NCBI GenBank assembly: GCA_022827885.1
Contig: JAJEIP010000065.1
Location: 1 to 63,669 of the forward strand
Source: Candidatus Poribacteria bacterium
GTDB lineage: Bacteria; Poribacteria; WGA-4E; WGA-3G
DNA length: 63,669 nucleotides
Direction of reading: 5' to 3'
In this document: positions 1-63,669 of the stretch, one piece after another
Numbering within the stretch: the first letter of the stretch is position 1
How the letters are laid out: each line of letters starts with the position of its first letter
Position numbers and translations under genes: made by a program
The notes under the pieces: model-generated
Told to the model about the DNA's origin: nothing
Database searches by the model: none
The model's input: the letters and a program-made list of their open reading frames with translations, nothing else

Positions 1-582
1 TGTCCGAATTGGGTTATCCGTTTCTGTGAGTGCCAAGGGTTGTAGAGATGAAAATGTTTGTTTGACTTGCTGCAGCAGTGTTTGTCTGTACTCATCAATC
101 TGCTGTTCTTCAGCTATAAGACTTTCGATATCTGCTTTGAAATCTGTGAAATAGGTATCTATAATGGTTTGGCGGATTACCTCTCGATCATGGGTATTAG
201 TAAGCAGGAGGAAAAGTTTATCATCAAAACTTGCATAGGCAACAATTTCGCGAAGACGAGAAACCGTTTTTATTTGCGTGGTGACCCTTAATGCTGTTTC
301 GTATCCAGCGTTCGGATGGTGATGCCAGAATCCTTCACTTTTCAAATGGAAAAACGGTAAGGCGAGATTAGGTCTGCGGTCGGTCAATATTGACCAATAT
401 TTCATAAAAATTTCAAACAAGCTCGGAGAAGGCAGGATTTTATTTTCGAGAATTTGTCCTTGCTCAATCAATTCAATGAGTGCTAATAAAAGGATAGGTT
501 TATTAGGAGCTGCGCCGTGTGCTCTGTCTACACGTAAGTTTTTGAACTTATTCACATATTTGAGCAGGATATTGCTGGCCAT
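1..582 (-). CDS. Sulfur-binding-domain (SBD) restriction endonuclease, N-terminal part, cut by window edge
   Basis: The minus strand is open from an ATG at 582 to the window edge (194 codons). The translation contains RVDRAHGAAPNKPILLLALI near residue 17 and LPFFHLKSEGFWHHHP near residue 75. These match the pattern of the phosphorothioate-DNA-binding (ScoMcrA-type SBD) domain found at the N-terminus of HNH restriction enzymes that cut sulfur-modified DNA. The HNH domain would lie beyond position 1 and is not seen. The gene starts 28 bp after the dndB stop in the same direction, so it is probably the third gene of that operon. No strong ribosome-binding site precedes the ATG. The family call rests on motif recognition; the nuclease activity is inferred. 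Confidence 0.72.
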   Translation of the reverse strand, partial: MASNILLKYVNKFKNLRVDRAHGAAPNKPILLLALIELIEQGQILENKILPSPSLFEIFMKYWSILTDRRPNLALPFFHLKSEGFWHHHPNAGYETALRVTTQIKTVSRLREIVAYASFDDKLFLLLTNTHDREVIRQTIIDTYFTDFKADIESLIAEEQQIDEYRQTLLQQVKQTFSSLQPLALTETDNPIRT

Positions 583-610
583 GTTTTTAGTGATACTATG
601 GAAATATAGG

Positions 611-1873
611 TTACAACACTTTTTTCGGCAATTCAACCTTTTCCGTTTCAATGCCTATTGCCTTGGCATAATCCTCACGTAATTTATCTACATCTTTTTG
701 AAAATGATTTAACATATAGAGTTGCAAATTTTTAACGAGCGTTTTACCTTTTATTATCATCTTTTTTTGTGTAGGGTGCCAGATGACCCCATGATAAGGT
801 GTCTGAGTCAGATCTGTAGGTAATTTTGAAATCATCCTGAAACACTTGGATAATGGATACTTCAGCACGAGTTCTGCGATGATTTCTGTTAGGATTTTCA
901 ATCCTATAGGACGGAAAAGGATACTACCGCCCTCTGGATGTCTATACTTCTTGACAATTGTTGAATTGTCAGACCCGTTGACGAATTCTTGTAGTGGTAA
1001 AAAACTCTTTGTAAGTCGCGTAAAATAATCACAAGCATTTTGATAATGTTCGTCAAGAATGTGATCCGGTTGACGCACTTTTGTGAGTTCATCTTTTCTA
1101 TCTGTAAATCCTTTTTTATTTGATATGACGTATGTTCTCGTAAATAATATTTCCAACAAATCGTAGAGATTTCCAATCGTGGTAAGGCAAGTTTGGTTAC
1201 CTTGTGGGACATTATCAGTTGCATTGTTTAAGATTCGATTCTCCATAAACATCGGATTTTCCGTAACCAGTCTCCGGGCAGTAATGGCCATTGTATCATC
1301 TTCATCAAGAGCGATTGTTTCTCCTTTGGAAACCCGGACAGTGTTTTTGTTCAATGTTGTGAAAAGTCTTCGGGTTCTTTCCATTCCGTCCAGATCAGTC
1401 CTATGAGCAATAAAGATTATTGACAACTCATCTTCACCCAAGTGAGGTGCTTCTGCCACTGCTTCTTTAATTCCTATGAGACGATGTTGTCCATCCAGCG
1501 TGAATAGTTCTTCTTCACCGTTCAAACTAAGAATCCCAATTCCTGCGACTACATCTTCAGGGATTTCCTCAGAGTCGTATGGATTATTACTCTCAATATG
1601 GGTAATATCATACCAACTGGGATCGCCTTCATAAACTGCTACAATCAGTGAATTAAAAAATCGTTGTTCTTGTTTAAGGAGATAATCTTTTATTTCCTTA
1701 CCACGTTTTCTTTTTATCTCATGTTGTACCATTTCGTTCAGGGTTTTGCTTTGGTAAATCTCTTCAGCAATTTTGACCCTTTCAGCGATATCTTTAAGTT
1801 TCATGAGTGTGGGGTAATATACCCAATCACCCATTATACCTCTGAGTGAAGGAAGATATAATTTTTCCATCAT
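611..1873 (-). CDS. dndB: DndB-like DGQHR-domain protein
   Basis: This 420-residue protein carries the hallmark DGQHR motif at residues 127-131 (context FTLDGQHRLIGIKEA), followed by an LFTTLNKNTVRVSKG segment that corresponds to the conserved DndB region. DndB proteins regulate, or act alongside, the DndCDE phosphorothioation machinery that swaps a backbone oxygen for sulfur in DNA. The gene overlaps the upstream GIY-YIG gene by four bases (ATGA), so the two are probably translationally coupled. A second ATG follows directly, so translation may start at 1873 or 1870. No dndC, dndD or dndE is visible here; they could lie left of the window or be absent. DGQHR proteins also occur outside Dnd loci, so the function is inferred. 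Confidence 0.82.
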   Translation of the reverse strand: MMEKLYLPSLRGIMGDWVYYPTLMKLKDIAERVKIAEEIYQSKTLNEMVQHEIKRKRGKEIKDYLLKQEQRFFNSLIVAVYEGDPSWYDITHIESNNPYDSEEIPEDVVAGIGILSLNGEEELFTLDGQHRLIGIKEAVAEAPHLGEDELSIIFIAHRTDLDGMERTRRLFTTLNKNTVRVSKGETIALDEDDTMAITARRLVTENPMFMENRILNNATDNVPQGNQTCLTTIGNLYDLLEILFTRTYVISNKKGFTDRKDELTKVRQPDHILDEHYQNACDYFTRLTKSFLPLQEFVNGSDNSTIVKKYRHPEGGSILFRPIGLKILTEIIAELVLKYPLSKCFRMISKLPTDLTQTPYHGVIWHPTQKKMIIKGKTLVKNLQLYMLNHFQKDVDKLREDYAKAIGIETEKVELPKKVL

Positions 1874-2370
1874 CTTAGTCCTTTGATTATGTCCCCTACT
1901 TCCGCTGAATATCCTCGTTCAACAAAAGGTGGTGTGAAAGTATCTAATAGCATCCGCTCTAGCTGTTTTAAATCCATATCAGCTGGATCTACTTCGACGT
2001 AATAAAAATACAGATAATTTTCCCATGTATTCAGCATAAGGTGGATGCGTCTTCTTTTTGGATGTCGTTTGTAATAGAGATAATCTCTAAATCTTTTTTG
2101 TAAGTCACGCTCGCTCTTATGTCCCGTTTGTCCGAGATATATTAAATAGCCGTGTGCTGGAAAATTACCAATTCTGGGTTCAATAAAAAAAGCATAAATG
2201 CCCTTCTCGGTAGGAACCTTATTTGCGTTATTACTTTCAAACTTCACGTATTGCCAATCCAATCCAATCGCGGGGGCGGTGTAAGCATCCCACTGTTCTT
2301 TCCAGAGAAAAAAAGATCTTTGATAGATGCTTACGTCTTTTTGTTGATCAATTACATCTTGATATGCCAT
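1870..2370 (-). CDS. GIY-YIG-fold nuclease-like protein
   Basis: The 166-residue protein has the two signature elements of the GIY-YIG fold: GIY at residues 57-59 and YLG at 78-80. They are followed by Arg in KRFRDYL (about 93-95) and a candidate metal-binding Glu at about 138 in KQLERMLLDTF. The Asn often found after the final PPF element is a Val here, so catalytic competence is uncertain. The gene is first in a minus-strand operon with dndB and an SBD-type restriction enzyme, and a GAGGAG ribosome-binding site precedes the ATG. The context suggests a DNA-cleaving or DNA-sensing partner in a sulfur-modification-linked defence locus. Confidence 0.7.
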   Translation of the reverse strand: MAYQDVIDQQKDVSIYQRSFFLWKEQWDAYTAPAIGLDWQYVKFESNNANKVPTEKGIYAFFIEPRIGNFPAHGYLIYLGQTGHKSERDLQKRFRDYLYYKRHPKRRRIHLMLNTWENYLYFYYVEVDPADMDLKQLERMLLDTFTPPFVERGYSAEVGDIIKGLR

Positions 2371-2399
2371 AACGTCTCCTCAGTCAGTTTACCAAGCCA

Positions 2400-2428
2400 A
2401 TTTTAACATACTTCGCGAAAAAAATCAA
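2400..2428 (-). promoter_or_regulatory. Sigma-70-like promoter of the GIY-YIG/dndB operon
   Basis: Reading the minus strand, a -35 TTGATT (2428-2423) and a -10 TAAAAT (2405-2400) are separated by 17 bp. They lie 30 bp upstream of the GIY-YIG start codon. The spacing is ideal and no other candidate is nearby. Confidence 0.6.
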
Positions 2429-2497
2429 AATTTTCTTGACATTATTAAGATCAACGCCATCTCCTAAATCCGTCAATCACTAAAGCATTTACACACC

Positions 2498-2582
2498 CTT
2501 TTAATCGAACCCGTATGGAATCAAAATTTCGCTGCATTTCGCTTTATTTCGCTGCCATTTTGTCTTTTAATCGAACCCGTAT
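2498..2582. repeat. 19-bp direct repeats flanking short ATTTCGCT repeats
   Basis: An identical 19-bp sequence beginning CTTTTAATCGAACC occurs at 2498-2516 and 2564-2582. Between the copies, ATTTCGCT appears three times in tandem. No gene is involved. Confidence 0.75.
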
Positions 2583-2833
2583 TGACGCTATTAATAAACT
2601 TAGGACTTACCCACGTTGCTCTTTTGTAGCATAACCTGTTAGGTTGTGCCACCAAACGTCTGGGTTTTTTTAAATTTTTCCTCTCAGAGCACGTCATATC
2701 GTCAAAATTGCGTCCGTCCTAAAGTTGTTTCGTGATTTGAAAATATTTGCTAAAAATAAACGTGTGATTTCTTAGAACAAGCAGCCATCCGCTGATCACC
2801 ATAATTCTACCAAGACCAAAAAATCTTATTAAT

Positions 2834-2915
2834 CGCGATTCAGACAATACCCCTGGATGTGTATAAAAAATCCGCGAAATCTGTAAAATCCGTGTCAATC
2901 CGCGATTCAGACAAT
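2834..2915. repeat. 15-bp direct repeat with AATCCG-type microrepeats
   Basis: CGCGATTCAGACAAT occurs at 2834-2848 and again at 2901-2915. Between them is a degenerate tandem of about 9 bp (AATCCGCGA, AATCTGTAA, AATCCGTGT). A related copy lies at 31961-32006, so this is a dispersed family. Confidence 0.7.
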
Positions 2916-3000
2916 TAACATAATACGCTTCCTAAAAAAACGACGTAAACCCGAGATTTCCTTAAAAATTGAAAGTCTTTGCAAAAAATCCAAGACCCCC

Positions 3001-3029
3001 TTGACTTTCCCCTTTGTATCTGTTATACT
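3001..3029 (+). promoter_or_regulatory. Strong promoter-like sequence with no recognised gene
   Basis: TTGACT (3001-3006) and TATACT (3024-3029) are separated by exactly 17 bp. A transcript from here would begin only a few bases before an ATG at 3041 that opens a 57-codon frame without similarity I recognise, or it could make an untranslated RNA across the inverted repeat at 3103-3227. Confidence 0.5.
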
Positions 3030-3102
3030 TAAAACGTGTTATGTTAGCGATTCAAAACAAAAAAGAACAGCCTATCGGAACAGAGAAAAAAATCAACATC
3101 GA

Positions 3103-3227
3103 AAATGTTACACTTTCCGCCGAATTATTTTTTTCCCAAAATCGACAAAATGCCCATTCACCCTTACACCCACTGGGTTCTCTGCCGATTGCTATCGTAC
3201 ACAAAATGTTATAAAAGTGTAACATTT
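3103..3227. repeat. Miniature element with 14-bp perfect terminal inverted repeats
   Basis: AAATGTTACACTTT (3103-3116) is matched by its exact reverse complement at 3214-3227, enclosing 97 bp with no recognisable gene. The size and perfect termini suggest a miniature transposable element or a widely spaced operator pair. No target duplication is obvious. Confidence 0.5.
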
Positions 3228-3349
3228 GTACGGTAACACTCAAAACGGATATCCAAATTCAGAAGGTTCTACAATCTTGTCCATCTTAATGCTGGGGACA
3301 GATGACCGATAACTGAAAGTTGGATAACCCTAAAGTCAATTAGTTTTCC

Positions 3350-3378
3350 TTGACAAATTTCTGAAAAAAATGTAAAAT
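3350..3378 (+). promoter_or_regulatory. Sigma-70-like promoter of the secreted paralog pair
   Basis: TTGACA (3350-3355) and TAAAAT (3373-3378) are 17 bp apart, 67 bp upstream of the start codon at 3445. This is the best promoter match upstream of the two tandem secreted-protein genes. Confidence 0.7.
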
Positions 3379-3390
3379 GCATGCAAGTTA

Positions 3391-3412
3391 TAGACCTGAC
3401 CCGTAAGGTCTA
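3391..3412 (+). promoter_or_regulatory. 5'-UTR hairpin before the secreted paralog pair
   Basis: TAGACCT (3391-3397) and AGGTCTA (3406-3412) form a perfect 7-bp stem with an 8-nt loop. It lies between the -10 box at 3373-3378 and the AGGAGG ribosome-binding site upstream of 3445. It may stabilise the leader or act in regulation. Confidence 0.4.
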
Positions 3413-3444
3413 TATTTCAAACCACTATAGGAGGATCTTTTTAA

Positions 3445-4275
3445 ATGAGATTTTTTATGATTGTTGCTGGCGTGCTATGCGCCGCGACCCTTGCCCTCTG
3501 GGCACCTACAGCCGATGCCGCGAATAAAGTAGATGTCTTTATCTACACGGATACAGTGCAATGGATCGGTCAAGCAGCGGCAGTGGAAGAGGCTGAAATA
3601 CTGGCAGACTTACTTGACGGACAAGACGGAATCGGGGAACTTATCCTCCACGGTCCAGCAAAAACAGTTGAAGCCTGGACGAAAGACCACACCGTGGATA
3701 ACGGACACCACCTTATTGTCATGTTCGGTGATGTCCCAGTCGAAATTTACGACGTCGGGAAAGACGCGAAGAAAGGGACAGTCGCAGAGGAATTCCTCGA
3801 CGCAGGCAATACCTTCTCCAACAGTGCCGACTACTTTTTCTGGGGACAAGGCGGCAGAAATGAAGAAGCCGGTATCAAGAACATGATGGATATACCTGAT
3901 ATGGTGCAATGGGACGATAATACGGCTATGGAAGTCACCAAAGAAGGAAAAGAACTGACGCCATCCCTCGACGATTACGCAACGGACCGTCCGTTCCACG
4001 TGGATAAACTCAAAAACGATTGGGTCCTGGAAATCGCATTCGCTTCAGATACTGGAGATCAAAAACCTGACCGGTGCGATCCCTGTATCGTCCACAATAC
4101 GAAAACGAATGGCCGACTCATCCAAGTCTACCAAACTGCTAACCAAGACGACCCGAAAGGCGAAGTCATTGCCGAAATTATTCTCAACTATTACCTTGAG
4201 GTTGTCGGCGCTCTTGACGTTGACCCGCAAGATAAACTTCCCGCTTTGTGGGGAGACTTAAAAAGAAGGAGATAA
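3445..4275 (+). CDS. Secreted protein of unknown function, paralog of the next gene
   Basis: The 276-residue product begins with a clear cleavable signal peptide (hydrophobic stretch then ADAA, cleavage near residue 26). I do not recognise the family. After cleavage, a strand/helix pattern VDVFIYTDTVQWIG...AEILADLL suggests a Rossmann-like alpha/beta start. The block YFFWGQGGRNEEAGIKNMMDI near residues 131-151 is almost the same in the next protein, and both end in WGDLK. The two genes are 6 bp apart and are clearly a tandem duplication. This copy has a CDPC pair near residue 213 that its paralog lacks. The start is fixed by an AGGAGG site about 8 bp upstream. Role unknown; secreted or periplasmic. 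Confidence 0.8.
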   Translation: MRFFMIVAGVLCAATLALWAPTADAANKVDVFIYTDTVQWIGQAAAVEEAEILADLLDGQDGIGELILHGPAKTVEAWTKDHTVDNGHHLIVMFGDVPVEIYDVGKDAKKGTVAEEFLDAGNTFSNSADYFFWGQGGRNEEAGIKNMMDIPDMVQWDDNTAMEVTKEGKELTPSLDDYATDRPFHVDKLKNDWVLEIAFASDTGDQKPDRCDPCIVHNTKTNGRLIQVYQTANQDDPKGEVIAEIILNYYLEVVGALDVDPQDKLPALWGDLKRRR

Positions 4276-4281
4276 CAGTTA

Positions 4282-5085
4282 ATGCGAAATATTTTTCTTT
4301 CACTCACTCTGATTGCGTTAATGGCACTCCCCTTAACTTCCGTGCTTGCCGCCGGTGAAGTCGCTATCTATACCGGAATCACGCAATGGATTGGTAAGGC
4401 AGAGGCTGATGAACAGGCAGAGATTTGTGTCGGTATGCTCGAGGATGCGAATATTCCTGTCACGTGGTATGATAGCGATGGCCAAGCCGGAGACTTAGCC
4501 GATTGGATGGAAAGTACCACCGGCGACGATGGCTTGGATATTTGCGTTCTCTACGGTGATTTTCCACCTGAAATCTATCCGGAAGGCAATACACAGACCG
4601 ACGGCTCTATCGCCGAAACCTTCATCGAAACCACAGATGGCGACACTTTCATCAACCATGCCGATTACATGTTCTGGGGTCTGGCAGGTCGAAACGAAGA
4701 GGGTGGTCTCAAGAATATGATGGATATCGATGGCATTACTATGTGGGACGATGATACGCCTATGGTCGTCACGTCTGAAGGCAGTGCTATTGCCCCAAGT
4801 TTGACAGACTATGCCTCCGACCGACCGTTCCACGTTGATGAACTCGAAGGCAATTGGGAAGTCGAAGTGTCCCTTGCACAAAACGACGACGGCACCCGTG
4901 CCGATCCGATTATCGTTCGAGATGGCAACCTCGGTCGGTTAATTCCAGTGATACAGACCAATGGTGGTGATGAACCGAAAGGTGCGATTGCCGCTGAAAT
5001 TATCATCTGGCTGATGTCCACAACACCGGTTGAACCTGCTGGTAAACTCTCCACGACGTGGGGGGACCTGAAAGCAGTTCAGTAG
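4282..5085 (+). CDS. Secreted protein of unknown function, second paralog
   Basis: This 267-residue protein has a signal peptide ending near VLAAG (residue 24). It is homologous along its whole length to the preceding protein: shared blocks are the YTGITQWIGKAEADEQAEI start, the DYMFWGLAGRNEEGGLKNMM centre, SDRPFHVDELEGNWEVEV and the terminal TWGDLK. The mature part is strongly acidic. The family is not recognised, so no function is proposed. It follows its paralog by 6 bp, with AGGAGAT overlapping the previous stop as ribosome-binding site, so both are probably made from the promoter at 3350-3378. A hairpin follows at 5100-5160. Confidence 0.8.
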   Translation: MRNIFLSLTLIALMALPLTSVLAAGEVAIYTGITQWIGKAEADEQAEICVGMLEDANIPVTWYDSDGQAGDLADWMESTTGDDGLDICVLYGDFPPEIYPEGNTQTDGSIAETFIETTDGDTFINHADYMFWGLAGRNEEGGLKNMMDIDGITMWDDDTPMVVTSEGSAIAPSLTDYASDRPFHVDELEGNWEVEVSLAQNDDGTRADPIIVRDGNLGRLIPVIQTNGGDEPKGAIAAEIIIWLMSTTPVEPAGKLSTTWGDLKAVQ

Positions 5086-5099
5086 AAGGGAAGAAAAAA

Positions 5100-5160
5100 C
5101 GGGAGGATGGAAGGATAGCAGTCCGCTGCAATCTTCCAACCTTCCCGTCTTCCAATTTTT
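5100..5160 (+). terminator. Imperfect hairpin after the secreted paralog pair
   Basis: A purine-rich arm (5100-5116, beginning CGGGAGGATGG) can pair imperfectly with 5131-5147, followed by a T-rich stretch ending in TTTTT at 5160. It lies between the 5085 stop and the next start at 5168. The arms have mismatches, so it may instead be a dispersed repeat. Confidence 0.4.
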
Positions 5161-5167
5161 ATGAGCG

Positions 5168-6067
5168 ATGAGATTTAGCGAAATCAGAATTCTCCGCTGG
5201 CGCGCTTTCCTAACCTCGATTCTTATTCTCTTGATTTTCACGTTTTTAATGTCCGCGTGTCGTGAGAGAGCAGAGTCCCCCCTCGTTGGCCCCCTTCCCA
5301 TCCAGACGATCACAACCTCTAAAGATGAAGCCGTAATGGTCTATGTCCCCGCTGGCGAGTTCCTGATGGGAACCAGCGACGCCGATATTGAACGCTTCAA
5401 GGAGATTTTTCCGCTCCGCGATATTGCTCGGTTCGACAATGAACGTCCCCAACGCACCGTTTTCGTTGATGCCTTTTATATCGACAAGTATGAAGTAACA
5501 AACAAACAATACAAGCGATTCCTCGCCGAAACCGGGTATAAACCCAAACACTATCTGGACCGTCTGCCCTATAATATCCCAAACTTCCCCGCAGTTGTCT
5601 TGAAATGGGAGGATGCTGTTGCCTACGCAAATTGGGCGGGTAAAAGGCTACCAACGGAGGCAGAGTGGGAGAAAGCGGCTCGCGGAACAGATGGTCGCTT
5701 TTGGCCCTGGGGGAATGAATGGGATGGAACAAAACTCAGTGGAAATGACGGCACGGGGCTCAAAGATGGATATAAAGAGACCGCGCCTGTTGGACAGTTT
5801 CCACAAGGCGCAAGCCCTTACGGCGCACACGATATGGCGGGCAACCTCTGGGAATGGGTGTCGGATTGGTATGATCCGAACTATTATCGCACCTCTCCGC
5901 CTACTATCAATCCGAAGGGACCCGACACCGGCGATGGACATGTGCTAAAAGGTGGGGGGTGGGCAGAGAATTTAGATTTTACCCGATGCGCCAGTCGACT
6001 CGGCGGCGAGCCTGGTTCCCTCTTGCGCGGGTTCCGATGCGTTATAGATGCTCCGCCTGAAGAGTAA
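5168..6067 (+). CDS. SUMF1/EgtB/PvdO-type domain lipoprotein
   Basis: A 299-residue lipoprotein precursor: a long hydrophobic segment ends in the lipobox LMSAC, giving lipidated Cys31. Residues about 55-295 form a formylglycine-generating-enzyme-like (SUMF1) domain. Its landmarks are VPAGEFLMGT, FYIDKYEVTNKQYKRF, RLPTEAEWEKAARG, YPWGNE-like FWPWGNEW, AHDMAGNLWEWVSDWY and the terminal GFRCV. True FGE enzymes need a Cys pair near the C-terminus; I see one Cys in FTRCASR and one in GFRCV. This extracytoplasmic family is more often structural or of unknown substrate, so sulfatase activation should not be assumed. It stands alone after the hairpin at 5100-5160. Confidence 0.85.
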   Translation: MRFSEIRILRWRAFLTSILILLIFTFLMSACRERAESPLVGPLPIQTITTSKDEAVMVYVPAGEFLMGTSDADIERFKEIFPLRDIARFDNERPQRTVFVDAFYIDKYEVTNKQYKRFLAETGYKPKHYLDRLPYNIPNFPAVVLKWEDAVAYANWAGKRLPTEAEWEKAARGTDGRFWPWGNEWDGTKLSGNDGTGLKDGYKETAPVGQFPQGASPYGAHDMAGNLWEWVSDWYDPNYYRTSPPTINPKGPDTGDGHVLKGGGWAENLDFTRCASRLGGEPGSLLRGFRCVIDAPPEE

Positions 6068-6143
6068 GTAATATTAGGTTCATCACCCCTGAAAAAGAGG
6101 CGTAACTTACGTCTGATTTATACACCTCTGACCCATCGCGAAT

Positions 6144-6173
6144 TTGACATCTATTCCTGTGCTATGCTATACT
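6144..6173 (+). promoter_or_regulatory. Sigma-70-like promoter of the DHH/PQQ/M16C gene set
   Basis: TTGACA (6144-6149) and TATACT (6168-6173) are separated by 18 bp and lie 59 bp upstream of the TTG start at 6232. The three following genes are in the same direction with gaps of at most 24 bp. Confidence 0.7.
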
Positions 6174-6231
6174 TTATAGATATGGGTAAACGAGAAAAGT
6201 TTGTAAGCCAAATAAGGAATAATTAAAAAAT

Positions 6232-6705
6232 TTGAAACAGATTATCACACATGCAAATCCGGACCTTGATGCTATCGTCAGCGCATGGATCGCCCAAGAT
6301 TTTCTCTTCAACGGACACGAGTCAGAGGTCCTGTTTGTCAGCCGAAAAGTGCCAGAGAAACGCATGTTACATGCCGATTGTGTGGTGGATGTCGGGAACA
6401 CATACATCCCTGAAAAATACCGATTCGATCACAAGCCTCCCGCGTTTCAAAACAGAAATAGCACCTGTGCAACCCGACTCATCTGGGAATATTTACGCGA
6501 CACCGGTGCCGATGTCGCACATCTTGAGCCTTTGGTCCAGATAACATATCAAGGGGATACGCATCGGAATTCCGACGCACTCAAACGGAGTCGAATTGAG
6601 GGTCCGCATGCGGAATTGGTCAAACTCAAATCAGAAGTTAAAGAGATAACAGAGGTCTATCGGCAGATGGTTCTCTATCTAAGGAGTTATACAAAAAACT
6701 TATGA
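6232..6705 (+). CDS. DHH-family-like phosphoesterase
   Basis: The 157-residue protein starts THANPDLDAIVSAW (His7, Asp11, Asp13), the metal-binding motif I of DHH/MYG1-like phosphoesterases. It also has VVDVG and YRFDHK elements resembling motifs II and III. It is much shorter than RecJ or NrnA and lacks a DHHA1 RNA-binding domain, so the substrate is unknown. The start codon is TTG, chosen because the conserved motif begins within seven residues and AAGGAA lies upstream. The stop overlaps the next ATG by four bases (ATGA), implying coupling to the PQQ-like gene. Confidence 0.65.
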   Translation: MKQIITHANPDLDAIVSAWIAQDFLFNGHESEVLFVSRKVPEKRMLHADCVVDVGNTYIPEKYRFDHKPPAFQNRNSTCATRLIWEYLRDTGADVAHLEPLVQITYQGDTHRNSDALKRSRIEGPHAELVKLKSEVKEITEVYRQMVLYLRSYTKNL

Positions 6706-8012
6706 AACAGTTTACGTGCCTACTCATTGCGCTATCTACACTCCTCGCGATGCAGACGCACTTTTCAAGTGCCGATGAATGGCATCAGTGGCGTGGTAAA
6801 GACCGCACGGGCGTTTGGAATGAAACGGGTATTCTGGAAGAATTTGAAGGCGATCAGATTCCGCTGCGGTGGCGTGTCCCTATCGGAAGCGGGTATAGCG
6901 GACCGAGCGTCGCTGATGGACGTGTATACGTTACAGATAGGCTCACAAAACCGGAACAGGTTGAACGTGTTCACTGCTTCGATTGGGAGACAGGTGAACC
7001 TATCTGGTCCTACACTTACGACTGCGTATACAAAATTGACTATACAGCAGGACCTCGGGCGACTGTGACTGTCCACGGTGGACTCGCTTACGCGTTAGGA
7101 TCGATGGGACATCTACACTGTTTTGATGCGGCTACGGGGGACATCGTATGGAAACGGGATCTCAATGCCGAATATAATATTAATATGCCTATCTGGGGGA
7201 TCGCGAGCGCACCTATCGTTGAAGGGGAAAACCTGATCGTTCAAATCGGCGGCAAACCCAACGCGTGTATCGTTGCGTTTGACAGGAAAACGGGTGAAGA
7301 AAAATGGAAAGCCGTGGATGATAGTGCCTCTTATTCAGCACCGATTGTTATTACCCACGCAGGTCAACGAATTTTAATCTGTTGGACAGGTAATAACATT
7401 GCTGCGCTTGATCCGGAAACCGGGACAGTACACTGGCTCTATCCATTTCCGTCTACCCGTTGGGAGATCGGGATTGCGACCCCGATTTTCTATCAAGACG
7501 AGTTGTTCTTCACAAACTTTTATGAGGGCTCGCTTTTGCTGAAATTGGCACCGGATGGGTTGGATGTGGAACTCGGATGGCACCGTACAGGCAAAGATGA
7601 GCGGCATACTGACGCGCTACAGACGACAATGGCAACACCTGTGCGACTCGGTGGTTACATTTACGGTGTCGATAGTTATGGGGAACTCCGATGTTTAGAC
7701 GCGCAAAACGGCGATCGGATGTGGGAAGACCTCACTGCCGTACAGAAAGCGCGCTGGAGCAATATCCATCTCGTCAAGCACCCCGCATCATCGGATAACA
7801 AGGTCTGGATGTTCAACGAACACGGGGAACTCCTCATCACGGAACTCTCCCCTGAAGGACTGAATATTATCAGCCGAGCCAAATTGATCGAACCGACCCG
7901 CGATCAACTCAACCGAAGGGGCGGCGTTACATGGGCACATCCCGCGTTCGCTTATAAGCACGTCTTCATTCGAAACGACAAAGAACTCGTTTGTGCGAAT
8001 TTAGAAAAGTAA
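6702..8012 (+). CDS. Secreted PQQ-like beta-propeller repeat protein
   Basis: The 436-residue protein has an N-terminal signal peptide (cleavage near SSADEW, residue 25). Its repeated blades include DGRVYVTDR, VHCFDWETGEPIW, LHCFDAATGDIVWKRD, IVAFDRKTGEEKW, IAALDPETGTVHW and LRCLDAQNGDRMW. This is the pattern of PQQ-binding-like quinoprotein propellers. Catalytic dehydrogenase residues are not evident, so a binding or scaffold role is as likely as an enzyme. It overlaps the DHH-like gene by 4 bp and is 24 bp before the M16C peptidase. It resembles the protein at 11291-12640, particularly in the opening WHQWRGKDRTGVW. Confidence 0.87.
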   Translation: MKQFTCLLIALSTLLAMQTHFSSADEWHQWRGKDRTGVWNETGILEEFEGDQIPLRWRVPIGSGYSGPSVADGRVYVTDRLTKPEQVERVHCFDWETGEPIWSYTYDCVYKIDYTAGPRATVTVHGGLAYALGSMGHLHCFDAATGDIVWKRDLNAEYNINMPIWGIASAPIVEGENLIVQIGGKPNACIVAFDRKTGEEKWKAVDDSASYSAPIVITHAGQRILICWTGNNIAALDPETGTVHWLYPFPSTRWEIGIATPIFYQDELFFTNFYEGSLLLKLAPDGLDVELGWHRTGKDERHTDALQTTMATPVRLGGYIYGVDSYGELRCLDAQNGDRMWEDLTAVQKARWSNIHLVKHPASSDNKVWMFNEHGELLITELSPEGLNIISRAKLIEPTRDQLNRRGGVTWAHPAFAYKHVFIRNDKELVCANLEK

Positions 8013-8036
8013 AATATAGATACGGAGGCTAAAATA

Positions 8037-11030
8037 TTGGACGCGACCCGAATACCAGAGATAGATTTACGTCCTGGTGAACAATTGCACGGCTTTGAAG
8101 TAAAAGCTGTCACACCCATCGACGAATTGCGAGCCGTAACGATTGAATTAGCACATCAACACAGCGGCGCACGTTTACTACATCTCTACACAGACGACAC
8201 AGAGAATCTCTTCTCCATTAATTTCCCGACCCCACCCTCAGACGATACAGGGCTCCCACACATTCTTGAGCACGCCGTTTTAGCCGGTTCACAGAAGTAT
8301 CCCGTTAAAGAACCTTTTTTTGAAATGATTAAGATGAGCATGGCAACCTTTATCAACGCCATGACCAGCTCAGATCATACCTACTACCCCGTAGCGAGCA
8401 ATGTGAAAAAGGATCTTTTCAACTTAGCAGAAGTCTACTTCGATGCCGTATTCCACCCGCTCCTTACGGAGGAGACCTTCAAACGCGAAGGGCACCATCT
8501 CGCACCTGCCGATCCCGAAGACCCCACGGGCGATTTGAAAATAACAGGTATCGTCTATAATGAGATGAAAGGGGTCTTCTCGGATCCAGAGTCGCTCTTG
8601 TATCGAGCAATGACAAGTCGACTCCTGCCTGATACGCTCTATGCGTGTGAGTCTGGTGGCGATCCGGATGCCATTCCAGATTTGACCTATGAGCAGCTGA
8701 AAAAATTCCACGAAACCTATTATCATCCGAGTAACAGCTACTTCTTCCTCTACGGTGATATTCCGACAAACGACTATCTCTCCTTTCTTGCGGATAAGTT
8801 GGATAAAATTCCGAGAAACGCGGAGAGTGCCGCCTTACGTCCCCTCAGTCCAGAAGTCACCCATCAGCAGCAGTGGAAATCACCACAAGTTGTGATTGAT
8901 ACCTATCCCGTTGGCGCGGATGAACCCCTCGCAGAGAAGACGTATCTAATGCTGAGTTGGTTCATCGGAGATGCGACGGATCCTGAAGAGGTTGTTTTGG
9001 GACGCATTTTAAGTCTCATCCTTCTCGGCAATGAAGCCGCACCGCTCCGAAAAGCGATTATCGATTCCAAACTCGGCGCGGATCTCGTCTATTCTGGCGC
9101 CGGTTCTATCGGGGCAGCTGCCACTTTTTACCTCCTCCTCAAAGGAAGTGAAACCGATCGCGTTGAAGCGTTTACCCAACTCGTCATTGATACCCTCACG
9201 CAGGTTGCGGATTCAGAGATTGAGAGTGAGAAGGTGGAAGCAGCGTTCCAGCAAGCAACCTATCACTACCAAGAGGTCGCCTCTATGTTCCCGCTCCGTA
9301 TGCTCCAACGTGTGATTGAAGGGTGGATATATGAGAGGGATTCAAACACCTTCCTGAAAATGGGGAAAACTCTCGCCGATATCCGTCAGCAGTGGCAGGA
9401 AAATCCAGCGATTTTCAATGAACTCATCCGGAAACGGCTGATTGAAAATCCGCATCGCTTGACAAGCGTGCTATCTCCAGATAGAGACAAACAGGCGGAA
9501 ACCGACGCTGAACTCGTCCAACGGATGAAGGAGATACGGGCACAATTCACGGATGAACAGGTGAAACATATCGCTGCTGATGCCGCTGAACTCGAACGTC
9601 TCAATGCCCAACCCAATTCACCCGAAGCATTGGCGAAACTCCCACAACTTCAGGTCAGCGATCTACCCGAAAAACCGAGACATATCCCGACAACGGTGGA
9701 GGACGTTGAAGGACGCGCCCTTCTCCACAACGATGTCTTTGCCAATGGCGTTAACTATCTCGTGCTAAACTTCGATTTGCAAGGGTTGCCGGAGCATCTT
9801 TGGACCTATCTGCCGAGATACACCGACGCTATTAGCAAACTCGGTGCCGCCGATATGGACTACGCCGAGATAGCGCATCGGACATCCGCAGTTACCGGCG
9901 GGATTGGGTGTTCACCCGGATTCAGCACACACGCCCTTGACCCAAGTCGTTCCTTACAAAACATGCGTTTCCATCTCAAAGCACTTGATGGCAAAATAGA
10001 CGCTGCGCTTGATGTGCTCCATGATCTTATCTTTGCTGTGAACCCGCGCGACACCGAACGCCTTCGGGATGTCCTGGTCCAGGCTGTTGCCGAATACCGG
10101 ACAGAGATGATTCAGGATGGATTGAATACGGCGATTCATCACGCCTCGCGCGGTCTATCACCAGAAGCCCATATCTCAGAGATGGTTTTCGGGCTGCCGC
10201 AACTCCACAACACCGAAACGTTCCTCGACAATTTTGACGAACTTAACACCGATTTAATATGTCATATAGAAGCGATCCGTGACTTCTTACTGACCCGGGG
10301 ACGCGTGACCGCGAGTTTCACGGGTTCCGATACCGCTTTTGAGACGACACGCACTAAACTCGGTGAATGGCTCAATACGATGCGAGATGAACCGATGCCG
10401 TCAGAATCTGTTGCGTTTCGACCGTTTGAGACACCGCCGAGAGAAGGATTGGCCGGTCCTATTCAGATCGCCTACTGTGCGCACGTGATCCCGGCACCGC
10501 ATTATTCACATCCCGATTCAACGTTGCTCAGTATCGGTGCACATATTTTGCGGTTGGATTACATCATGAGCGAGATCCGCTTTAAAGGCAACGCTTACGG
10601 GGCATATTTCACCTATAGTCCGTTTGATGCACAACTGTATCAAGCCTCATATCGCGATCCGCATGTCGCACGGACGCTCAACGTCTTTGAACAGGCAGCC
10701 GACTACGTTAAACAGGTGGAATGGACACAAACGGACATTGATCGAGCGATTATCGCAACCGCGAAAACCGCTGAGAAACCGATCCGTCCGAGTCAAGCCG
10801 CAAGCGATGCCCTGAGTCAATACCTTGTAGGACAGACACGTGAGATGCGGGAGGATCGCTACGCACAACTCCGACGTGCCACCCCTGCAGCGGTAAAACG
10901 GGCACTGCTCCAACTCTTGGAGGAAAATCGAGATAAAGCCGCGGTGTGTGTCGTTTCAAGTCGTGAAAAACTGGAAGCGGCGAATCGTGAATTGGCACAA
11001 CCGCTTGTCATTGAGGACATTGTCGCCTAA
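8037..11030 (+). CDS. Presequence-protease-like M16C metallopeptidase
   Basis: A 997-residue protein close to the usual length of PreP/PITRM1 peptidases. The inverted zinc motif HILEH lies at residues 75-79 in GLPHILEHAVLAGSQKYP, and the distal ligand Glu176 lies in YNEMKGVFSDPES, about 100 residues later as expected for the family. Two M16 halves are joined by a helical linker. Homologs degrade unstructured peptides inside a closed chamber; no signal peptide is seen, so it is probably cytoplasmic. The start is TTG, supported by GGAGG 10 bp upstream and by the absence of a closer ATG. It ends the gene set that begins at 6232 and is followed by the REP-like cluster. Confidence 0.9.
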   Translation: MDATRIPEIDLRPGEQLHGFEVKAVTPIDELRAVTIELAHQHSGARLLHLYTDDTENLFSINFPTPPSDDTGLPHILEHAVLAGSQKYPVKEPFFEMIKMSMATFINAMTSSDHTYYPVASNVKKDLFNLAEVYFDAVFHPLLTEETFKREGHHLAPADPEDPTGDLKITGIVYNEMKGVFSDPESLLYRAMTSRLLPDTLYACESGGDPDAIPDLTYEQLKKFHETYYHPSNSYFFLYGDIPTNDYLSFLADKLDKIPRNAESAALRPLSPEVTHQQQWKSPQVVIDTYPVGADEPLAEKTYLMLSWFIGDATDPEEVVLGRILSLILLGNEAAPLRKAIIDSKLGADLVYSGAGSIGAAATFYLLLKGSETDRVEAFTQLVIDTLTQVADSEIESEKVEAAFQQATYHYQEVASMFPLRMLQRVIEGWIYERDSNTFLKMGKTLADIRQQWQENPAIFNELIRKRLIENPHRLTSVLSPDRDKQAETDAELVQRMKEIRAQFTDEQVKHIAADAAELERLNAQPNSPEALAKLPQLQVSDLPEKPRHIPTTVEDVEGRALLHNDVFANGVNYLVLNFDLQGLPEHLWTYLPRYTDAISKLGAADMDYAEIAHRTSAVTGGIGCSPGFSTHALDPSRSLQNMRFHLKALDGKIDAALDVLHDLIFAVNPRDTERLRDVLVQAVAEYRTEMIQDGLNTAIHHASRGLSPEAHISEMVFGLPQLHNTETFLDNFDELNTDLICHIEAIRDFLLTRGRVTASFTGSDTAFETTRTKLGEWLNTMRDEPMPSESVAFRPFETPPREGLAGPIQIAYCAHVIPAPHYSHPDSTLLSIGAHILRLDYIMSEIRFKGNAYGAYFTYSPFDAQLYQASYRDPHVARTLNVFEQAADYVKQVEWTQTDIDRAIIATAKTAEKPIRPSQAASDALSQYLVGQTREMREDRYAQLRRATPAAVKRALLQLLEENRDKAAVCVVSSREKLEAANRELAQPLVIEDIVA

Positions 11031-11058
11031 GCCTATTTAGGCAGTTATACTTTTCATC

Positions 11059-11260
11059 GGTAGGTGCGGTTTCTAACCGCTTTACACACATATATTTTCC
11101 CTCGGTAGGTGCGGTTTCTAACCGCATTTTCTCAACCCCGGTAGGTGCGGTTTCTAACCGCACTTTCTCAATCCCGGTAGGTGCGGTTTCTAACCGCACC
11201 GTTCTTAGGAGAAAAAAGAAAGTATATCTTCCCTTGGTAGGTGCGGTTTCTAACCGCACC
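11059..11260. repeat. Cluster of five REP-like palindromes
   Basis: Five copies of a 22-bp core (GGTAGGTGCGG followed by TTTCTAACCGC) begin at 11059, 11104, 11140, 11176 and 11236, all in the same orientation. In the last two copies the full palindrome is present: 9-bp arms GGTGCGGTT and AACCGCACC around a TCT loop. Spacing between starts is 45, 36, 36 and 60 bp. Single copies occur at 29112 and, inverted, at 42650. This resembles bacterial REP/BIME arrays. It sits between a peptidase stop and the next gene in the same direction, where folded RNA could affect transcript ends. Confidence 0.9.
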
Positions 11261-11290
11261 GCTCTTAGCAAAAAAGAAAAGGAACTAAAA

Positions 11291-12640
11291 ATGAAAAGAA
11301 TCGCAATTCTGATAGTATTTACCCTTACTGCGGTAGTGATTACAGCAAGCGCATCGCAGCCGGTCGGTTTCGAGAAAAACTGGCATCACTGGCGCGGTCC
11401 CCACGCAACCGGTGTCGCAGCCGACGCGAATCCACCCACGACATGGAGTGAAACTGAAAACATTCGATGGAAAGTTGCTGTCCCTGGTACAGGACATGCC
11501 TCACCAATTGTTTGGGAAGACAAAATATTCATCCAAACCGCAGTTAAGGGTGAAGCGGCCAAAGCAGAAGCCGAAGAATCTGGGGATGACAATCCGTTCA
11601 GCGGTTTCTTTAACCAGAGGCGTGGACGAGGAGCAGTTGAAAACGCTTACAGATTTGATCTTATCGCCATCAATCGAGAGGATGGGAGTATTCTCTGGCA
11701 AAAAACACTGCGAGAGTTAAATCCCCATGAAGGAACACATCAAGATGCCACTTTCGCTTCAAACTCTCCCGTCACCGACGGTGAGTTCATCTACGCATAT
11801 TTCGGTTCGCGCGGACTCTACTGTGTGGATATGATGGGCAATGTGAAGTGGGAGAAAGACGTTGGCACGATGTATAAACGCAATACCTTCGGTGAAGGAA
11901 GTTCGCCTGTTCTTCACGGCAATACGCTGGTTATTGTGCAAGATCATGAGGGCGATTCCTTTATCACCGCGCTTGATAAGCGCACAGGCGATGTGCTATG
12001 GAAGACCGATCGTAATGAAAGAACAACCTGGTTTTCACCGATTGTCGTTGAACAGGATGGGAAAGCACAAGTGGTTACTACAGGCACAAATCGTGTCCGT
12101 AGCTACGATTTGGAAACGGGTAAACTTTTATGGGAGGGCGATGGGTTGACTGCGAATAGTATTCCTTCACCTGTCGCTGCTGATGGGTTCGTTTATCTGA
12201 TGAGTGGTTTCCGAGGCAATGAATTGCAGGCGGTTCACCTCGCAAAAGCGATGGGTGATATTAGCGGTTCAGGAGCAGTCGTCTGGGAATACGGTCGAGA
12301 TACACCTTATGTGCCATCTCCGCTCCTCTATGGAGGTATCCTCTATTTCTTGAAAAGCAACGACGGTATCCTTTCTGCCTTCGATACCAAGACGGGGAAG
12401 GCGCACTACGGTCCGAAACGGTTACAGGGTGTTTCTGGCGTCTACGCTTCGATTGTTGGTGCGGCGGATCGTATCTATATCGCCGGACGGAACGGGACCG
12501 TGAATGTTGTTCAACACGGTCCTGAGTTTACAATCATAGCGGAAAACACGTTGGACGATAGTTTCAACGCCTCGCCTGCGATTGTGGGGTCGGAGTTATA
12601 CCTCCGTGGGGGTCAGTATCTCTACTGCATCGCAGAATAA
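11291..12640 (+). CDS. Secreted PQQ-like beta-propeller protein
   Basis: This 449-residue protein begins with a signal peptide (MKRIAILIVFTLTAVV..., cleavage near ASASQP, residue 22). It continues WHHWRGPHATGV, an opening shared with PQQ-propeller proteins that sit beside sugar or sulfatase genes. Blades include FDLIAINREDGSILWQKTL, ITALDKRTGDVLWKTD, VRSYDLETGKLLWEG and LSAFDTKTGKAHY. A reading frame exists back to 11234, but that would translate through the last REP palindrome. The ATG at 11291 has AAAGGAAC just upstream and leads directly into the signal peptide. No partner enzyme is adjacent. Probably periplasmic, ligand unknown. Confidence 0.88.
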   Translation: MKRIAILIVFTLTAVVITASASQPVGFEKNWHHWRGPHATGVAADANPPTTWSETENIRWKVAVPGTGHASPIVWEDKIFIQTAVKGEAAKAEAEESGDDNPFSGFFNQRRGRGAVENAYRFDLIAINREDGSILWQKTLRELNPHEGTHQDATFASNSPVTDGEFIYAYFGSRGLYCVDMMGNVKWEKDVGTMYKRNTFGEGSSPVLHGNTLVIVQDHEGDSFITALDKRTGDVLWKTDRNERTTWFSPIVVEQDGKAQVVTTGTNRVRSYDLETGKLLWEGDGLTANSIPSPVAADGFVYLMSGFRGNELQAVHLAKAMGDISGSGAVVWEYGRDTPYVPSPLLYGGILYFLKSNDGILSAFDTKTGKAHYGPKRLQGVSGVYASIVGAADRIYIAGRNGTVNVVQHGPEFTIIAENTLDDSFNASPAIVGSELYLRGGQYLYCIAE

Positions 12641-12655
12641 ATAATCGTCGGTTAA

Positions 12656-12769
12656 CAGTTATCGGCTATCGGTTAAGAAGACTTGAAGCAACAATTCATC
12701 ACGTTCTGGAGTCCTCCAAGCGGGCTCCAATTGTTACAGAGGGGACTCTTAACTGACAACCGATAACTG
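12656..12769. repeat. Miniature inverted-repeat element
   Basis: A 22-bp arm beginning CAGTTATCGG (12656-12677) is matched with three mismatches by the inverted sequence at 12748-12769. They enclose about 70 bp with no gene. A related half sequence (GACCGATAACTGA) occurs near 3303-3316, so the arm belongs to a dispersed family. Confidence 0.6.
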
Positions 12770-12808
12770 ACGACTATAGTAAACCAGATAAATAAACAAA
12801 CACTATTC

Positions 12809-12878
12809 CCCCTTGATAAGGGGCGGGGAAGCCCACACGGGCTTCATACCCGGGGAAGTCCATACGGACTTCATACCG
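12809..12878. repeat. Run of three hairpins including two tandem 27-bp palindromes
   Basis: CCCCTT/AAGGGG with a GAT loop (12809-12823) is followed by two adjacent 27-bp units at 12825-12851 and 12852-12878. Their stems are GAAGCCC/GGGCTTC and GAAGTCC/GGACTTC. The base change in one arm is compensated in the other. The run lies between convergent genes and may end transcription from either side, but no clear T-run follows. Confidence 0.75.
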
Positions 12879-12956
12879 TTGATTCTGATTCTGATTCTTA
12901 GGGGGGTTGTTTCTAATCTATAGTGTCCCATTGATTCTAAGGTTTACCATAATTAC

Positions 12957-13703
12957 CTAATACGTTGCTCTTCCGCCGCTGACATCGTAACACTGCCCCG
13001 TTACGAAACTCGCTTCATCCGAAGCCAAGAAATTCACCACAGCCGCGACTTCCTCCGGTTTCCCAACCCGCCCCAATGGAATCTTACTTACCATATAGTC
13101 GACAGTCGATTGTGCCATGCCGTCCAATATCGGTGTTTGGATCACCGCGGGCGACACGGCGTTCACGCGAATGTTATAGTCTGTTACCTCTTTTGCGAGT
13201 GCCTTTGTCAAGCAGATCACACCCGCCTTGGACACCGAATACGGGATGAGCGTTGGATTGCCCTCCTTGCCAGCAATTGAGGCGATGTTCACAATCCTAC
13301 CGTAATCCTGCGCAATCATTGGACGAATCACTGCTTTACAGCAGAGAAAAACGCCTGTCAGGTTGACACCCATCACGGCATCCCAATCCGCTTCTTCTAA
13401 ATCCGTTAAGGGTAGGGTTCGTCCCGCAATACCGGCGTTGTTGACCAGGATGTCAACGCGACCAAAGGTGGAAATCACTTTTTCAACTGCAGCATTGACA
13501 TCAGTAGATTGTGAAACATCTGCTTGAACGGGTAACGCTTTGCGGCCGATAGCCACAATTTCCTGGGCTACCGCTTCAGCTGCTCCCATGTTTAAGTCCA
13601 GAATACCGACATTCGCGCCAGCGTTTGCGAGTCTAATAGCAATCGATTTGCCGATACCTTGCCCCGCGCCTGTTACAATCGCAATTTTATCCGTTAGATT
13701 CAT
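12957..13703 (-). CDS. SDR-family oxidoreductase (FabG-like)
   Basis: The 248-residue classical short-chain dehydrogenase has the NAD(P)-binding TGAGQGIG at residues 11-18, NNAG at 88-91 and the catalytic Ser142, Tyr155 and Lys159 (YSVSK). The closing segment FLASDEASFVTGQCYDVSGG is typical of 3-oxoacyl-ACP-reductase-like members, although the true substrate cannot be read. The start at 13703 is preferred over the upstream ATG at 13730 because GAAGGGAG lies 8 bp upstream and MNLTDKIAIVTG is the normal family start. It overlaps the end of the selenoprotein gene by 17 bp, so it is the last gene of a three-gene operon. It may use a substrate related to the peroxide or thiol chemistry of that protein. 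Confidence 0.9.
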   Translation of the reverse strand: MNLTDKIAIVTGAGQGIGKSIAIRLANAGANVGILDLNMGAAEAVAQEIVAIGRKALPVQADVSQSTDVNAAVEKVISTFGRVDILVNNAGIAGRTLPLTDLEEADWDAVMGVNLTGVFLCCKAVIRPMIAQDYGRIVNIASIAGKEGNPTLIPYSVSKAGVICLTKALAKEVTDYNIRVNAVSPAVIQTPILDGMAQSTVDYMVSKIPLGRVGKPEEVAAVVNFLASDEASFVTGQCYDVSGGRATY

Positions 13704-14256
13704 TAAAATTTCTCCCTTCCAGAAAATCATCTAATTCAATTCCGAATGCGTCTGCTATCTTGTTGACGTAACAGAAGAAACCGACGACCTCCACAATAGC
13801 GAAGAGCGCTTCGTCCGTGAGGCCATGACTGCGGAGATGCTCTAAGTCTGACGGTGTCAGCGTAGGTGCCGCTTTTGTTACCTTAACGGCGAATTCAAGG
13901 ATCGCTTTTGTGGTTTCATCAATGTCAGCCGTCTGAAAATCCGTTACAATCTGTGAAATCTGTTCATCTGTGAATTGTTCCCGCAATTCATCGGCGTGTG
14001 CTATTATTCAGTAGTGGCATTCATTCACTTTTGAAACGACGGTGGCGATCATTTCCCGTTGCATCCGACTCAACGGTGAGTCAGGGTCGTGCATCACGAT
14101 TTTGTAGAGTTCCACGAAAGCACGCATGCTTTTCGGACGCACACTAAAAAGCTTGACGATATTGTAAAGTTGCCCCGCTCGGGCAATCGCCGCGTCATAT
14201 TCCGCTTTCACGATGCCGGTTGCATCTGACTCATCTACGGTTTGAATCCATGCCAT
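13687..14256 (-). CDS. Selenocysteine-containing AhpD/CMD-family peroxidase-related protein (CxxU)
   Basis: Two reading frames, 14256-14008 and 14007-13687, are in the same frame and separated by a single TGA at 14010-14008. Reading it as selenocysteine gives a 189-residue protein. The first half (MAWIQTVDESDATG, SPLSRMQREMIATVVSKVNECHY) and second half (FAVKVTKAAPTLTPSDLEHLRSHGLTD, VVGFFCYVNKIADAFGIEL) are the two halves of a peroxidase-related carboxymuconolactone-decarboxylase-like domain. The family redox motif CxxC followed by His becomes Cys80-His-Tyr-Sec83 with His87. A SECIS-like hairpin lies 17 nt after the UGA (13971-13990). The start has GGAG 6-9 bp upstream, and the gene begins 3 bp after the repeat-protein stop. 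Likely role: thiol- or selenol-dependent peroxide reduction in the cytoplasm. It needs SelA/SelB/SelC/SelD from elsewhere. Confidence 0.85.
13971..14010 (-). promoter_or_regulatory. Bacterial SECIS-like element with UGA selenocysteine codon
   Basis: On the minus strand the UGA (14010-14008) is followed after 17 nt by a perfect 7-bp stem, TGAATTG (13990-13984) with CAATTCA (13977-13971). The stem closes a 6-nt loop CGGGAA. The apical loop starts 24 nt after the UGA and has G at its second and third positions, as expected for SelB-binding bacterial SECIS hairpins. It lies wholly inside the coding sequence. Confidence 0.75.
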
Positions 14257-14259
14257 ATT

Positions 14260-15489
14260 TTATTCTCCAATCACGACACCATATTCACCAACAACCGCGC
14301 CTTTGTGTCCGGTTTGGTAGTGGAGGTGTCTTTCACCGACAATCGGTTGTGTGCTTTGCACCTCGACAGTGCCCCGCACTTTTCCCATCGCCTCTTCATC
14401 CATATCTACACAACAGAGCGGCTTAATTTGGCGATGCACTTGCCGACGAATATGCCCCTCCCGATTGCGGACGATGACATTGACAAAGGCATCTGCTTCC
14501 CCGACGTTAAGGAATCGGAACCAGTCCCAGGCACCCCCCGCAATTTCAGGGAAAAAGAGACGAATCCCAATCTGCCCGCCCTCCACGGAGGCACCGGGTA
14601 GATCGATAATCGCTGTCCCACTTTGCATGTGTCGTTCCGCGACAACCGGTTGGTTGCTCCGCACTTCTACGGAGGATTTCACTTTAATGTCATCCATGGG
14701 TGGCGTCCAACACTCAAAAGGTCTCAATCGATCGCGTTTTTTTGTCCATGTCGATTGTGCGTTGTCATCTTTCCGTGCGATCATCGTGACTTCTGCATCT
14801 TCTCTTCCAACGTTGACGATGACGACCCAGTCTTCCCATGCGGGTCCGACCTCCGGGAAAAAGAGCGTGCGCGGCGCATCCGAGATGACCTGTCCAAATT
14901 GCCCGACACTCGTCTTGCCGCCTTGATAGTGGAGATGGCGTTCTCCGACAATCGGTTGTGAACTTTGCATCTCAACGGTGCCTGTGACGTTACCCATCAC
15001 ACCTTCATTGAGATCCCAACAGCAGAGCGGTTTGATAACGTGATGACGTTGCCGTAACACATCCCCGTTCCTGTTGCGGACGGTGATGTTGACGTGCGCC
15101 TCTGCCTCACCGACGTTCAGAACCCGAAACCAGTCGTGAGCCCCGGAGACCAGTTCTGGGAAGAAGAGCCGCTGTCCAACTGTTCCATATTCTGGAGCCG
15201 CGCCGACAAAATCCAACACATTCGTGTCTTTGTGCATGTGGCGTTCTGCCACAATCGGTTGGTCCGCAGTGAACTGCATTGAAGAGTTCGTTGTAATCTC
15301 GTCAACGGGCGGTATCCAAGACTCAAAGGAACTTATGGTTTTCTCTGCAGACCAAGTCGGTTGTCCGTTGCCAGCATGCCTCGCGATTCCGGTCACACGG
15401 GTGTCTTCGGTTCCTACATTTGTGACCTGAACCCAGTCTTGCCATTCGGGGCCCACTTCTGGAAAATAAAGGGTTGTCGCGCCTGCCAT
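14260..15489 (-). CDS. Four-repeat beta-rich protein of unknown function
   Basis: The 409-residue protein consists of four repeats of about 100 residues arranged A-B-A-B. A repeats begin LYFPEVGPEWQDWVQVTNVG or LFFPEVGPAWEDWVVIVNVG. B repeats begin LFFPE and continue DWFR.LNVGEA and IKPLCC. Each repeat ends in QPIVAERHMH or QPIVGERHLHY. The ERH-M/L-H ending and the paired CC of the B repeats could bind metal, but I know of no characterised family with this pattern. No signal peptide or membrane segment is seen. A GGAGG site precedes the ATG. The gene is first in the operon with the selenoprotein (3 bp downstream) and the SDR. A repeat fold resembling a beta sandwich is inferred. Confidence 0.8.
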   Translation of the reverse strand: MAGATTLYFPEVGPEWQDWVQVTNVGTEDTRVTGIARHAGNGQPTWSAEKTISSFESWIPPVDEITTNSSMQFTADQPIVAERHMHKDTNVLDFVGAAPEYGTVGQRLFFPELVSGAHDWFRVLNVGEAEAHVNITVRNRNGDVLRQRHHVIKPLCCWDLNEGVMGNVTGTVEMQSSQPIVGERHLHYQGGKTSVGQFGQVISDAPRTLFFPEVGPAWEDWVVIVNVGREDAEVTMIARKDDNAQSTWTKKRDRLRPFECWTPPMDDIKVKSSVEVRSNQPVVAERHMQSGTAIIDLPGASVEGGQIGIRLFFPEIAGGAWDWFRFLNVGEADAFVNVIVRNREGHIRRQVHRQIKPLCCVDMDEEAMGKVRGTVEVQSTQPIVGERHLHYQTGHKGAVVGEYGVVIGE

Positions 15490-15701
15490 TACTGCCTCCT
15501 ATTTAGAGTCTTTTGTATTACAATACATATCCACACGGTTTAATTAAGGACGTTGTTACCAAGATGACTGTTACTATTTTAACTTGCATATATTTATCTT
15601 TGCCACTACAATTTTGATAAATCCCATTTGATTCGCACTTACGACGATGCTTCACTAAATGGCTTTCGCAATTGCACTACACATCTTGAGGAGAATATTT
15701 A

Positions 15702-15989
15702 ATGGCAGCGAAGAAACTCTCAGACGCTGAGATTCAGGAAAACTTGGGGCAGCTCAACGGTTGGACTGTGGAAGACGGTAAGCTACACAAAGAATTCCAG
15801 TTTGATACCTTTGTTACGGCGTTCGGTTTCATGGCACAACTCGCCTTAATCGCCGAATCCATGAATCACCACCCGGAATGGTTCAATGTCTATAACCGTG
15901 TGACGATTGACCTAATGACCCACGACGCGGGTGGCATCAGTGAACTCGATTTTCAGTGGGCAAAGCACGCAGATGCTATTAGCGGTTAA
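15702..15989 (+). CDS. 4a-hydroxytetrahydrobiopterin dehydratase (pterin-4a-carbinolamine dehydratase)
   Basis: A 95-residue protein of normal family length. The catalytic signature is the HHPEW cluster at residues 56-60 in [20 protein letters not shown], followed by [15 protein letters not shown]. The enzyme dehydrates the 4a-carbinolamine formed by aromatic amino acid hydroxylases; many bacteria carry it without such a hydroxylase, and none is visible here. A GAGGAG site precedes the ATG. It is divergent from the selenoprotein operon across a 212-bp AT-rich gap and is followed in the same direction by two dehydrogenase-like genes. Confidence 0.93.
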
Positions 15990-16036
15990 CCGGTTTGCTA
16001 TAAATGGAAATGACAGAACCCACGCTGGAGAGACGC

Positions 16037-16984
16037 ATGGATAATACGAAAGTCTTGATTGGCAGTCGGCAGGCACCAGACATTGAGGCGATGCTTTCGG
16101 ATCTTCCCTCAACGGTTGAGGTCCGCTTTTTACCACACGGTGAGTCTTTGCGTGACCATATCGCTGATGTTGATATTTTGTTCGGACACCTTGGCGAGGA
16201 TGTGATGCAAGAGGCAACGGCATTGCGTTGGGTGCATCAACCGCATGCAGGGGTTGAAGGATTTATGTATCCTACTTTCAAGGCGAGCGATGTGATACTC
16301 ACCAACTGTCGCGGCTTGTATGGCACGCAAATTGCCGAGCACGCCTTTGCTTTGCTTTTATCCCTCACCCGTCGGATTCCCAATCAATTGGAATTTATGA
16401 AGACGAAACATTGGGAACGCGTGCCATGTATCGAACTGGCGGGTATGACAATGGGCATTCTCGGACTCGGAGGCATCGGACGGGCAATTGCGGCACGCGC
16501 ACAGGCGTTTGAATTTAATGTCATTGCCGCTGATGTAGAGCCAATCGACAAACCCGATACCGTCTCAGAACTCTTTGATTTGGATGGGTTGATGGCGTTC
16601 TTGGTGAAATCCAACATCCTCATGGTATGCTGTCCGAGTACCCCCGAAACGCATAAACTCCTATCAGATGCGCAATTTAATCAGATGCCCGATGCGAGTT
16701 TCCTCGTGAATGTCAGTCGTGGCAGGATTATTGACGAAACGGCATTGGTAACCGCACTTCAGAGTGGGAAATTAGCGGGGGCAGGACTGGATGTAACGTA
16801 TACGGAACCGTGTCCACCGGAAAGCCCGCTGTGGGAACAGGAGAATGTCATCCTGACCTCACACAGTGCAGGTTCCTCGCAGCACGTCCGCAGACGTGCC
16901 ATGCAACTTTTTATAGATAATCTACACCGTTACGTAAAGGGTGAACCTTTAGTCAACGTCGTTGACAAGCAGAAGGGATACTAA
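16037..16984 (+). CDS. D-2-hydroxyacid dehydrogenase
   Basis: From the ATG at 16037 the protein has 315 residues. The nucleotide-binding GLGGIGR lies at about 143-149. The catalytic trio is Arg in NVSRGRIID (about 228), Glu257 in TYTEPCPPE and His276 in TSHSAG. These define the NAD(P)-dependent D-isomer 2-hydroxyacid dehydrogenase family (glyoxylate, hydroxypyruvate or phosphoglycerate-like substrates; the exact one cannot be read). An ATG at 16004 is in frame, but 16037 is preferred because GGAG lies 7 bp upstream and the fold begins immediately. It lies between the pterin dehydratase and a Gfo/Idh oxidoreductase in one probable operon. Confidence 0.9.
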   Translation: MDNTKVLIGSRQAPDIEAMLSDLPSTVEVRFLPHGESLRDHIADVDILFGHLGEDVMQEATALRWVHQPHAGVEGFMYPTFKASDVILTNCRGLYGTQIAEHAFALLLSLTRRIPNQLEFMKTKHWERVPCIELAGMTMGILGLGGIGRAIAARAQAFEFNVIAADVEPIDKPDTVSELFDLDGLMAFLVKSNILMVCCPSTPETHKLLSDAQFNQMPDASFLVNVSRGRIIDETALVTALQSGKLAGAGLDVTYTEPCPPESPLWEQENVILTSHSAGSSQHVRRRAMQLFIDNLHRYVKGEPLVNVVDKQKGY

Positions 16985-17009
16985 ATCACAACATAGAAAT
17001 GGAGAGAAA

Positions 17010-18083
17010 ATGAGTCAGAAAACGTATCGCGCCGCGGCAATCGGACATACCGGGGCAGGCAACTTCGGGCACGGACTCCATACCCCCTATAAAGATATAG
17101 AGAACGTCGAATTTATCGCTGTCTCTGATCCAAACGAAGAGGGTAGAGAAAAGGCAGCCGCAGAGGCTGGGGCATCGCGCAGCTACGCCGATTATCGAGA
17201 GATGCTTGAGAAAGAGGATCTCGATATTGTGAGTGTCTGCCCGCGGTGGACATCCGAGCACGTGGCTATGGTAACCGCGTGTCTTGAGGCAGGCTGCAGC
17301 GTCTATAGTGAGAAACCGATGACGAGTACGCTCGCAGATGGTGATGTAATCGTTGAGACAGCGAAGGCACACGGATTAAAGGTGGCTGTGGCACATCAGG
17401 CGGTGTATCTCCCCGCGACACATGCGATTAAGGAGATGCTCGACGATGGGAAAATCGGCACGATCCAAGCCATTCACGCCAGCGGGAAGCAGGATCATCG
17501 CGGGGGTGGTGAGGATATGATTGTGCTCGGTACCCACATTTTTAACATGATGCGTTTCTTCGTCGGTGATGTCGCATGGATGCAGTCTCATGTCACGACG
17601 AATGGCAAGGAGATCGCATACGGGGACGACCACGAACCCACAGAACCTGTTGGACCCGTCGCCGGTGATTGCATCAACAGTTACTTCGCTTTCAAAAGTG
17701 GTGCCTCTGGCTTTTTTGAATCCCGAAGGGATCAAGCTGGCTCCGGTAGATACGGCATGGAAATCGTCGGCACCGAAGGTATCTTCTCGCTTCGCGGTGA
17801 TGTTGCCAATCGACTCATGGTCTATCCATACCCGGTACTGCTCCCTTCAAATCCAGAGCAGGAGTGGGAGGCAATCGACTTAGATCAAACGCCTTTCTCC
17901 AGTGGCAATGAACTCGCGATCCGAGATCTGATTGATGCGATTGAGAACGACCGGAAACCGATTTCCGCGGCGGAGGACGCTGTTGCCGCCTTGGAAATGA
18001 TCCTCGGTGCCTACGAGTCTCAACTCTCAGGAGGGCGCGTCCCCTTCCCAATCGCAAATCGTGAACATCCCTTGAGCAGATAA
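17010..18083 (+). CDS. Gfo/Idh/MocA-family oxidoreductase
   Basis: The 357-residue protein opens with a nucleotide-binding glycine motif (IGHTGAGNFGHG), followed by FIAVSDPNEEGREKAA. The EKP motif at about 101-103 (VYSEKPMTSTLADG) is diagnostic of Gfo/Idh/MocA dehydrogenases acting on sugars, inositols or related compounds. A frame extends to 16962, overlapping the previous gene, but GGAGAG just before the ATG at 17010 marks the better start. It starts 25 bp after the hydroxyacid dehydrogenase, suggesting a shared sugar-acid pathway. A perfect 9-bp-stem hairpin follows it. Confidence 0.92.
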   Translation: MSQKTYRAAAIGHTGAGNFGHGLHTPYKDIENVEFIAVSDPNEEGREKAAAEAGASRSYADYREMLEKEDLDIVSVCPRWTSEHVAMVTACLEAGCSVYSEKPMTSTLADGDVIVETAKAHGLKVAVAHQAVYLPATHAIKEMLDDGKIGTIQAIHASGKQDHRGGGEDMIVLGTHIFNMMRFFVGDVAWMQSHVTTNGKEIAYGDDHEPTEPVGPVAGDCINSYFAFKSGASGFFESRRDQAGSGRYGMEIVGTEGIFSLRGDVANRLMVYPYPVLLPSNPEQEWEAIDLDQTPFSSGNELAIRDLIDAIENDRKPISAAEDAVAALEMILGAYESQLSGGRVPFPIANREHPLSR

Positions 18084-18101
18084 TTCCAAGAACACTGTCC
18101 G

Positions 18102-18125
18102 TTGGCGAGGTATCCCCCTCGCCAA
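18102..18125. terminator. Hairpin between convergent genes
   Basis: TTGGCGAGG (18102-18110) and CCTCGCCAA (18117-18125) form a perfect 9-bp stem with a 6-nt loop. It lies between the stops of two converging genes (18083 and 18133). No T-run is adjacent on either strand, so efficiency is uncertain. Confidence 0.5.
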
Positions 18126-18132
18126 TACCTCC

Positions 18133-18849
18133 CTATACCGGAATCATCTTCCGGACACCATCTTCATACCGCACCTGATAATCGGAAGTTGGCACGTCCA
18201 TTGCCCGGACAGCAAGCTCACCGAACGTAATCAGCGGCTCAGAAAGTAGGAGCAGTTCATCGAGAGATTCGGTCGGAGTCTTATCCGTTGTATCCAACAC
18301 AATCTTCCGTCCTTTTTGTGTAAACAGAGACCTATCGATCTCCTCCTGAAAGAGGCGTTTGAGCGTTGGAATATCGGCTTCCTTGATAATCTGATATTCG
18401 TGTGGATCTGTTGCCATCCGTTCCTTAATCGCGTCATCACTCGCGGTGACGTGAATCATCACGACATCTGGCAATCGTGCTTCAATCACCTGTGTTTCAT
18501 AACCGCGTTGCGCATTGATGTGATACTTCGAGTAGTATGGGCTTTCTGGATCATTGCCATAGAAGGACGAGTAAACCAGCTCCTCGATATGCCACCCTGC
18601 GATCATCGTATTCGCATAATTTCTAATCACCTCTACGTGATACTGAAGTTGCATCCGCTGCATCCGTTCCTTCACGTCATCGGGAAAATTAACATACGCC
18701 GCTCTCGATTCGGGGCTGAGTGTCGAGTCGGGGATCGTGAAGTGATCATCAACGTGGACACTCAGTTGCCGGTGCCGATAGTACTCGGTCATCAGGTCGA
18801 CCAGGGTCGATTTTCCAGCATATTCGATACCCACAAAAATACATCTCAT
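18133..18849 (-). CDS. P-loop nucleotide kinase-like protein
   Basis: From 18849 the protein has 238 residues and starts with MRCIFVGIEYAGKSTLVDLM, a Walker A (GIEYAGKST, residues 7-15) at the extreme N-terminus. This layout is typical of thymidylate-kinase-like and nucleoside kinase folds. Further P-loop kinase features are the DVVMIHVTASDDAIKERM strand/helix and a lid-like segment. The substrate is not recognisable. A frame extends to 18897, but GAGG 9 bp before the ATG at 18849 and the immediate P-loop support the shorter start. It is divergent from the toxin-antitoxin pair and ends head-on against the Gfo/Idh gene. Confidence 0.7.
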   Translation of the reverse strand: MRCIFVGIEYAGKSTLVDLMTEYYRHRQLSVHVDDHFTIPDSTLSPESRAAYVNFPDDVKERMQRMQLQYHVEVIRNYANTMIAGWHIEELVYSSFYGNDPESPYYSKYHINAQRGYETQVIEARLPDVVMIHVTASDDAIKERMATDPHEYQIIKEADIPTLKRLFQEEIDRSLFTQKGRKIVLDTTDKTPTESLDELLLLSEPLITFGELAVRAMDVPTSDYQVRYEDGVRKMIPV

Positions 18850-18967
18850 AAGAAAATACCTCGCCATTGGAATTGGTGGTGAATGGTAACGTCCCACAGT
18901 TATCTGCCCTTATGTTTATCACGAAAATAGAAAAATGTCAAATACCTATTCCAATTTTTCGGTCGTC

Positions 18968-18996
18968 TTGACAATTGGACATTTGCAGGGTATAAT
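18968..18996 (+). promoter_or_regulatory. Perfect consensus promoter of the HicB/RelE-like pair
   Basis: TTGACA (18968-18973) and TATAAT (18991-18996) are exactly consensus with a 17-bp spacer, 38 bp upstream of the start at 19035. Such a strong promoter fits an autoregulated toxin-antitoxin operon. Confidence 0.85.
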
Positions 18997-19034
18997 AACT
19001 TTAATCTGAACGGTTTTAACACAAGGAGGCGCAG

Positions 19035-19337
19035 ATGAAAAAAATTCAGACCGTAGAAATCTACGATTCAGAATATGAGACAACCTATACTGCCCACATC
19101 CAAAAAAACGGCGACGGATGGGTAGGCTGGATACAGGAACACCCTAAGGTAAAGTGTGAGGACAGCACACAAGAAGCATTGCTGAAAACCCTTGAGGATA
19201 CCCTTTATGAAACTTTAGAAGCCGACTGGGAAGCCTGGGATAGACAGATAGAAGAGGACGCTAAAACGGGTAAACTTGATAAACTTGAAGGGAACGTCCT
19301 TGAGGATTTGAGGGCAGGTAGGTGCAAAGATTTATAA
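19035..19337 (+). CDS. HicB-like antitoxin-type protein
   Basis: The 100-residue protein has the short HicB-like alpha/beta fold pattern: YTAHIQKNGDGWVGWIQEHPKVKCEDSTQEALLKTLEDTL, in which a substrate-like strand pair precedes the helix. It then continues into an acidic helical tail. AAGGAGG lies 7 bp upstream. The downstream partner is a RelE/ParE-type toxin rather than HicA, a mixed arrangement that occurs in several phyla. It is expected to neutralise the toxin and probably to bind the promoter at 18968-18996, although no DNA-binding domain is obvious. Confidence 0.72.
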   Translation: MKKIQTVEIYDSEYETTYTAHIQKNGDGWVGWIQEHPKVKCEDSTQEALLKTLEDTLYETLEADWEAWDRQIEEDAKTGKLDKLEGNVLEDLRAGRCKDL

Positions 19338-19584
19338 AACTAATCAAGCGTTTTGGGCATGTTATCACAGTCTGCCGCGGCAGATGCAACGACGCGCAGA
19401 TAAGAATTTTGCTTTACTGAAGCAAGATCCTGAACACCCATCCCTAAATTTTAAAAGGGTCGGGCGAACTCGGTGGTCTGTGCGAATCAGCAGAAATTAT
19501 CGCGCTTTGGCACGTGAAGAAAATGGTACGCTTGTTTGGTTTTGGATCGGCAAACACGACGAATACATACGGCGAATCCAATAA
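19330..19584 (+). CDS. RelE/ParE-superfamily toxin, start uncertain
   Basis: The frame encodes KTNQAFWACYHSLPRQMQRRADKNFALLKQDPEHPSLNFK followed by WSVRISRNYRALA and VWFWIGKHDEYIRRI. This is the compact RelE/ParE toxin fold of ribonuclease or gyrase poisons. The first ordinary start codon, ATG at 19384, falls inside the first conserved helix and would remove about 18 matching residues. The in-frame codons after the upstream TGA (19309-19311) include no ATG, GTG or TTG before it. An ATT at 19330, 8 bp before the end of the antitoxin gene and with AGGTAGG upstream, is the best candidate for the true start. Alternatively translation starts at 19384 and the N-terminus is shortened. Confidence 0.7.
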   Translation: MYKTNQAFWACYHSLPRQMQRRADKNFALLKQDPEHPSLNFKRVGRTRWSVRISRNYRALAREENGTLVWFWIGKHDEYIRRIQ

Positions 19585-19622
19585 CTAAATCTTCTATAAA
19601 ATTATATCACAGATTACATACC

Positions 19623-20615
19623 ATGCTAACAATCGACAACCTCAACATTCCAGATTTCCCACTGTTGCTCGCACCGATGGAAGATGTGAGCGACCCGCCT
19701 TTTCGCGCCGTCTGCAAAGAGAACGGTGCCGATCTCATGTACACGGAATTCATCTCCTCCGAGGCACTCATCCGTGATGCCGCACCGAGCGTCGCAAAGT
19801 TAGACATTTTTGAGGTGGAGCGACCCATCGGTATCCAAATTTTTGGGCATAACATCGACTCCATGCGCGCCTCTGTCGAAATTACGGAGAAGGTCCGACC
19901 CGACATTATTGACATCAACTATGGGTGTCCCGTTAAGAAGGTTACGTGTAAAGGTGCCGGTGCGGGTATCCTACAAGACATCCCCAAGATGGTAAAAATG
20001 ACTGCCGAGATGGTAAAAGCCACGGATCTACCTGTAACCGTCAAAACGCGACTCGGATGGGACGATAAGACGAAATATATCGTTGAAGTCGCGGAACGGC
20101 TGCAGGATGTCGGTATCCGAGCGATTGCCATTCACGGCAGAACCCGGCGACAGATGTATAAGGGGGATGCCGACTGGACACTCATCGGTAGAATCAAGGA
20201 CAACCCGCGCATGACAATCCCTGTCTTCGGAAACGGGGATGTTGATAGTCCACAAAAAGCAGCACGAATGCGGCAACAATACGGCGTTGACGGTATCATG
20301 ATTGGGCGCGCCGCGATCGGGTACCCATGGATTTTCAACGAGATCAAACACTATTTCAAAACCGGCGAATTGCTACCACCGCCTTCGATAGATGAACGCA
20401 TTTCCGCTTTTAGAAAGCATCTCGATTTCTCTATCAAATGGAAGGGATTAAAACTCGGTATCCTTGAGATGCGTCGGCACTATAGCAACTATTTTAGGGG
20501 CATCCCACACGTTAAGCCTTTTCGCTATCGTCTTGTCACATGCGATAGTTACGACGGTGTGTTGGACATCGTGGCGGAACTCCGCATGCATGCGCTTATG
20601 TCAGGGGTTTCGTAA
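19623..20615 (+). CDS. dusB: tRNA-dihydrouridine synthase (DusB type)
   Basis: From the ATG at 19623 the protein has 330 residues, the normal length. FMN-barrel landmarks are LLLAPMEDVSDPPFRAVC, INYGCPVKKVTCKGAGAG with catalytic Cys102, TVKTRLGWDD, AIHGRTRRQMYKG, VFGNGDVDSP and GIMIGRAAIGYPWIF. The enzyme reduces specific uridines in tRNA D-loops using NADPH and FMN. An in-frame start at 19536 overlaps the toxin gene and adds only unrelated residues, so 19623 is preferred. The gene follows the toxin by 38 bp and may be read from the same transcript. Confidence 0.93.
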   Translation: MLTIDNLNIPDFPLLLAPMEDVSDPPFRAVCKENGADLMYTEFISSEALIRDAAPSVAKLDIFEVERPIGIQIFGHNIDSMRASVEITEKVRPDIIDINYGCPVKKVTCKGAGAGILQDIPKMVKMTAEMVKATDLPVTVKTRLGWDDKTKYIVEVAERLQDVGIRAIAIHGRTRRQMYKGDADWTLIGRIKDNPRMTIPVFGNGDVDSPQKAARMRQQYGVDGIMIGRAAIGYPWIFNEIKHYFKTGELLPPPSIDERISAFRKHLDFSIKWKGLKLGILEMRRHYSNYFRGIPHVKPFRYRLVTCDSYDGVLDIVAELRMHALMSGVS

Positions 20616-20691
20616 TTAGCAGTCAGTGATTAGTCAGCATCGCCAGTGCAGCTGGATTCTACAGAGGAACTGGGCATCTCTGAAAAAACGC

Positions 20692-20720
20692 TTGACGCGT
20701 AAACCGGATAATATTATCAT
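20692..20720 (+). promoter_or_regulatory. Sigma-70-like promoter of dapF
   Basis: TTGACG (20692-20697) and TATCAT (20715-20720) are 17 bp apart, 36 bp upstream of dapF. The -10 overlaps an AT-rich palindromic stretch. Confidence 0.55.
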
Positions 20721-20756
20721 ATAACACAACTATATCTCCGCAGTAAAGGACTCTGA

Positions 20757-21581
20757 ATGGACAAAATACCCTTTATGAAACTCAGCGGGGCAGGCAACGA
20801 CTTCGTCATTATCAATAATTTGGCTGGAATCGTTGATAGCACCGATACAGACTTTGTGAAAAAACTTTGCCAACGCCGTATGTCAGTTGGAGCTGACGGT
20901 GTTCTTCTCGTCGAAAAAGCAGCTGACGTCGATTTTCGCATGCGCTACTTCAATGCCGATGGTGGCGAAGTGGAAACGTGTGGGAACGGCGCCCGTTGTA
21001 TCTCCAAATTCGCCTATCTCAACGGTATCGCGGCTGAACAGATGCGCTTTCTGACGAACGCCGGGATTTATGAATCCGAAATAGTCGGTCAGAACGTTAA
21101 AGTGCGTATGAGCGATCCTACGGACATACGACTCAATGTGCCACTCCAATTGACGGATGGGATGCACGCAGTCGGGTTCGCAAATAGCGGCGTGCCTCAT
21201 GTTGTTTTCTTCGTTGAGGACTTGGAAGGAACGGATGTCTTTGATTTAGGACAGCAGACGCGGTATCACGACGATTTCAAACCCGCTGGCACGAATGCCA
21301 ATTTTATCCGTGTTCAGTCGCCAGGGCTGATTGATATCCGGACGTATGAGCGAGGTGTCGAAGATGAAACACTCGCGTGTGGCACGGGATCGATCGCTTC
21401 TGCTATTGTTGCTGCAACGTTAGGAAAGGTCGTATCCCCGGTTGCCGTCAAAACAGCGAGTGGGGTGGAATTGAAGATTCATTTCGATGCCGAGAACGGC
21501 GAGGCACGAAACGTTTATCTTGAAGGCGATGCTCGCGTTATCTACGTCGGTGAACTCACAACAGACGCATGGAATTATTAA
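20757..21581 (+). CDS. dapF: Diaminopimelate epimerase
   Basis: A 274-residue protein with the two-base catalytic cysteines: Cys75 in ETCGNGARC and Cys208 in DETLACGTG. The start KLSGAGNDFVIIN is also diagnostic. It converts LL- to meso-diaminopimelate, the precursor of lysine and of Gram-negative peptidoglycan cross-links. The gene is followed 165 bp later by dapA, the first committed enzyme of the same pathway. Promoter elements at 20692-20720 support a transcript of its own. Family and role are clear. Confidence 0.97.
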   Translation: MDKIPFMKLSGAGNDFVIINNLAGIVDSTDTDFVKKLCQRRMSVGADGVLLVEKAADVDFRMRYFNADGGEVETCGNGARCISKFAYLNGIAAEQMRFLTNAGIYESEIVGQNVKVRMSDPTDIRLNVPLQLTDGMHAVGFANSGVPHVVFFVEDLEGTDVFDLGQQTRYHDDFKPAGTNANFIRVQSPGLIDIRTYERGVEDETLACGTGSIASAIVAATLGKVVSPVAVKTASGVELKIHFDAENGEARNVYLEGDARVIYVGELTTDAWNY

Positions 21582-21746
21582 AAGTAGCAGGCCACGCGGC
21601 GCAGTAAATGTAGGTTGGGTTGAGCGGTAAAATACCAAGTACCCTCAAATGATAAAGAGTATGTCGGTACTTCATGTCCGAAGGATATAAGGAAATATAG
21701 CGAAACCCAACGATCCGAACTGATAACTCAAAAAAGGAGGGTTTAC

Positions 21747-22622
21747 ATGTTTCAAGGCTCTTATGTTGCACTCGTCACACCATTTAAGGACGATGAATCG
21801 CTTGACGAAGCGAAACTCAAGGAACTGATTCAATTTCAGCTTGACGGCGGAACACACGGCATCGTCCCGTGTGGCACAACAGGTGAATCCCCCGCGCTGT
21901 CTGAGACTGAACATGACAGGGTCATAGAACTCACTGTCGAAACTGTAAATGGACAGGTGCCGATTATCGCGGGTACCGGGTCCAACTCGACAACACGTAC
22001 GTTGCGGGCAACAGAGCACGCCAAAGCCGCCGGTGCGGATGCTGCTCTGATTGTTACCCCTTATTACAATAAGCCGACCCAAGAAGGATTGTATGCCCAC
22101 TATATGAAGATCGCTGACACAGTGGACATCCCGATCGTCATCTACAACGTTCCAGGACGTTGCGGGACCGACATCCTTTCCCCCACGATTGCCCGACTTG
22201 CCGAACATCCGAACATCATCGCACTCAAGGAAGCAACCGGTGAACTCAAACGCGCCAGTGAAGTCGTCGACTTATGTCCCGATGATTTCGTTGTGCTTTC
22301 CGGTGACGATGTGAACACATTGCCGATTATGGCTGTCGGGGGTAAAGGCGTGATTTCAGTTGTGGCGAACGTCGCGCCCGCGGATGTCGCGGAGATGTGC
22401 AACGCTTTCCATGCCGGGAATCTTGAACTCGCTCGTAAACTCCATTATAAAACGTTGTCACTGGCGGTGGATCTCTTTATTGAGACAAACCCGATTCCTG
22501 CGAAAACTGCCCTCCAACTGATGGGGAAACTCAACGGGAAATTGCGCTTGCCCCTCGCACCGATGGAGCCCGCGAACCTTGAATCCCTACGCAAAACAGT
22601 TTCGGAAGCGGGGTTGATTTAA
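21747..22622 (+). CDS. dapA: 4-hydroxy-tetrahydrodipicolinate synthase
   Basis: A 291-residue class I aldolase-type enzyme with all landmark residues: Thr44-Thr45 in CGTTGES, Tyr107 in VTPYYNKP, Tyr133 in YNVPGRCG and the Schiff-base Lys161 in ALKEATG. It condenses pyruvate with aspartate semialdehyde, opening the diaminopimelate pathway. GGAGGG lies 8 bp upstream of the ATG. The 165-bp gap after dapF contains a short inverted repeat (GTTGGGTT at 21614-21621, AACCCAAC at 21704-21711). A large hairpin follows the stop. Confidence 0.97.
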   Translation: MFQGSYVALVTPFKDDESLDEAKLKELIQFQLDGGTHGIVPCGTTGESPALSETEHDRVIELTVETVNGQVPIIAGTGSNSTTRTLRATEHAKAAGADAALIVTPYYNKPTQEGLYAHYMKIADTVDIPIVIYNVPGRCGTDILSPTIARLAEHPNIIALKEATGELKRASEVVDLCPDDFVVLSGDDVNTLPIMAVGGKGVISVVANVAPADVAEMCNAFHAGNLELARKLHYKTLSLAVDLFIETNPIPAKTALQLMGKLNGKLRLPLAPMEPANLESLRKTVSEAGLI

Positions 22623-22651
22623 TCTGAGTCAGATCCTAATAAACCCTTGGG

Positions 22652-22696
22652 TGCTTAAATTTGTCTGGGGTGTTATGTCCCAAACAAATTTAAGCA
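22652..22696. terminator. Long perfect hairpin after dapA
   Basis: TGCTTAAATTTGT (22652-22664) and ACAAATTTAAGCA (22684-22696) form a perfect 13-bp stem. Inside the loop TGGG and CCCA can extend it after one mismatch. It lies between dapA and hicA. There is no T-run, so it may be a mobile palindrome or a processing site rather than an intrinsic terminator. Confidence 0.5.
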
Positions 22697-22746
22697 TCTA
22701 TAAAGATGGACGCCCCGGAGATATAAACCCTTAAAAGAATCGCAGC

Positions 22747-22995
22747 ATGAATCGCAGTAAAGCCTTGCTACACAAGGCGCGACGAAATCCGAATGGCTTG
22801 AAATTCAGAGAGTTTGAACGACTTATGCATTGGCACGGTTGGACACAGCATCGTCAACGTGGGAGTCACCGAACTTGGTACTCACCGGCGGGATACAGGA
22901 TCGTTGTTCAACCTGAGTATTCCATGGCAAAGGGCTACCAAGTTCGACAATTTCTTAAACAATACGACAAGGAAGCAGCAAATGAAAAAGAATAA
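22747..22995 (+). CDS. hicA: HicA-family toxin
   Basis: The 82-residue basic protein has the HicA double-stranded-RNA-binding-like fold. FREFERLMHWHGW is followed by QRGSHRTWYSPAGYRIVVQPEYS, with the catalytic His41 in the GSH motif. HicA toxins bind and cleave mRNA when free of HicB. The N-terminal extension of about 17 residues before the fold is longer than in many members. The 3' end overlaps hicB by 14 bp, typical of the toxin-first hicAB order. The hairpin at 22652-22696 separates the pair from dapA. Confidence 0.88.
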   Translation: MNRSKALLHKARRNPNGLKFREFERLMHWHGWTQHRQRGSHRTWYSPAGYRIVVQPEYSMAKGYQVRQFLKQYDKEAANEKE

Positions 22996-23356
22996 CCACG
23001 ACGATTTCGACGGATTCATGATTAATGTATTTTTTGATGAAGATGGCGATTACCTGGCACATCTCGTGGAACTTCCCAATGTCTCTGCTTTCGGCGCGAC
23101 ACCCTCCGAGGCACTATCTGAATTGAAAACCGCTTGGGAATTGATGAAGGAATGTTATCAAGCGGATGGTGAACCTTTGCCACAAGCCCCCTCGCGCAAA
23201 GGTTACGAAGGTCCGCTCAATGTTCCGATTGATTCTCAACTTTATCATGCTTTGGTAGATGAAGCTGCGAAAGCCGGCATGAGTCTTTACGCACTTGTGG
23301 CACAAAAGCTTGCCAAACTGACACCAGTCGATGATAGAAGGGCCAGAGGACAATAA
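22982..23356 (+). CDS. hicB: HicB-family antitoxin
   Basis: From the ATG at 22982 the product is 124 residues. The HicB core reads FDGFMINVFFDEDGDYLAHLVELPNVSAFGATPSEALSELKTAWELM. A C-terminal segment PLNVPIDSQLYHALVDEAAKAGMSLYALVAQKLAKL is a ribbon-helix-helix-like DNA-binding domain, so this antitoxin probably represses its own operon. GGAAG lies upstream, inside hicA. A longer frame back to 22814 only runs through hicA and is rejected. The pair is complete and apparently intact. Confidence 0.88.
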   Translation: MKKNNHDDFDGFMINVFFDEDGDYLAHLVELPNVSAFGATPSEALSELKTAWELMKECYQADGEPLPQAPSRKGYEGPLNVPIDSQLYHALVDEAAKAGMSLYALVAQKLAKLTPVDDRRARGQ

Positions 23357-23404
23357 AACGCAACGCAAAATCTCTATCCAGCCAGTAAAACCGAAATACA
23401 CCCA

Positions 23405-24718
23405 CTAAAACCCGTCTGGCAATAGCCTATGCACAGTATCAATCACCAGCTGCTCAACGCCCGGGGCAAATCGAGTCGGTGGACCGAAATAGAGCATCGC
23501 ACCACCACCCTCGTAGCCGCCCTCGGCTAATACCCGCTCCGACGGAATATAGCACGGAAACGCGTTCGAGTAGGCACCCACCCACAGCCGTTCGGCATCT
23601 AACTCACTTTTCAAGCGGAGCGAATAATCGACAACCACCTCACTCGCAAGGAACACAATCGCAAGTTCATCGCCGAATTTCCACGCCTGTACGGGATAGG
23701 AAAGTTCCGTTTGTATAGTCTCTCCACTCTGCAAGCGTTCGAGGTGCTTTTGGGCATGATAGGCATCGGAACCGCCTCCCGCCACACGTGCCTCCCACTC
23801 TTCACGGGTCGGTAGTGTGTCAAAGGGCAGATTAACCCTTTCAAACACACCAGTAGGCACACGGGTGAGGGATTTAGCCTCTCCTTTCAGGAGACATTGC
23901 ACCTCCTCAGAGAGTGCCTCTCCGTGCGCTTTCGCATACGCGAGACGGGTGCTGAAGACCTCTTCTTGTCCATCCGGCATCGGCAGCATCCGTGATTCGG
24001 GATTCGCATCGGCACCACATCCGATGGAGATTAAAGCGGTTACGCCGGGTAAAGATTCTTGGATGGCTTCTTGGGCAAACCCTGCCCAATCCCCACAGAT
24101 ATGATTATCTGTACCTGCCAACGTCGTGCAATGGCAGGCGTAACTTGCCCACACGGCGCGTAGAGTGCCGTCCACACCTGTGATTTGCATGCACGGTAAG
24201 GAATGGTCTACGGGTCCGCCTTCAGTGCGCCGATTTTTAGCGAAACCGAGTTCTCCGATGCTCCAACTCAGACGTGATGGCTCTCGGTTTTCAAGTGCCT
24301 CCAGGGCAACGGCTTCCATCCAATCCTTAAATTGAGCGGTATAGCGATCTATCGTCTCCTGCTGTGCTGGAGGTATATCTGAACTAAATATGAAAGGTGC
24401 GGCATTTGTGAGGCACGGTGCGCTATGTGTATGCGAAAAACATGCCACGAAATGGGCACGCGGGATTCCCGTTTTCTCCTTGATTCGGTCGGACACTTCC
24501 TCGGTCAACTCGTCCGGTAAGCCGCAATTTTCGACGGTGACTAAGACGACGGGTTCATCTGCGTCACTGCCAATAGCGAGTGCCTTTGCCCATATTCGCT
24601 GGATGATACCGTCGGATTCCGTCCGACGACTCCCGTAACCGCTCAGTCGGATCGGATAATCTGGCGTAATATCTACTTCAGCAACACCGACCTGAATAAC
24701 GTTGTCTCTATCTGCCAT
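23405..24718 (-). CDS. Neutral/alkaline ceramidase N-terminal-domain protein
   Basis: The 437-residue protein matches the ceramidase-like N-terminal domain: VGVAEVDITPDYPIRLSGYGSR, ACFSHTHSAP and SYACHCTTL, the His-rich segments that ligate zinc in neutral ceramidases, plus GDWAGFAQEAI and GCGADANP. It lacks the C-terminal beta-sandwich of true ceramidases and has no signal peptide. These shorter homologs are common in environmental bacteria, and their substrates are unknown; amide hydrolysis is inferred. It is read divergently from its lower neighbour hicAB (convergent stops 48 bp apart) and lies 19 bp downstream of the outer-membrane protein gene. Confidence 0.85.
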   Translation of the reverse strand: MADRDNVIQVGVAEVDITPDYPIRLSGYGSRRTESDGIIQRIWAKALAIGSDADEPVVLVTVENCGLPDELTEEVSDRIKEKTGIPRAHFVACFSHTHSAPCLTNAAPFIFSSDIPPAQQETIDRYTAQFKDWMEAVALEALENREPSRLSWSIGELGFAKNRRTEGGPVDHSLPCMQITGVDGTLRAVWASYACHCTTLAGTDNHICGDWAGFAQEAIQESLPGVTALISIGCGADANPESRMLPMPDGQEEVFSTRLAYAKAHGEALSEEVQCLLKGEAKSLTRVPTGVFERVNLPFDTLPTREEWEARVAGGGSDAYHAQKHLERLQSGETIQTELSYPVQAWKFGDELAIVFLASEVVVDYSLRLKSELDAERLWVGAYSNAFPCYIPSERVLAEGGYEGGGAMLYFGPPTRFAPGVEQLVIDTVHRLLPDGF

Positions 24719-24737
24719 GTGAAGTTACCTCCCTGCG

Positions 24738-25901
24738 TTAGAAGCGTAAGGTGAATGCGAATAGGTGCTTATATGATTCGTATGTGAAATTTTCGAGCAT
24801 CACGGTGTATTCCAAATACGTGGTTCCAAGTCTGAGCCCAACACCGAATGAGAAATGCAGCGTTGCATCTGTCCGTCCCGCCCCGAGTCGGAGTGCCACA
24901 GTTTTTGGGACCCTTCCAGTCCATGTTTTCTGAAATTCGCTGCCAACCGCGAAACTTATTCCTTTTTGCCCAGAATCCCGCCAAAGATCCGCTGCGACTG
25001 TAAGCCATGCCAGCGGCTCATAAGCCACACCGATACCGACTCGGAAAGGGTGAGGCACCACCAAGTCTGCACGCAGAAGATTTTCAAAAAGAACACCTAC
25101 CAACAACGGAGGGTTCGTCTGTTTTTGGGTAAACCATATTGGACGTTGAAACCCGATATCCAGTTCTAATCGGTTGACTGTTCTCTCAAGTGTCGATTGG
25201 TGATTATGGACGATGTCTCGGACTCTGTCCCCGAATTGCAGTTCTTCGACGATTGCCTCAATCAATTCTTCAGGCATATCTACGTCTACTTCAGGTCCGT
25301 GGCGTGCTTCCAAATTTAAAGTCGAGATCGTCGTTCCGCGGTTTACAACCTGCTTTAGCAGTCTAAGGCGCAGACCCATTGCTGATTTTCCGAGTTCACG
25401 ACTGATCCCTATTGTCCAACTTCTTTCTTGAAGCAGGTTGTAGCGTGTGAACAGATCCGTTGTAGCGGAAAATTGCCGTGCGTTTCGACGGTATTCGGCA
25501 TCGGTCCTTTCAAGTGTGAAGTCCACAAGATTTGTAAATCTTGCAGCATACCCAGCACTCGTTCCCCATTTACCAAATGCGTGTGAATAGTAGAACGCTG
25601 GCGAAATGTCAATATTGGCTTCAGCCGCAAATTGCACAGTTCCCTGTTTCGGGAGTTCTGCCCAGTGGATATTTTCAGCCGTAGCACCCAACGCGAGGTT
25701 ATGATGTTTTACACCCACGAGCGATGCTGGATTCCCAAATATGCCTGCGTCCTCCGCAGCCGTTGCGATACGGGTGCCTCCCATCCCAGCAATGCGAAGT
25801 ATTTCATTCGCTATGCTGAGAGAAGGTATAACGGCAGTTAAGATGCCAAGTGTTAGGATAGCCGTAAAATGTTGGACGTTAAAACACCTCAATAACACCA
25901 T
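24738..25901 (-). CDS. PorV/TraF-like outer-membrane beta-barrel protein
   Basis: The 387-residue protein has a signal peptide (cleavage near SIANEI, residue 32). It then continues GMGGTRIATAAEDAGIFGNPASLVGV, the opening of the PorV/PorQ and conjugal-TraF-like barrel superfamily. Alternating amphipathic strands follow, and the protein ends in Phe (FAFTLRF), as needed for BAM-dependent insertion. It probably sits in the outer membrane; whether it moves lipids, fatty acids or proteins cannot be told. The start may be at 25901 or a little inside. It is 54 bp downstream of the ABC ATPase and could share its transcript. Confidence 0.78.
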   Translation of the reverse strand: MVLLRCFNVQHFTAILTLGILTAVIPSLSIANEILRIAGMGGTRIATAAEDAGIFGNPASLVGVKHHNLALGATAENIHWAELPKQGTVQFAAEANIDISPAFYYSHAFGKWGTSAGYAARFTNLVDFTLERTDAEYRRNARQFSATTDLFTRYNLLQERSWTIGISRELGKSAMGLRLRLLKQVVNRGTTISTLNLEARHGPEVDVDMPEELIEAIVEELQFGDRVRDIVHNHQSTLERTVNRLELDIGFQRPIWFTQKQTNPPLLVGVLFENLLRADLVVPHPFRVGIGVAYEPLAWLTVAADLWRDSGQKGISFAVGSEFQKTWTGRVPKTVALRLGAGRTDATLHFSFGVGLRLGTTYLEYTVMLENFTYESYKHLFAFTLRF

Positions 25902-25954
25902 ATCGCTGTCCGCTAAAAAATGTCTGCAAGGACAGCGTCCGCAGCAGCTCAGAT

Positions 25955-26890
25955 TTAATCGTTAGAAAACTGTGAATCCACACTCATCACCTCGGCGAAA
26001 ATATCCTCTAACGTATGTTTCACCCCACGCAGCTGACGAAGCTGGACACCTGTATCGTAAGCGAGTTTAAAAAAGAAGGTCGTCTCCGTCTGTTCCTGAT
26101 GTGCGGACCTAACACGTAGGCGTTTATCGGGATGCAGTTCGACCTGAAAGTTATGACGTTCCAAAGCGGTGATGTAAGCCTCACTGTCCCCTACAATCTT
26201 CAGATCGAAAGATTGTCCTTTGTTCTCTTTGAGCGCTTCTATCTGTCCTTGGATGGCAACACTGCCGTGTGATAAGGCAATTATTTCTTCACATGCGAAC
26301 TCCACATCGGGGAGTAGATGTGAAGACAAGATAACATTGATGTTCTTGTCAGTTGCGATGTCTTTGACGAGTTCGAGCATCTCTTCTCTACCGCTGGTAT
26401 CCATCCCATTTGTGGGTTCATCAAGAAGCAAGAGTGTTGGATCATGGACGAGTGCTTGTGCTAACTTCACACGTTGTTTCATACCTGCGGAGTATCCGTC
26501 CACGGTGCGATACCGTTCTTCATCTAAACCCACGTAATAGAGCACCTCGTGTGCCCGTTGCAGCGCATCGCGTCTCGGCATTCCACAGAGTTCTCCCGCA
26601 TAAGAGACGAATTGAACAGCGGTCATACCCGGTATTAAACATTCATCTTCCGGCATGTACCCAACCTGTTTCCGAATTTCCAATGGATTCGTCTGCGCAT
26701 CCAATCCGAATACAGTCGCTGCACCTTCGTTCGGTTTGAGGAAGCCGAGGAGTGTCTTAATCAGTGTGCTTTTTCCCGCCCCATTCGGTCCGAGTAAACC
26801 GACAGCGCCGCCTTCTACCCGCAGTGAAAGGTTGTCTAATGCGGTTGTCGTGCCAAATAAAAGTGAGACATTCTTTACTTCAATCAACAT
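25955..26890 (-). CDS. ABC transporter ATP-binding protein (ABC-2 exporter type)
   Basis: The 311-residue ATPase shows Walker A GPNGAGKST at 34-42, Q-loop in VGYMPED, the signature YSAGMKQR at 133-140, Walker B LLLLDEPTNGMD at 153-164 and the switch His in LSSHLLPD. The C-terminal 90 residues resemble the regulatory extension of CcmA/NatA-like ATPases paired with ABC-2 permeases. No permease gene is adjacent on either side, which is unusual; it could be encoded elsewhere. The next gene downstream is the outer-membrane barrel. Confidence 0.92.
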   Translation of the reverse strand: MLIEVKNVSLLFGTTTALDNLSLRVEGGAVGLLGPNGAGKSTLIKTLLGFLKPNEGAATVFGLDAQTNPLEIRKQVGYMPEDECLIPGMTAVQFVSYAGELCGMPRRDALQRAHEVLYYVGLDEERYRTVDGYSAGMKQRVKLAQALVHDPTLLLLDEPTNGMDTSGREEMLELVKDIATDKNINVILSSHLLPDVEFACEEIIALSHGSVAIQGQIEALKENKGQSFDLKIVGDSEAYITALERHNFQVELHPDKRLRVRSAHQEQTETTFFFKLAYDTGVQLRQLRGVKHTLEDIFAEVMSVDSQFSND

Positions 26891-27007
26891 TCTTTAAATT
26901 ATTGTGCCTCCACCCAGCTTGACCTTGTCCCAGGCCCGGTAGGGTCTTTCACCTAACCGCACCGGATATGGTTAGAATTACGCAATATTTTATTTCTTCA
27001 TTGAGAT

Positions 27008-28114
27008 TTAAGATTCGTTGTTAGAAGCAACAGAACGAAAGGTCCGCATTACGCGAGGACCTATCTGCGTTAAGATTTCATAGGAGATTGTTCCAGCCTG
27101 CTGGGCAACTTCATCGACCGTAATTTCGGCGTTTCCCTGTTTCCCGATCAGCACGACTTCATCACCAATAGATACCGTGTCCGAAGACTCCAACCGCACC
27201 ACACTCACGTCCATGCAAACCCTCCCGATAATCGGGCGACGCATCCCACCAATTAACACCTCGCCGATACCAGACAGTGAGCGTGGATAGCCATCCCCGT
27301 AACCCATCTGCACCATCGCCACGCGAGTTGGATAAGGCGCTGTATACGTCAATCCGTAGCTGACACCCGTCCCCTCTGAAATAAAACCCGTCCAACCGAT
27401 ACGTGCCTTCCATGTAAGTGCCGGTTTTAATGGGATAGGTTTCTCAGGTGTCGGGTAGACCCCATATAGACTCAAACCGGGACGGACGGCATCGAAATGG
27501 GATTCAGGCACTGTCAGCGTTGCTGCGCTGTTTGCGACATGTACTATTTTCCTACTGTTGTCCGCAAGCAGAGGTGAAAACCGCTTTAACTGCACAGAAA
27601 CAAAACTTTTATCTGCTTCATCCGCGGTGGCAAGGTGTGTAAAAAGTCCTTCAACTTCAAGTCGCGGCAGCATCTGCAATCTACCCAGAAACTGCGATGC
27701 TTCCGTCCAACACACACCACTCCGATTCATTCCAGTGTTTACATTGACGTGAACCTTCGCAGGCGCGGTCTCTGAGGCATTTTCATTCAATGCTGTCGCG
27801 AATTCCCAATTCGCTATTGTAGGCGTCAGACTGAATTCAACGATGTGTTCAGCCTGTGCAGGTAAGCAACTAAAGAGGATAAGAATCGGTGTGCGTATAT
27901 CTGCTTGACGCAGTTCAATGCCTTCTTCGACCGTTGCGACCGCGAACATATCAGCGATGGGACGCAGTATTTCTGCTACACGCACGGCGCCATGACCGTA
28001 AGCATCTGCTTTCACAACCGCAATCAACTGTTTACCTGTGTGTCTCTTGATTGCTTCAGCGTTATGTTTGATTGCCAGTAGATCGATTTCTGTGTGTGTT
28101 CGGAAATACGGCAT
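27008..28114 (-). CDS. alr: Alanine racemase
   Basis: A 368-residue PLP enzyme. The cofactor Lys35 lies in VVKADAYGHG, the second catalytic base Tyr253 in GVSYGLTYTA, and IIGRVCMDVSVV is a standard C-terminal-domain element. It makes D-alanine for peptidoglycan. The length and motifs are canonical, so function is secure. It is transcribed in the same direction as potC-like, which ends 181 bp upstream. The gap to the ABC ATPase gene (26891-27007) contains a degenerate copy of the REP-like palindrome near 26935-26965. Confidence 0.96.
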   Translation of the reverse strand: MPYFRTHTEIDLLAIKHNAEAIKRHTGKQLIAVVKADAYGHGAVRVAEILRPIADMFAVATVEEGIELRQADIRTPILILFSCLPAQAEHIVEFSLTPTIANWEFATALNENASETAPAKVHVNVNTGMNRSGVCWTEASQFLGRLQMLPRLEVEGLFTHLATADEADKSFVSVQLKRFSPLLADNSRKIVHVANSAATLTVPESHFDAVRPGLSLYGVYPTPEKPIPLKPALTWKARIGWTGFISEGTGVSYGLTYTAPYPTRVAMVQMGYGDGYPRSLSGIGEVLIGGMRRPIIGRVCMDVSVVRLESSDTVSIGDEVVLIGKQGNAEITVDEVAQQAGTISYEILTQIGPRVMRTFRSVASNNES

Positions 28115-28295
28115 GTTGTTTTTTACCTTGCTGCGTCAGCAAAAGAATTATACCGCAACTTATACAAATTTGCGAGGAATTTCAAATTTTTGTCAAAATT
28201 ATTCAACTGAAAACCGAGCCTGAAACGAAGTGGAAGGCGACTCGGTATCAACACTTTCAAGGCTCAAATCTATGCCACTTACCCGCAAGGAATAA

Positions 28296-29081
28296 TTAAA
28301 AATTTTGCTTTTGGGAAGTGGTAGCACCGTTTTGGAACCACAGGAATAATAGGATAAATACAATGGAGTTCGCCAACAACATCGTTGAGATGGCATTAAT
28401 CTTCGGTGTAATCCCGAATTTCAGCAGCGAATAGATATGCACAGAGAGCGTCGTATAACCCACGCCAGCCGTAAAGAACGTGATAACGAAGTCATCAATA
28501 GAGAGCGTAAAGGCGAGCAGCGCACCACCGATAATCCCGGGTGCAATCAGCGGAAGTGTTATCCGCCAAAAGGTCTGCCATTCGTTTGCCCCGAGGTCGC
28601 GGGCCGCTTCTTCTAAGGTGTTATCGTAACCTTGCAAGCGCGCCTGCACGACAATCGTAACGTATGCGATGTTGAAAACACCGTGCGCGATGATGACAGT
28701 GATTAAGCCGAGTGGAACCCTAACTTGCACGTAAAAGGTCAACAACGCAATCGCCAACACGATGTCAGGGATAATAATCGGGAGATAGAGCACTCGGACA
28801 AGAGTAGTTCGGAAACGGAAGCGGTGCCGTTCTATAGCGAGTGCCCCCGCTGTCCCGATAAGGGTAGCGATCACAGTCGCAACACCTGCCACCATCAAAC
28901 TATTACGACACGCACGCCACAACGCGGCATCCTCAAACAACCTCGCATACCAGCCGAGCGTAAAGCCTTCCCAAACGGAGATCTGTTCGCCACTGTTGAA
29001 TGAGAACACCACAACCGCTAAAATCGGCATATATAAAAAGAGGTAAACCACCCCTATATTGGCTTCCAGAACACGTTTCAT
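28296..29081 (-). CDS. PotC-like polyamine ABC transporter permease
   Basis: The 261-residue integral membrane protein has six predicted membrane segments. The EAA loop EEAARDLGANEWQTFWRITLPLIAPGI touches the ATPase. The overall pattern (PILAVVVFSFNSG, FTLGWYARLFED, YLPIIIPDIVLAI) is that of PotC, the second permease of spermidine/putrescine importers. It follows the PotB-like gene by 103 bp, a gap that holds a REP-like palindrome. No ATPase (PotA) or binding protein (PotD) gene is adjacent on this side; alr follows. Confidence 0.87.
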   Translation of the reverse strand: MKRVLEANIGVVYLFLYMPILAVVVFSFNSGEQISVWEGFTLGWYARLFEDAALWRACRNSLMVAGVATVIATLIGTAGALAIERHRFRFRTTLVRVLYLPIIIPDIVLAIALLTFYVQVRVPLGLITVIIAHGVFNIAYVTIVVQARLQGYDNTLEEAARDLGANEWQTFWRITLPLIAPGIIGGALLAFTLSIDDFVITFFTAGVGYTTLSVHIYSLLKFGITPKINAISTMLLANSIVFILLFLWFQNGATTSQKQNF

Positions 29082-29110
29082 TTTTTAATTCTGCCCTAAA
29101 CCGCTCAACC

Positions 29111-29140
29111 CGGTAGGTGCGGTTTCTAACCGCACCGGGA
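29111..29140. repeat. Single REP-like palindrome between the permease genes
   Basis: One copy of the palindrome found at 11059-11260 with full 9-bp arms and extra CCGG ends, so the whole stem is longer here. It lies in the 103-bp gap between the PotB-like stop (29185) and the PotC-like start (29081). Confidence 0.85.
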
Positions 29141-29184
29141 CCTCCAAAAAGGCGTGAAATCCGATAATTTCAAACCGAATGACC

Positions 29185-30030
29185 CTAAGGTTGTCCTTCA
29201 TTCTCTTGTAAAGCGCGGAAATATAACACAGTCCCAACCAAAACAATGCCCATCAGCATGAATGAGAGTGCCGATCCGAAGGGCCAATCCCGTGCCGTTT
29301 TGAATTGCCGCTCAATGACGTTCCCGATATAACTCACTTTTCCGCCACCGAGAAGATCAGGCGTTAGAAACGCACCCACCGTCGGAATGAAAACCAGCAT
29401 CGAACCCGCAAGGATACCCGGCAAACTCAGCGGCACAGTTATGTGCCAGAACGCCCGGCGTGGCGATGCGCCTAAGTCTTGCGCGGCTTCTAACAGCGAC
29501 ACATCCAATTGTTCCAAAGCAGCATAGAGTGGGAGTATCATGAAGGGCAGGTATCCATAAACGAGTCCTATTTGGACGGCAAGTGGCGTGTTCAGAAGTT
29601 CTAACGGACCCCAATTCGGAAGGACGGCTCCCAAGAGACTGTTCAGGAGTCCTTCCGTCCGCAATATCAGGATCCACGCGTAGGTCCGAATAAGGAAGTT
29701 CGTCCAGAATGGGACAACGACAAGGAGCAATAAGACGTTTCGATGTTTCGGTTTATAGCGTGCCAGATAGTAAGCGAATGGATAACCGAGGAGTAGACAG
29801 ACCGCAGTGCAGACCAACGCCGTCGATACCGAACGCCAGAGGATACCGAGATAGAGACCATCGAACAGACGTTGGTAGTTTTCCCATGTGAAGTGCCACC
29901 GCACCCCGCCGTATGTCCCGCGCTCTATGAAACTATAAATGAATACCGATACGAGTGGAAGCAGAAAGAAACAGACAAGCCAGAATACAACGGGAAAAAG
30001 AAGAATAAGGAGGTGATAATTACGTCGCAT
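29185..30030 (-). CDS. PotB-like polyamine ABC transporter permease
   Basis: The 281-residue protein has six predicted membrane helices and the EAA loop LEAAQDLGASPRRAFWHITVPLSLPGI. The opening FWLVCFFLLPLVSVFIYSFIERG and the centre RTYAWILILR are characteristic of PotB permeases. It would pair with the PotC-like protein downstream. The start lies only 15 bp after the stop of the PIN-domain gene, so it is joined to the ATPase/PIN module rather than to a potA gene, the usual upstream partner. No strong ribosome-binding site is seen; GAAAAGAAA precedes the ATG. Confidence 0.87.
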   Translation of the reverse strand: MRRNYHLLILLFPVVFWLVCFFLLPLVSVFIYSFIERGTYGGVRWHFTWENYQRLFDGLYLGILWRSVSTALVCTAVCLLLGYPFAYYLARYKPKHRNVLLLLVVVPFWTNFLIRTYAWILILRTEGLLNSLLGAVLPNWGPLELLNTPLAVQIGLVYGYLPFMILPLYAALEQLDVSLLEAAQDLGASPRRAFWHITVPLSLPGILAGSMLVFIPTVGAFLTPDLLGGGKVSYIGNVIERQFKTARDWPFGSALSFMLMGIVLVGTVLYFRALQENEGQP

Positions 30031-30045
30031 TTTCTTTTCGGAATA

Positions 30046-30564
30046 CTAATTGTTGTCATCACAGATAGAATCGACGTGAACACCATGTGCCGCAAGTGCT
30101 GTCTTAAATTCTTCCCAGCCACTATCCTCTGCTTTTAGAATAGGCACTTCTTGTCCACTATCGTGCTGATAGGCAAGGACAACAGCAACAAATTTTCGAT
30201 CTTTTTTATGGAAGTTTCTTAGTGATGTATCATCATTGGGAAACTCTTCAAAATCGGTTCCGTTTCCTGCCAATGACGTGATAGGGACGATGATAACTTT
30301 TTCTTGATTTCCCCCGTACCTATACATCCTTCTCACCAATTCTTGCCAGAACCGATTACCGTGTCCACGTCCCTTTTCGTTCAAATTATTCTTGTACTCT
30401 TGAATCATTCGTTTCTTGTCATCGAGGAGAATCTTTTCAGAACCTCGAAGAATCTCAGCAAGCCGTGCTTGACAACGGAGAACGCATTCTTGAGTTGCCT
30501 GTGGTGCCGCAGTTCTACCGTTTGCGACGACCATCACGTTCGTGTCAATTACAACCGCGCTCAT
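30046..30564 (-). CDS. PIN-domain-like nuclease partnered with an AAA ATPase
   Basis: The 172-residue protein starts VVIDTNVMVVAN (Asp7), the first acidic residue of PIN-like RNases. It has further acids in PNDDTSLRNFHKKDRKFVAVVLAY, where the DxDRKFVA-like stretch is typical, and ends with DSGWEEFKTALAAHGV. The start codon overlaps the ATPase stop (TAATG), so the two proteins are translated together. PIN domains act as RNases in toxin-antitoxin and defence systems. Here the fixed ATPase partner suggests the nuclease is held or triggered by it. The target is unknown. The DNA is AT-richer than the surrounding transporter genes. Confidence 0.75.
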   Translation of the reverse strand: MSAVVIDTNVMVVANGRTAAPQATQECVLRCQARLAEILRGSEKILLDDKKRMIQEYKNNLNEKGRGHGNRFWQELVRRMYRYGGNQEKVIIVPITSLAGNGTDFEEFPNDDTSLRNFHKKDRKFVAVVLAYQHDSGQEVPILKAEDSGWEEFKTALAAHGVHVDSICDDNN

Positions 30565-31862
30565 TAATCCTCCATATTCTGCGCTGTCATCCGTTCCCTC
30601 TGGGCATCAGTCATGGCAAACATATCGCTCATCACTTCACCAAAGAAATCTTCTGGCCAATTCTGGATATTGCCGAAATCATCTATTTCTAACCTGTCAA
30701 TTTTAGAGATGCCTTCCTTGTTCTGACAAAAATAGAGGGCAGTCTGATCCGTGGAGATCTTTTCCTCCGCGATACGCCGCTGCAACCTTGTCAAAAAATG
30801 CTCACTGTGACTTTCTATCAGAATTTGGAGATTGCGTTCCGTGATAACTTCTATCAACAAGTCAGCCAGATCGGCTTGTGCTTTCGGATGCAAATGGATG
30901 CCCGGTTGTTCTAAAATCAGGGTTGATCCTTCTGGGACGTAGCAGCAATGAACCAGCAGGGGAAATAAATCGGCGACTCCATGCCCCATGTCGGCCAGTG
31001 TGACTGCTGCACTGTTTGGAGTCTTTTGGATACGCACTTCGTAATTTTTATCGTCCAGAGAGCCGGTCGGAATAAGTTGGAAGGAGTGGGCAAGTTCCGT
31101 CTTTTGAAGCCATTCAGAAATCCGTTCTTCGATTAACACCCCATATTCCTTAGTAGAACTTTTCATTTTCCGCACGCCTGCCGAGAGGAGAGCGTCAATT
31201 GCCTTATCTCCCCACAGATCGACCTCTTTAGGATGTGTCCCTTCCCAATGGTAGAGACGTTGCGGATGGACGCGAGTCGGACCAAAGTAGTAAACATGAG
31301 CGAACAGTTCTTCAAACACAGACGAAAATTGGGGTAGAATGTCTGTAGGACCAGTAAAATTTATAGATGATTGTGGAGGTAAACCGTAACAGTTTTGGAT
31401 ATCAATCGTGCCTAAATCCTGGTTGTCCCTATAAAGTCGACCATTTTTCCAAAGAGTTGTTGCCCCATCAGACAAACTAATATATCGGATGTGTTTGACT
31501 ATTGGTGTTGATTTCTCCTCTCGGATGATGGTGTCAAAAGCAAAGCGGAGTAACTGGATGGGAATTTTAAAAAGATCAGGCGTGGAATGTGTAAGTTCGC
31601 AACTGATTCCTAAATACAATTCATTAATTGATTGGTGTCTATAAATCACTTCGCGGAAATCACCAAGGTTGACCAAGGAATTTTCATCACCGAAAAAGAG
31701 AATTTTATCTGTCCCAATAGTCTGTTTGAGCAGTAGCAGCATCTGCAATAGACTACTTTTCCCAGAACTATTTGTCCCGAAAAACCCTGTTAACGGGGCA
31801 AGTTTCACCTGACCGCTGTCCTGCCATGATTTAAAGTTTTTCATCTGTATGTGTGTAATCAT
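30564..31862 (-). CDS. AAA15/OLD-like ATPase with DUF3696-type C-terminus
   Basis: The 432-residue ATPase begins MITHIQMKNFKSWQDSG and has Walker A GTNSSGKS at 29-36. It has a signature-like LADMGHGVADLFPLLV and a Walker B region in LILEQPGIHLHPKAQADL followed by the switch His in ILIESHSEHF. The end, NIQNWPEDFFGEVMSDMF, matches the DUF3696 tail of AAA15-family proteins. Related ATPases act in OLD, Gabija-like and PARIS-like defence. Here the partner is a PIN protein. A consensus-like promoter and a GGAGG site 7 bp upstream are present. Substrate or trigger is unknown. Confidence 0.85.
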   Translation of the reverse strand: MITHIQMKNFKSWQDSGQVKLAPLTGFFGTNSSGKSSLLQMLLLLKQTIGTDKILFFGDENSLVNLGDFREVIYRHQSINELYLGISCELTHSTPDLFKIPIQLLRFAFDTIIREEKSTPIVKHIRYISLSDGATTLWKNGRLYRDNQDLGTIDIQNCYGLPPQSSINFTGPTDILPQFSSVFEELFAHVYYFGPTRVHPQRLYHWEGTHPKEVDLWGDKAIDALLSAGVRKMKSSTKEYGVLIEERISEWLQKTELAHSFQLIPTGSLDDKNYEVRIQKTPNSAAVTLADMGHGVADLFPLLVHCCYVPEGSTLILEQPGIHLHPKAQADLADLLIEVITERNLQILIESHSEHFLTRLQRRIAEEKISTDQTALYFCQNKEGISKIDRLEIDDFGNIQNWPEDFFGEVMSDMFAMTDAQRERMTAQNMED

Positions 31863-31885
31863 TTTCCTGCCTCCGTGTTAATCCT

Positions 31886-31914
31886 ATTATACGCAGTTTC
31901 CTAGGGAAATTCAA
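31886..31914 (-). promoter_or_regulatory. Sigma-70-like promoter of the ATPase/PIN module
   Basis: On the minus strand, TTGAAT (31914-31909) and TATAAT (31891-31886) are 17 bp apart, 24 bp before the ATPase start codon at 31862. The downstream potB-like gene could also be read from here. Confidence 0.75.
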
Positions 31915-31960
31915 GGTAAATATAACGGCATGAAGACACGGATTTGGGGAAACGCTCTTT

Positions 31961-32006
31961 AAAATCCGCGTAATCCGTATAATCCGTGAAAATCAGCGAT
32001 TCAGAT
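31961..32006. repeat. Degenerate 9-bp tandem of the AATCCG family
   Basis: AATCCGCGT, AATCCGTAT and AATCCGTGA occur in series, followed by AGCGATTCAGA. The arrangement matches the repeat at 2834-2915, which shows a dispersed family. It lies between the divergent ATPase gene and the small coiled-coil gene. Confidence 0.65.
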
Positions 32007-32105
32007 TTTTATTTGATTGCAAACCCAAAATAAGATAAACTACTTCTTATATCTTGCCCCGATGGACGATATTACCAAAAAACACAATTTAAAAGGAGAC
32101 GGGCA

Positions 32106-32369
32106 TTGGAAAAGATTCGTGAACTGATCTCCCTGTTAGAATCCGGGATCGAAGACTACGACGCGCAAATGAAAGTCCTACAGACAGAACGCTTAAAATA
32201 TATTCGACTTTCCATTACAGATGGATTTGGCACAGAAGAAGGTGATTCTAAGGAGTCGTGGCTGCTGCACCTCAAGCAGCTCGAAGATTCCCTCAGACTC
32301 CGCCGGAACAGTATACGACAGGCAATTCAAGATGCCGCAGAAGATATTCAGAAAGAGGAAAATGCATGA
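32106..32369 (+). CDS. Small coiled-coil protein upstream of the giant FG-GAP lipoprotein
   Basis: The 87-residue protein is almost entirely helical and charged (MEKIRELISLLESGIEDYD, LKQLEDSLRLRRNSIRQAIQDA). It has heptad-like leucine spacing and no cysteine, signal peptide or known family. The start is TTG, supported by AAGGAG 9 bp upstream. The stop overlaps the ATG of the next gene (ATGA), so it is probably coupled to that protein. It might be a chaperone-like partner, but nothing in the sequence proves it. Confidence 0.6.
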   Translation: MEKIRELISLLESGIEDYDAQMKVLQTERLKYIRLSITDGFGTEEGDSKESWLLHLKQLEDSLRLRRNSIRQAIQDAAEDIQKEENA

Positions 32370-35300
32370 TATTGAGATTCACAGTTCTTGATACGAGAAA
32401 ACGAGTGCGGTATGTGCTGCTGCTAACATGGCTCCTCGCGGCTTGTTCAGTAAATGCGCAAAAGATGAACGACACCCAAATCATTGAAGAAGCGATCCAA
32501 CACCAGAATTTAGGGTTAGCGTATCTCGAAGAATCGCAGCCCTCGAAAGCAGTCGAGGCGTTTACAGCACTGATTGAACTGCTCCCCGATGAAGCGATCG
32601 GTTACGGAAACCTCGCTGTCGCACATCTACGCTTACAACAAGCAGATACCGCTGAGGAATGGGTCAAGCGTGGAATCGCTGTCGCACCGATGGACAGTCA
32701 ATTACACTTTATCTTGTCCGAGGTCTATCAACTCCAAGGACAGAGCGAATTAGCCGTGGAGGCGATGAAGGAAGCTGTGCGGTTGGCACCCGATGAGTTG
32801 GAGTTCCGCTATAAACTGGTCCGCCACTATCTGGCACAACGCAACGATCCGGAAGCACAGCAGGAAGCAGTTGGACATCTGCAGGAACTCCACGCACGTT
32901 CTCCGGTAAATATCGTTGTGTTGTTGAAATTGACACAAGGATTGTTGGCACAGGAGAAACTTGAGGATGCCGAAAATCTTTGTCAGGAGTTGATGCTCCT
33001 TTTAGGCGATATTGACCCAGACAAACTGAAATATCTCACACAAGGGATAACAGCGATACAACAAGGCGACCTGAAAATCGCGACTCGAAATATCCGAATC
33101 TTTGAGAACTTGCAACGAGCGAGTCCACGGTATCAGCAGGGCATTGGTGAACTGGTAACCGATATCCTCGGACATCCCATAGAAACGTTTCGTCCAGGAG
33201 TCAAGACTCGGATTACAGCCAAAAAGAGAACCCCGATTACAGTGGATTTTGTGGATGTTACCGAAGAACTTGGACTCGGGAACGTCGAAGGTGTGCCTTT
33301 GCGTTTCGTGGATGTTTTGCTGAGCGACTACGATGGCGATGGTGATTTGGATCTCTATACAACACTCACCGGGATGCTCTTTCAAAATACGGGTGAGACG
33401 TTTATCACCGTCCGAGAGGTTCAAGAGATACTGGAACAGCAGGCTTTACAACCCCACACCGCCGCGTTGGTAGATCTGGATAAAGATGGGATACAGGAAT
33501 TTTTACTCCAAACCCGCGACGGAATAACGTCCCTCCAGAGGGATGCAGATGGAAACTGGGGGACATCGCCCCTCGTTCAACTTCAGAAGGCGGTATACGA
33601 AACAGGGCTGCTGCTGCCTGTTGATTTTGACCATGATGGGGATCTCGACCTTTTTTCGGGACGCACCACTCTCACGATGTATCGGAATCATCAAGACAAT
33701 AATGGCAATTTAACGTTTACGGATGTGAGTGAACAGACCTTTATAGCAGCTGAGGCGGGCGACGCTTTTGCCGCGCGAGGTGCCCCTATTGAAGCACTTT
33801 CTGCTGATTTTGATGACGACGGGGATATAGATATTTTTGTGATATATGAAGAAGGGGGATGTACACTTTTTGATAACCTGCGCCAAGGAAAACTCCGAGC
33901 GATTTCCAGTGAAACGGGAATTCCGCAGGATGTCCGTTATACTGCCGCTGCCGCTGGCGATTACGACAACGATGGCACTTTTGACCTCTTTTTGGCGACA
34001 GCAGATCGCCTCCATCTCTATCGTAATAGAGGGGATGCGACTTTTGTCGACGCACCGAATTTAGAGGCGAGTGTCCTTGACTTGCCGACTGTGCTATTGA
34101 AAAATTTGGATTACGATAACGATGGGGAAATTGATATTTGGGTGAGTGGGCAAGACGGAATGTTCCTATTTCGGAACGATGGCGGTGGTGCGTTTAGTGA
34201 ACCCTACCCTTTGATAGGATCGATCACCCCCACAGAAGGAGCACTTCTCCAAGACGCAAAGGCTGGGACTGTAGGCGATTATGACAACGATGGCGATCTC
34301 GATCTCTTTTTCATCAATACTGACGGACAACTGCGCACATTACGAAACGACGGCGGGAATCAGAACAACTGGATACAGGTGCAGTTGGAAGGGATTACTG
34401 CAGGAAACAACAAAGTGAATAGAGATGGCATCGGCTCGAAACTGGAGATGAAGGTCGGGGATCTGTATCAACTCCAATATGTAACCGGACAGGTCTCCCA
34501 TTTCGGATTAGGGACTTATGAGGCTGCGGATGTCGTTCGTGTCGTTTGGACGAATGGCGTGCCACAGAACGTCGTAACACCGCAGGCGAAGCAGCGAATT
34601 TTGGAAAAACAGGTATTGAAAGGTTCCTGTCCGTTCCTATACGTCTACAACGGGGACAGGTATGAATTCGTAACCGATCTCCTCTGGCGTGCACCGTTGG
34701 GACTCGTCACCTCAATGGGATTCGTCGCTCCGGATGAAACAAAGGATTTCGTGAAGATACCGAGAACGCAAATGCAACCGAAATCCGGCAAATATTCCAT
34801 ACAGATTACGGAGGAGTTGTGGGAAACCGCCTATTTTGATGAAGTCAAACTGATAGCGGTCGATCACCCTGAAGGCACTGATATTTTTGTGAATGAACAG
34901 TATATTCCGCCCCCCTTTGCAGCGTTCAAAATCTATGGTGTCGCAGAAAAACGGTTCCCGAAATCCGCTGTTGATCATAACGGTAAAGATGTGTCCGATG
35001 CTTTAAAAGCGTTTGATTACCGCTACGCCGTTGAACATACACCCGGTCCCTATCAAGGCGTTGTGGAACCGCACGCCGTTGTGCTCGACCTCGGTGATGT
35101 CCCAAACGACGCACCACTGACCCTCTTCCTCGGCGGGTGGATCTTCCCGACGGATACCAGCATCAATGTTGCCCTGTTCCAAAATCCCGCAATCAATCCC
35201 AGTTTCCCGTCAGTTGCTGTGAAAGATAAGACAGGCGAATGGAAAACCGTAATTGATATGATCGGACTCCCCGCAGGGAAAAATAAGACAATCACCGTTG

Positions 35301-35908
35301 ACTTGACGGGTAAATTTTTGTCGGAGGATCGACGCGTTCGGATCGAGACCGATATGCAGATTTACTGGGATACCGCGTTTTTCACTGTCGGCACGCAGAC
35401 GGTCCCGATGGAAGTGACAACCCTGAACCCAGATAGCGCCGATTTACACTACCGAGGCTTTTCTGAGATGTATCGTCCGAATCCACATGCCCCGCACCTA
35501 TTTGATTACCAAAGGGTTACAAAGGCTGCACAATGGCGGGACTTGGCGGGGTTTTACACCCGTTACGGCGATGTCAACCCGTTGTTGCAGGAGGTGGACG
35601 ACATGTATGTTATCCTCAATGCGGGGGACGAAATCACGGTGGAATTTGAAGCCTCACGCTTGCCGACATTGAAAGCAGGATGGGTGCGCGATTTTATCCT
35701 CTACAGCGACGGATGGGACAAGGACGGCGACATCAATACGCTCACATCGCAAACGGTTGAACCCCTACCGTTTCATGGAATGTCCAGCTACCCGTATCCC
35801 GATACTGAACACTATCCCAACGATGAAGCGCATCGGCGGTATCAGCGTGAATACAACACACGCCGCATTGAGCACCGATTACCGTCGTTGGATGATGTAA
35901 TAGAATGA
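32366..35908 (+). CDS. CRTAC1-type lipoprotein: TPR, FG-GAP/VCBS repeats and ASPIC/UnbV domain
   Basis: A 1180-residue secreted protein. The N-terminus has a lipobox-like LLAAC giving Cys27 (or cleavage after VNAQ). Residues about 35-260 hold TPR units (YGNLAVAHLRLQQADTAEEW, SEVYQLQGQSELAVEAM). About 310-700 hold FG-GAP/VCBS calcium-type repeats such as DYDGDGDLDL, DFDHDGDLDLF, DFDDDGDIDIF and DYDNDGTFDLF. An ASPIC/UnbV segment follows (WIQVQLEG, IGSKLEMKVG, FGLGTYEAADVVRVVW). The last 400 residues form the C-terminal module KGSCPFLYVYNGDRYEFVTDLLW common in this family. It is anchored outside the cell; the ligand is unknown. The start at 32366 is chosen because it opens the signal sequence and overlaps the preceding stop. 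Confidence 0.9.
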   Translation: MILRFTVLDTRKRVRYVLLLTWLLAACSVNAQKMNDTQIIEEAIQHQNLGLAYLEESQPSKAVEAFTALIELLPDEAIGYGNLAVAHLRLQQADTAEEWVKRGIAVAPMDSQLHFILSEVYQLQGQSELAVEAMKEAVRLAPDELEFRYKLVRHYLAQRNDPEAQQEAVGHLQELHARSPVNIVVLLKLTQGLLAQEKLEDAENLCQELMLLLGDIDPDKLKYLTQGITAIQQGDLKIATRNIRIFENLQRASPRYQQGIGELVTDILGHPIETFRPGVKTRITAKKRTPITVDFVDVTEELGLGNVEGVPLRFVDVLLSDYDGDGDLDLYTTLTGMLFQNTGETFITVREVQEILEQQALQPHTAALVDLDKDGIQEFLLQTRDGITSLQRDADGNWGTSPLVQLQKAVYETGLLLPVDFDHDGDLDLFSGRTTLTMYRNHQDNNGNLTFTDVSEQTFIAAEAGDAFAARGAPIEALSADFDDDGDIDIFVIYEEGGCTLFDNLRQGKLRAISSETGIPQDVRYTAAAAGDYDNDGTFDLFLATADRLHLYRNRGDATFVDAPNLEASVLDLPTVLLKNLDYDNDGEIDIWVSGQDGMFLFRNDGGGAFSEPYPLIGSITPTEGALLQDAKAGTVGDYDNDGDLDLFFINTDGQLRTLRNDGGNQNNWIQVQLEGITAGNNKVNRDGIGSKLEMKVGDLYQLQYVTGQVSHFGLGTYEAADVVRVVWTNGVPQNVVTPQAKQRILEKQVLKGSCPFLYVYNGDRYEFVTDLLWRAPLGLVTSMGFVAPDETKDFVKIPRTQMQPKSGKYSIQITEELWETAYFDEVKLIAVDHPEGTDIFVNEQYIPPPFAAFKIYGVAEKRFPKSAVDHNGKDVSDALKAFDYRYAVEHTPGPYQGVVEPHAVVLDLGDVPNDAPLTLFLGGWIFPTDTSINVALFQNPAINPSFPSVAVKDKTGEWKTVIDMIGLPAGKNKTITVDLTGKFLSEDRRVRIETDMQIYWDTAFFTVGTQTVPMEVTTLNPDSADLHYRGFSEMYRPNPHAPHLFDYQRVTKAAQWRDLAGFYTRYGDVNPLLQEVDDMYVILNAGDEITVEFEASRLPTLKAGWVRDFILYSDGWDKDGDINTLTSQTVEPLPFHGMSSYPYPDTEHYPNDEAHRRYQREYNTRRIEHRLPSLDDVIE

Positions 35909-35919
35909 GAGAGACAACG

Positions 35920-37101
35920 CTAACTTGTCGGATGTGTTTCCTGAATGCGTCGTAGAGGGATATACAAGCAAAACGTTGTAAGAACTAAAATCCCCGCCAG
36001 CACTACATACGGGTATGCCTCTTTTGCGTAGAGCCACCCCCCGAGGAGCGGTCCCAGAATGCGTCCCAAACTTAAGAAGGCATCCATGAGACCGATAGCC
36101 GTGCCTTGACCAATCTGGGTCTGTTTGGAAATCCATGAGGCATTCGTTGGACGGATGAGCTGATTGCCAACGCCAGCAATGGTAAGATACACCGTGAGTG
36201 TCACAAAAGAGGAAGCGTTGAGCAAAAGTGCCATGCCTATCGCGCTGAGGAGTAACCCGGTGAGGATGATACGGCGTTCTCCCAACTTATTGATGAGCCT
36301 TCCGAGCAAACCGCCCTGTAGGGGCACTACGATCGCCCCCATAAACATGAACATCCACCCCATTTCCCTCTCTCCGTAATTCCAACGGTCCTCAATGAAC
36401 AGAGGGAACGTCATCTCCAATCCTGCGAAGCTGAAGGTTGAGAAAAACGCAACGAGGAAAAGCGGCGTCAGTGGTGATTTCAAGGTGGTCCGACGGAATA
36501 TCTCGCGGGGGGAAATCCATTCGTGCGGATCTCCAGCTGTTTCATCGGCGATGTCTTTCGGCAAAGATTCTGGTAACAGGAGAAGCGCGAAGAGGAAGTT
36601 GAGTATAGACAAACCGCCTGCAATAAAGAAGGGTATATCATGGCTGCCCATGACCCCCCCGATCGCAGGTCCAAGGATGAAACCAAGACCCATCGCCGCC
36701 CCCATGAGTCCCATCCCTCTACCACGTTCTTCTGACGTGGTTATATCTGCCACATAAGCCATTACACTCGGCAAGACCGCCGCTGAAGCGATACCGGCTG
36801 CGCCGCGCGCCGTGAGAAGATAGGCGTAATCTTTTACCAATCCGAAACCGACTAAAGCCACCGCATTCCCAAGCAATCCAAGTAAGATCATCGGTTTTCT
36901 GCCGTGCTTGTCCGAGAGCCTACCCCAGATCGGCGCAAACAGCAGCTGCATCCCAGAATAGATGGACATCAATATGGCGATTTCAGTGGTGGTTGCCCCA
37001 GTATCTTTAGCGTAATAAGCGAGATTCGGAATGATGATGCCAAACCCGAGCATCACAAAGAATAGGGTTAAGAACAGGAGGAGAAGTCTTGATTTTTCCA
37101 T
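35920..37101 (-). CDS. MFS transporter, DHA1/TetA-like drug exporter
   Basis: The 393-residue protein has twelve predicted membrane helices. It carries the cytoplasmic motif A GRLSDKHGRKPM between helices 2 and 3, and a motif-C-like stretch in helix 5 (MGLGFILGPAIGGVMG). These features mark proton-driven antiporters of the TetA/multidrug DHA1 class; the substrate is not predictable. It is convergent with the FG-GAP gene (12 bp between stops). A 292-bp region follows before dnaE on the other strand, with no visible gene. Confidence 0.9.
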   Translation of the reverse strand: MEKSRLLLLFLTLFFVMLGFGIIIPNLAYYAKDTGATTTEIAILMSIYSGMQLLFAPIWGRLSDKHGRKPMILLGLLGNAVALVGFGLVKDYAYLLTARGAAGIASAAVLPSVMAYVADITTSEERGRGMGLMGAAMGLGFILGPAIGGVMGSHDIPFFIAGGLSILNFLFALLLLPESLPKDIADETAGDPHEWISPREIFRRTTLKSPLTPLFLVAFFSTFSFAGLEMTFPLFIEDRWNYGEREMGWMFMFMGAIVVPLQGGLLGRLINKLGERRIILTGLLLSAIGMALLLNASSFVTLTVYLTIAGVGNQLIRPTNASWISKQTQIGQGTAIGLMDAFLSLGRILGPLLGGWLYAKEAYPYVVLAGILVLTTFCLYIPLRRIQETHPTS

Positions 37102-37393
37102 CTAAGATGAACGCGAGCAGCCGCAGCGAAAAATATACACCTTTTCTACTCCATAGGGGCGATCCAGGAGCGAGTTGATAAATATAATAGTGTTTATTAT
37201 AGCAGGAGGGCGGCGAGTCTGTCAACTTAAAAGCGAAGGGTTCAATGTCGAATTTCATCAGAAATCGTTGGAAAAATTCCTTGCATTTAAGCAAATTTAT
37301 TGTGGAAATTTTACGCCGTTTTTGGTATTATAAAATTGGTTTTATAGTTCTTAATACACGCAACAATTAAACTTATTAAACGCTGGAGGAAAC

Positions 37394-40300
37394 ATGGCAA
37401 CCGAATTTGTTCATTTACATAACCATAGCGAGTATAGCATGTTGGATGGCGCGTGTCGCATTGAGGACATGGTCAATTGGGCAGTTGAAAATGGCGCACC
37501 TGCTGTCGCACTTACGGATCATGGCAACATGTTCGGAGCATGGGAACTCTACAGTAAAGCGACAAAGGCGGGGGTCAATCCAATCGTCGGTTGTGAGGTA
37601 TACGTCGCACCCGGCAGCCGAAAAGAAAAGAAGAAGGGACAAGGGGGACCTTATCACCTCACGCTGCTTGCAGAGGATGCAACCGGTTACCAGAATCTCC
37701 TAAAATTAGTATCGCTCGGATATACAGAGGGGTTCTACAGTAGACCTCGTGTTGACATGGAAATCTTGCGTGAATACCACGCTGGGATTATCGCGTTGAC
37801 GGGATGCATCCAAGGACAAGTGCCACAACTCCTCTGTTCAAATCGGCGAGAAGAGGGTATCCAAAACTTCAAAACGCTCATGGAGATAATGGGGAAAGGT
37901 AACCTCTATGTTGAGGTACAGAATCACTATATCGACAAGGAACTTGAAGCATATCCAGTGATGGTTCAGTTGGCGAAAGAGTTCAATCTCCCGCTCGTTG
38001 CTACAAATGATTGCCACTACCTCCGAAAATCCGACCACGAAATGCACGATGTGCTCCTTTGTATACAGACAAAAAAGACTGTCAACGAGCAGAACCGGCT
38101 GCGGTTCGATAACCATTTCTATTTTAAAAGTGTTGATGAAATGCGGGAGGTACTCAAAGATTACCCACCTGAAGCCATCAGCAACACACTTGAAATCGCG
38201 AACCGGTGTAACCTTAAACTTGATTATGGTGAGAGTGTGATGCCGAAGTATGAAGTACCCGAGGGGCATACAAATGACAGTTACCTCAAAGAATTGTGTT
38301 ACCAAGGCTTGAAAGAGAAATATGGCGGTCAGCTCTCCGAACCTATTCGACAAAGACTCGATTACGAACTGGATATTATTAGCAAAACCGACTACTCCGG
38401 TTATTTCCTCATCGTATGGGATTACGTTCAATACGCCCACAAACAGGGCTATCCACTCTCCGCCCGCGGCTCCGCCGCGAGTAGCCTCGTGCTTTACGCC
38501 CTCGATGTAATTACCTTCAATCCGATGGATTACGACTGTCTCTTTGAGCGGTTTCTAAACCTTGAACGTATCAGCCCCCCAGATATTGATATTGACTTCG
38601 CTGACCGTGCGCGTGAGCATGTTATTAATTATCTCAGAGAAAAATACGGTGAAGATTCTGTGGGGAAAGTCGCTACCTTCGCAACATTGGGTGCTAAAGC
38701 CGCGATTAAAGATGTCGGGCGGGCCCTTGAAGTCCCTCTCGAAGATGTCGCAAAGTTGACAGAACTGATCCCATCTATTCCTGGGATAACACTTGATGAA
38801 GCCTTGGAACAGGTACCGGAATTTCAGGCACTCGCGGAACATCCTGAAAATAAAGAGTTGATGGACCTCAGCAAATCCGTCGAAGGCATGAAACGGCACG
38901 TCTCTTGCCACGCATCCGCGCTCGTTGTTTCAAACGGTCCATTGACGAACTACGTCCCGCTCTTCAAGGATAAACACGACCAGGTTGCAGCGCAGTTTGA
39001 TGGCAAAATCGTTGAAGATGTCGGTATCGTTAAATTCGATTCCCTTGGGCTACGCAGCCTTACGGAGACATACGATTGTCTCCAGATGGTTAAGGCAAAC
39101 CACGGCAAGCTTATTAAGTTAGAGGATATTCCCTTTGATGATGAGAAAACCTATTCCCTCATCAGCAAAGGCTTAATCGCAGGTTTGTTTCAACTCGAAA
39201 CCTCCTCCGGCATGTATCGGGTCGTTACGCAGATGAAGCCGGATAACTTTGAAGAGTTCACTACGATTCCCGCACTTTACCGACCGGGTCCCCTTGAAAG
39301 TGGGACGATGCAGGACTTCATCGATCGAAAAAATCGGTTGAAGCCGGTGCAATATATCCATCCATCTCTTGAAGATGCACTCAAAAACACTTACGGTGTG
39401 TGTGTCTATCAGGAACAGGTCATGCAAATCGCACGGGACATGGCGGGCTTTACACTTGGCGAAGCAGATATACTCCGATCGGCTATGGGGAAGAAAAGCC
39501 CTGAATTGCTCAAAGCCCAACGGGATAAATTTGTTGCAGGCGCAGTCGAAAACGGTATCGCTCAGCAGGAGGCAGAGAACGTTTTTACACAGTTGGAGCC
39601 TTTCGCGGGTTATGCCTTCAATAAGTCACACACCGTTGCGTATTCGATGTTAGCCTACCGCATGGCATATCTAAAAACCCACTACCCGCACGAATTCATG
39701 GCGGCGATGATGACCGGAGAAGCCGCCGATTCGTCAAAAATTACCCGATACCGCACTGAATGTAAGAAACTCGCTGAATTTCTGGAGGTGGAAATCAATC
39801 TGATCCCGCCGGATGTCAACAGTAGCAGCAGAGAGTTCACGGTGGATGGCAACGATATTTGTTTCGGACTTGTGGCCGTCAAAGGTGTCGGTGATGGTGC
39901 CATAGATGCGATTGTGGACGCACGCGAGCAAGGGGGTTCCTTCAAATCGCTACAGGATTTCTGTGAACGCGTAGATACAAAACAAGTGAATAAACGCGCT
40001 GTTGAAAGCCTAATTCTCAGTGGGGCATTTGATTCACTTGAAGGACACCGCGCACAACATATTGACAACTTAGATAATATCATGAGGGTGGCACAAAACG
40101 CACAAGCAGAACGGGACCGTGGACAGATGAGCCTCTTTGGCAACGGAGAGGAAGCACCGACAGCAACTGTAACGCTTACCGATGCCCCGGAATATGATCC
40201 ATTGGAACGCCTGATGCGTGAAAAGGAACAACTTGGGTTCTATGTTTCTGGACACCCACTTGAAGAATATAGTGACATCCTTGAGAACTACACGAGCGCA

Positions 40301-40924
40301 AGCACGCAAACGCTCCTTGGACATCGTATTGATTCCGAGGTCGATGTAGCAGGCATGATAACGGAAGTTAAAAATATCACCACCAGAAAAGGGGATCCGA
40401 TGGCGGTGATCGGATTAGAGGATTTAGAAGGTGCCATAGAGGTCGTCATTTTTCCAGAGGCGTATAAAACAGCCGGGGACCTCGTTGAAGGTAGGGTCGT
40501 TTGGATTCGTGGGAAGGTCAATGTCAACCAGAATAGCAGGAATCGGAGGACTGAAAATGGCGATGCCGAGAGGGAAGAACGCCAGATACAGGCAGATCGG
40601 GTCATAGATATCGAAGCTGTGAGTGACCAACAGACCTCTGCGCTTGAGGTGACGATTCCAGAGTCCGATGTTGAGAATGTTGAGAAACTTCAAAGACTTC
40701 AAGAAATTGCCCGTGCTAACAGAGGAGATCTGGATCTGATTCTGCGTCTCATCAGTCCTCGCTACGGTGAAGTTATCGCACGGTGCGCTCAAAAGTATAG
40801 TGTGGCATACGCACCACAGGTTGTTGAGCAGGTTGAAGGGTTGTTTGGAGAAAATAGCGTCAAGCCGAGCAACCGAACGATACGCGGGAACAAAAGCCGG
40901 ACCTCACACATGGATTTTGTGTAA
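37394..40924 (+). CDS. dnaE: DNA polymerase III alpha subunit
   Basis: A 1176-residue replicative polymerase of normal length. Domains in order: PHP (HLHNHSEYSMLDG at 6-19, LTDHGNMFG); the C-family polymerase core with the catalytic acids in SPPDIDIDF (about 393-401); helical thumb/fingers segments; tandem HhH (AVKGVGDGAIDAI); and an OB-fold (VDVAGMITEVKNITTRKGDPM, about 980-1030). The C-terminus ends with a short poorly conserved tail. GGAGG lies 5 bp before the ATG. It is the main chromosomal replicase and stands alone. The region 37102-37393 upstream is AT-rich and probably holds its promoter, but no hexamer pair is convincing. Confidence 0.97.
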   Translation: MATEFVHLHNHSEYSMLDGACRIEDMVNWAVENGAPAVALTDHGNMFGAWELYSKATKAGVNPIVGCEVYVAPGSRKEKKKGQGGPYHLTLLAEDATGYQNLLKLVSLGYTEGFYSRPRVDMEILREYHAGIIALTGCIQGQVPQLLCSNRREEGIQNFKTLMEIMGKGNLYVEVQNHYIDKELEAYPVMVQLAKEFNLPLVATNDCHYLRKSDHEMHDVLLCIQTKKTVNEQNRLRFDNHFYFKSVDEMREVLKDYPPEAISNTLEIANRCNLKLDYGESVMPKYEVPEGHTNDSYLKELCYQGLKEKYGGQLSEPIRQRLDYELDIISKTDYSGYFLIVWDYVQYAHKQGYPLSARGSAASSLVLYALDVITFNPMDYDCLFERFLNLERISPPDIDIDFADRAREHVINYLREKYGEDSVGKVATFATLGAKAAIKDVGRALEVPLEDVAKLTELIPSIPGITLDEALEQVPEFQALAEHPENKELMDLSKSVEGMKRHVSCHASALVVSNGPLTNYVPLFKDKHDQVAAQFDGKIVEDVGIVKFDSLGLRSLTETYDCLQMVKANHGKLIKLEDIPFDDEKTYSLISKGLIAGLFQLETSSGMYRVVTQMKPDNFEEFTTIPALYRPGPLESGTMQDFIDRKNRLKPVQYIHPSLEDALKNTYGVCVYQEQVMQIARDMAGFTLGEADILRSAMGKKSPELLKAQRDKFVAGAVENGIAQQEAENVFTQLEPFAGYAFNKSHTVAYSMLAYRMAYLKTHYPHEFMAAMMTGEAADSSKITRYRTECKKLAEFLEVEINLIPPDVNSSSREFTVDGNDICFGLVAVKGVGDGAIDAIVDAREQGGSFKSLQDFCERVDTKQVNKRAVESLILSGAFDSLEGHRAQHIDNLDNIMRVAQNAQAERDRGQMSLFGNGEEAPTATVTLTDAPEYDPLERLMREKEQLGFYVSGHPLEEYSDILENYTSASTQTLLGHRIDSEVDVAGMITEVKNITTRKGDPMAVIGLEDLEGAIEVVIFPEAYKTAGDLVEGRVVWIRGKVNVNQNSRNRRTENGDAEREERQIQADRVIDIEAVSDQQTSALEVTIPESDVENVEKLQRLQEIARANRGDLDLILRLISPRYGEVIARCAQKYSVAYAPQVVEQVEGLFGENSVKPSNRTIRGNKSRTSHMDFV

Positions 40925-40928
40925 TTCC

Positions 40929-41069
40929 CGTCAAAAACTCTAATTCACGTTGTTCTCCCGCAAGGAAACTTAAGCGTAGGACCAAAGCCATAGCCTGCAA
41001 CAACGGCGCAGGCGGATATGAGGAAAACGCGTCAAAGACTCAAATTCACGTTGTTTTCCCGCAAGGAAA
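40929..41069 (+). repeat. Two direct copies of a 40-bp repeat flanking a hairpin
   Basis: A 40-bp unit (beginning CGTCAAAAACTC, ending TCCCGCAAGGAAA) lies at 40929-40968 and, with few changes, at 41030-41069. Between them GCCTGC/GCAGGC forms a hairpin (40993-41013). The second copy runs directly into the start region of the aldo/keto reductase and supplies the purine-rich AAGG. An inverted copy lies at 52180-52217. Confidence 0.85.
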
Positions 41070-41078
41070 AATTAAAAA

Positions 41079-41900
41079 ATGCAGTATCGCACACTTGGTA
41101 AAACAGGGCTCAGTGTATCAGAAATTGGGTATGGTGGTGGTAGGGTCCGCCCAGAGCACGATGAAACAGGGCTTGTCAATATGCTCCATTACGCTATGGA
41201 TGCTGGGCTTAACTATCTTGATACTGCTCCCGACTATGGGGGTGGCTACAGCGAAACGATTATCGGTAAAGCGACCGCCGGACGACGGGAGTCATGTATT
41301 ATCGCAACGAAGACGGAAGCCTATGATCCAGATGGCATCGCTAAAGATGTCGAAGGAAGTCTACAGCGCCTTGGTACCGATTATATTGATGTCCTGCAAT
41401 TCCACGGTGGATGGTTCTATGCGGACGATACAGAAATAATTCTGAACGGTGGTGGGTTGGCAGCGTATCTCAAGTTGAAGGAGGAAGGGAAGGTCCGATT
41501 TATCGGATTTTCGGCAGACGGTCCCTCAGGTGGCACGGAGCAATTGATTGCCACTGGCGAGTTTGACATGATGCAAATCCATTACAATCTAATGTATCAA
41601 AGCACCTGCGATGCATTTGGCAGACGCGGAGTCATCCCTGACGCTGTTGCACAGGAAATGGGGATTGTATTGATGCGCTCTACCACCAGCAATGCGTTCC
41701 AGAATCTCGTGAAAAACTGCTTCCCCAATGAGATGGCGAATGTGGATGTAGATAGTTTCCTGCTCAACTATTCTATTTCGAATCCGATGGTGAACGTCGC
41801 ACTCATGAGCCTGCAAAGCATTGACGATGTAGATTGGACAAACGCTGTCTCCGACAATGTTGATGCCCGATTAGATTTGCGTGCAGTTCACGGGCGGTAG
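41079..41900 (+). CDS. Aldo/keto reductase
   Basis: The 273-residue protein has the full catalytic tetrad: Asp48 and Tyr53 in NYLDTAPDYGGGYSE, Lys78 in IATKTEAYD and His109 in VLQFHGGW. The NADPH-binding half is shorter than in many family members, a feature of the environmental subgroup related to L-galactose or myo-inositol dehydrogenases. The only upstream ribosome-binding-like sequence, AAGGAAAAA, comes from the repeat at 41030-41069, so translation initiation may depend on the repeat. No operon partner; a truncated REP-like sequence follows. Confidence 0.92.
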   Translation: MQYRTLGKTGLSVSEIGYGGGRVRPEHDETGLVNMLHYAMDAGLNYLDTAPDYGGGYSETIIGKATAGRRESCIIATKTEAYDPDGIAKDVEGSLQRLGTDYIDVLQFHGGWFYADDTEIILNGGGLAAYLKLKEEGKVRFIGFSADGPSGGTEQLIATGEFDMMQIHYNLMYQSTCDAFGRRGVIPDAVAQEMGIVLMRSTTSNAFQNLVKNCFPNEMANVDVDSFLLNYSISNPMVNVALMSLQSIDDVDWTNAVSDNVDARLDLRAVHGR

Positions 41901-41915
41901 TCATCTCGTTCCACT

Positions 41916-41927
41916 GGTAGGTGCGGT
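41916..41927. repeat. Truncated REP-like half palindrome
   Basis: Only GGTAGGTGCGGT, the left half of the REP-like palindrome, is present here, after the aldo/keto reductase stop. Confidence 0.5.
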
Positions 41928-41980
41928 GGTCTCATTTTGCGCTTAATAGGAATATGTTCTGCCCTTGTCAAGTGCTTCTC

Positions 41981-42349
41981 CTATGGCAAAGCATCAATTG
42001 TCACATTGCCATCCGTTACAACATCTAATATCAGACGACTTCCATAAAGCAAAGACATTCCAACCAATGGACCTCCTTCTGCTTGTAGAACATACACATT
42101 GCGTTCGGCACCGTGCCATAGCACTTTCGCGATATGTCTCTTTAAGACGACTCTATTTTCGTCCCCGAGTATTGCACGTTGTTCCCCAGCTTGCTGAAGA
42201 TTAAGGCGACTCACTAAAGCACTCGGTAATGTCAGATATCCGGTGAATCCTGTATCAATAACTGCCTCAATTTTCTCAGATTGATTCGAGCTGCCAACCT
42301 CCAATTCAATAACAGCTTCTTGGTGGACTGTGATTTTTCCGGTGATCAT
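41981..42349 (-). CDS. Retropepsin-like clan AA aspartic protease
   Basis: The 122-residue protein has the active-site signature AVIDTGFTGYLTLP near residues 29-42, the single Asp-Thr-Gly of a homodimeric retroviral-type aspartic protease. A matching hydrophobic strand ends in GMSLLYGSRL near residue 98. It has no signal peptide or membrane anchor, so it is probably cytoplasmic. The start overlaps the stop of the upstream small gene by four bases (ATGA). The substrate is unknown; the small coupled protein is a candidate for regulation or cleavage. Confidence 0.82.
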   Translation of the reverse strand: MITGKITVHQEAVIELEVGSSNQSEKIEAVIDTGFTGYLTLPSALVSRLNLQQAGEQRAILGDENRVVLKRHIAKVLWHGAERNVYVLQAEGGPLVGMSLLYGSRLILDVVTDGNVTIDALP

Positions 42350-42615
42350 TGTGTTGACCCTGAAATTTTGAAGCCAATTCGATGGGCTGCCGAAAATCCA
42401 ATTCGCAAACAGTAAATGACAGCCTCCGGGTGCTTTTCAAGAAGACGCATTGAGGATGCCACCTCATCAGCATCAATCTCATAAGCTCCTGTTTCTATGT
42501 CAAGGGTCAGAAATTTGCCCTTGTGTTGTGATTCAACTTTTTCACGGAGCCGATGAGAATATATTTCTTCGCCGCGGGCTGCAATACTTCCGTGGGGGTA
42601 ATCCGAATAAGGCAT
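42346..42615 (-). CDS. Small conserved protein coupled to the aspartic protease
   Basis: From the ATG at 42615 the protein has 89 residues, with conserved-looking HGSIAARGEEIYSHRLREKVE and GKFLTLDIETGAYEIDADEV followed by AVIYCLRIGFSAAHRIG. It is not a family I can name, but similar short proteins precede retropepsin-like genes elsewhere. GAGGAG lies 5 bp upstream of this start. A longer frame to 42669 would run through a REP palindrome and is rejected. The protein may feed or restrain the downstream protease; its function is not established. Confidence 0.68.
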   Translation of the reverse strand: MPYSDYPHGSIAARGEEIYSHRLREKVESQHKGKFLTLDIETGAYEIDADEVASSMRLLEKHPEAVIYCLRIGFSAAHRIGFKISGSTQ

Positions 42616-42649
42616 CGTGCTCCTCCTCTTAGTTAAGTTCTCTTTCTGA

Positions 42650-42674
42650 GGTGCGGTTAGAAACCGCACCTACC
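42650..42674. repeat. REP-like palindrome, inverted copy
   Basis: This is the same 25-bp element as at 11059-11260 but in reverse orientation (GGTGCGGTTAG then AAACCGCACC). It lies between the aconitase gene stop and the small protein gene on the minus strand. Confidence 0.85.
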
Positions 42675-42692
42675 TTAAGTTGAGAAAGTCAA

Positions 42693-45365
42693 TTACGCGG
42701 ACAAGAAATTCCGAATGACATAATCCAGAATCCCACCATGTTTGTAGTATTCCACTTCTACGGGTGAATCAATTCTAATCAACAACTCCGTCGTCTGCGT
42801 TTCGCCGTTGGCTCGGACGATTTTCAGCGTTGCCATCTGTCCCGGCTGGAGATCGTCGGCAAAGCCTGTGATGCTGATAATCTCGCTGCCGTCAAGGTTG
42901 AGCGTCTGGACATTCTCACCCGACTTGAACTGCAACGGTAAAACCCCCATGCCGATGAGATTACTGCGGTGAATCCGCTCGAAACTCTCTACAACCACAG
43001 CCTTGACCCCCAAGAGTTTAGGTCCCTTCGCTGCCCAGTCGCGCGAACTTCCCATGCCGTAATCCTGTCCGGCGAAAATAACGGTGGAAACTCCGTTTTC
43101 GCTGTAGTCGAGGGCTGCCTCATAGATAGTCGTTTGTGTGCCTTCAGGATACTGAAGTGTATAACCACCCTCTACATCCGGGGTCATCAAGTTACGGACA
43201 CGTCGATTGGCGAACGTGCCACGACTCATCACACGGTCGTTCCCGCGTCTGGAACCGTAGGTGTTGAAATCTCGCGTCTCTACACCGTGTTCTTGGAGAT
43301 ATTCCCCTGCTGGACTTGCGGCTGCAATCGCACCTGCTGGGGAGATATGGTCGGTGGTGACAGAATCCCCAAAGATGCCGAGGATACGGGCATCTACAAT
43401 GTCCGCAATGGGAGCAGGTTCGCGGGCAAACCCTTCAAAGAACGGGGGATGCTGGACGTAAGTACTTCTCGCGTTCCACGGATAGAGGACTCCCGTTGCA
43501 CCAGCAAGTTCTTCCCATTCCGGTGCTTGGTTACCGATGGACTCATACATCTCTCGGAACGTCCGTCGATCGACTGCGGCAGCGATCATCTCCGCGATCT
43601 CTTGTCGCGTGGGCCAGATATCCTTCAGGTAAACAGCCTCTCCTGCCTCGTTATGTCCAAGCGGTTCAGTAGCGAAATCTATATCAATCCGTCCCGCAAC
43701 ACCATAAGCGACGACGAGTGGCGGAGACATGAGGAAATTGGCTTTGATCTCCGGATGCACGCGCGCCTCGAAATTCCGGTTACCACTCAGGACGCTTGCG
43801 GTAACGAGGTTTCCTGTGTCAATTGCCTCTTGAACCACGTCATTGAGCGGTCCACTGTTGCCGATACAAGTCGTGCAGCCATAACCTACCACGTTGTAAC
43901 CGAGTTCTTCCAGATACGGCAGTAAGCCGGTATTCTGTAGGTACTCGGTGACCACGCGCGAGCCGGGGGCTAAACTGGTCTTAACATAGTCGGGAACACG
44001 CAACCCTTTTTCCACAGCCTTTTTCGCAAGCAACCCCGCGCCGATCATCACAGAAGGATTACTCGTGTTCGTGCAGCTGGTAATTGCTGAGATGACCACC
44101 GATCCGTGGGTTATCCTGTCGCTATCGTTTACGTCCGTTGTTACACCGAATCCATCTTCCGCGACGGGACGTGTAAGAAGTTCAGTAAAGGTATTTTTGA
44201 CATCCGACAAGGCGATCCGATCTTGGGGACGTTTCGGACCCGCGATACTCGGTTCAATATCCGCGAGATCAATTTCGAGGACATCGGAGTATGTAACATC
44301 TCCGAGGCGTGGGATACCGAAGATGCCTTGCGCTTTCAGATAAGCCTCTACCATGTCAACGTGTGTTTCATCGCGCCCGGTGAGACGGAGATATTGCATC
44401 GTCTCCGCATCGGGTGGGAAGAATCCGATAGTCGCACCGTATTCTGGACACATATTCGAGAGCGTCGCCCGATCCGGGAGAGAGAGGGCTTCTACACCTG
44501 CCCCAAAGAATTCCACGAATTTGTCAACCACTGCAGCAGCTCTGAGGCGTTGCGTCACAGTCAGAACCAAATCTGTTGCGGTTACACCTTCACGCAGTTT
44601 GCCTTTCAAATGAACGCCGAGGACTTCGGGGGTCAAAATATAAACGGGTTGCCCTAACATCGCAGCTTCCGCTTCGATGCCGCCGACACCCCATCCGACG
44701 ATACCTAAGCCGTTAATCATTGTCGTATGCGAGTCGGTACCGACAACAGTATCCGGATAGGCAAGCGAATCTTCCCTCATAACCACTTTGGCGAGATATT
44801 CCAGGTTCACTTGATGGACAATGCCGATGGAGGGGGGGATGATATTGAATTTTTCAAACGCCTGCTGGCCCCATTTGAGGAACTCATAACGCTCTTTGTT
44901 CCGTTCAAACTCCCGTTCGGTATTAAATTGAAACGCGTTCTCTGAACCGTAAGCATCGACTTGGATGGAGTGATCGATGACTAAATCAACAGGGACGAGA
45001 GGTTCTATCATGCCAGCATCACCGCCAAGCGCTGCCACAGCGGAACGCATCGCAGCAATATCAACGACGAGGGGAACGCCTGTGAAGTCTTGTGCTACCA
45101 CGCGTGCCGGTTTGAAAGGAATCTCCAAGGCTTTTGGGGAGCTCGCGTCCCAATTTGCCAAATTGACAATATCCTCTTCTGTAATTTGGTGTCCATCGTA
45201 ATTTCTCAGCAGTGATTCGAGTAAAATACGGAGACTGACGGGCAAGGTGGTTGTTGAGCCGATACCGGCTTCTTCTAAGGCAGGCAGCGAATAGTAGGTA
45301 CACGCAAACCCATCGCTCTCAAGGGTTCGATGTGTATTAAATAAGTTGTGAGCAGGTTGGGTCAT
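42693..45365 (-). CDS. acnA: Aconitate hydratase A
   Basis: The 890-residue enzyme is of normal AcnA length. The [4Fe-4S] cluster cysteines are in [13 protein letters not shown] and [13 protein letters not shown]. Other landmarks are [34 protein letters not shown] and [13 protein letters not shown]. It isomerises citrate and isocitrate in the tricarboxylic acid cycle and may bind mRNA when the cluster is lost. AAGGAG lies 7 bp before the ATG. It stands apart from the regulatory genes that precede it on the same strand. Function is secure. Confidence 0.97.
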
Positions 45366-45587
45366 CTATTAACTCCTTTATATTCTCAAAAACAAAGCAA
45401 TGTCGTTTGAACCCACAAACGCTTCTGCATCAAAAACACTTTGCAGAAGCACCCATGCTTTAGCAGGGGTCTATCACGTTGTTCATTATTTCTTCCTATT
45501 ATTTTACCACAAGTCGGGGCTATATTTCAATGGTTCTCCATCAGCGAGTGGGTTGTCTCTCCGTAAGCGTTTACCAGAACTTCTTTA

Positions 45588-47906
45588 CTAATGATTCATC
45601 AGTTTCATAATTTCATCGAGTTGCTGACGAGCATGGACGACGATAACGCTTTCAGGATAATCTGTGATGAGTGTGGTGTAAGTCGCAGCGGCAGTGGCGA
45701 AGTCGGCTTGTTGTCGGTAAATCTCGGCGATATTTATGAGTGCCTTCGGGACGCTCAGGCTTTCCCGCACAACGACCTGTTCGTATGCGTTGATTGCCTC
45801 GGTATCTTTGGCGTTTTCGCGGTAGATATCACCAATGAGAAGCCACACCGCATCAACAATAGTCGCTTTCGGATAGGTTTCAAGGCTCCGTTCACACTGT
45901 TGGAGTGCCTCCGCGGTCTGTCCGTTGAGATAGAGTTGCACAGCAGTGGCGTAATCCGTGAGCGGAATTTTGAGGTAATCGGAATGATTCTGGATGAGGA
46001 CAATCCGTTCAAGGGCATCGTTTGTGAGTTGATCAGATTTTGAAATTCGGATGACTTCGTTGTATTCTTTCGTTGCTTGCTCGAAATTGGCAGAAAAGAA
46101 ATAGGAGTCGCCAATCAGTTTGCGGGCAACGGCACGGAAGAGGTGCGGACGGTTGGCAATCGGTTCAAGGACTTCTCGCGCAAGTGTATAGCGTTTCAGT
46201 AGGATATGACATTCTGCCAGACCCAATTGTGCTTCTACCAATTGGCTAGTCAGCAAGCGTTGGGTGAGCAGTGCTTGGAAAGTTTTCTGAGCGATTTTCG
46301 GTGCGTTTATACCGTGAAGTTGTATTTGCCCAAGTAACAATCTATCTTTGACGGAAGCCTCACCGTTAGAAACCAACGCTTCTAAAAGCGTGATGGCGTC
46401 GTTCCACGCCTCCATTTTTTTGTAGAGTGCTGCAAGCTTAGAACGGGCGTTTCTGATGCGTATGCCGTCTGCTGATGCTGCTATCAAGGTCTTGTAGAAA
46501 TCTATGGCGTGTGGGTTTTCGGTCCGTTCCAACATTCGAGCGTATGCCTCTAACGCCATATCAATGTGAGTCGGATAGTTTCGATGGAGTTGTGTGAACG
46601 TTTCGAGGGCTTGGGACACTTTTCCGGCATGGAAATAGAGTTCTCCCAAAGTCATAATGGTGTTAGCGTTTTGTGGATTTTGTGAGCGCCGTTTCTCAAG
46701 TTGCGCAACGAGTTTATCACGGATAGGTTTATGGTGATCGCCTTCATAAATTTCAAGCATCGCATTCCAAATCGCTTCGCGCTGATTCCCTGTGAGCCCA
46801 ATCCGTTGTAAAGCGTCAATATAAACCTCGGCGGCTTGTTCAATCTGTCCTTGTATTTTATACGCCGCTGCCAATTGCGTATAGAGATAACTATTTTTCG
46901 GACTTAAGCGTATCGCTTGCTGATATGCTGCGATTGCCTCTGGATACATCTTATGGGAGAGATAGATCGCACCGAGTTGCTGCTGTTGATCGACTTGGTT
47001 TACCTCGTCCTCGACCATCTTTTTCCATTCGGTCACGGCTTGTGTGGTTTTACCGGTTTCAGCATAGAGCGCGCCCAATTTCCTGCGGAGTGTTGTGTTG
47101 TTGGGGTCCCGTTCAACTGCCTTACGATAGAGTTCAAGGGCTTTCGAATGGGCGTTTTGTTGTTGATAAAGTTCTGCTAATTGTTCTAAGAGTGTAGTAT
47201 CGTCAGGATAGTCGCGCATCCGTTCTTGAAGCAGCTTTTCAGCCGCTGCGTAGCGTTGGTTCGTTATATAAAGTTGAATAAGGCTATTGATGGCACTGAC
47301 GCGATAGGGTGAACTCGGAAAATGGTCAAGAAAATATTTGTAGCTATCTATTGCTTCCTCGGATTGACCCTCTGTTTGCTGATATTTTCCAAGAAGGTAA
47401 GCAGCCGTGGCGGCAGAAGTTGTGTTGGGATGTTGTTGAAGAATTTGCTTGCATTGCCTAATCGCTGCTTTGAACTGATAGCGCTGCCAATAGAGGTTTC
47501 CCAACCGATGAACCGCCTGTGTCGCATAAGAACCGTTCGGATTTTCGTCAATAATTTCTTTGAAGACTCGCTGTGCTGCCGGATCCTCGCTGACCTTGGC
47601 GTAACTTTGTCCTAACATCAATCGGATGGAGTCCCTTTGACTTTGCCGGAGCGGGATATAAGTGCCATCAGGCCGAGGAATGCCGTTTTCAATCAACGCT
47701 TCATACGCTTTAATCGCTTCCGTATACCGGTGTTCATGGTAATGGTCATGCGCGGCTTCTACTGGATCTAACGCAGGCGTAACGCTTGGAGGGGTCCCAG
47801 GCACTTGGGCTTGCGCGAATGGATATAAACTCTCTCCAAATGTCATAAGAAACAATAAAAATAAAATAGAAAGAAAGATGACTTGTTGTTGCATTGTAGT
47901 GTCCAT
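45588..47906 (-). CDS. Secreted TPR-repeat protein
   Basis: The 772-residue protein has a signal peptide near residues 6-33 (ILFLLFLMTFG...FAQAQ) and more than a dozen TPR-like units. Examples are AVHRLGNLYWQRYQFKAAIRQCKQIL, AAYLLGKYQQTEGQSEEAIDSYK, QLAELYQQQNAHSKALELYRKAVERDPNN and QQLGAIYLSHKMYPEAIAAYQQAI. It is probably a periplasmic or outer-membrane-associated protein-protein scaffold, similar to TPR proteins in polysaccharide export or gliding systems. It follows the cyclase gene by 49 bp, suggesting shared transcription. A second ATG at 47894 could be the true start. Confidence 0.88.
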   Translation of the reverse strand: MDTTMQQQVIFLSILFLLFLMTFGESLYPFAQAQVPGTPPSVTPALDPVEAAHDHYHEHRYTEAIKAYEALIENGIPRPDGTYIPLRQSQRDSIRLMLGQSYAKVSEDPAAQRVFKEIIDENPNGSYATQAVHRLGNLYWQRYQFKAAIRQCKQILQQHPNTTSAATAAYLLGKYQQTEGQSEEAIDSYKYFLDHFPSSPYRVSAINSLIQLYITNQRYAAAEKLLQERMRDYPDDTTLLEQLAELYQQQNAHSKALELYRKAVERDPNNTTLRRKLGALYAETGKTTQAVTEWKKMVEDEVNQVDQQQQLGAIYLSHKMYPEAIAAYQQAIRLSPKNSYLYTQLAAAYKIQGQIEQAAEVYIDALQRIGLTGNQREAIWNAMLEIYEGDHHKPIRDKLVAQLEKRRSQNPQNANTIMTLGELYFHAGKVSQALETFTQLHRNYPTHIDMALEAYARMLERTENPHAIDFYKTLIAASADGIRIRNARSKLAALYKKMEAWNDAITLLEALVSNGEASVKDRLLLGQIQLHGINAPKIAQKTFQALLTQRLLTSQLVEAQLGLAECHILLKRYTLAREVLEPIANRPHLFRAVARKLIGDSYFFSANFEQATKEYNEVIRISKSDQLTNDALERIVLIQNHSDYLKIPLTDYATAVQLYLNGQTAEALQQCERSLETYPKATIVDAVWLLIGDIYRENAKDTEAINAYEQVVVRESLSVPKALINIAEIYRQQADFATAAATYTTLITDYPESVIVVHARQQLDEIMKLMNH

Positions 47907-47955
47907 TTTTATTGGGTGTTATGTCTTAATCTGTAAGAACTGTGCTTGCGTAGTC

Positions 47956-50940
47956 TTATCCGGATAGACACGTGTTAACTATCTCCTCAAGCGTTCGCGT
48001 TTCCATCTCTAATTTGAGTTGTTCAACTTTTTCACTGCCGAGTTCTGCCGCTAATGCATTTATAGTGTTATTCACTGCATCTGCATAAAACGATGTTGTC
48101 GCGTCTGTTTCCGCGTAGATTGACGCGACCTTAAGAAAGAGGGACAAACTCTGTTCAAATTCGCCTTCCGCGTAAGCTAACTGTCCGAATTGATAGAGCG
48201 AGTCTGCGATCTCACGGGGGTTTCCCTTCTCTTTGCGATATTCCAGACTTCCTGTATAGTAGTCCCTCGCTTCCTCGTGTTTACCGTGGCGAAGTGCTAC
48301 CTTGCCCAGGCTATCCATTAGATAAGTAAACCCCACGTTGGAAGTAGAGAGGTCACGGGTGAGACGTAGACTTTCTGTATAGTAGCGTTGCGCTTCCTCT
48401 CGTAGACCTTGCTGGTTCGCGGTTTTCCCGAGATTATTGAGGGCGCGGGCGATACCGAGTTTATCTCCAAGTTCGCGAGCGATACGCAGACTTTCGGTAT
48501 AATGCAGTTTCGCTGCTTCAAAATGGTGACGATTATATGCAGTGACTCCCAGATTGTTTAGTATAAGAGCCGTCCGCCATTTGTCGCCTAATACTTTCGA
48601 TATTTCTAAGGCTTCGGTAAGGTGTGCATCTGCCTCTTTAAATTTTTTTTCATACCTTGCGATGATGCCGAGACAATTTAACGCATTGGCGACACCGAGC
48701 TGCTGTCCTACCTTTCTGAAAACTTGTAAGGCGTTTTCGCATAATTGCCGAGCAATTTCACATTCCTGTTGTTCATTATAAAATGTTGCGAGCCCCACTC
48801 GAAGTCTCGCTATTGTCAGTTGGACTGACATTTCGTTCGCTTCAGGTGGGTCCTCTAATCCTTGATGTTCACCGAGTTGCTGGTGCAATTCCGCCTCTGC
48901 TTGTTTCAACCATCCCAAACCTTCAGTCCATAACCTGTGTATATAGAAAAATTTCCCGAGAGCAACAGCAAGTTGCCCAAACAGGAACCATTCATTATTC
49001 TCCTGCGCAAACCCAAAAACAGCACGAAAATTATCGAGCTCAATTACCATCTCTGAGAGTGCATCGTTCTGTTCAGGGCCTTCTAACTTTCTGTCCTGTT
49101 CCTGCGCGAATGTGAGATAATAGTGTGCGTGCGCCTCTCTGAATCCAGTGGGGTGTTCCTTCTCCCGAAGATACAGTTGTAACGGAACAGGGAGTCGGTA
49201 GCGGGTTCGCGTCAGATATTCTTCAGTGATGAGTAACGATTTATCGTGTAAATTAAAGATGAGGTCGATTGTTTCTGTATAGGGCGAATTCTGTTCTTCA
49301 TGAACACAAGCTGAGCTACAAATAGTTTCTGCGGCTTCCAAGAAGAATCCACCTGAAAAAAGCGAGAGTTGACCAAGCAGGCGTTGTTCCTCTGGCTCTA
49401 AAAGTTCGTAGGACCAGTCAATCACGGCATTAAGCGTCTGATGTCTCGCCGGCACGTCTCGATCTCTTGTTGAAAGAAGTGTAGTTGGCTGACTTGATGG
49501 TGGGTTGTCAAGTAGGACCTTTAAGCGATCGAAAATATGGTCTGGGGTCATAGCACGGGCGCGCGCTGCGGTAAGTTCAATCGCGAGGGAGAGTCCTTCA
49601 ACCATACGACAAATCGCGCCAATCGCCTCAGCATTGTCGGTTGTTAATTGGAAATCCGGCGCGACTGCCTCTGCTCGCGCCAAAAAGAGTTGGACGCTTT
49701 CATAATCATGAAGGGCTTCAGAGTCGACATCTTCAGATGGAGTAGATAGCGGAGGGACCACGAACCGCTGCTCACCTGCGACCTTTAATAGTTCCCGCGA
49801 TGTAGTTAGACAACGTAACGTTGGACATCTGAGCAACAGTGTCTTGACATCCTCGGTGGCATCCATCAAGTGCTCAAAATTGTCCAACACCAACAGAAGT
49901 GTTTTCCCTAATAGATATGAAACGACCTGTTCTATGACATCTTGTGCCGATTCCAATGGAAGATCGAGAGTCTTTGCGATCTCTGTAATGACGTGGGCAG
50001 GCTGCCTCAAATCCGCTAGCGCAATGAACCATACACCATCGGGATAAGTATCCAGAAGTTCTGTCGCAACCTGTAGTGCAAGACGCGTTTTACCGATACC
50101 TCCAGGCCCAGTCAGTGTTACCAGTCGTGCCTGTCCGTCAGTGAAATACTCCACAATACGGCGGACTTCGGTTTCTCTACCGATAAAACTGTTCATAGGT
50201 GCTGGTAGGTTGTTAGGCAAATTGTTGAGGGTTTTTAGGGGTGGGAACTCGGTTTGTAGTTCAGGAATGAAGGTGGAGTCTGCAGGTGTCCGATCCTGTG
50301 CTGTGTCTCCTCGTGCCGCTTTGCCAAAGACTTCTTGCCACCTTTCCTCGCGGATAATTTTTAAAATAGAAGCCTGCGGTGCGAGAAATTGAAAAATCGC
50401 TTCAGGATGTTGAATGTTCTTCAGTCGATGTTCACCGAGCGCGACAAAACTCCCAGGTGGAAATTGCGTTTTAACGAGGGCATACGTGACAGCGGAGAGC
50501 AGAATCTGCCCACCGTGTCCCGCGTCCGTAATTCGTTTCGCAAGATTCGCAGGCATCCCGTGATATCCGTCATCTAACAGAATCATATCACCCGTGTGAA
50601 TACCAATACGGACGCGTAAAGCCTCGATGTTTTCATGCCACTGATATGCATTGAGGACTAATTGTATCTCAAGCGCACACATAACAGCAGCACTTGCTGT
50701 AGGAAAAGTAAAGAAAAAAGCGTCGCCTTCATTCCCGACCTCTGTGCCACCCCACGCTGAATTTGCTGTTCGCAGAATCGTGTTGTGGGTATTGATAACC
50801 TTCGCCATAACCTCATTGCCGTGTGCCTCCCAAAGTAGTGTTGAACCTTCGATATCAGTAAACATCAAGGTCAGGGTGCCCACTGAGGAATGTGGCTGTG
50901 GATTGTGTGTTGACACAGAATTATCCTTCTTCAATTCCAT
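47956..50940 (-). CDS. Adenylyl cyclase-STAND ATPase-TPR signalling protein
   Basis: The 994-residue protein has three modules. Residues about 21-185 are a class III nucleotide cyclase with metal Asp29 and Asp73 (FTDIEGST, NEGDAFFF), and Asn132 and Arg136 in the GMPANLAKRI element. Residues about 250-560 are an NB-ARC/STAND ATPase with Walker A GPGGIGKT at 278-285, Walker B LLLVLDNFEHL and GLSLAIELTAARARAM. The rest is TPR repeats (ANALNCLGIIARYEKKFKEADAH, ALNNLGKTANQQGLREEAQRY). Such fusions sense a ligand through the repeats and alter cyclic-nucleotide output; there is no LuxR DNA-binding domain. It lies 30 bp downstream of an M20 peptidase gene. Confidence 0.93.
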   Translation of the reverse strand: MELKKDNSVSTHNPQPHSSVGTLTLMFTDIEGSTLLWEAHGNEVMAKVINTHNTILRTANSAWGGTEVGNEGDAFFFTFPTASAAVMCALEIQLVLNAYQWHENIEALRVRIGIHTGDMILLDDGYHGMPANLAKRITDAGHGGQILLSAVTYALVKTQFPPGSFVALGEHRLKNIQHPEAIFQFLAPQASILKIIREERWQEVFGKAARGDTAQDRTPADSTFIPELQTEFPPLKTLNNLPNNLPAPMNSFIGRETEVRRIVEYFTDGQARLVTLTGPGGIGKTRLALQVATELLDTYPDGVWFIALADLRQPAHVITEIAKTLDLPLESAQDVIEQVVSYLLGKTLLLVLDNFEHLMDATEDVKTLLLRCPTLRCLTTSRELLKVAGEQRFVVPPLSTPSEDVDSEALHDYESVQLFLARAEAVAPDFQLTTDNAEAIGAICRMVEGLSLAIELTAARARAMTPDHIFDRLKVLLDNPPSSQPTTLLSTRDRDVPARHQTLNAVIDWSYELLEPEEQRLLGQLSLFSGGFFLEAAETICSSACVHEEQNSPYTETIDLIFNLHDKSLLITEEYLTRTRYRLPVPLQLYLREKEHPTGFREAHAHYYLTFAQEQDRKLEGPEQNDALSEMVIELDNFRAVFGFAQENNEWFLFGQLAVALGKFFYIHRLWTEGLGWLKQAEAELHQQLGEHQGLEDPPEANEMSVQLTIARLRVGLATFYNEQQECEIARQLCENALQVFRKVGQQLGVANALNCLGIIARYEKKFKEADAHLTEALEISKVLGDKWRTALILNNLGVTAYNRHHFEAAKLHYTESLRIARELGDKLGIARALNNLGKTANQQGLREEAQRYYTESLRLTRDLSTSNVGFTYLMDSLGKVALRHGKHEEARDYYTGSLEYRKEKGNPREIADSLYQFGQLAYAEGEFEQSLSLFLKVASIYAETDATTSFYADAVNNTINALAAELGSEKVEQLKLEMETRTLEEIVNTCLSG

Positions 50941-50970
50941 GGTTGCAGATTTCCCAAAGGCTCAAGAGTA

Positions 50971-52167
50971 TTAGAGCAGTGCCAAATTTGTGAGCAGTGC
51001 CATGCCGTAAATCATACAATTTTCGTCAATGTCGAACTGTGGGTGGTGACACATGTTCACAATGCCTTTTTCTTCGTTCCCCGCACCCACCATCACAAAA
51101 CACGCCGGAATTTCTTGTGAATAGTATCCGAAATCTTCACCCCCAAGTATCGGGGACATCGGGAATATGAGATTGTCCGCGCCAACCAACCCTTCTGCTG
51201 TGGATATGGCTGTGTTGGCACACGGTTCGTGGTTGTAAGTTACCGGATACCCTTCTTGGTAGTCGAATGTATAAGTGGCGTCGTGTGCAGATGCTAAGCC
51301 CGTGAGAAGGCTCTCTAATTGTTCTCGAACTCGCGTCTGTACTGATTTTTGGAGAGTACGGACTGTCCCACCTATCAGGACTTTAGGCGGAATAACGTTA
51401 AAGGCAGCACCCCTAAGCCCGTTTTGCAAGTTCGCATCACCACCGTGGAGTTGAGTGACACTGACCACCGCTGAGTCCAATGGATTCACGTTTCTCGCAA
51501 TGATAGACTGAACCGCTGTCACAAACTGGGCACCAATAACAATTGGATCGACTGTGAGGTGCGGGAACGCCGCATGTCCGCCTCTGCCAGTGAGTGTGAT
51601 CTGAAAAGTATCAGACTGCGCGAGCATTGGACCCGGACACGTCGCGTATTCTCCAACAGCAAAGAGTGGAAAGACGTGTATCCCGTAAATTTCATCTACG
51701 TCTTCCAAAGCACCATCTGCGATCATCGCCGGGGCACCGCCGGGTAATGCCTCTTCGCTCGGTTGAAAGATAAATCTAACGTGCGTTTTGAGACGACTTC
51801 GGAGCTCGGAAAGGATTCGGGCTGTGCCGATGAGCATTGCCGTGTGTGCATCGTGTCCACAGAGATGGGCTTTCCCATCAATCTTAGATTTAAAGGGAAC
51901 ATCGGTGAGTTCTTGGATCGGGAGTGCGTCCATATCTGCGCGTAAGGCTATCCGTTTGGTCGCTCCAGGCACTTCCAAATCCCCGACAACGCCTGTCCTA
52001 CCGATTCCTGTCTTAACGGGGATTTCGAGGGCTTGCAGCGCATCAGCAGCGATACCTGCTGTCCGGTGGACATCGAACCCCAGTTCAGGATACTGATGGA
52101 TGTCACGTCGGATGACAACGATGTCATTGAAATGACGGCGGCACTGTTCAAAAATTTGGTCTTTCAT
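50971..52167 (-). CDS. M20-family amidohydrolase/peptidase
   Basis: The 398-residue metallohydrolase starts RRDIHQYPELGFDVHRT. Metal ligands are Cys103, His105 and His108 in CGHDAHT, the glutamates of PSEEALPGGAP and the His of IYGIHVFP; GGEDFGYYS is the final element. This is the M20D amidohydrolase group (IAA-amino-acid or N-acyl-amino-acid hydrolases); substrate unknown. The start codon lies 12-16 bp after the AAGG end of a dispersed repeat (52180-52217), the only ribosome-binding-like sequence there. It is 30 bp upstream of the cyclase gene and could share its transcript. Confidence 0.92.
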   Translation of the reverse strand: MKDQIFEQCRRHFNDIVVIRRDIHQYPELGFDVHRTAGIAADALQALEIPVKTGIGRTGVVGDLEVPGATKRIALRADMDALPIQELTDVPFKSKIDGKAHLCGHDAHTAMLIGTARILSELRSRLKTHVRFIFQPSEEALPGGAPAMIADGALEDVDEIYGIHVFPLFAVGEYATCPGPMLAQSDTFQITLTGRGGHAAFPHLTVDPIVIGAQFVTAVQSIIARNVNPLDSAVVSVTQLHGGDANLQNGLRGAAFNVIPPKVLIGGTVRTLQKSVQTRVREQLESLLTGLASAHDATYTFDYQEGYPVTYNHEPCANTAISTAEGLVGADNLIFPMSPILGGEDFGYYSQEIPACFVMVGAGNEEKGIVNMCHHPQFDIDENCMIYGMALLTNLALL

Positions 52168-52179
52168 ATTTTTAATTTA

Positions 52180-52217
52180 CCTTGCGGGAAAACAACGTGG
52201 TTTTAGACTTTGACGCG
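52180..52217 (-). repeat. Inverted copy of the 40-bp repeat, before the M20 gene
   Basis: On the minus strand, CGCGTCAAAGTC leads to CACGTTGTTTTCCCGCAAGG, closely matching the two copies at 40929-40968 and 41030-41069. As there, the AAGG end is followed by an AT stretch and an ATG. Confidence 0.85.
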
Positions 52218-52275
52218 TATTTCTCCTAAGAGTCGCTTTCCACTGCGTTCCAAGTTGGGTTTTGAAAAGTGTAGA

Positions 52276-53847
52276 TTAGAATGTCAATGTCCGGCGCAGG
52301 ATACTTTGGTGTCCTTGTTCATTCTCAAGTCGATAGATGATCGTATAAATCCCCGGTATTGTCTGAAAGACCTCGCCATTCAGTTCGGGTCTCAATTCTA
52401 CCTCTGTTGAACCGTCATCTGGGATGATTTTTTTCTCAGTGAATGGACCGTAACATCTTTCCCCGAGAGGGTTAAGGACTTTCCATGTCAATGTGAGTTG
52501 TTTAGGACGCGGCGGATTATTGATATAGACGGTGATTTTATCGTCCATCTGCCCGTTTTCAAGGTTAAGTGTGCCCAATTTGGAGAACAACTTCACTGTC
52601 AAGGTTAGGGGGGGCACGTATTCCAGATAGCCTCTACCGGGAATCGCGCGCCATGTGCCACCCGTTGCGAGGGCGATCTGTCGGATCGGTAAATAATCGA
52701 TGCCGATGACATCGACACGAACTTGTGCGTTTTGTAAAGTTTCAATAACCTGATCCAAACTGTAAGCAGATTTTCCATCGTAGTCGGCATCGTGAAAAGC
52801 ACCATCACTCGCCAGCACAATGAACCGCTGCGCGTCTTTTCGAAATTGGGTCTCTGTTACCGCAGTCATGAGTCCGTCTAAACCGGCTTCTGCGATATCT
52901 CCACCCCCGTCAACACCTATTTTAAAAAGCCAGTTTTTGAAGGTACCGAGATCGTCAGTGCGTCCGTAGGTTCGTGTTTCATCCTTGAAGGTTACCAATC
53001 CAAAAGTAGCATCACGTCCTTCTCGGTCGAACGCTTCAAATAAAAAATCGACATAAGCACGAATACCACGGATGTTATCTGTCATACTTGCCGTTTCATC
53101 AAGCACAAAAACAACATCAACTTTTTGCGTCATGCTTGCTTCTGCAAGCGTCCGGGCGATGTCTTTCATCATATAGACGAAAACGCCACCTACGTTGCCG
53201 CCGCCAGAGCCACCACCGCCTCCCCAAGAGTTACCCATGCCGGTAGCCCGAAGGGCGTCCCCGCGTTCACTGCCGTAGTGAATCTTCGGCGCGTCAACAG
53301 TCGGTGAGGTGCCAGCTAATAAGGTACCATCGGTATTTAGAGAAACGGGTCTGGTTTCGCCTTGCGGTGCCACGTAGTCTGTTTCTGGTGTGGAGGGTAA
53401 GGTAACCGTTGGTTGATCAAAAGATTTCACTGCCAATCGGCTTTCGCGGGCAGAGTGAGTTGGCTTCCCTACGATAGGATTCAATTGTGATAATCCATCT
53501 CCGATCTCTCGCGCTCGATTTGCGTTTTCTTGTCTGCGTGTATCGGGTTTTGAAACTTCTGATACGTCTTCCGGTTCCAACTGCCATGTTGCGCTCAAAC
53601 CTGCTTTCGGTTTCGGGGGTAGTGCAGGTTTCTCTTTTTCGGCTACAACAGGTGCGGCAGGTTCAACAACGGGTAATTGTTTAATCGGTAGTGGAGGTCG
53701 TTCAACGTGGCTTATCGCAGCTTCTATCTCATCATGGAACGGTAGCACAGGAACTTGCTGGGGTGCCACCCACCACATTGTGAGTAGCAGCGTACCGTGG
53801 ATGATGAGTGAGTATATTAGATATAAAGATGTTCTTCTATTTCTCAT
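52276..53847 (-). CDS. von Willebrand factor A-domain protein, membrane anchored
   Basis: The 523-residue protein has one N-terminal membrane segment (residues about 8-27, SLYLIYSLIIHGTLLL) followed by a Pro-rich TonB-like linker (LPIKQLPVVEPAAPVV). The VWA domain begins near 243: DVVFVLDETASM, where the MIDAS motif is DETAS at 250-254 with Thr in the usual Ser position, and FKDETRTYGRTDDL and FIVLASDGAFHD continue it. The C-terminal 130 residues look like an Ig-like beta domain. It is most likely a periplasmic adhesion or scaffold protein; no partner is evident. It ends 108 bp before the M20 gene. Confidence 0.87.
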   Translation of the reverse strand: MRNRRTSLYLIYSLIIHGTLLLTMWWVAPQQVPVLPFHDEIEAAISHVERPPLPIKQLPVVEPAAPVVAEKEKPALPPKPKAGLSATWQLEPEDVSEVSKPDTRRQENANRAREIGDGLSQLNPIVGKPTHSARESRLAVKSFDQPTVTLPSTPETDYVAPQGETRPVSLNTDGTLLAGTSPTVDAPKIHYGSERGDALRATGMGNSWGGGGGSGGGNVGGVFVYMMKDIARTLAEASMTQKVDVVFVLDETASMTDNIRGIRAYVDFLFEAFDREGRDATFGLVTFKDETRTYGRTDDLGTFKNWLFKIGVDGGGDIAEAGLDGLMTAVTETQFRKDAQRFIVLASDGAFHDADYDGKSAYSLDQVIETLQNAQVRVDVIGIDYLPIRQIALATGGTWRAIPGRGYLEYVPPLTLTVKLFSKLGTLNLENGQMDDKITVYINNPPRPKQLTLTWKVLNPLGERCYGPFTEKKIIPDDGSTEVELRPELNGEVFQTIPGIYTIIYRLENEQGHQSILRRTLTF

Positions 53848-53884
53848 TGCATCAACCTATGGCTTGTCTTACTCTCCTCTATAA

Positions 53885-54838
53885 CTACAAATGAAATTCA
53901 ACCACATCCCCATCATAAATGACATCATTGCGACTGACAGATTGTCCATCGTGCCAGTGGGGACCCCAGATCCTCGCGAATCTGAATTCGGCAAAATCTT
54001 TGTGTAACTCCATCGCCGCGTCAAGCACGGTTGAACCTATAGGGAGAACGATGGGATCATCACGTTCTATCGCTTTACCGGGTGCCTTCGGATAGACGCG
54101 CAAAATATCCAATTCCGTATAGATCGCTTGCGATAAAGTCTCTTTGCCTACACCGGTTTCGGCAGAAATCGAATGAATCTGAAACATGTCATCGTAGAAT
54201 TCTTTGAGAATTTCCAGTCGCGCTTCTGCCCCGGCCGCGTCGAGTTGATTGGCGACAATGAGATGTCCATTTTCAGGGGTGTTGCAATTTGCCTCCTTCA
54301 GGAACGCCTCCACCATGTCGAGGTCATCCAATAGGTTATCGCTCGCGAGGCTTACAATCAGCAGGACCAGATCAGCATTGCGAGTGAGCGTCAGGAGTGT
54401 TGATGAGATGAAGTCCAACATAAGGGACGGGGTATCAATGAGTTGGAATTGGATGTTTTCATAGCGTAGCATCCCGATGGTTGGCAGGGTCGTCGTATAA
54501 GGTGTTGGTGAGACCTCTATTTTGGCGTTCGTAAAGTTTGATAGGATTTGTGATTTACCCCCGTTCGGGGGTCCTATGAGGACGATCTGCCCGGCACCCT
54601 GCTTAGGAATGTGCTCGCTATGGCTTCTTTTACTGGATCCCTTGCCCCCTTTTTCTGAAGCACCCCTTTTGTAACTGGCAATACGGCGACGGAGATCGGA
54701 TACCACCTTCTCTGAACCTTTATGTTTCGGAATGATGCGTAACATCTCCTCTAACAGGCTCAGTCGCTCTTCATCTGTTTTGGCGGCTTCGTGCTGGTGC
54801 TTGAGTTTATAGTAGGTCGGGGGTAGATTTGCTGGCAT
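53885..54838 (-). CDS. DRG/Obg-like GTPase with C-terminal TGS domain
   Basis: The 317-residue protein has an N-terminal helical region (1-60), G1 GPPNGGKS at 89-96, a switch-like TPYTTTLPTIG, G3 as DTPS (normally DxxG), G4 as NQLD (normally NKxD) and G5 SAETG. From about residue 245 the domain matches TGS (DDPIVLPIGSTVLDAAMELHKDF, ending VIYDGDVVEFHL), as in DRG, Obg and ThrRS proteins. The altered G3 and G4 motifs may weaken or change nucleotide use. It probably associates with ribosomes. It lies 37 bp upstream of the VWA gene, but a functional link is not evident. Confidence 0.82.
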   Translation of the reverse strand: MPANLPPTYYKLKHQHEAAKTDEERLSLLEEMLRIIPKHKGSEKVVSDLRRRIASYKRGASEKGGKGSSKRSHSEHIPKQGAGQIVLIGPPNGGKSQILSNFTNAKIEVSPTPYTTTLPTIGMLRYENIQFQLIDTPSLMLDFISSTLLTLTRNADLVLLIVSLASDNLLDDLDMVEAFLKEANCNTPENGHLIVANQLDAAGAEARLEILKEFYDDMFQIHSISAETGVGKETLSQAIYTELDILRVYPKAPGKAIERDDPIVLPIGSTVLDAAMELHKDFAEFRFARIWGPHWHDGQSVSRNDVIYDGDVVEFHL

Positions 54839-54981
54839 TTTTTTATTTCCATCGGCGTGTGCACAGATCCAGTTTTATGATCGAGCGCAGAGACATTCAA
54901 TTCTGGTGAAGCTCGTTTGTGGAACTCATTTTGTGAGGCGGTGAGGCGGAACTGTCTACAGCGTTGCTAACGCTTCGCCTA

Positions 54982-55338
54982 TTATTTCAAGATGGCGACA
55001 ACGACTGCGCCGATAGCGACAACAATAGATATAGTGGTGAGGACCACATGGCGCGTTTCTGCACGTCCCTCCAATTTTCCCTTCATCCAGGCAACGTCTG
55101 ATTTGATACTCGAAATATCCTCAGCAATATCTGACTTAACAGTGGAGATATCCTCAGCGACATCTGACTTGACATTCGCAATATCTAACTTAACATTCGC
55201 AATATCTGACTTGAGATTGGAGATGTCCGCAGCGACATCTGACTTGACATTCGCAATGTCCGCCTTGACACTGGAGATATCCTCACGCAATTTATCTAAC
55301 GTGGTTATTACGATCTCTTCAAATCTGCCTTGCTCCAT
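54982..55338 (-). CDS. Coiled-coil protein with C-terminal membrane anchor
   Basis: From the ATG at 55338 the protein has 118 residues. Residues 5-85 are near-perfect tandem SDIANVK-type units (KADIANVKSDVAADISNLKSDIANVKLDIANVKSDVAEDI), a long coiled coil. Residues 98-117 (VLTTISIVVAIGAVVVAIL) are a C-terminal membrane helix. The family resembles DUF1640-like bacterial coiled-coil membrane proteins. The start at 55338 has GGGGG 9 bp upstream; an upstream TTG at 55392 is less likely. The repeats are conserved at DNA level, so copy number may vary. Function unknown. Confidence 0.72.
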   Translation of the reverse strand: MEQGRFEEIVITTLDKLREDISSVKADIANVKSDVAADISNLKSDIANVKLDIANVKSDVAEDISTVKSDIAEDISSIKSDVAWMKGKLEGRAETRHVVLTTISIVVAIGAVVVAILK

Positions 55339-55423
55339 GATTTGGTACCCCCTGTTTACAATCCCAATAGAATCTGTTATAATGTCAAGCAATTCTTAAA
55401 TAGGATACCCAATTTTCGTGCTT

Positions 55424-57019
55424 ATGTCAAGGCAATTAAAACAGAGCCTACACGCGACGCTAAAGAAATCCCTAATTCTCCTCCTTATTGTATCTATCCC
55501 CTTTCCTGTGATGGCGGAAGTGTTGAGTCGTGGTGATGAACTCCTCACGTTGGTCCAATCTGACGCGCTGGAAGCACAGGTCATGGCGTTGCAGGAGAAC
55601 TGGGCATCCGGACGCAACTTGCGACCCCATCGCACGCGGAACGCACACCACCGCGAGGCAACGGATGACATTGTGCATTACATTATGCGTCAGTTTCGCC
55701 GATCTCCGCGTTTGAAAGTCACGGAGCAGGTATTTGGGGGCATTAGAAACGTAACGGCTGTCTTGCCAGCGATGCCGACTTCATCCAGTAAACGCATCTT
55801 TATTGTATGTGCACATTATGACACGCAAGCCGTGCGTGAACCGAATTGGAATCCATTAACGTCCACTGCCCCGGGAGCAAATGATAACGGGACAGGGGTC
55901 GCCGCGATGCTGGAAATCGCTTACCTTTTAAGTCGTTATGAATATGAACATGAAATACGATTTATCGCGTTCGGCGGTGAGGAACTCGGTTTTCTGGGGA
56001 GTCGGCACTACGTTCGGGAGGCTGCCACAACAAGTAGGAGGGGTGAGACTGACGCTGTTCGCGAGAAGATCATTGGCGTTTTTAATCTCGACATGTTGGG
56101 CTTCAATTGGAAAACCGACCTTGTGGAGATTATTACCAACAACGATTCCGCATGGATAGGCCGTGCCCTCATAATTGCGAACACGTGGTATAATGTTGGC
56201 TTGAAGATTCGTCGCACCCAAGATGAATTCGTTGATATCTCCTCTCACAAATCGTTCTGGGATGGTGATTACAATGCCGTCACTTTAACGGAAAGCTCCA
56301 CGCCGTGGCGTGATTCTCAAAACTACGATGCCAATCCTTTCTATCACACGTCTCGCGATACTGCGGATAAGGTTAATTTCGGTTTGGTGAGAAAAGTAAC
56401 CCAACTTGTGCTTGTTACGATGGACGGGCTGCTCACATCTATGTTCCATCCGACGCGACAGATGCCACACGTAACATTACAGGTTCCATCGAACACCAAA
56501 GAAAATCAATTGGAAATTAAGGGGACGTTTCGTTCCGGTTTTCCAATTGATATTATCGTCTATCCGAGCCAGACACTGGCGGTTTTGGATCGAGAGACCC
56601 AAACCTATACTGCAACAGTGCCGCTAAGTCCCGGAGAGAATACGCTTCGCGCGACAGTGCGATATCCGCTCGGGGCGGTCTCCGTCGAAAAATCCGTTAT
56701 TTTGACGCAGCCGTTTGCTTGGGAAGATGTAATTGTGTTTCCGAACCCGACGCGTTCAGATGGTTTGACTGAATTTCGAGTTGCCGCAAGCGTAGATATA
56801 ACGGACCTACGGGTCCTTATCTATGATTCGGGGGGTAATTTGATAAAGCGGATTGAAGGGGTCGCTGACAGGCTGGATCAACGTATCTGGCGGACGTGGT
56901 GGAACCAGCAAACCTCCTACGGGTTGGCAGTATCCCCCGGTGTTTATGTCTGCCATATTTCTGTTGTTTCAAAGGGAGAGACGTATACGTATCTGGAGAA
57001 ATTGGCGATTTTTCGGTAA
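55424..57019 (+). CDS. Secreted M28-family zinc peptidase with FlgD/T9SS-like C-terminal domain
   Basis: From the ATG at 55424 the product has 531 residues (a GTG at 55418 is also possible). A signal peptide ends near PVMAEV. The M28 domain has its zinc ligands in VCAHYDTQ (His131), GANDNGTG (Asp154), FGGEELG (Glu186-Glu187), NLDM and FYHTSRDT. Such peptidases are aminopeptidases or transferrin-receptor-like. The end (about 430-531) reads VIVFPNPTRSDG...LKVLIYDSGG-like LRVLIYDSGGNLIKRI...PGVYVCHISVVSKG...LAIF, a FlgD-Ig or type-IX-sorting-like domain. It is exported and probably surface-bound. No operon partner. Confidence 0.88.
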   Translation: MSRQLKQSLHATLKKSLILLLIVSIPFPVMAEVLSRGDELLTLVQSDALEAQVMALQENWASGRNLRPHRTRNAHHREATDDIVHYIMRQFRRSPRLKVTEQVFGGIRNVTAVLPAMPTSSSKRIFIVCAHYDTQAVREPNWNPLTSTAPGANDNGTGVAAMLEIAYLLSRYEYEHEIRFIAFGGEELGFLGSRHYVREAATTSRRGETDAVREKIIGVFNLDMLGFNWKTDLVEIITNNDSAWIGRALIIANTWYNVGLKIRRTQDEFVDISSHKSFWDGDYNAVTLTESSTPWRDSQNYDANPFYHTSRDTADKVNFGLVRKVTQLVLVTMDGLLTSMFHPTRQMPHVTLQVPSNTKENQLEIKGTFRSGFPIDIIVYPSQTLAVLDRETQTYTATVPLSPGENTLRATVRYPLGAVSVEKSVILTQPFAWEDVIVFPNPTRSDGLTEFRVAASVDITDLRVLIYDSGGNLIKRIEGVADRLDQRIWRTWWNQQTSYGLAVSPGVYVCHISVVSKGETYTYLEKLAIFR

Positions 57020-57030
57020 TGAAGAAGGCT

Positions 57031-57060
57031 TTGACAAATTGCGGCAGACTATGTTAAAAT
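57031..57060 (+). promoter_or_regulatory. Sigma-70-like promoter of the HtrA-like gene
   Basis: TTGACA (57031-57036) and TAAAAT (57055-57060) are 18 bp apart, 92 bp before the start codon at 57153. Confidence 0.6.
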
Positions 57061-57152
57061 AGACTATACAGAAATGGGGATAAAGGAAGATCGAACCTTG
57101 GTTGAACAGATCACAGCGGGACAGAATTCGTTGCGTGTAAGGAGATAATTTG

Positions 57153-58493
57153 ATGAGGAAAAGTATAGGTTTCTGTATTCTCTTGGTATCTACTGTAGTC
57201 TTGGTATCTTCTTGCGCTCAGTCGATTCACCAACAGAACGACCTGGATATGTTAACTTCTATTGAAAATGCGTTTGTGAATGTCGTAACCCGGAGTAAAC
57301 CCGCAATTGTTAGTGTTCGCGTCGGAGGGATGGAAGAGTCTCGAGGTCGCGTGGGTTCAGGCTTTATCTTTCGCAAAGAGGGCTACATCCTTACAAATCA
57401 TCATGTTGTTCGTGATGCGAGAACTATCACGGTAACGTTGTTAGACGGTAATAGATTTGAGGCAGAACTCGTTGGAACGGATCTGAATACGGATGTCGCC
57501 GTCCTAAAGATTGAACGAGACGAAGCGTTTCCTGTCATTCCTTTGGCGGATTCCTCAAAGGTTCGGGTGGGGCAGTTTGCTATTGCTATCGGCAATCCCT
57601 TTGAACTCGATTACACCGTGACAACAGGCGTTGTGAGTGGTAAGAGTCGTTCGATTCTCCGAGGTTTCAGTTTTGTTCGATACCAAGACTTCATTCAAAC
57701 AGACGCTTGGATTAATACGGGGAGTAGTGGGGGTCCGTTACTGAACATCCGGGGTGAGGTTATCGGCATCAACGCACTCATTCGGCGTATCGATAACAAT
57801 GAAAATACACCCGCGCCCGCAATGGCAGGTGCCGGGTTCGCTATTCCGATTAACCTTGTTAAGAGCATTGGCAATCAGCTCATTGCAAATGGACGGGTCA
57901 TCCGGGGTTACCTCGGTATAGAGATGCGACCAGCGAGAGGCGGTATTCGCGTGAGACGTATCATTAGGGATGCCCCAGCATATATCGGCGGTTTGCGGCG
58001 CAACGATATTATTTTTGAATACAATGGCAATGCCGTGAAAAAAGTTGTTGAACTCCAAATGCTCGTCGCAGAATCACAAGTCGGTGAGCGGTCTGTCATC
58101 AAGGTTTTGAGGCAAGGGCATGAAAGAATACTCAATGTGACGATTGGAGAAATGCCACCCGAATATTCGGGGCAGACTGTTGAAATTAAGTCTGTGGCTT
58201 GGGAAATACTCGGTTTGTCCGTGCGGAAATTACAAGCCGGAGATTTTGAGAGGTATACGTACCTGACCGATGAAGATCAGGGGGTTATTGTTGAAATGGT
58301 TAAGGTGGATGCCCCCGGATACAAGGCGAGGATACCCAATGGCGCGCTTATTGTCGCTATCAATAACCAGAAAATCACAAATGTGCAGGCTTTCGAGGCA
58401 TTTCTTCAGGCAAAGCAGGATGCTGAGGTATTAATCCTTGACATTAAAAGCAGTCATGGTGAAGAGCGGCTCACTGTTAAACTCACAAATTAA
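57153..58493 (+). CDS. DegP/HtrA-like serine protease, lipoprotein, with PDZ domains
   Basis: From the ATG at 57153 (AAGGAG 8 bp upstream) the protein has 446 residues. The lipobox VSSC gives Cys21. The trypsin-like domain has His84 in ILTNHHVV, Asp114 in NTDVAVL and Ser192 in NTGSSGGPL. PDZ domains begin near residue 255 (GYLGIEMRPARGGIRVRRI, PAYIGGLRRNDIIFEYNG) and near 375 (GVIVEMVKVDAPGYKARIPNGALIVAINNQKI). The lipid anchor suggests that it stays at the membrane while cleaving or refolding damaged periplasmic proteins. A TTG at 57150 is an unlikely alternative. It is 31 bp before the DinG-like gene. Confidence 0.93.
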   Translation: MRKSIGFCILLVSTVVLVSSCAQSIHQQNDLDMLTSIENAFVNVVTRSKPAIVSVRVGGMEESRGRVGSGFIFRKEGYILTNHHVVRDARTITVTLLDGNRFEAELVGTDLNTDVAVLKIERDEAFPVIPLADSSKVRVGQFAIAIGNPFELDYTVTTGVVSGKSRSILRGFSFVRYQDFIQTDAWINTGSSGGPLLNIRGEVIGINALIRRIDNNENTPAPAMAGAGFAIPINLVKSIGNQLIANGRVIRGYLGIEMRPARGGIRVRRIIRDAPAYIGGLRRNDIIFEYNGNAVKKVVELQMLVAESQVGERSVIKVLRQGHERILNVTIGEMPPEYSGQTVEIKSVAWEILGLSVRKLQAGDFERYTYLTDEDQGVIVEMVKVDAPGYKARIPNGALIVAINNQKITNVQAFEAFLQAKQDAEVLILDIKSSHGEERLTVKLTN

Positions 58494-58523
58494 CGGAAAC
58501 TTGGAAATTTTTAATTTATCAAA

Positions 58524-60512
58524 ATGGCAGAAACATCACAAAACATCACTCTCAGAGACATTTTTAGTCCCGGCGGTCTCATCTCGCAACAACTTGAAGC
58601 ATACGAATTTCGCCATGAACAATTACAGATGGCACACGAGGTCGCGCGGGCATTTACCGCGTCCGAGCATCTGATCGTCGAGGCTGGAACCGGTGTTGGT
58701 AAAAGTTTCGCTTATCTGATTCCCGCAATTTCCCTCGCACTCAAGGCGGAACAGAAAGTTGTCATTTCCACAAATACCATCAGTCTACAGGAGCAACTCG
58801 TAACGAAAGATATTCCGTTCCTGCAGCAGGTGCTCCCTCGCGATTTCAGTGTAGTCCTGGCGAAGGGACGGCGGAATTATCTCTCGCGAAGAAGACTCAA
58901 AAATTTGATGAGTTATGAACGCGGGCTGTTTGATACGCGTGAAGAAGTAGAGGAAATCGCAGAGATTGACGCATGGGTGGATCGAACCGTAGATGGCAGC
59001 AGGGCTGACCTGCCTTGGCAACCGCAACCACAGGTGTGGGATAAGGTCGTCTCCGATAGAGATAATTGCCTCGGACGTAACTGCGAAACTTACGATATCT
59101 GTTTCTATTTCAAAGCCCGAAGAGAAATGTACAACGCCGACTTGCTTATTGTGAATCATCACTTGCTCTTTAGCGATCTCGCAATCCGTAAGGAGAGTGA
59201 GGCGGCTATGGGGGTGCTACCGGATTACGATTATCTCATCATTGATGAAGCGCACCATCTGGAAGCCACTGCCACGAACCACGCCAGCATCGACTTCAGC
59301 AATACTCGTGTTAAATGGCTTCTCGATTCTCTCTACAACGAACGAAGTGAAGAGGGGTTAGCGAAACAGTTCGATTCACCACATTTGAAAACGCAGGTCG
59401 AAACTGCGCGCCAGCAGGCAAATGTCCTCTTCAGAACGATTATTGAGACTGTGCAAGAAGAAATCGACAGCGAGGAGAGTGGTAACGCACTGACCCCCCG
59501 CATCCATAAAAGCAATTTCGTCAGTAACGTCCTGGATACCCCTCTTACTGATATTGAACAAACCTTGAAACGCCTCCGCGACGATGCTATGACGGACGAT
59601 GATGAGCAGGAAATTACAGCGCACCAACATTATTGTCAACGCCTCCGTGACGAATTGGATATGATCCTTCGGCAGACCGATCCGAATTACGTCTATTGGG
59701 CTGAGATATCGACCCGTGGACGAACCCCCCGTATCCTCCTCAACGCCACACCCGCCAATGTGAATCGGATGTTGCAAGATCATCTGTTCACGGTAAAGAA
59801 TAGCGTTGTGATGACGAGTGCGACGCTTTCTACAAATCGCAATTTCGCTTACTTTAAAAAACGGGTCGGGATAAGCGGGTGTCGTGAGCTTCTCGTCCAT
59901 TCGCCATTTGATTTTAAACGGCAAGTTCAGATCCATATCCCCCGTAATATGCCGCATCCGAACAGTCATCGCTTTGTGCCAGCGGCGATTGAACAGATTA
60001 AACACTACCTCAAACTAACGCATGGCAAAGCGTTTGTCCTTTTCACAAGCTACAGAATGATGGACGAAGTTTATGAGGCTGTCGCCCCTGATTTGGAGGA
60101 AATAGGGATTGAGACTTTCAAACAGGGCGGTGAGCTTTCGCGAACTGCGATGCTTCAGGCGTTTCGCGAGAATACAGACTCAGTCCTATTTGGGACATCC
60201 AGCTTCTGGGAGGGGGTTGACGTTCGCGGCGCATCGCTCAGTAATGTTATCATTACAAGGCTACCCTTTGAAGTGCCAACGCATCCCGTGATGGAGGCGC
60301 GCGTGAAACAGATTAAGGAAGAGGGGGGAAACGAGTTCTTTGAATTCAGTTTACCAGAGGCGATATTACGCTTAAAGCAGGGGTTTGGACGGCTCATCCG
60401 AACACAGACTGACGAAGGAATCGTCGTGATTCTCGATCCGCGGATAAAAACCACGAATTACGGGAAACAATTTTTAGAATCACTCCCGGACTGCGAAATT
60501 GTAGAGGACTAA
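58524..60512 (+). CDS. DinG/XPD-type ATP-dependent helicase
   Basis: The 662-residue superfamily 2 helicase has Walker A AGTGVGKS at 54-61, DEAH at 241-244 and late motifs SFWEGVDV (motif V) and GFGRLIRTQTDEG (motif VI, QxxGRLIR form). In iron-sulfur-type relatives four cysteines bind the cluster. Here I see Cys182, Cys187 and Cys193 in RDNCLGRNCETYDIC, but the first position after KGRxNYL is Ser121. Cluster binding is therefore uncertain. The gene follows the HtrA gene and has no strong ribosome-binding site. Role: DNA repair helicase, direction 5' to 3' for the family. Confidence 0.92.
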   Translation: MAETSQNITLRDIFSPGGLISQQLEAYEFRHEQLQMAHEVARAFTASEHLIVEAGTGVGKSFAYLIPAISLALKAEQKVVISTNTISLQEQLVTKDIPFLQQVLPRDFSVVLAKGRRNYLSRRRLKNLMSYERGLFDTREEVEEIAEIDAWVDRTVDGSRADLPWQPQPQVWDKVVSDRDNCLGRNCETYDICFYFKARREMYNADLLIVNHHLLFSDLAIRKESEAAMGVLPDYDYLIIDEAHHLEATATNHASIDFSNTRVKWLLDSLYNERSEEGLAKQFDSPHLKTQVETARQQANVLFRTIIETVQEEIDSEESGNALTPRIHKSNFVSNVLDTPLTDIEQTLKRLRDDAMTDDDEQEITAHQHYCQRLRDELDMILRQTDPNYVYWAEISTRGRTPRILLNATPANVNRMLQDHLFTVKNSVVMTSATLSTNRNFAYFKKRVGISGCRELLVHSPFDFKRQVQIHIPRNMPHPNSHRFVPAAIEQIKHYLKLTHGKAFVLFTSYRMMDEVYEAVAPDLEEIGIETFKQGGELSRTAMLQAFRENTDSVLFGTSSFWEGVDVRGASLSNVIITRLPFEVPTHPVMEARVKQIKEEGGNEFFEFSLPEAILRLKQGFGRLIRTQTDEGIVVILDPRIKTTNYGKQFLESLPDCEIVED

Positions 60513-60515
60513 AAA

Positions 60516-60550
60516 AAGATGCCCGTGGTCTGTATATCCACGGGCATCTT
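60516..60550 (-). terminator. Strong intrinsic terminator for the lipoprotein gene
   Basis: AAGATGCCCGTGG (60516-60528) and CCACGGGCATCTT (60538-60550) form a perfect 13-bp stem with a 9-nt loop. Read on the minus strand the stem is followed by a T-run (complement of AAAAAAA at 60511-60517). It ends transcripts of the gene at 60603-61655; it could also slow transcripts from the helicase gene. Confidence 0.88.
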
Positions 60551-60602
60551 AATGCTTGTCAAGCGTCCGAAATGCTATTTTTTGCTGTGAACGTTCCTGT
60601 CA

Positions 60603-61655
60603 TTAATAGCGCCTCGGTGATGGCTGCGCGACGCGAATCCCTCGATCATGCGTGAAAGGGAAGTCAAATTCTATCGTTTGATAGCGTTGTGCTGCGCCTG
60701 GAGGGGGTGCCTTCTCAATCGGTAGTATAACCTTCAGTTCAAGGGCATTCAGTTTCGTCTGGACGAAGGGTAGGAAACCCTCGGCACTTTCACCGGGAGG
60801 CACACCTGTCCGACGTGTCCCCACCTGTTGTTCAACGATACGCATCCGTTTCTCTATGAGAATCCGCCGAGCAGTTTCGAGCCCATTTGTGACATAAAGT
60901 CCCGTTGCACGCGCCATATATGTAAAGCGCTCCTTTAAATCATCAAAATCCATACCGCCATAGACGTTCTCACCTTGATCGACGATTGTGCATTTTTTCA
61001 CATCAAAGATGATGTTTTCGCTCCGATTGTTAGTAATCTTCACGTAAAACACATCTGTTTTGTCGCCTTGGTGGAGGGCTTCCGTCTCATAAAAAGGTGA
61101 AAAAGCGTTGCCCCGATTGTACTTGCGGTCGAGGTCTGGCCGCCGCCAATACGCAATAGAGACGGTAATTCCATCCTCAGTCTTCGTTAAGATTGGCTGT
61201 CTTGATTGAACGTCAAACAGTTGCGGGTGGTCAGATAGCATGAGAACGTCGACAACCTTCCTATCTTCACCGCTGCCCCTTTCAATCTCTGTTTGGGTAT
61301 CCGTCCAATCGTTGAGGAATTCACTCCACTGATCCTCGGCATGGGCATATTCGTTGAATGCGAAGATGTAGGTTACGGCTTCCATGTTGGCATCACGCGC
61401 TTTCCCAACTCGGAATCCGACAGTATTCATACCGTGCTTGTCGAGCACTGGCTTCGCAAGTGCCTCAGAAGGGACAGCGGGAACAACTACCTCGTCAGTC
61501 GGATTCTTACTCTGTTCCTCCAATGCTGCCGCTATGTTATGCACGGGTTGAATGGGGGACAAATTACCGAGTGCTGTTCCACAACCCGCAACGCTTACGG
61601 CCAGCACAAATAGCAGTCCAAGATTGAGTGCTGTGAATTTATTGAACCATTTCAT
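60603..61655 (-). CDS. Lipoprotein of unknown function
   Basis: The 350-residue protein has a lipoprotein signal with lipobox VAGC (Cys25). I do not recognise a family. The mature region is soluble: NTVGFRVGKARDANMEAVTYIFAFNEYAHAEDQW is followed by a beta-rich part (VFYVKITNNRSENIIFDVKKCTIVDQGENVYGG). The C-terminal part reads EKRMRIVEQQVGTRRTGVPPGESAEGFLPF, a pattern seen in secreted beta-sandwich proteins that act as binding modules. It is read from the minus strand and closed by the terminator at 60516-60550. Function is not proposed. Confidence 0.78.
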   Translation of the reverse strand: MKWFNKFTALNLGLLFVLAVSVAGCGTALGNLSPIQPVHNIAAALEEQSKNPTDEVVVPAVPSEALAKPVLDKHGMNTVGFRVGKARDANMEAVTYIFAFNEYAHAEDQWSEFLNDWTDTQTEIERGSGEDRKVVDVLMLSDHPQLFDVQSRQPILTKTEDGITVSIAYWRRPDLDRKYNRGNAFSPFYETEALHQGDKTDVFYVKITNNRSENIIFDVKKCTIVDQGENVYGGMDFDDLKERFTYMARATGLYVTNGLETARRILIEKRMRIVEQQVGTRRTGVPPGESAEGFLPFVQTKLNALELKVILPIEKAPPPGAAQRYQTIEFDFPFTHDRGIRVAQPSPRRY

Positions 61656-61901
61656 TTATAATGTTGCCTCCTTGGTTGCCATTCTCCGAATGGCAAAACT
61701 GTTGACTATTGAGCGTCACTCTTACAAATCCAAAACGCCATAGATTTGTTTACGAGGGCGAGTCTGTATCCATTGATCGAAATTGGTGGCTTTAGACTCG
61801 GAAAATTCGATAAAAATGGTGCATCAAAACTGATGCTGTGATTTTAGAATAGCATAACTGCAATTTTTAGTCAAGAAATAAGTAAGAAGAATTTATTGCA
61901 A

Positions 61902-63669
61902 TCATTTTACAATACTCAACTTCCCAATTTCTTGAACAAGCGTATCTGCCTGCATTGCGGAAATACGATAGATATAAATTCCCGGCGCAAGCGGGGTACC
62001 GTTCCGAGTGACAGCCTGCCATTCAAATTTACCTTGCGTCCCTACAGTTTCTCGCGTTTCGCTATAGACAAGATCCCCTGTCGGTATGAAAATCTCAAGA
62101 TGAATGTTATCGGCGATCTGTGAAGCAGACAACCGATAGGCGAATGTTACTGCTGTATCCCCGGTAAGGAAAGGGTTTGGATATACTTTTATCTCATCAA
62201 GGGTGAAATCTCCTGCTTGCAGTTGATCTACATGCAAACGGTAAGAATCAATCCTGCTGAAACCACCGTCTGATTCCACGATAATGTAGAATATATCTGT
62301 CGTATCGGGTTGATAAATGAGTTTCAATCCACCGATGTCAGTGGCATTTTCTCCAGTAGCGATCATCTCACCCGTTGCTGCATGGAGGGACAAGCGGTAG
62401 TTTTTGCCTGGCGGAATGTCAGCCAACGTCACCAAAATCGTGATGTCACGCGTTGCTTCTAATTTGTAAACATCACGTGTATCACCTGAATCGAAAAGAA
62501 AAGATTCATACGTCTGTCCGTATGTAATAGGAAACGCAGTCGCAAGTGTATCGTTTGGTTCGTAAGTATCGCCGAACGACACAAGAATAGGAATCGTCCG
62601 ACCTTCCGATCCGATATTCGTGATAGAAATGCCGGTTACAGTGCCGTCGTTCGCATTACTATTTGGCACAGTCCCGGGTGTAAAGGCGGTCTGTTTATCA
62701 TCCGCGGAGTAAGCCGCACCATCGGTTATCGTTTGCACATCTATAAGTTCAACAGCATCTTGTTGATACGTGCCGAGGTGTTCGGGATCTGCTGGGTCTT
62801 CAAGCCAAATCTGTTGTGAGGCATCAAATGTTCCAAGCGGATAAGGATTCGTCTCGTCGATATGCCAAATCAGGATGCCCGATTCAGGGAGGTAGGTGTC
62901 AAAAGTCGCTCCTGACGTTTTGTTGCGATTTTCTATGAGAAAGAACTCTGGGGCTTCTCCCCGAACCGGTGTGGCTGATGAATGGATATCAATCTTGAAA
63001 AGTATATTATCTTTGGGTCCGAGTTCAAAACTCGGAACATCAATCTGTTGGTTTTGTGTTATCTGAACGGGTTGAATCCAGCCAAGCCGACCATTGTCAG
63101 GGCGGGCGTCGAAATCCCATTTGAGGTATCCCATAATATGGCTCGGTTGTAACCCGTTCCCGATCCCTAATTCCGCTGGACCTTGGTAAGGACCGAATTG
63201 GCTCATCAATCCCCATTTGTGATCACGGGCATCTGTGAAGTCGAATCCGTAAACATCAGGGGCACCGAAGTCGTGAAAGAACTCATGGAAATAGATACCT
63301 AAGTGCGGATGTTCAAAATCGGGTTCCTCGGCAACGACGACGGCGGTATTGACCCGGACGCCATCATGAATGGCATTAACGCGGGGTATGAGCAGGGACG
63401 CAATATCCTCCATGATGCCACTTGACGCCTGATCGTTTCCTGAATGAATTAGGAAAATATGGTCAACAACCCCGTCGTCGTCCCTGTCATATTGTGAAAA
63501 GTCAACGATTGCGTCCGCAGCTTCGCATGCTTCGCGAACCAATTCCCGATAGCGTTCCAGGATTCTCCCGCCTTCGCCGTAATAGGTCATCGGTTTTTTG
63601 GCACGAATCCAGGTGTTATCTCTTGGGAAAACGCCACCGATTGGACCGGGCTGAATATCCATCTGTCCA
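61902..63669 (-). CDS. M6-family metalloprotease, N-terminus cut by window edge
   Basis: The frame continues past the right edge, so the start is missing. The visible 586 residues contain the catalytic HEFFH (about 126-130 from the first Met) in HLGIYFHEFFHDFGAPDVYG, the active-site motif of M6 (immune inhibitor A-like) zinc proteases. Next come DYMG-like folds, a bacterial pre-peptidase C-terminal-like domain (YEPNDTLATAFPI) and a C-terminal FlgD/T9SS-like domain with VYPNPFLTGD and APGIYIYRIS. It is exported and processed. Domain logic is similar to the M28 peptidase at 55424. Confidence 0.88.
   Translation of the reverse strand, partial: GQMDIQPGPIGGVFPRDNTWIRAKKPMTYYGEGGRILERYRELVREACEAADAIVDFSQYDRDDDGVVDHIFLIHSGNDQASSGIMEDIASLLIPRVNAIHDGVRVNTAVVVAEEPDFEHPHLGIYFHEFFHDFGAPDVYGFDFTDARDHKWGLMSQFGPYQGPAELGIGNGLQPSHIMGYLKWDFDARPDNGRLGWIQPVQITQNQQIDVPSFELGPKDNILFKIDIHSSATPVRGEAPEFFLIENRNKTSGATFDTYLPESGILIWHIDETNPYPLGTFDASQQIWLEDPADPEHLGTYQQDAVELIDVQTITDGAAYSADDKQTAFTPGTVPNSNANDGTVTGISITNIGSEGRTIPILVSFGDTYEPNDTLATAFPITYGQTYESFLFDSGDTRDVYKLEATRDITILVTLADIPPGKNYRLSLHAATGEMIATGENATDIGGLKLIYQPDTTDIFYIIVESDGGFSRIDSYRLHVDQLQAGDFTLDEIKVYPNPFLTGDTAVTFAYRLSASQIADNIHLEIFIPTGDLVYSETRETVGTQGKFEWQAVTRNGTPLAPGIYIYRISAMQADTLVQEIGKLSIVK

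Follow-up and report, generated by a model that had tools for sequence, protein, structure and literature searches.

A predicted AhpD-like CxxU selenoprotein encoded across an in-frame UGA in Candidatus Poribacteria

We report a locus in Candidatus Poribacteria at which two short open reading frames, separated by an in-frame UGA, almost certainly constitute one gene. Judged from comparative sequence evidence, the UGA at codon 83 is decoded as selenocysteine (Sec), so that the locus would encode a single 189-residue selenoprotein of the AhpD-like/CMD kind. The gene lies in a 63,669-nucleotide stretch of DNA, hereafter the window, from a metagenome-assembled genome (MAG) of 5.1 Mb in 148 contigs (96.7% complete). 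A specific selenoprotein and its SECIS element are thereby assigned to a candidate phylum of sponge symbionts; in dozens of its MAGs, annotation pipelines would be expected to divide the gene in two or to omit it.

The coding sequence occupies positions 13687..14256 of the minus strand. The first-pass annotation of this DNA left the strand unstated; its coordinates, and its description of two same-phase frames parted by a TGA, agreed with our translation. The first frame runs from 14256 to 14008 (82 aa and the TGA) and continues in the same phase to a TAA stop at 13687. When the TGA was read as Sec, a single protein of 189 aa resulted (...EMIATVVSKVNECHYUIIAHADELREQ...). The TGA itself (14008..14010) provides the second position of a CxxU motif, Sec83. 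Upstream of it, the codons of a putative AhpD active site, E68 to C80-H-Y, fall at 14014..14055, and the H87 codon follows at 13998..13996, giving the overall pattern E68-x11-C80-H-Y-U83-x3-H87. The Cys80-His-Tyr-UGA motif with a His four residues on, as originally described, was thus recovered. When the 63.7-kb window was scanned mechanically, this was the sole ORF interrupted by a single TGA, and no further split selenoprotein gene was found. UGA recoding normally competes with termination. For this reason, the 82-aa truncated product could also be functional, with Sec insertion acting as a selenium-dependent switch between a short and a full protein. The short product would contain C80 and the first active-site helix, but Sec83, H87 and some 105 residues of the conserved fold region would be missing from it, and the locus offers no support for such a switch. 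We consider this reading quite unlikely compared with that of a single full-length selenoprotein.

By its profile matches, the predicted protein is a member of the TIGR01926 AhpD-like/CMD family. It scored 140.8 bits against TIGR01926 ("peroxidase-related"; cut-off 81.8) over residues 2-174, covering positions 1-174 of the 178 in the profile, and 49.2 bits against PF02627 (CMD; cut-off 23). Assignment to AhpD sensu stricto was rejected (TIGR00777, 17.8 bits against a cut-off of 191.95), and no ahpC gene neighbours the selenoprotein locus. Solved relatives matched by sequence were 2pfx, 3c1l, 2prr, 2oyo and 6k40. The AlphaFold model of the protein had a mean pLDDT of 80.4, and Foldseek aligned it with the peroxidase-related structures 2pfx, 3c1l, 2prr and 6k40 at TM scores of 0.77-0.80 and 28-32% identity. 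The earlier statement that both halves match one CMD fold therefore holds for the read-through protein, as seen from the TIGR01926 match and the model, but not for the halves taken alone: The first half just passed the CMD cut-off (23.6 bits against 23), while the second had no Pfam match.

The structural comparison also returned the CMD-fold debrominase Bmp8 (6ohi/6ohj; TM 0.72-0.74, 19% identity). Sec is also found in deiodinases, and brominated compounds abound in some sponges. Taken together, these points could suggest a selenium-based reductive dehalogenase resembling Bmp8, with deiodinase-like chemistry, that acts on brominated sponge metabolites and so protects or feeds symbionts living among them. 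The peroxidase-related structures nevertheless fit better in both TM score and identity, the TIGR01926 score is clearly above its cut-off, and homologs carrying the TGA occur in Planctomycetota too, one of them recorded as from groundwater. A dehalogenase thus appears improbable, and a peroxidase-related selenoprotein remains the preferred reading.

We then considered how the TGA is conserved. Overall, 49 of the 85 genomes of the phylum contained a TIGR01926 match, with the TGA inside nearly all of the matches; the Sec form of the enzyme is widespread across the sponge-associated Poribacteria. Read residue by residue, all 44 Sec-type sequences, which represent four Poribacteria families and two Planctomycetota, had TGA at the CxxU position, even where identity was as low as about 32%. 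In the codon alignment, codon 83 was TGA in 43 of 43 homologs and TAA, TAG or a Cys codon in none, and the residues E68, C80, Y82, U83 and H87 were invariant in the same set. Among the 31 closest sequences, the median omega was 0.073 for the N-terminal half and 0.108 for the C-terminal half, with dS near 1. Because the TGA persisted in 43 of 43 homologs while synonymous sites diverged by approximately one substitution per site, chance is excluded as an explanation. Purifying selection acts on the stretch that follows the TGA. The first-pass annotation had proposed inspecting homologs at this position, and both comparisons bore out its reading: Homologs with TGA at the equal site retained intact second halves, and Cys homologs had Cys at position 83, with CxxC at the position corresponding to CxxU. 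As between single and repeated origins of Sec, the tree allows a single one (47% of bootstraps) but does not establish it.

Two individual copies deserve separate mention (G-numbers denote genomes and L-numbers loci). L093 (G030, contig C127), from a Poribacteria MAG, is a Cys-type member of TIGR01926 (CQYC) that clusters with proteobacterial plasmid copies; it reflects either contamination or transfer. In G038, of family f4, an 82%-identical copy (L035/L060) occurs away from the usual neighbours, whereas the copies of other f4 genomes are about 60% identical; acquisition of this copy by transfer is possible.

Downstream of the UGA, a hairpin with a 7-bp stem (UGAAUUG/CAAUUCA) and a CGGGAA hexaloop lies at 13971..13990 on the minus strand; the distance from the UGA is 17 nt to the start of the stem and 24 nt to the loop. 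On comparative grounds, this predicted hairpin is a bacterial SECIS. The first-pass annotation did not refer to such an element, which lends the Sec reading independent support. The features of bacterial SECIS elements given in PMC1088965 include a G in a small apical loop, and here a stem-loop just 3' of the UGA carries G in its small loop, CGGGAA. Across 36 distinct sequences, pairing was maintained in 96.0% of cells, and four pairs showed changes on both sides. The covariation score of the hairpin was reached by none of 500 shuffles. When the pairing partner was slid by 1-3 columns as a control, pairing fell to 25-39%, and RNAalifold, which was not told the stem, recovered 6 of its 7 pairs. 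The pair 24-37 occurred as G-C, A-U, C-G, G-U and U-G; its 5' side is the third position of a codon and its 3' side the first. Some of the compensations (TTC to CTC) therefore alter the amino acid, an argument that the protein sequence is constrained by the RNA. As for the thermodynamic signal, the 26-nt hairpin alone had a fold z of -3.05; within a 46-nt stretch the value was -0.77, which is not unusual. The pairing in the window's own sequence was not extreme relative to synonymous recoding (p 0.17), so the case for the SECIS rests on covariation across species.

In a divergent Poribacteria group (L088-L092), we observed a different hairpin, ACGCAGA-GTT-TCTGCGT, nearer the UGA. With the U of UGA as nt 1, the loop of this putative SECIS takes up nt 21-23, versus 28-33 elsewhere; the hairpin may be either a SECIS that has shifted or one acquired separately. 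The single Rfam match in the 13-15 kb region, a fluoride riboswitch, was sub-threshold and on the other strand, and was taken as chance.

The genome of the window encodes the full machinery for Sec. The first-pass annotation had named selA, selB, selC and selD as the genes to be sought, and all four were present, at 75.4-601 bits: The tRNA-Sec (selC) scored 75.4 bits and has a UCA anticodon, selA reached 601 bits, selB (350 bits) stands on the same contig as the tRNA-Sec and directly before its gene, and selD scored 360 bits. The selD gene has a single in-frame TGA of its own (L019, G000 C144:60983-61906), and SelD of this genome is probably a selenoprotein too. Among relatives, a tRNA-Sec above the family cut-off was found in 52 of 60, and both Planctomycetota genomes with the TGA form contain one. 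Four relatives possess the TGA gene without a tRNA-Sec match. In two of these (G024 and G033) the contig stops in or beside selB; G034 is 83% complete and has no selB above cut-off; and the tRNA-Sec of G030 is assembled with its 3' part truncated. These missing matches are not counted against Sec. At the G030 locus (L102, 3380-3900), the tRNA-Sec following an intact selB is about 29 nt short in its 3' part relative to the copy in the window's genome, and the TGA gene is intact; the shortening is either an assembly error or a real lesion. Most symbiont bins of a sponge microbiome were reported to have selA and selB, and the part of that report available to us names no client protein (PMC5649159).

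The selenoprotein gene is flanked by two conserved neighbours. Upstream, a gene for a 409-aa repeat protein (14260..15489, minus strand) ends 3 nt before the selenoprotein ATG. Downstream lies an SDR-family, FabG-like oxidoreductase (12957..13703, minus strand; PF13561, 230.7 bits), whose likely start, an ATG at 13703..13701 behind a GGGAG motif, overlaps the 3' end of the selenoprotein gene by 17 nt. The SDR gene is adjacent in nearly all near relatives, and the order 409-aa gene, selenoprotein gene, SDR gene is retained in nearly all of them as well. The 409-aa protein has no Pfam or NCBIfam family at E<=0.001; it contains internal repeats (LFFPE...DW...LNVG, QPIVGERHLHYQ). We looked to this neighbourhood for a redox partner and rejected the idea, since the 409-aa gene and the SDR gene, conserved as they are, point to no redox pathway. 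Elsewhere in the window (11008-11271, minus strand), an RLETAPT motif is repeated in a short intergenic ORF, which suggests a short tandem DNA repeat.

Deletions with differing junctions have removed the selenoprotein gene from at least five relatives (L081, L094, L097, L098 and L099), each of which retains both neighbours. Short remnants of the 5' and/or 3' ends persist at these loci: the opening codons, the final codons beside the SDR start, or both; a 3' remnant would carry the ribosome-binding region of the SDR gene. The genomes of four of the deletion loci (G017, G005, G003 and G019) retain tRNA-Sec, so what was lost is the gene and not the use of Sec. The selenoprotein gene is dispensable. 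Its repeated deletion in close relatives, with the flanking genes kept, makes a tractable case of selenoprotein loss.

Such losses, together with a copy in G044 that has a TAG and a frameshift besides, demonstrate that decay happens in the phylum, and they could be taken to mean that the locus in the window is a pseudogene whose TGA is a nonsense mutation and whose second half is decaying. Against this, the TGA has been kept in every aligned homolog over deep divergence, the SECIS covaries, the genome has full Sec machinery, and in the copies that truly decay, TAG, frameshifts or deletions are seen as well. Purifying selection downstream of the TGA (C-half omega 0.11) refutes the pseudogene reading, to which we give hardly any credence. 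Genome-wide reassignment of TGA to an ordinary amino acid, rather than Sec at codon 83, would likewise let an ORF read through a TGA, but it is extremely improbable given that TGA is an ordinary stop ending 3 of the 38 long ORFs of the window, that the window has no second ORF split by a single TGA, and that the genome has a dedicated tRNA-Sec and SelB.

The sequence evidence strongly supports decoding of UGA codon 83 as Sec by the SelA, SelB, tRNA-Sec and SelD of the genome, directed by the downstream SECIS hairpin. Judged by homology, the product would be a selenium counterpart of a known enzyme of the peroxide-defence type and would likely serve as a selenol-thiol peroxide or disulfide reductase. 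In the mechanism that we propose, C80 and Sec83 of the all-helical protein would form a redox pair of thiol and selenol, and E68, Y82 and H87 may form a proton relay as described for AhpD. A selenenylsulfide cycle could then serve to reduce either peroxides or a disulfide in a partner peroxidase, with a dithiol donor presumably re-reducing the enzyme. Sec in place of Cys would give the second redox residue a higher reactivity and a lower pKa. A proton relay has been described for Mycobacterium tuberculosis AhpD (Glu118, Cys130, His132, Cys133 and His137), and a five-residue one for Pseudomonas aeruginosa PA0269 (Glu36, Cys48, Tyr50, Cys51 and His55) (PMC3141380). Loss of the AhpD-like protein DR1765 in Deinococcus radiodurans leads to H2O2 sensitivity, and its CxxC mutants are poor at restoring the defect (reviewed in PMC8945050); by analogy, DR1765 would be the best functional lead for the selenoprotein. 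The AhpDs of Corynebacterium glutamicum are described as reductants of thiol peroxidases that draw their electrons from Lpd/SucB/NADH (PMC10460364). The relay residues, DR1765 and the C. glutamicum enzymes together point to a thiol-selenol peroxide or disulfide reductase as the most likely role.

With respect to known systems, CxxU AhpD-like selenoproteins were already known in general, as the first-pass annotation had correctly remarked. Those of COG2128 date from the Sargasso Sea survey of 2005 (PMC1088965), "AhpD-like 1" is among the commonest selenoprotein families of the GOS data (PMC2398784), and a 2026 review places AhpD-like CxxU proteins under TIGR01926 (PMC13188914). The catalogued proteins (COG2128/TIGR01926) share with ours the family, a Sec in place of the second Cys of CxxC, and a downstream SECIS; they come from marine metagenomes and other genomes, and the parts of the catalogues available do not name Poribacteria. 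The likeness to individual entries (e.g., MCB9421940.1) is drawn from descriptions of family and motif. A literature search, which left subscription journals mostly uncovered and is weak evidence, found no paper combining "Poribacteria" and "selenoprotein". Two related (seleno)protein models matched more weakly, NF041238 (AhpD_rel_CFYUT, 77 bits against a cut-off of 175) and NF053654 (YciW-related, 22 bits against 310), and membership in either was rejected with both matches far under the cut-offs. Sestrins (PA26) and Bmp8 have the AhpD/CMD fold in common with the protein; both are remote, sub-threshold in sequence and lower in structural score. M. tuberculosis AhpD is also only distantly related, and its motif sits in another part of the chain. 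Its relay residues and those of PA0269 correspond by spacing to E68, C80, Y82, U83 and H87, and PA0269 has Tyr between the redox residues (PMC3141380), as the selenoprotein does with Y82. The closest comparison is offered by the Cys enzymes 2pfx, 3c1l, 2prr, 2oyo and DR1765 (6k40), which share the family, the fold and the E-x11-C-x2-[C/U]-x3-H active site; they differ in having Cys where the selenoprotein has Sec, and need no SECIS. It is therefore well supported that the Poribacteria protein is a new addition to the known CxxU AhpD-like selenoproteins and not a new kind of system.
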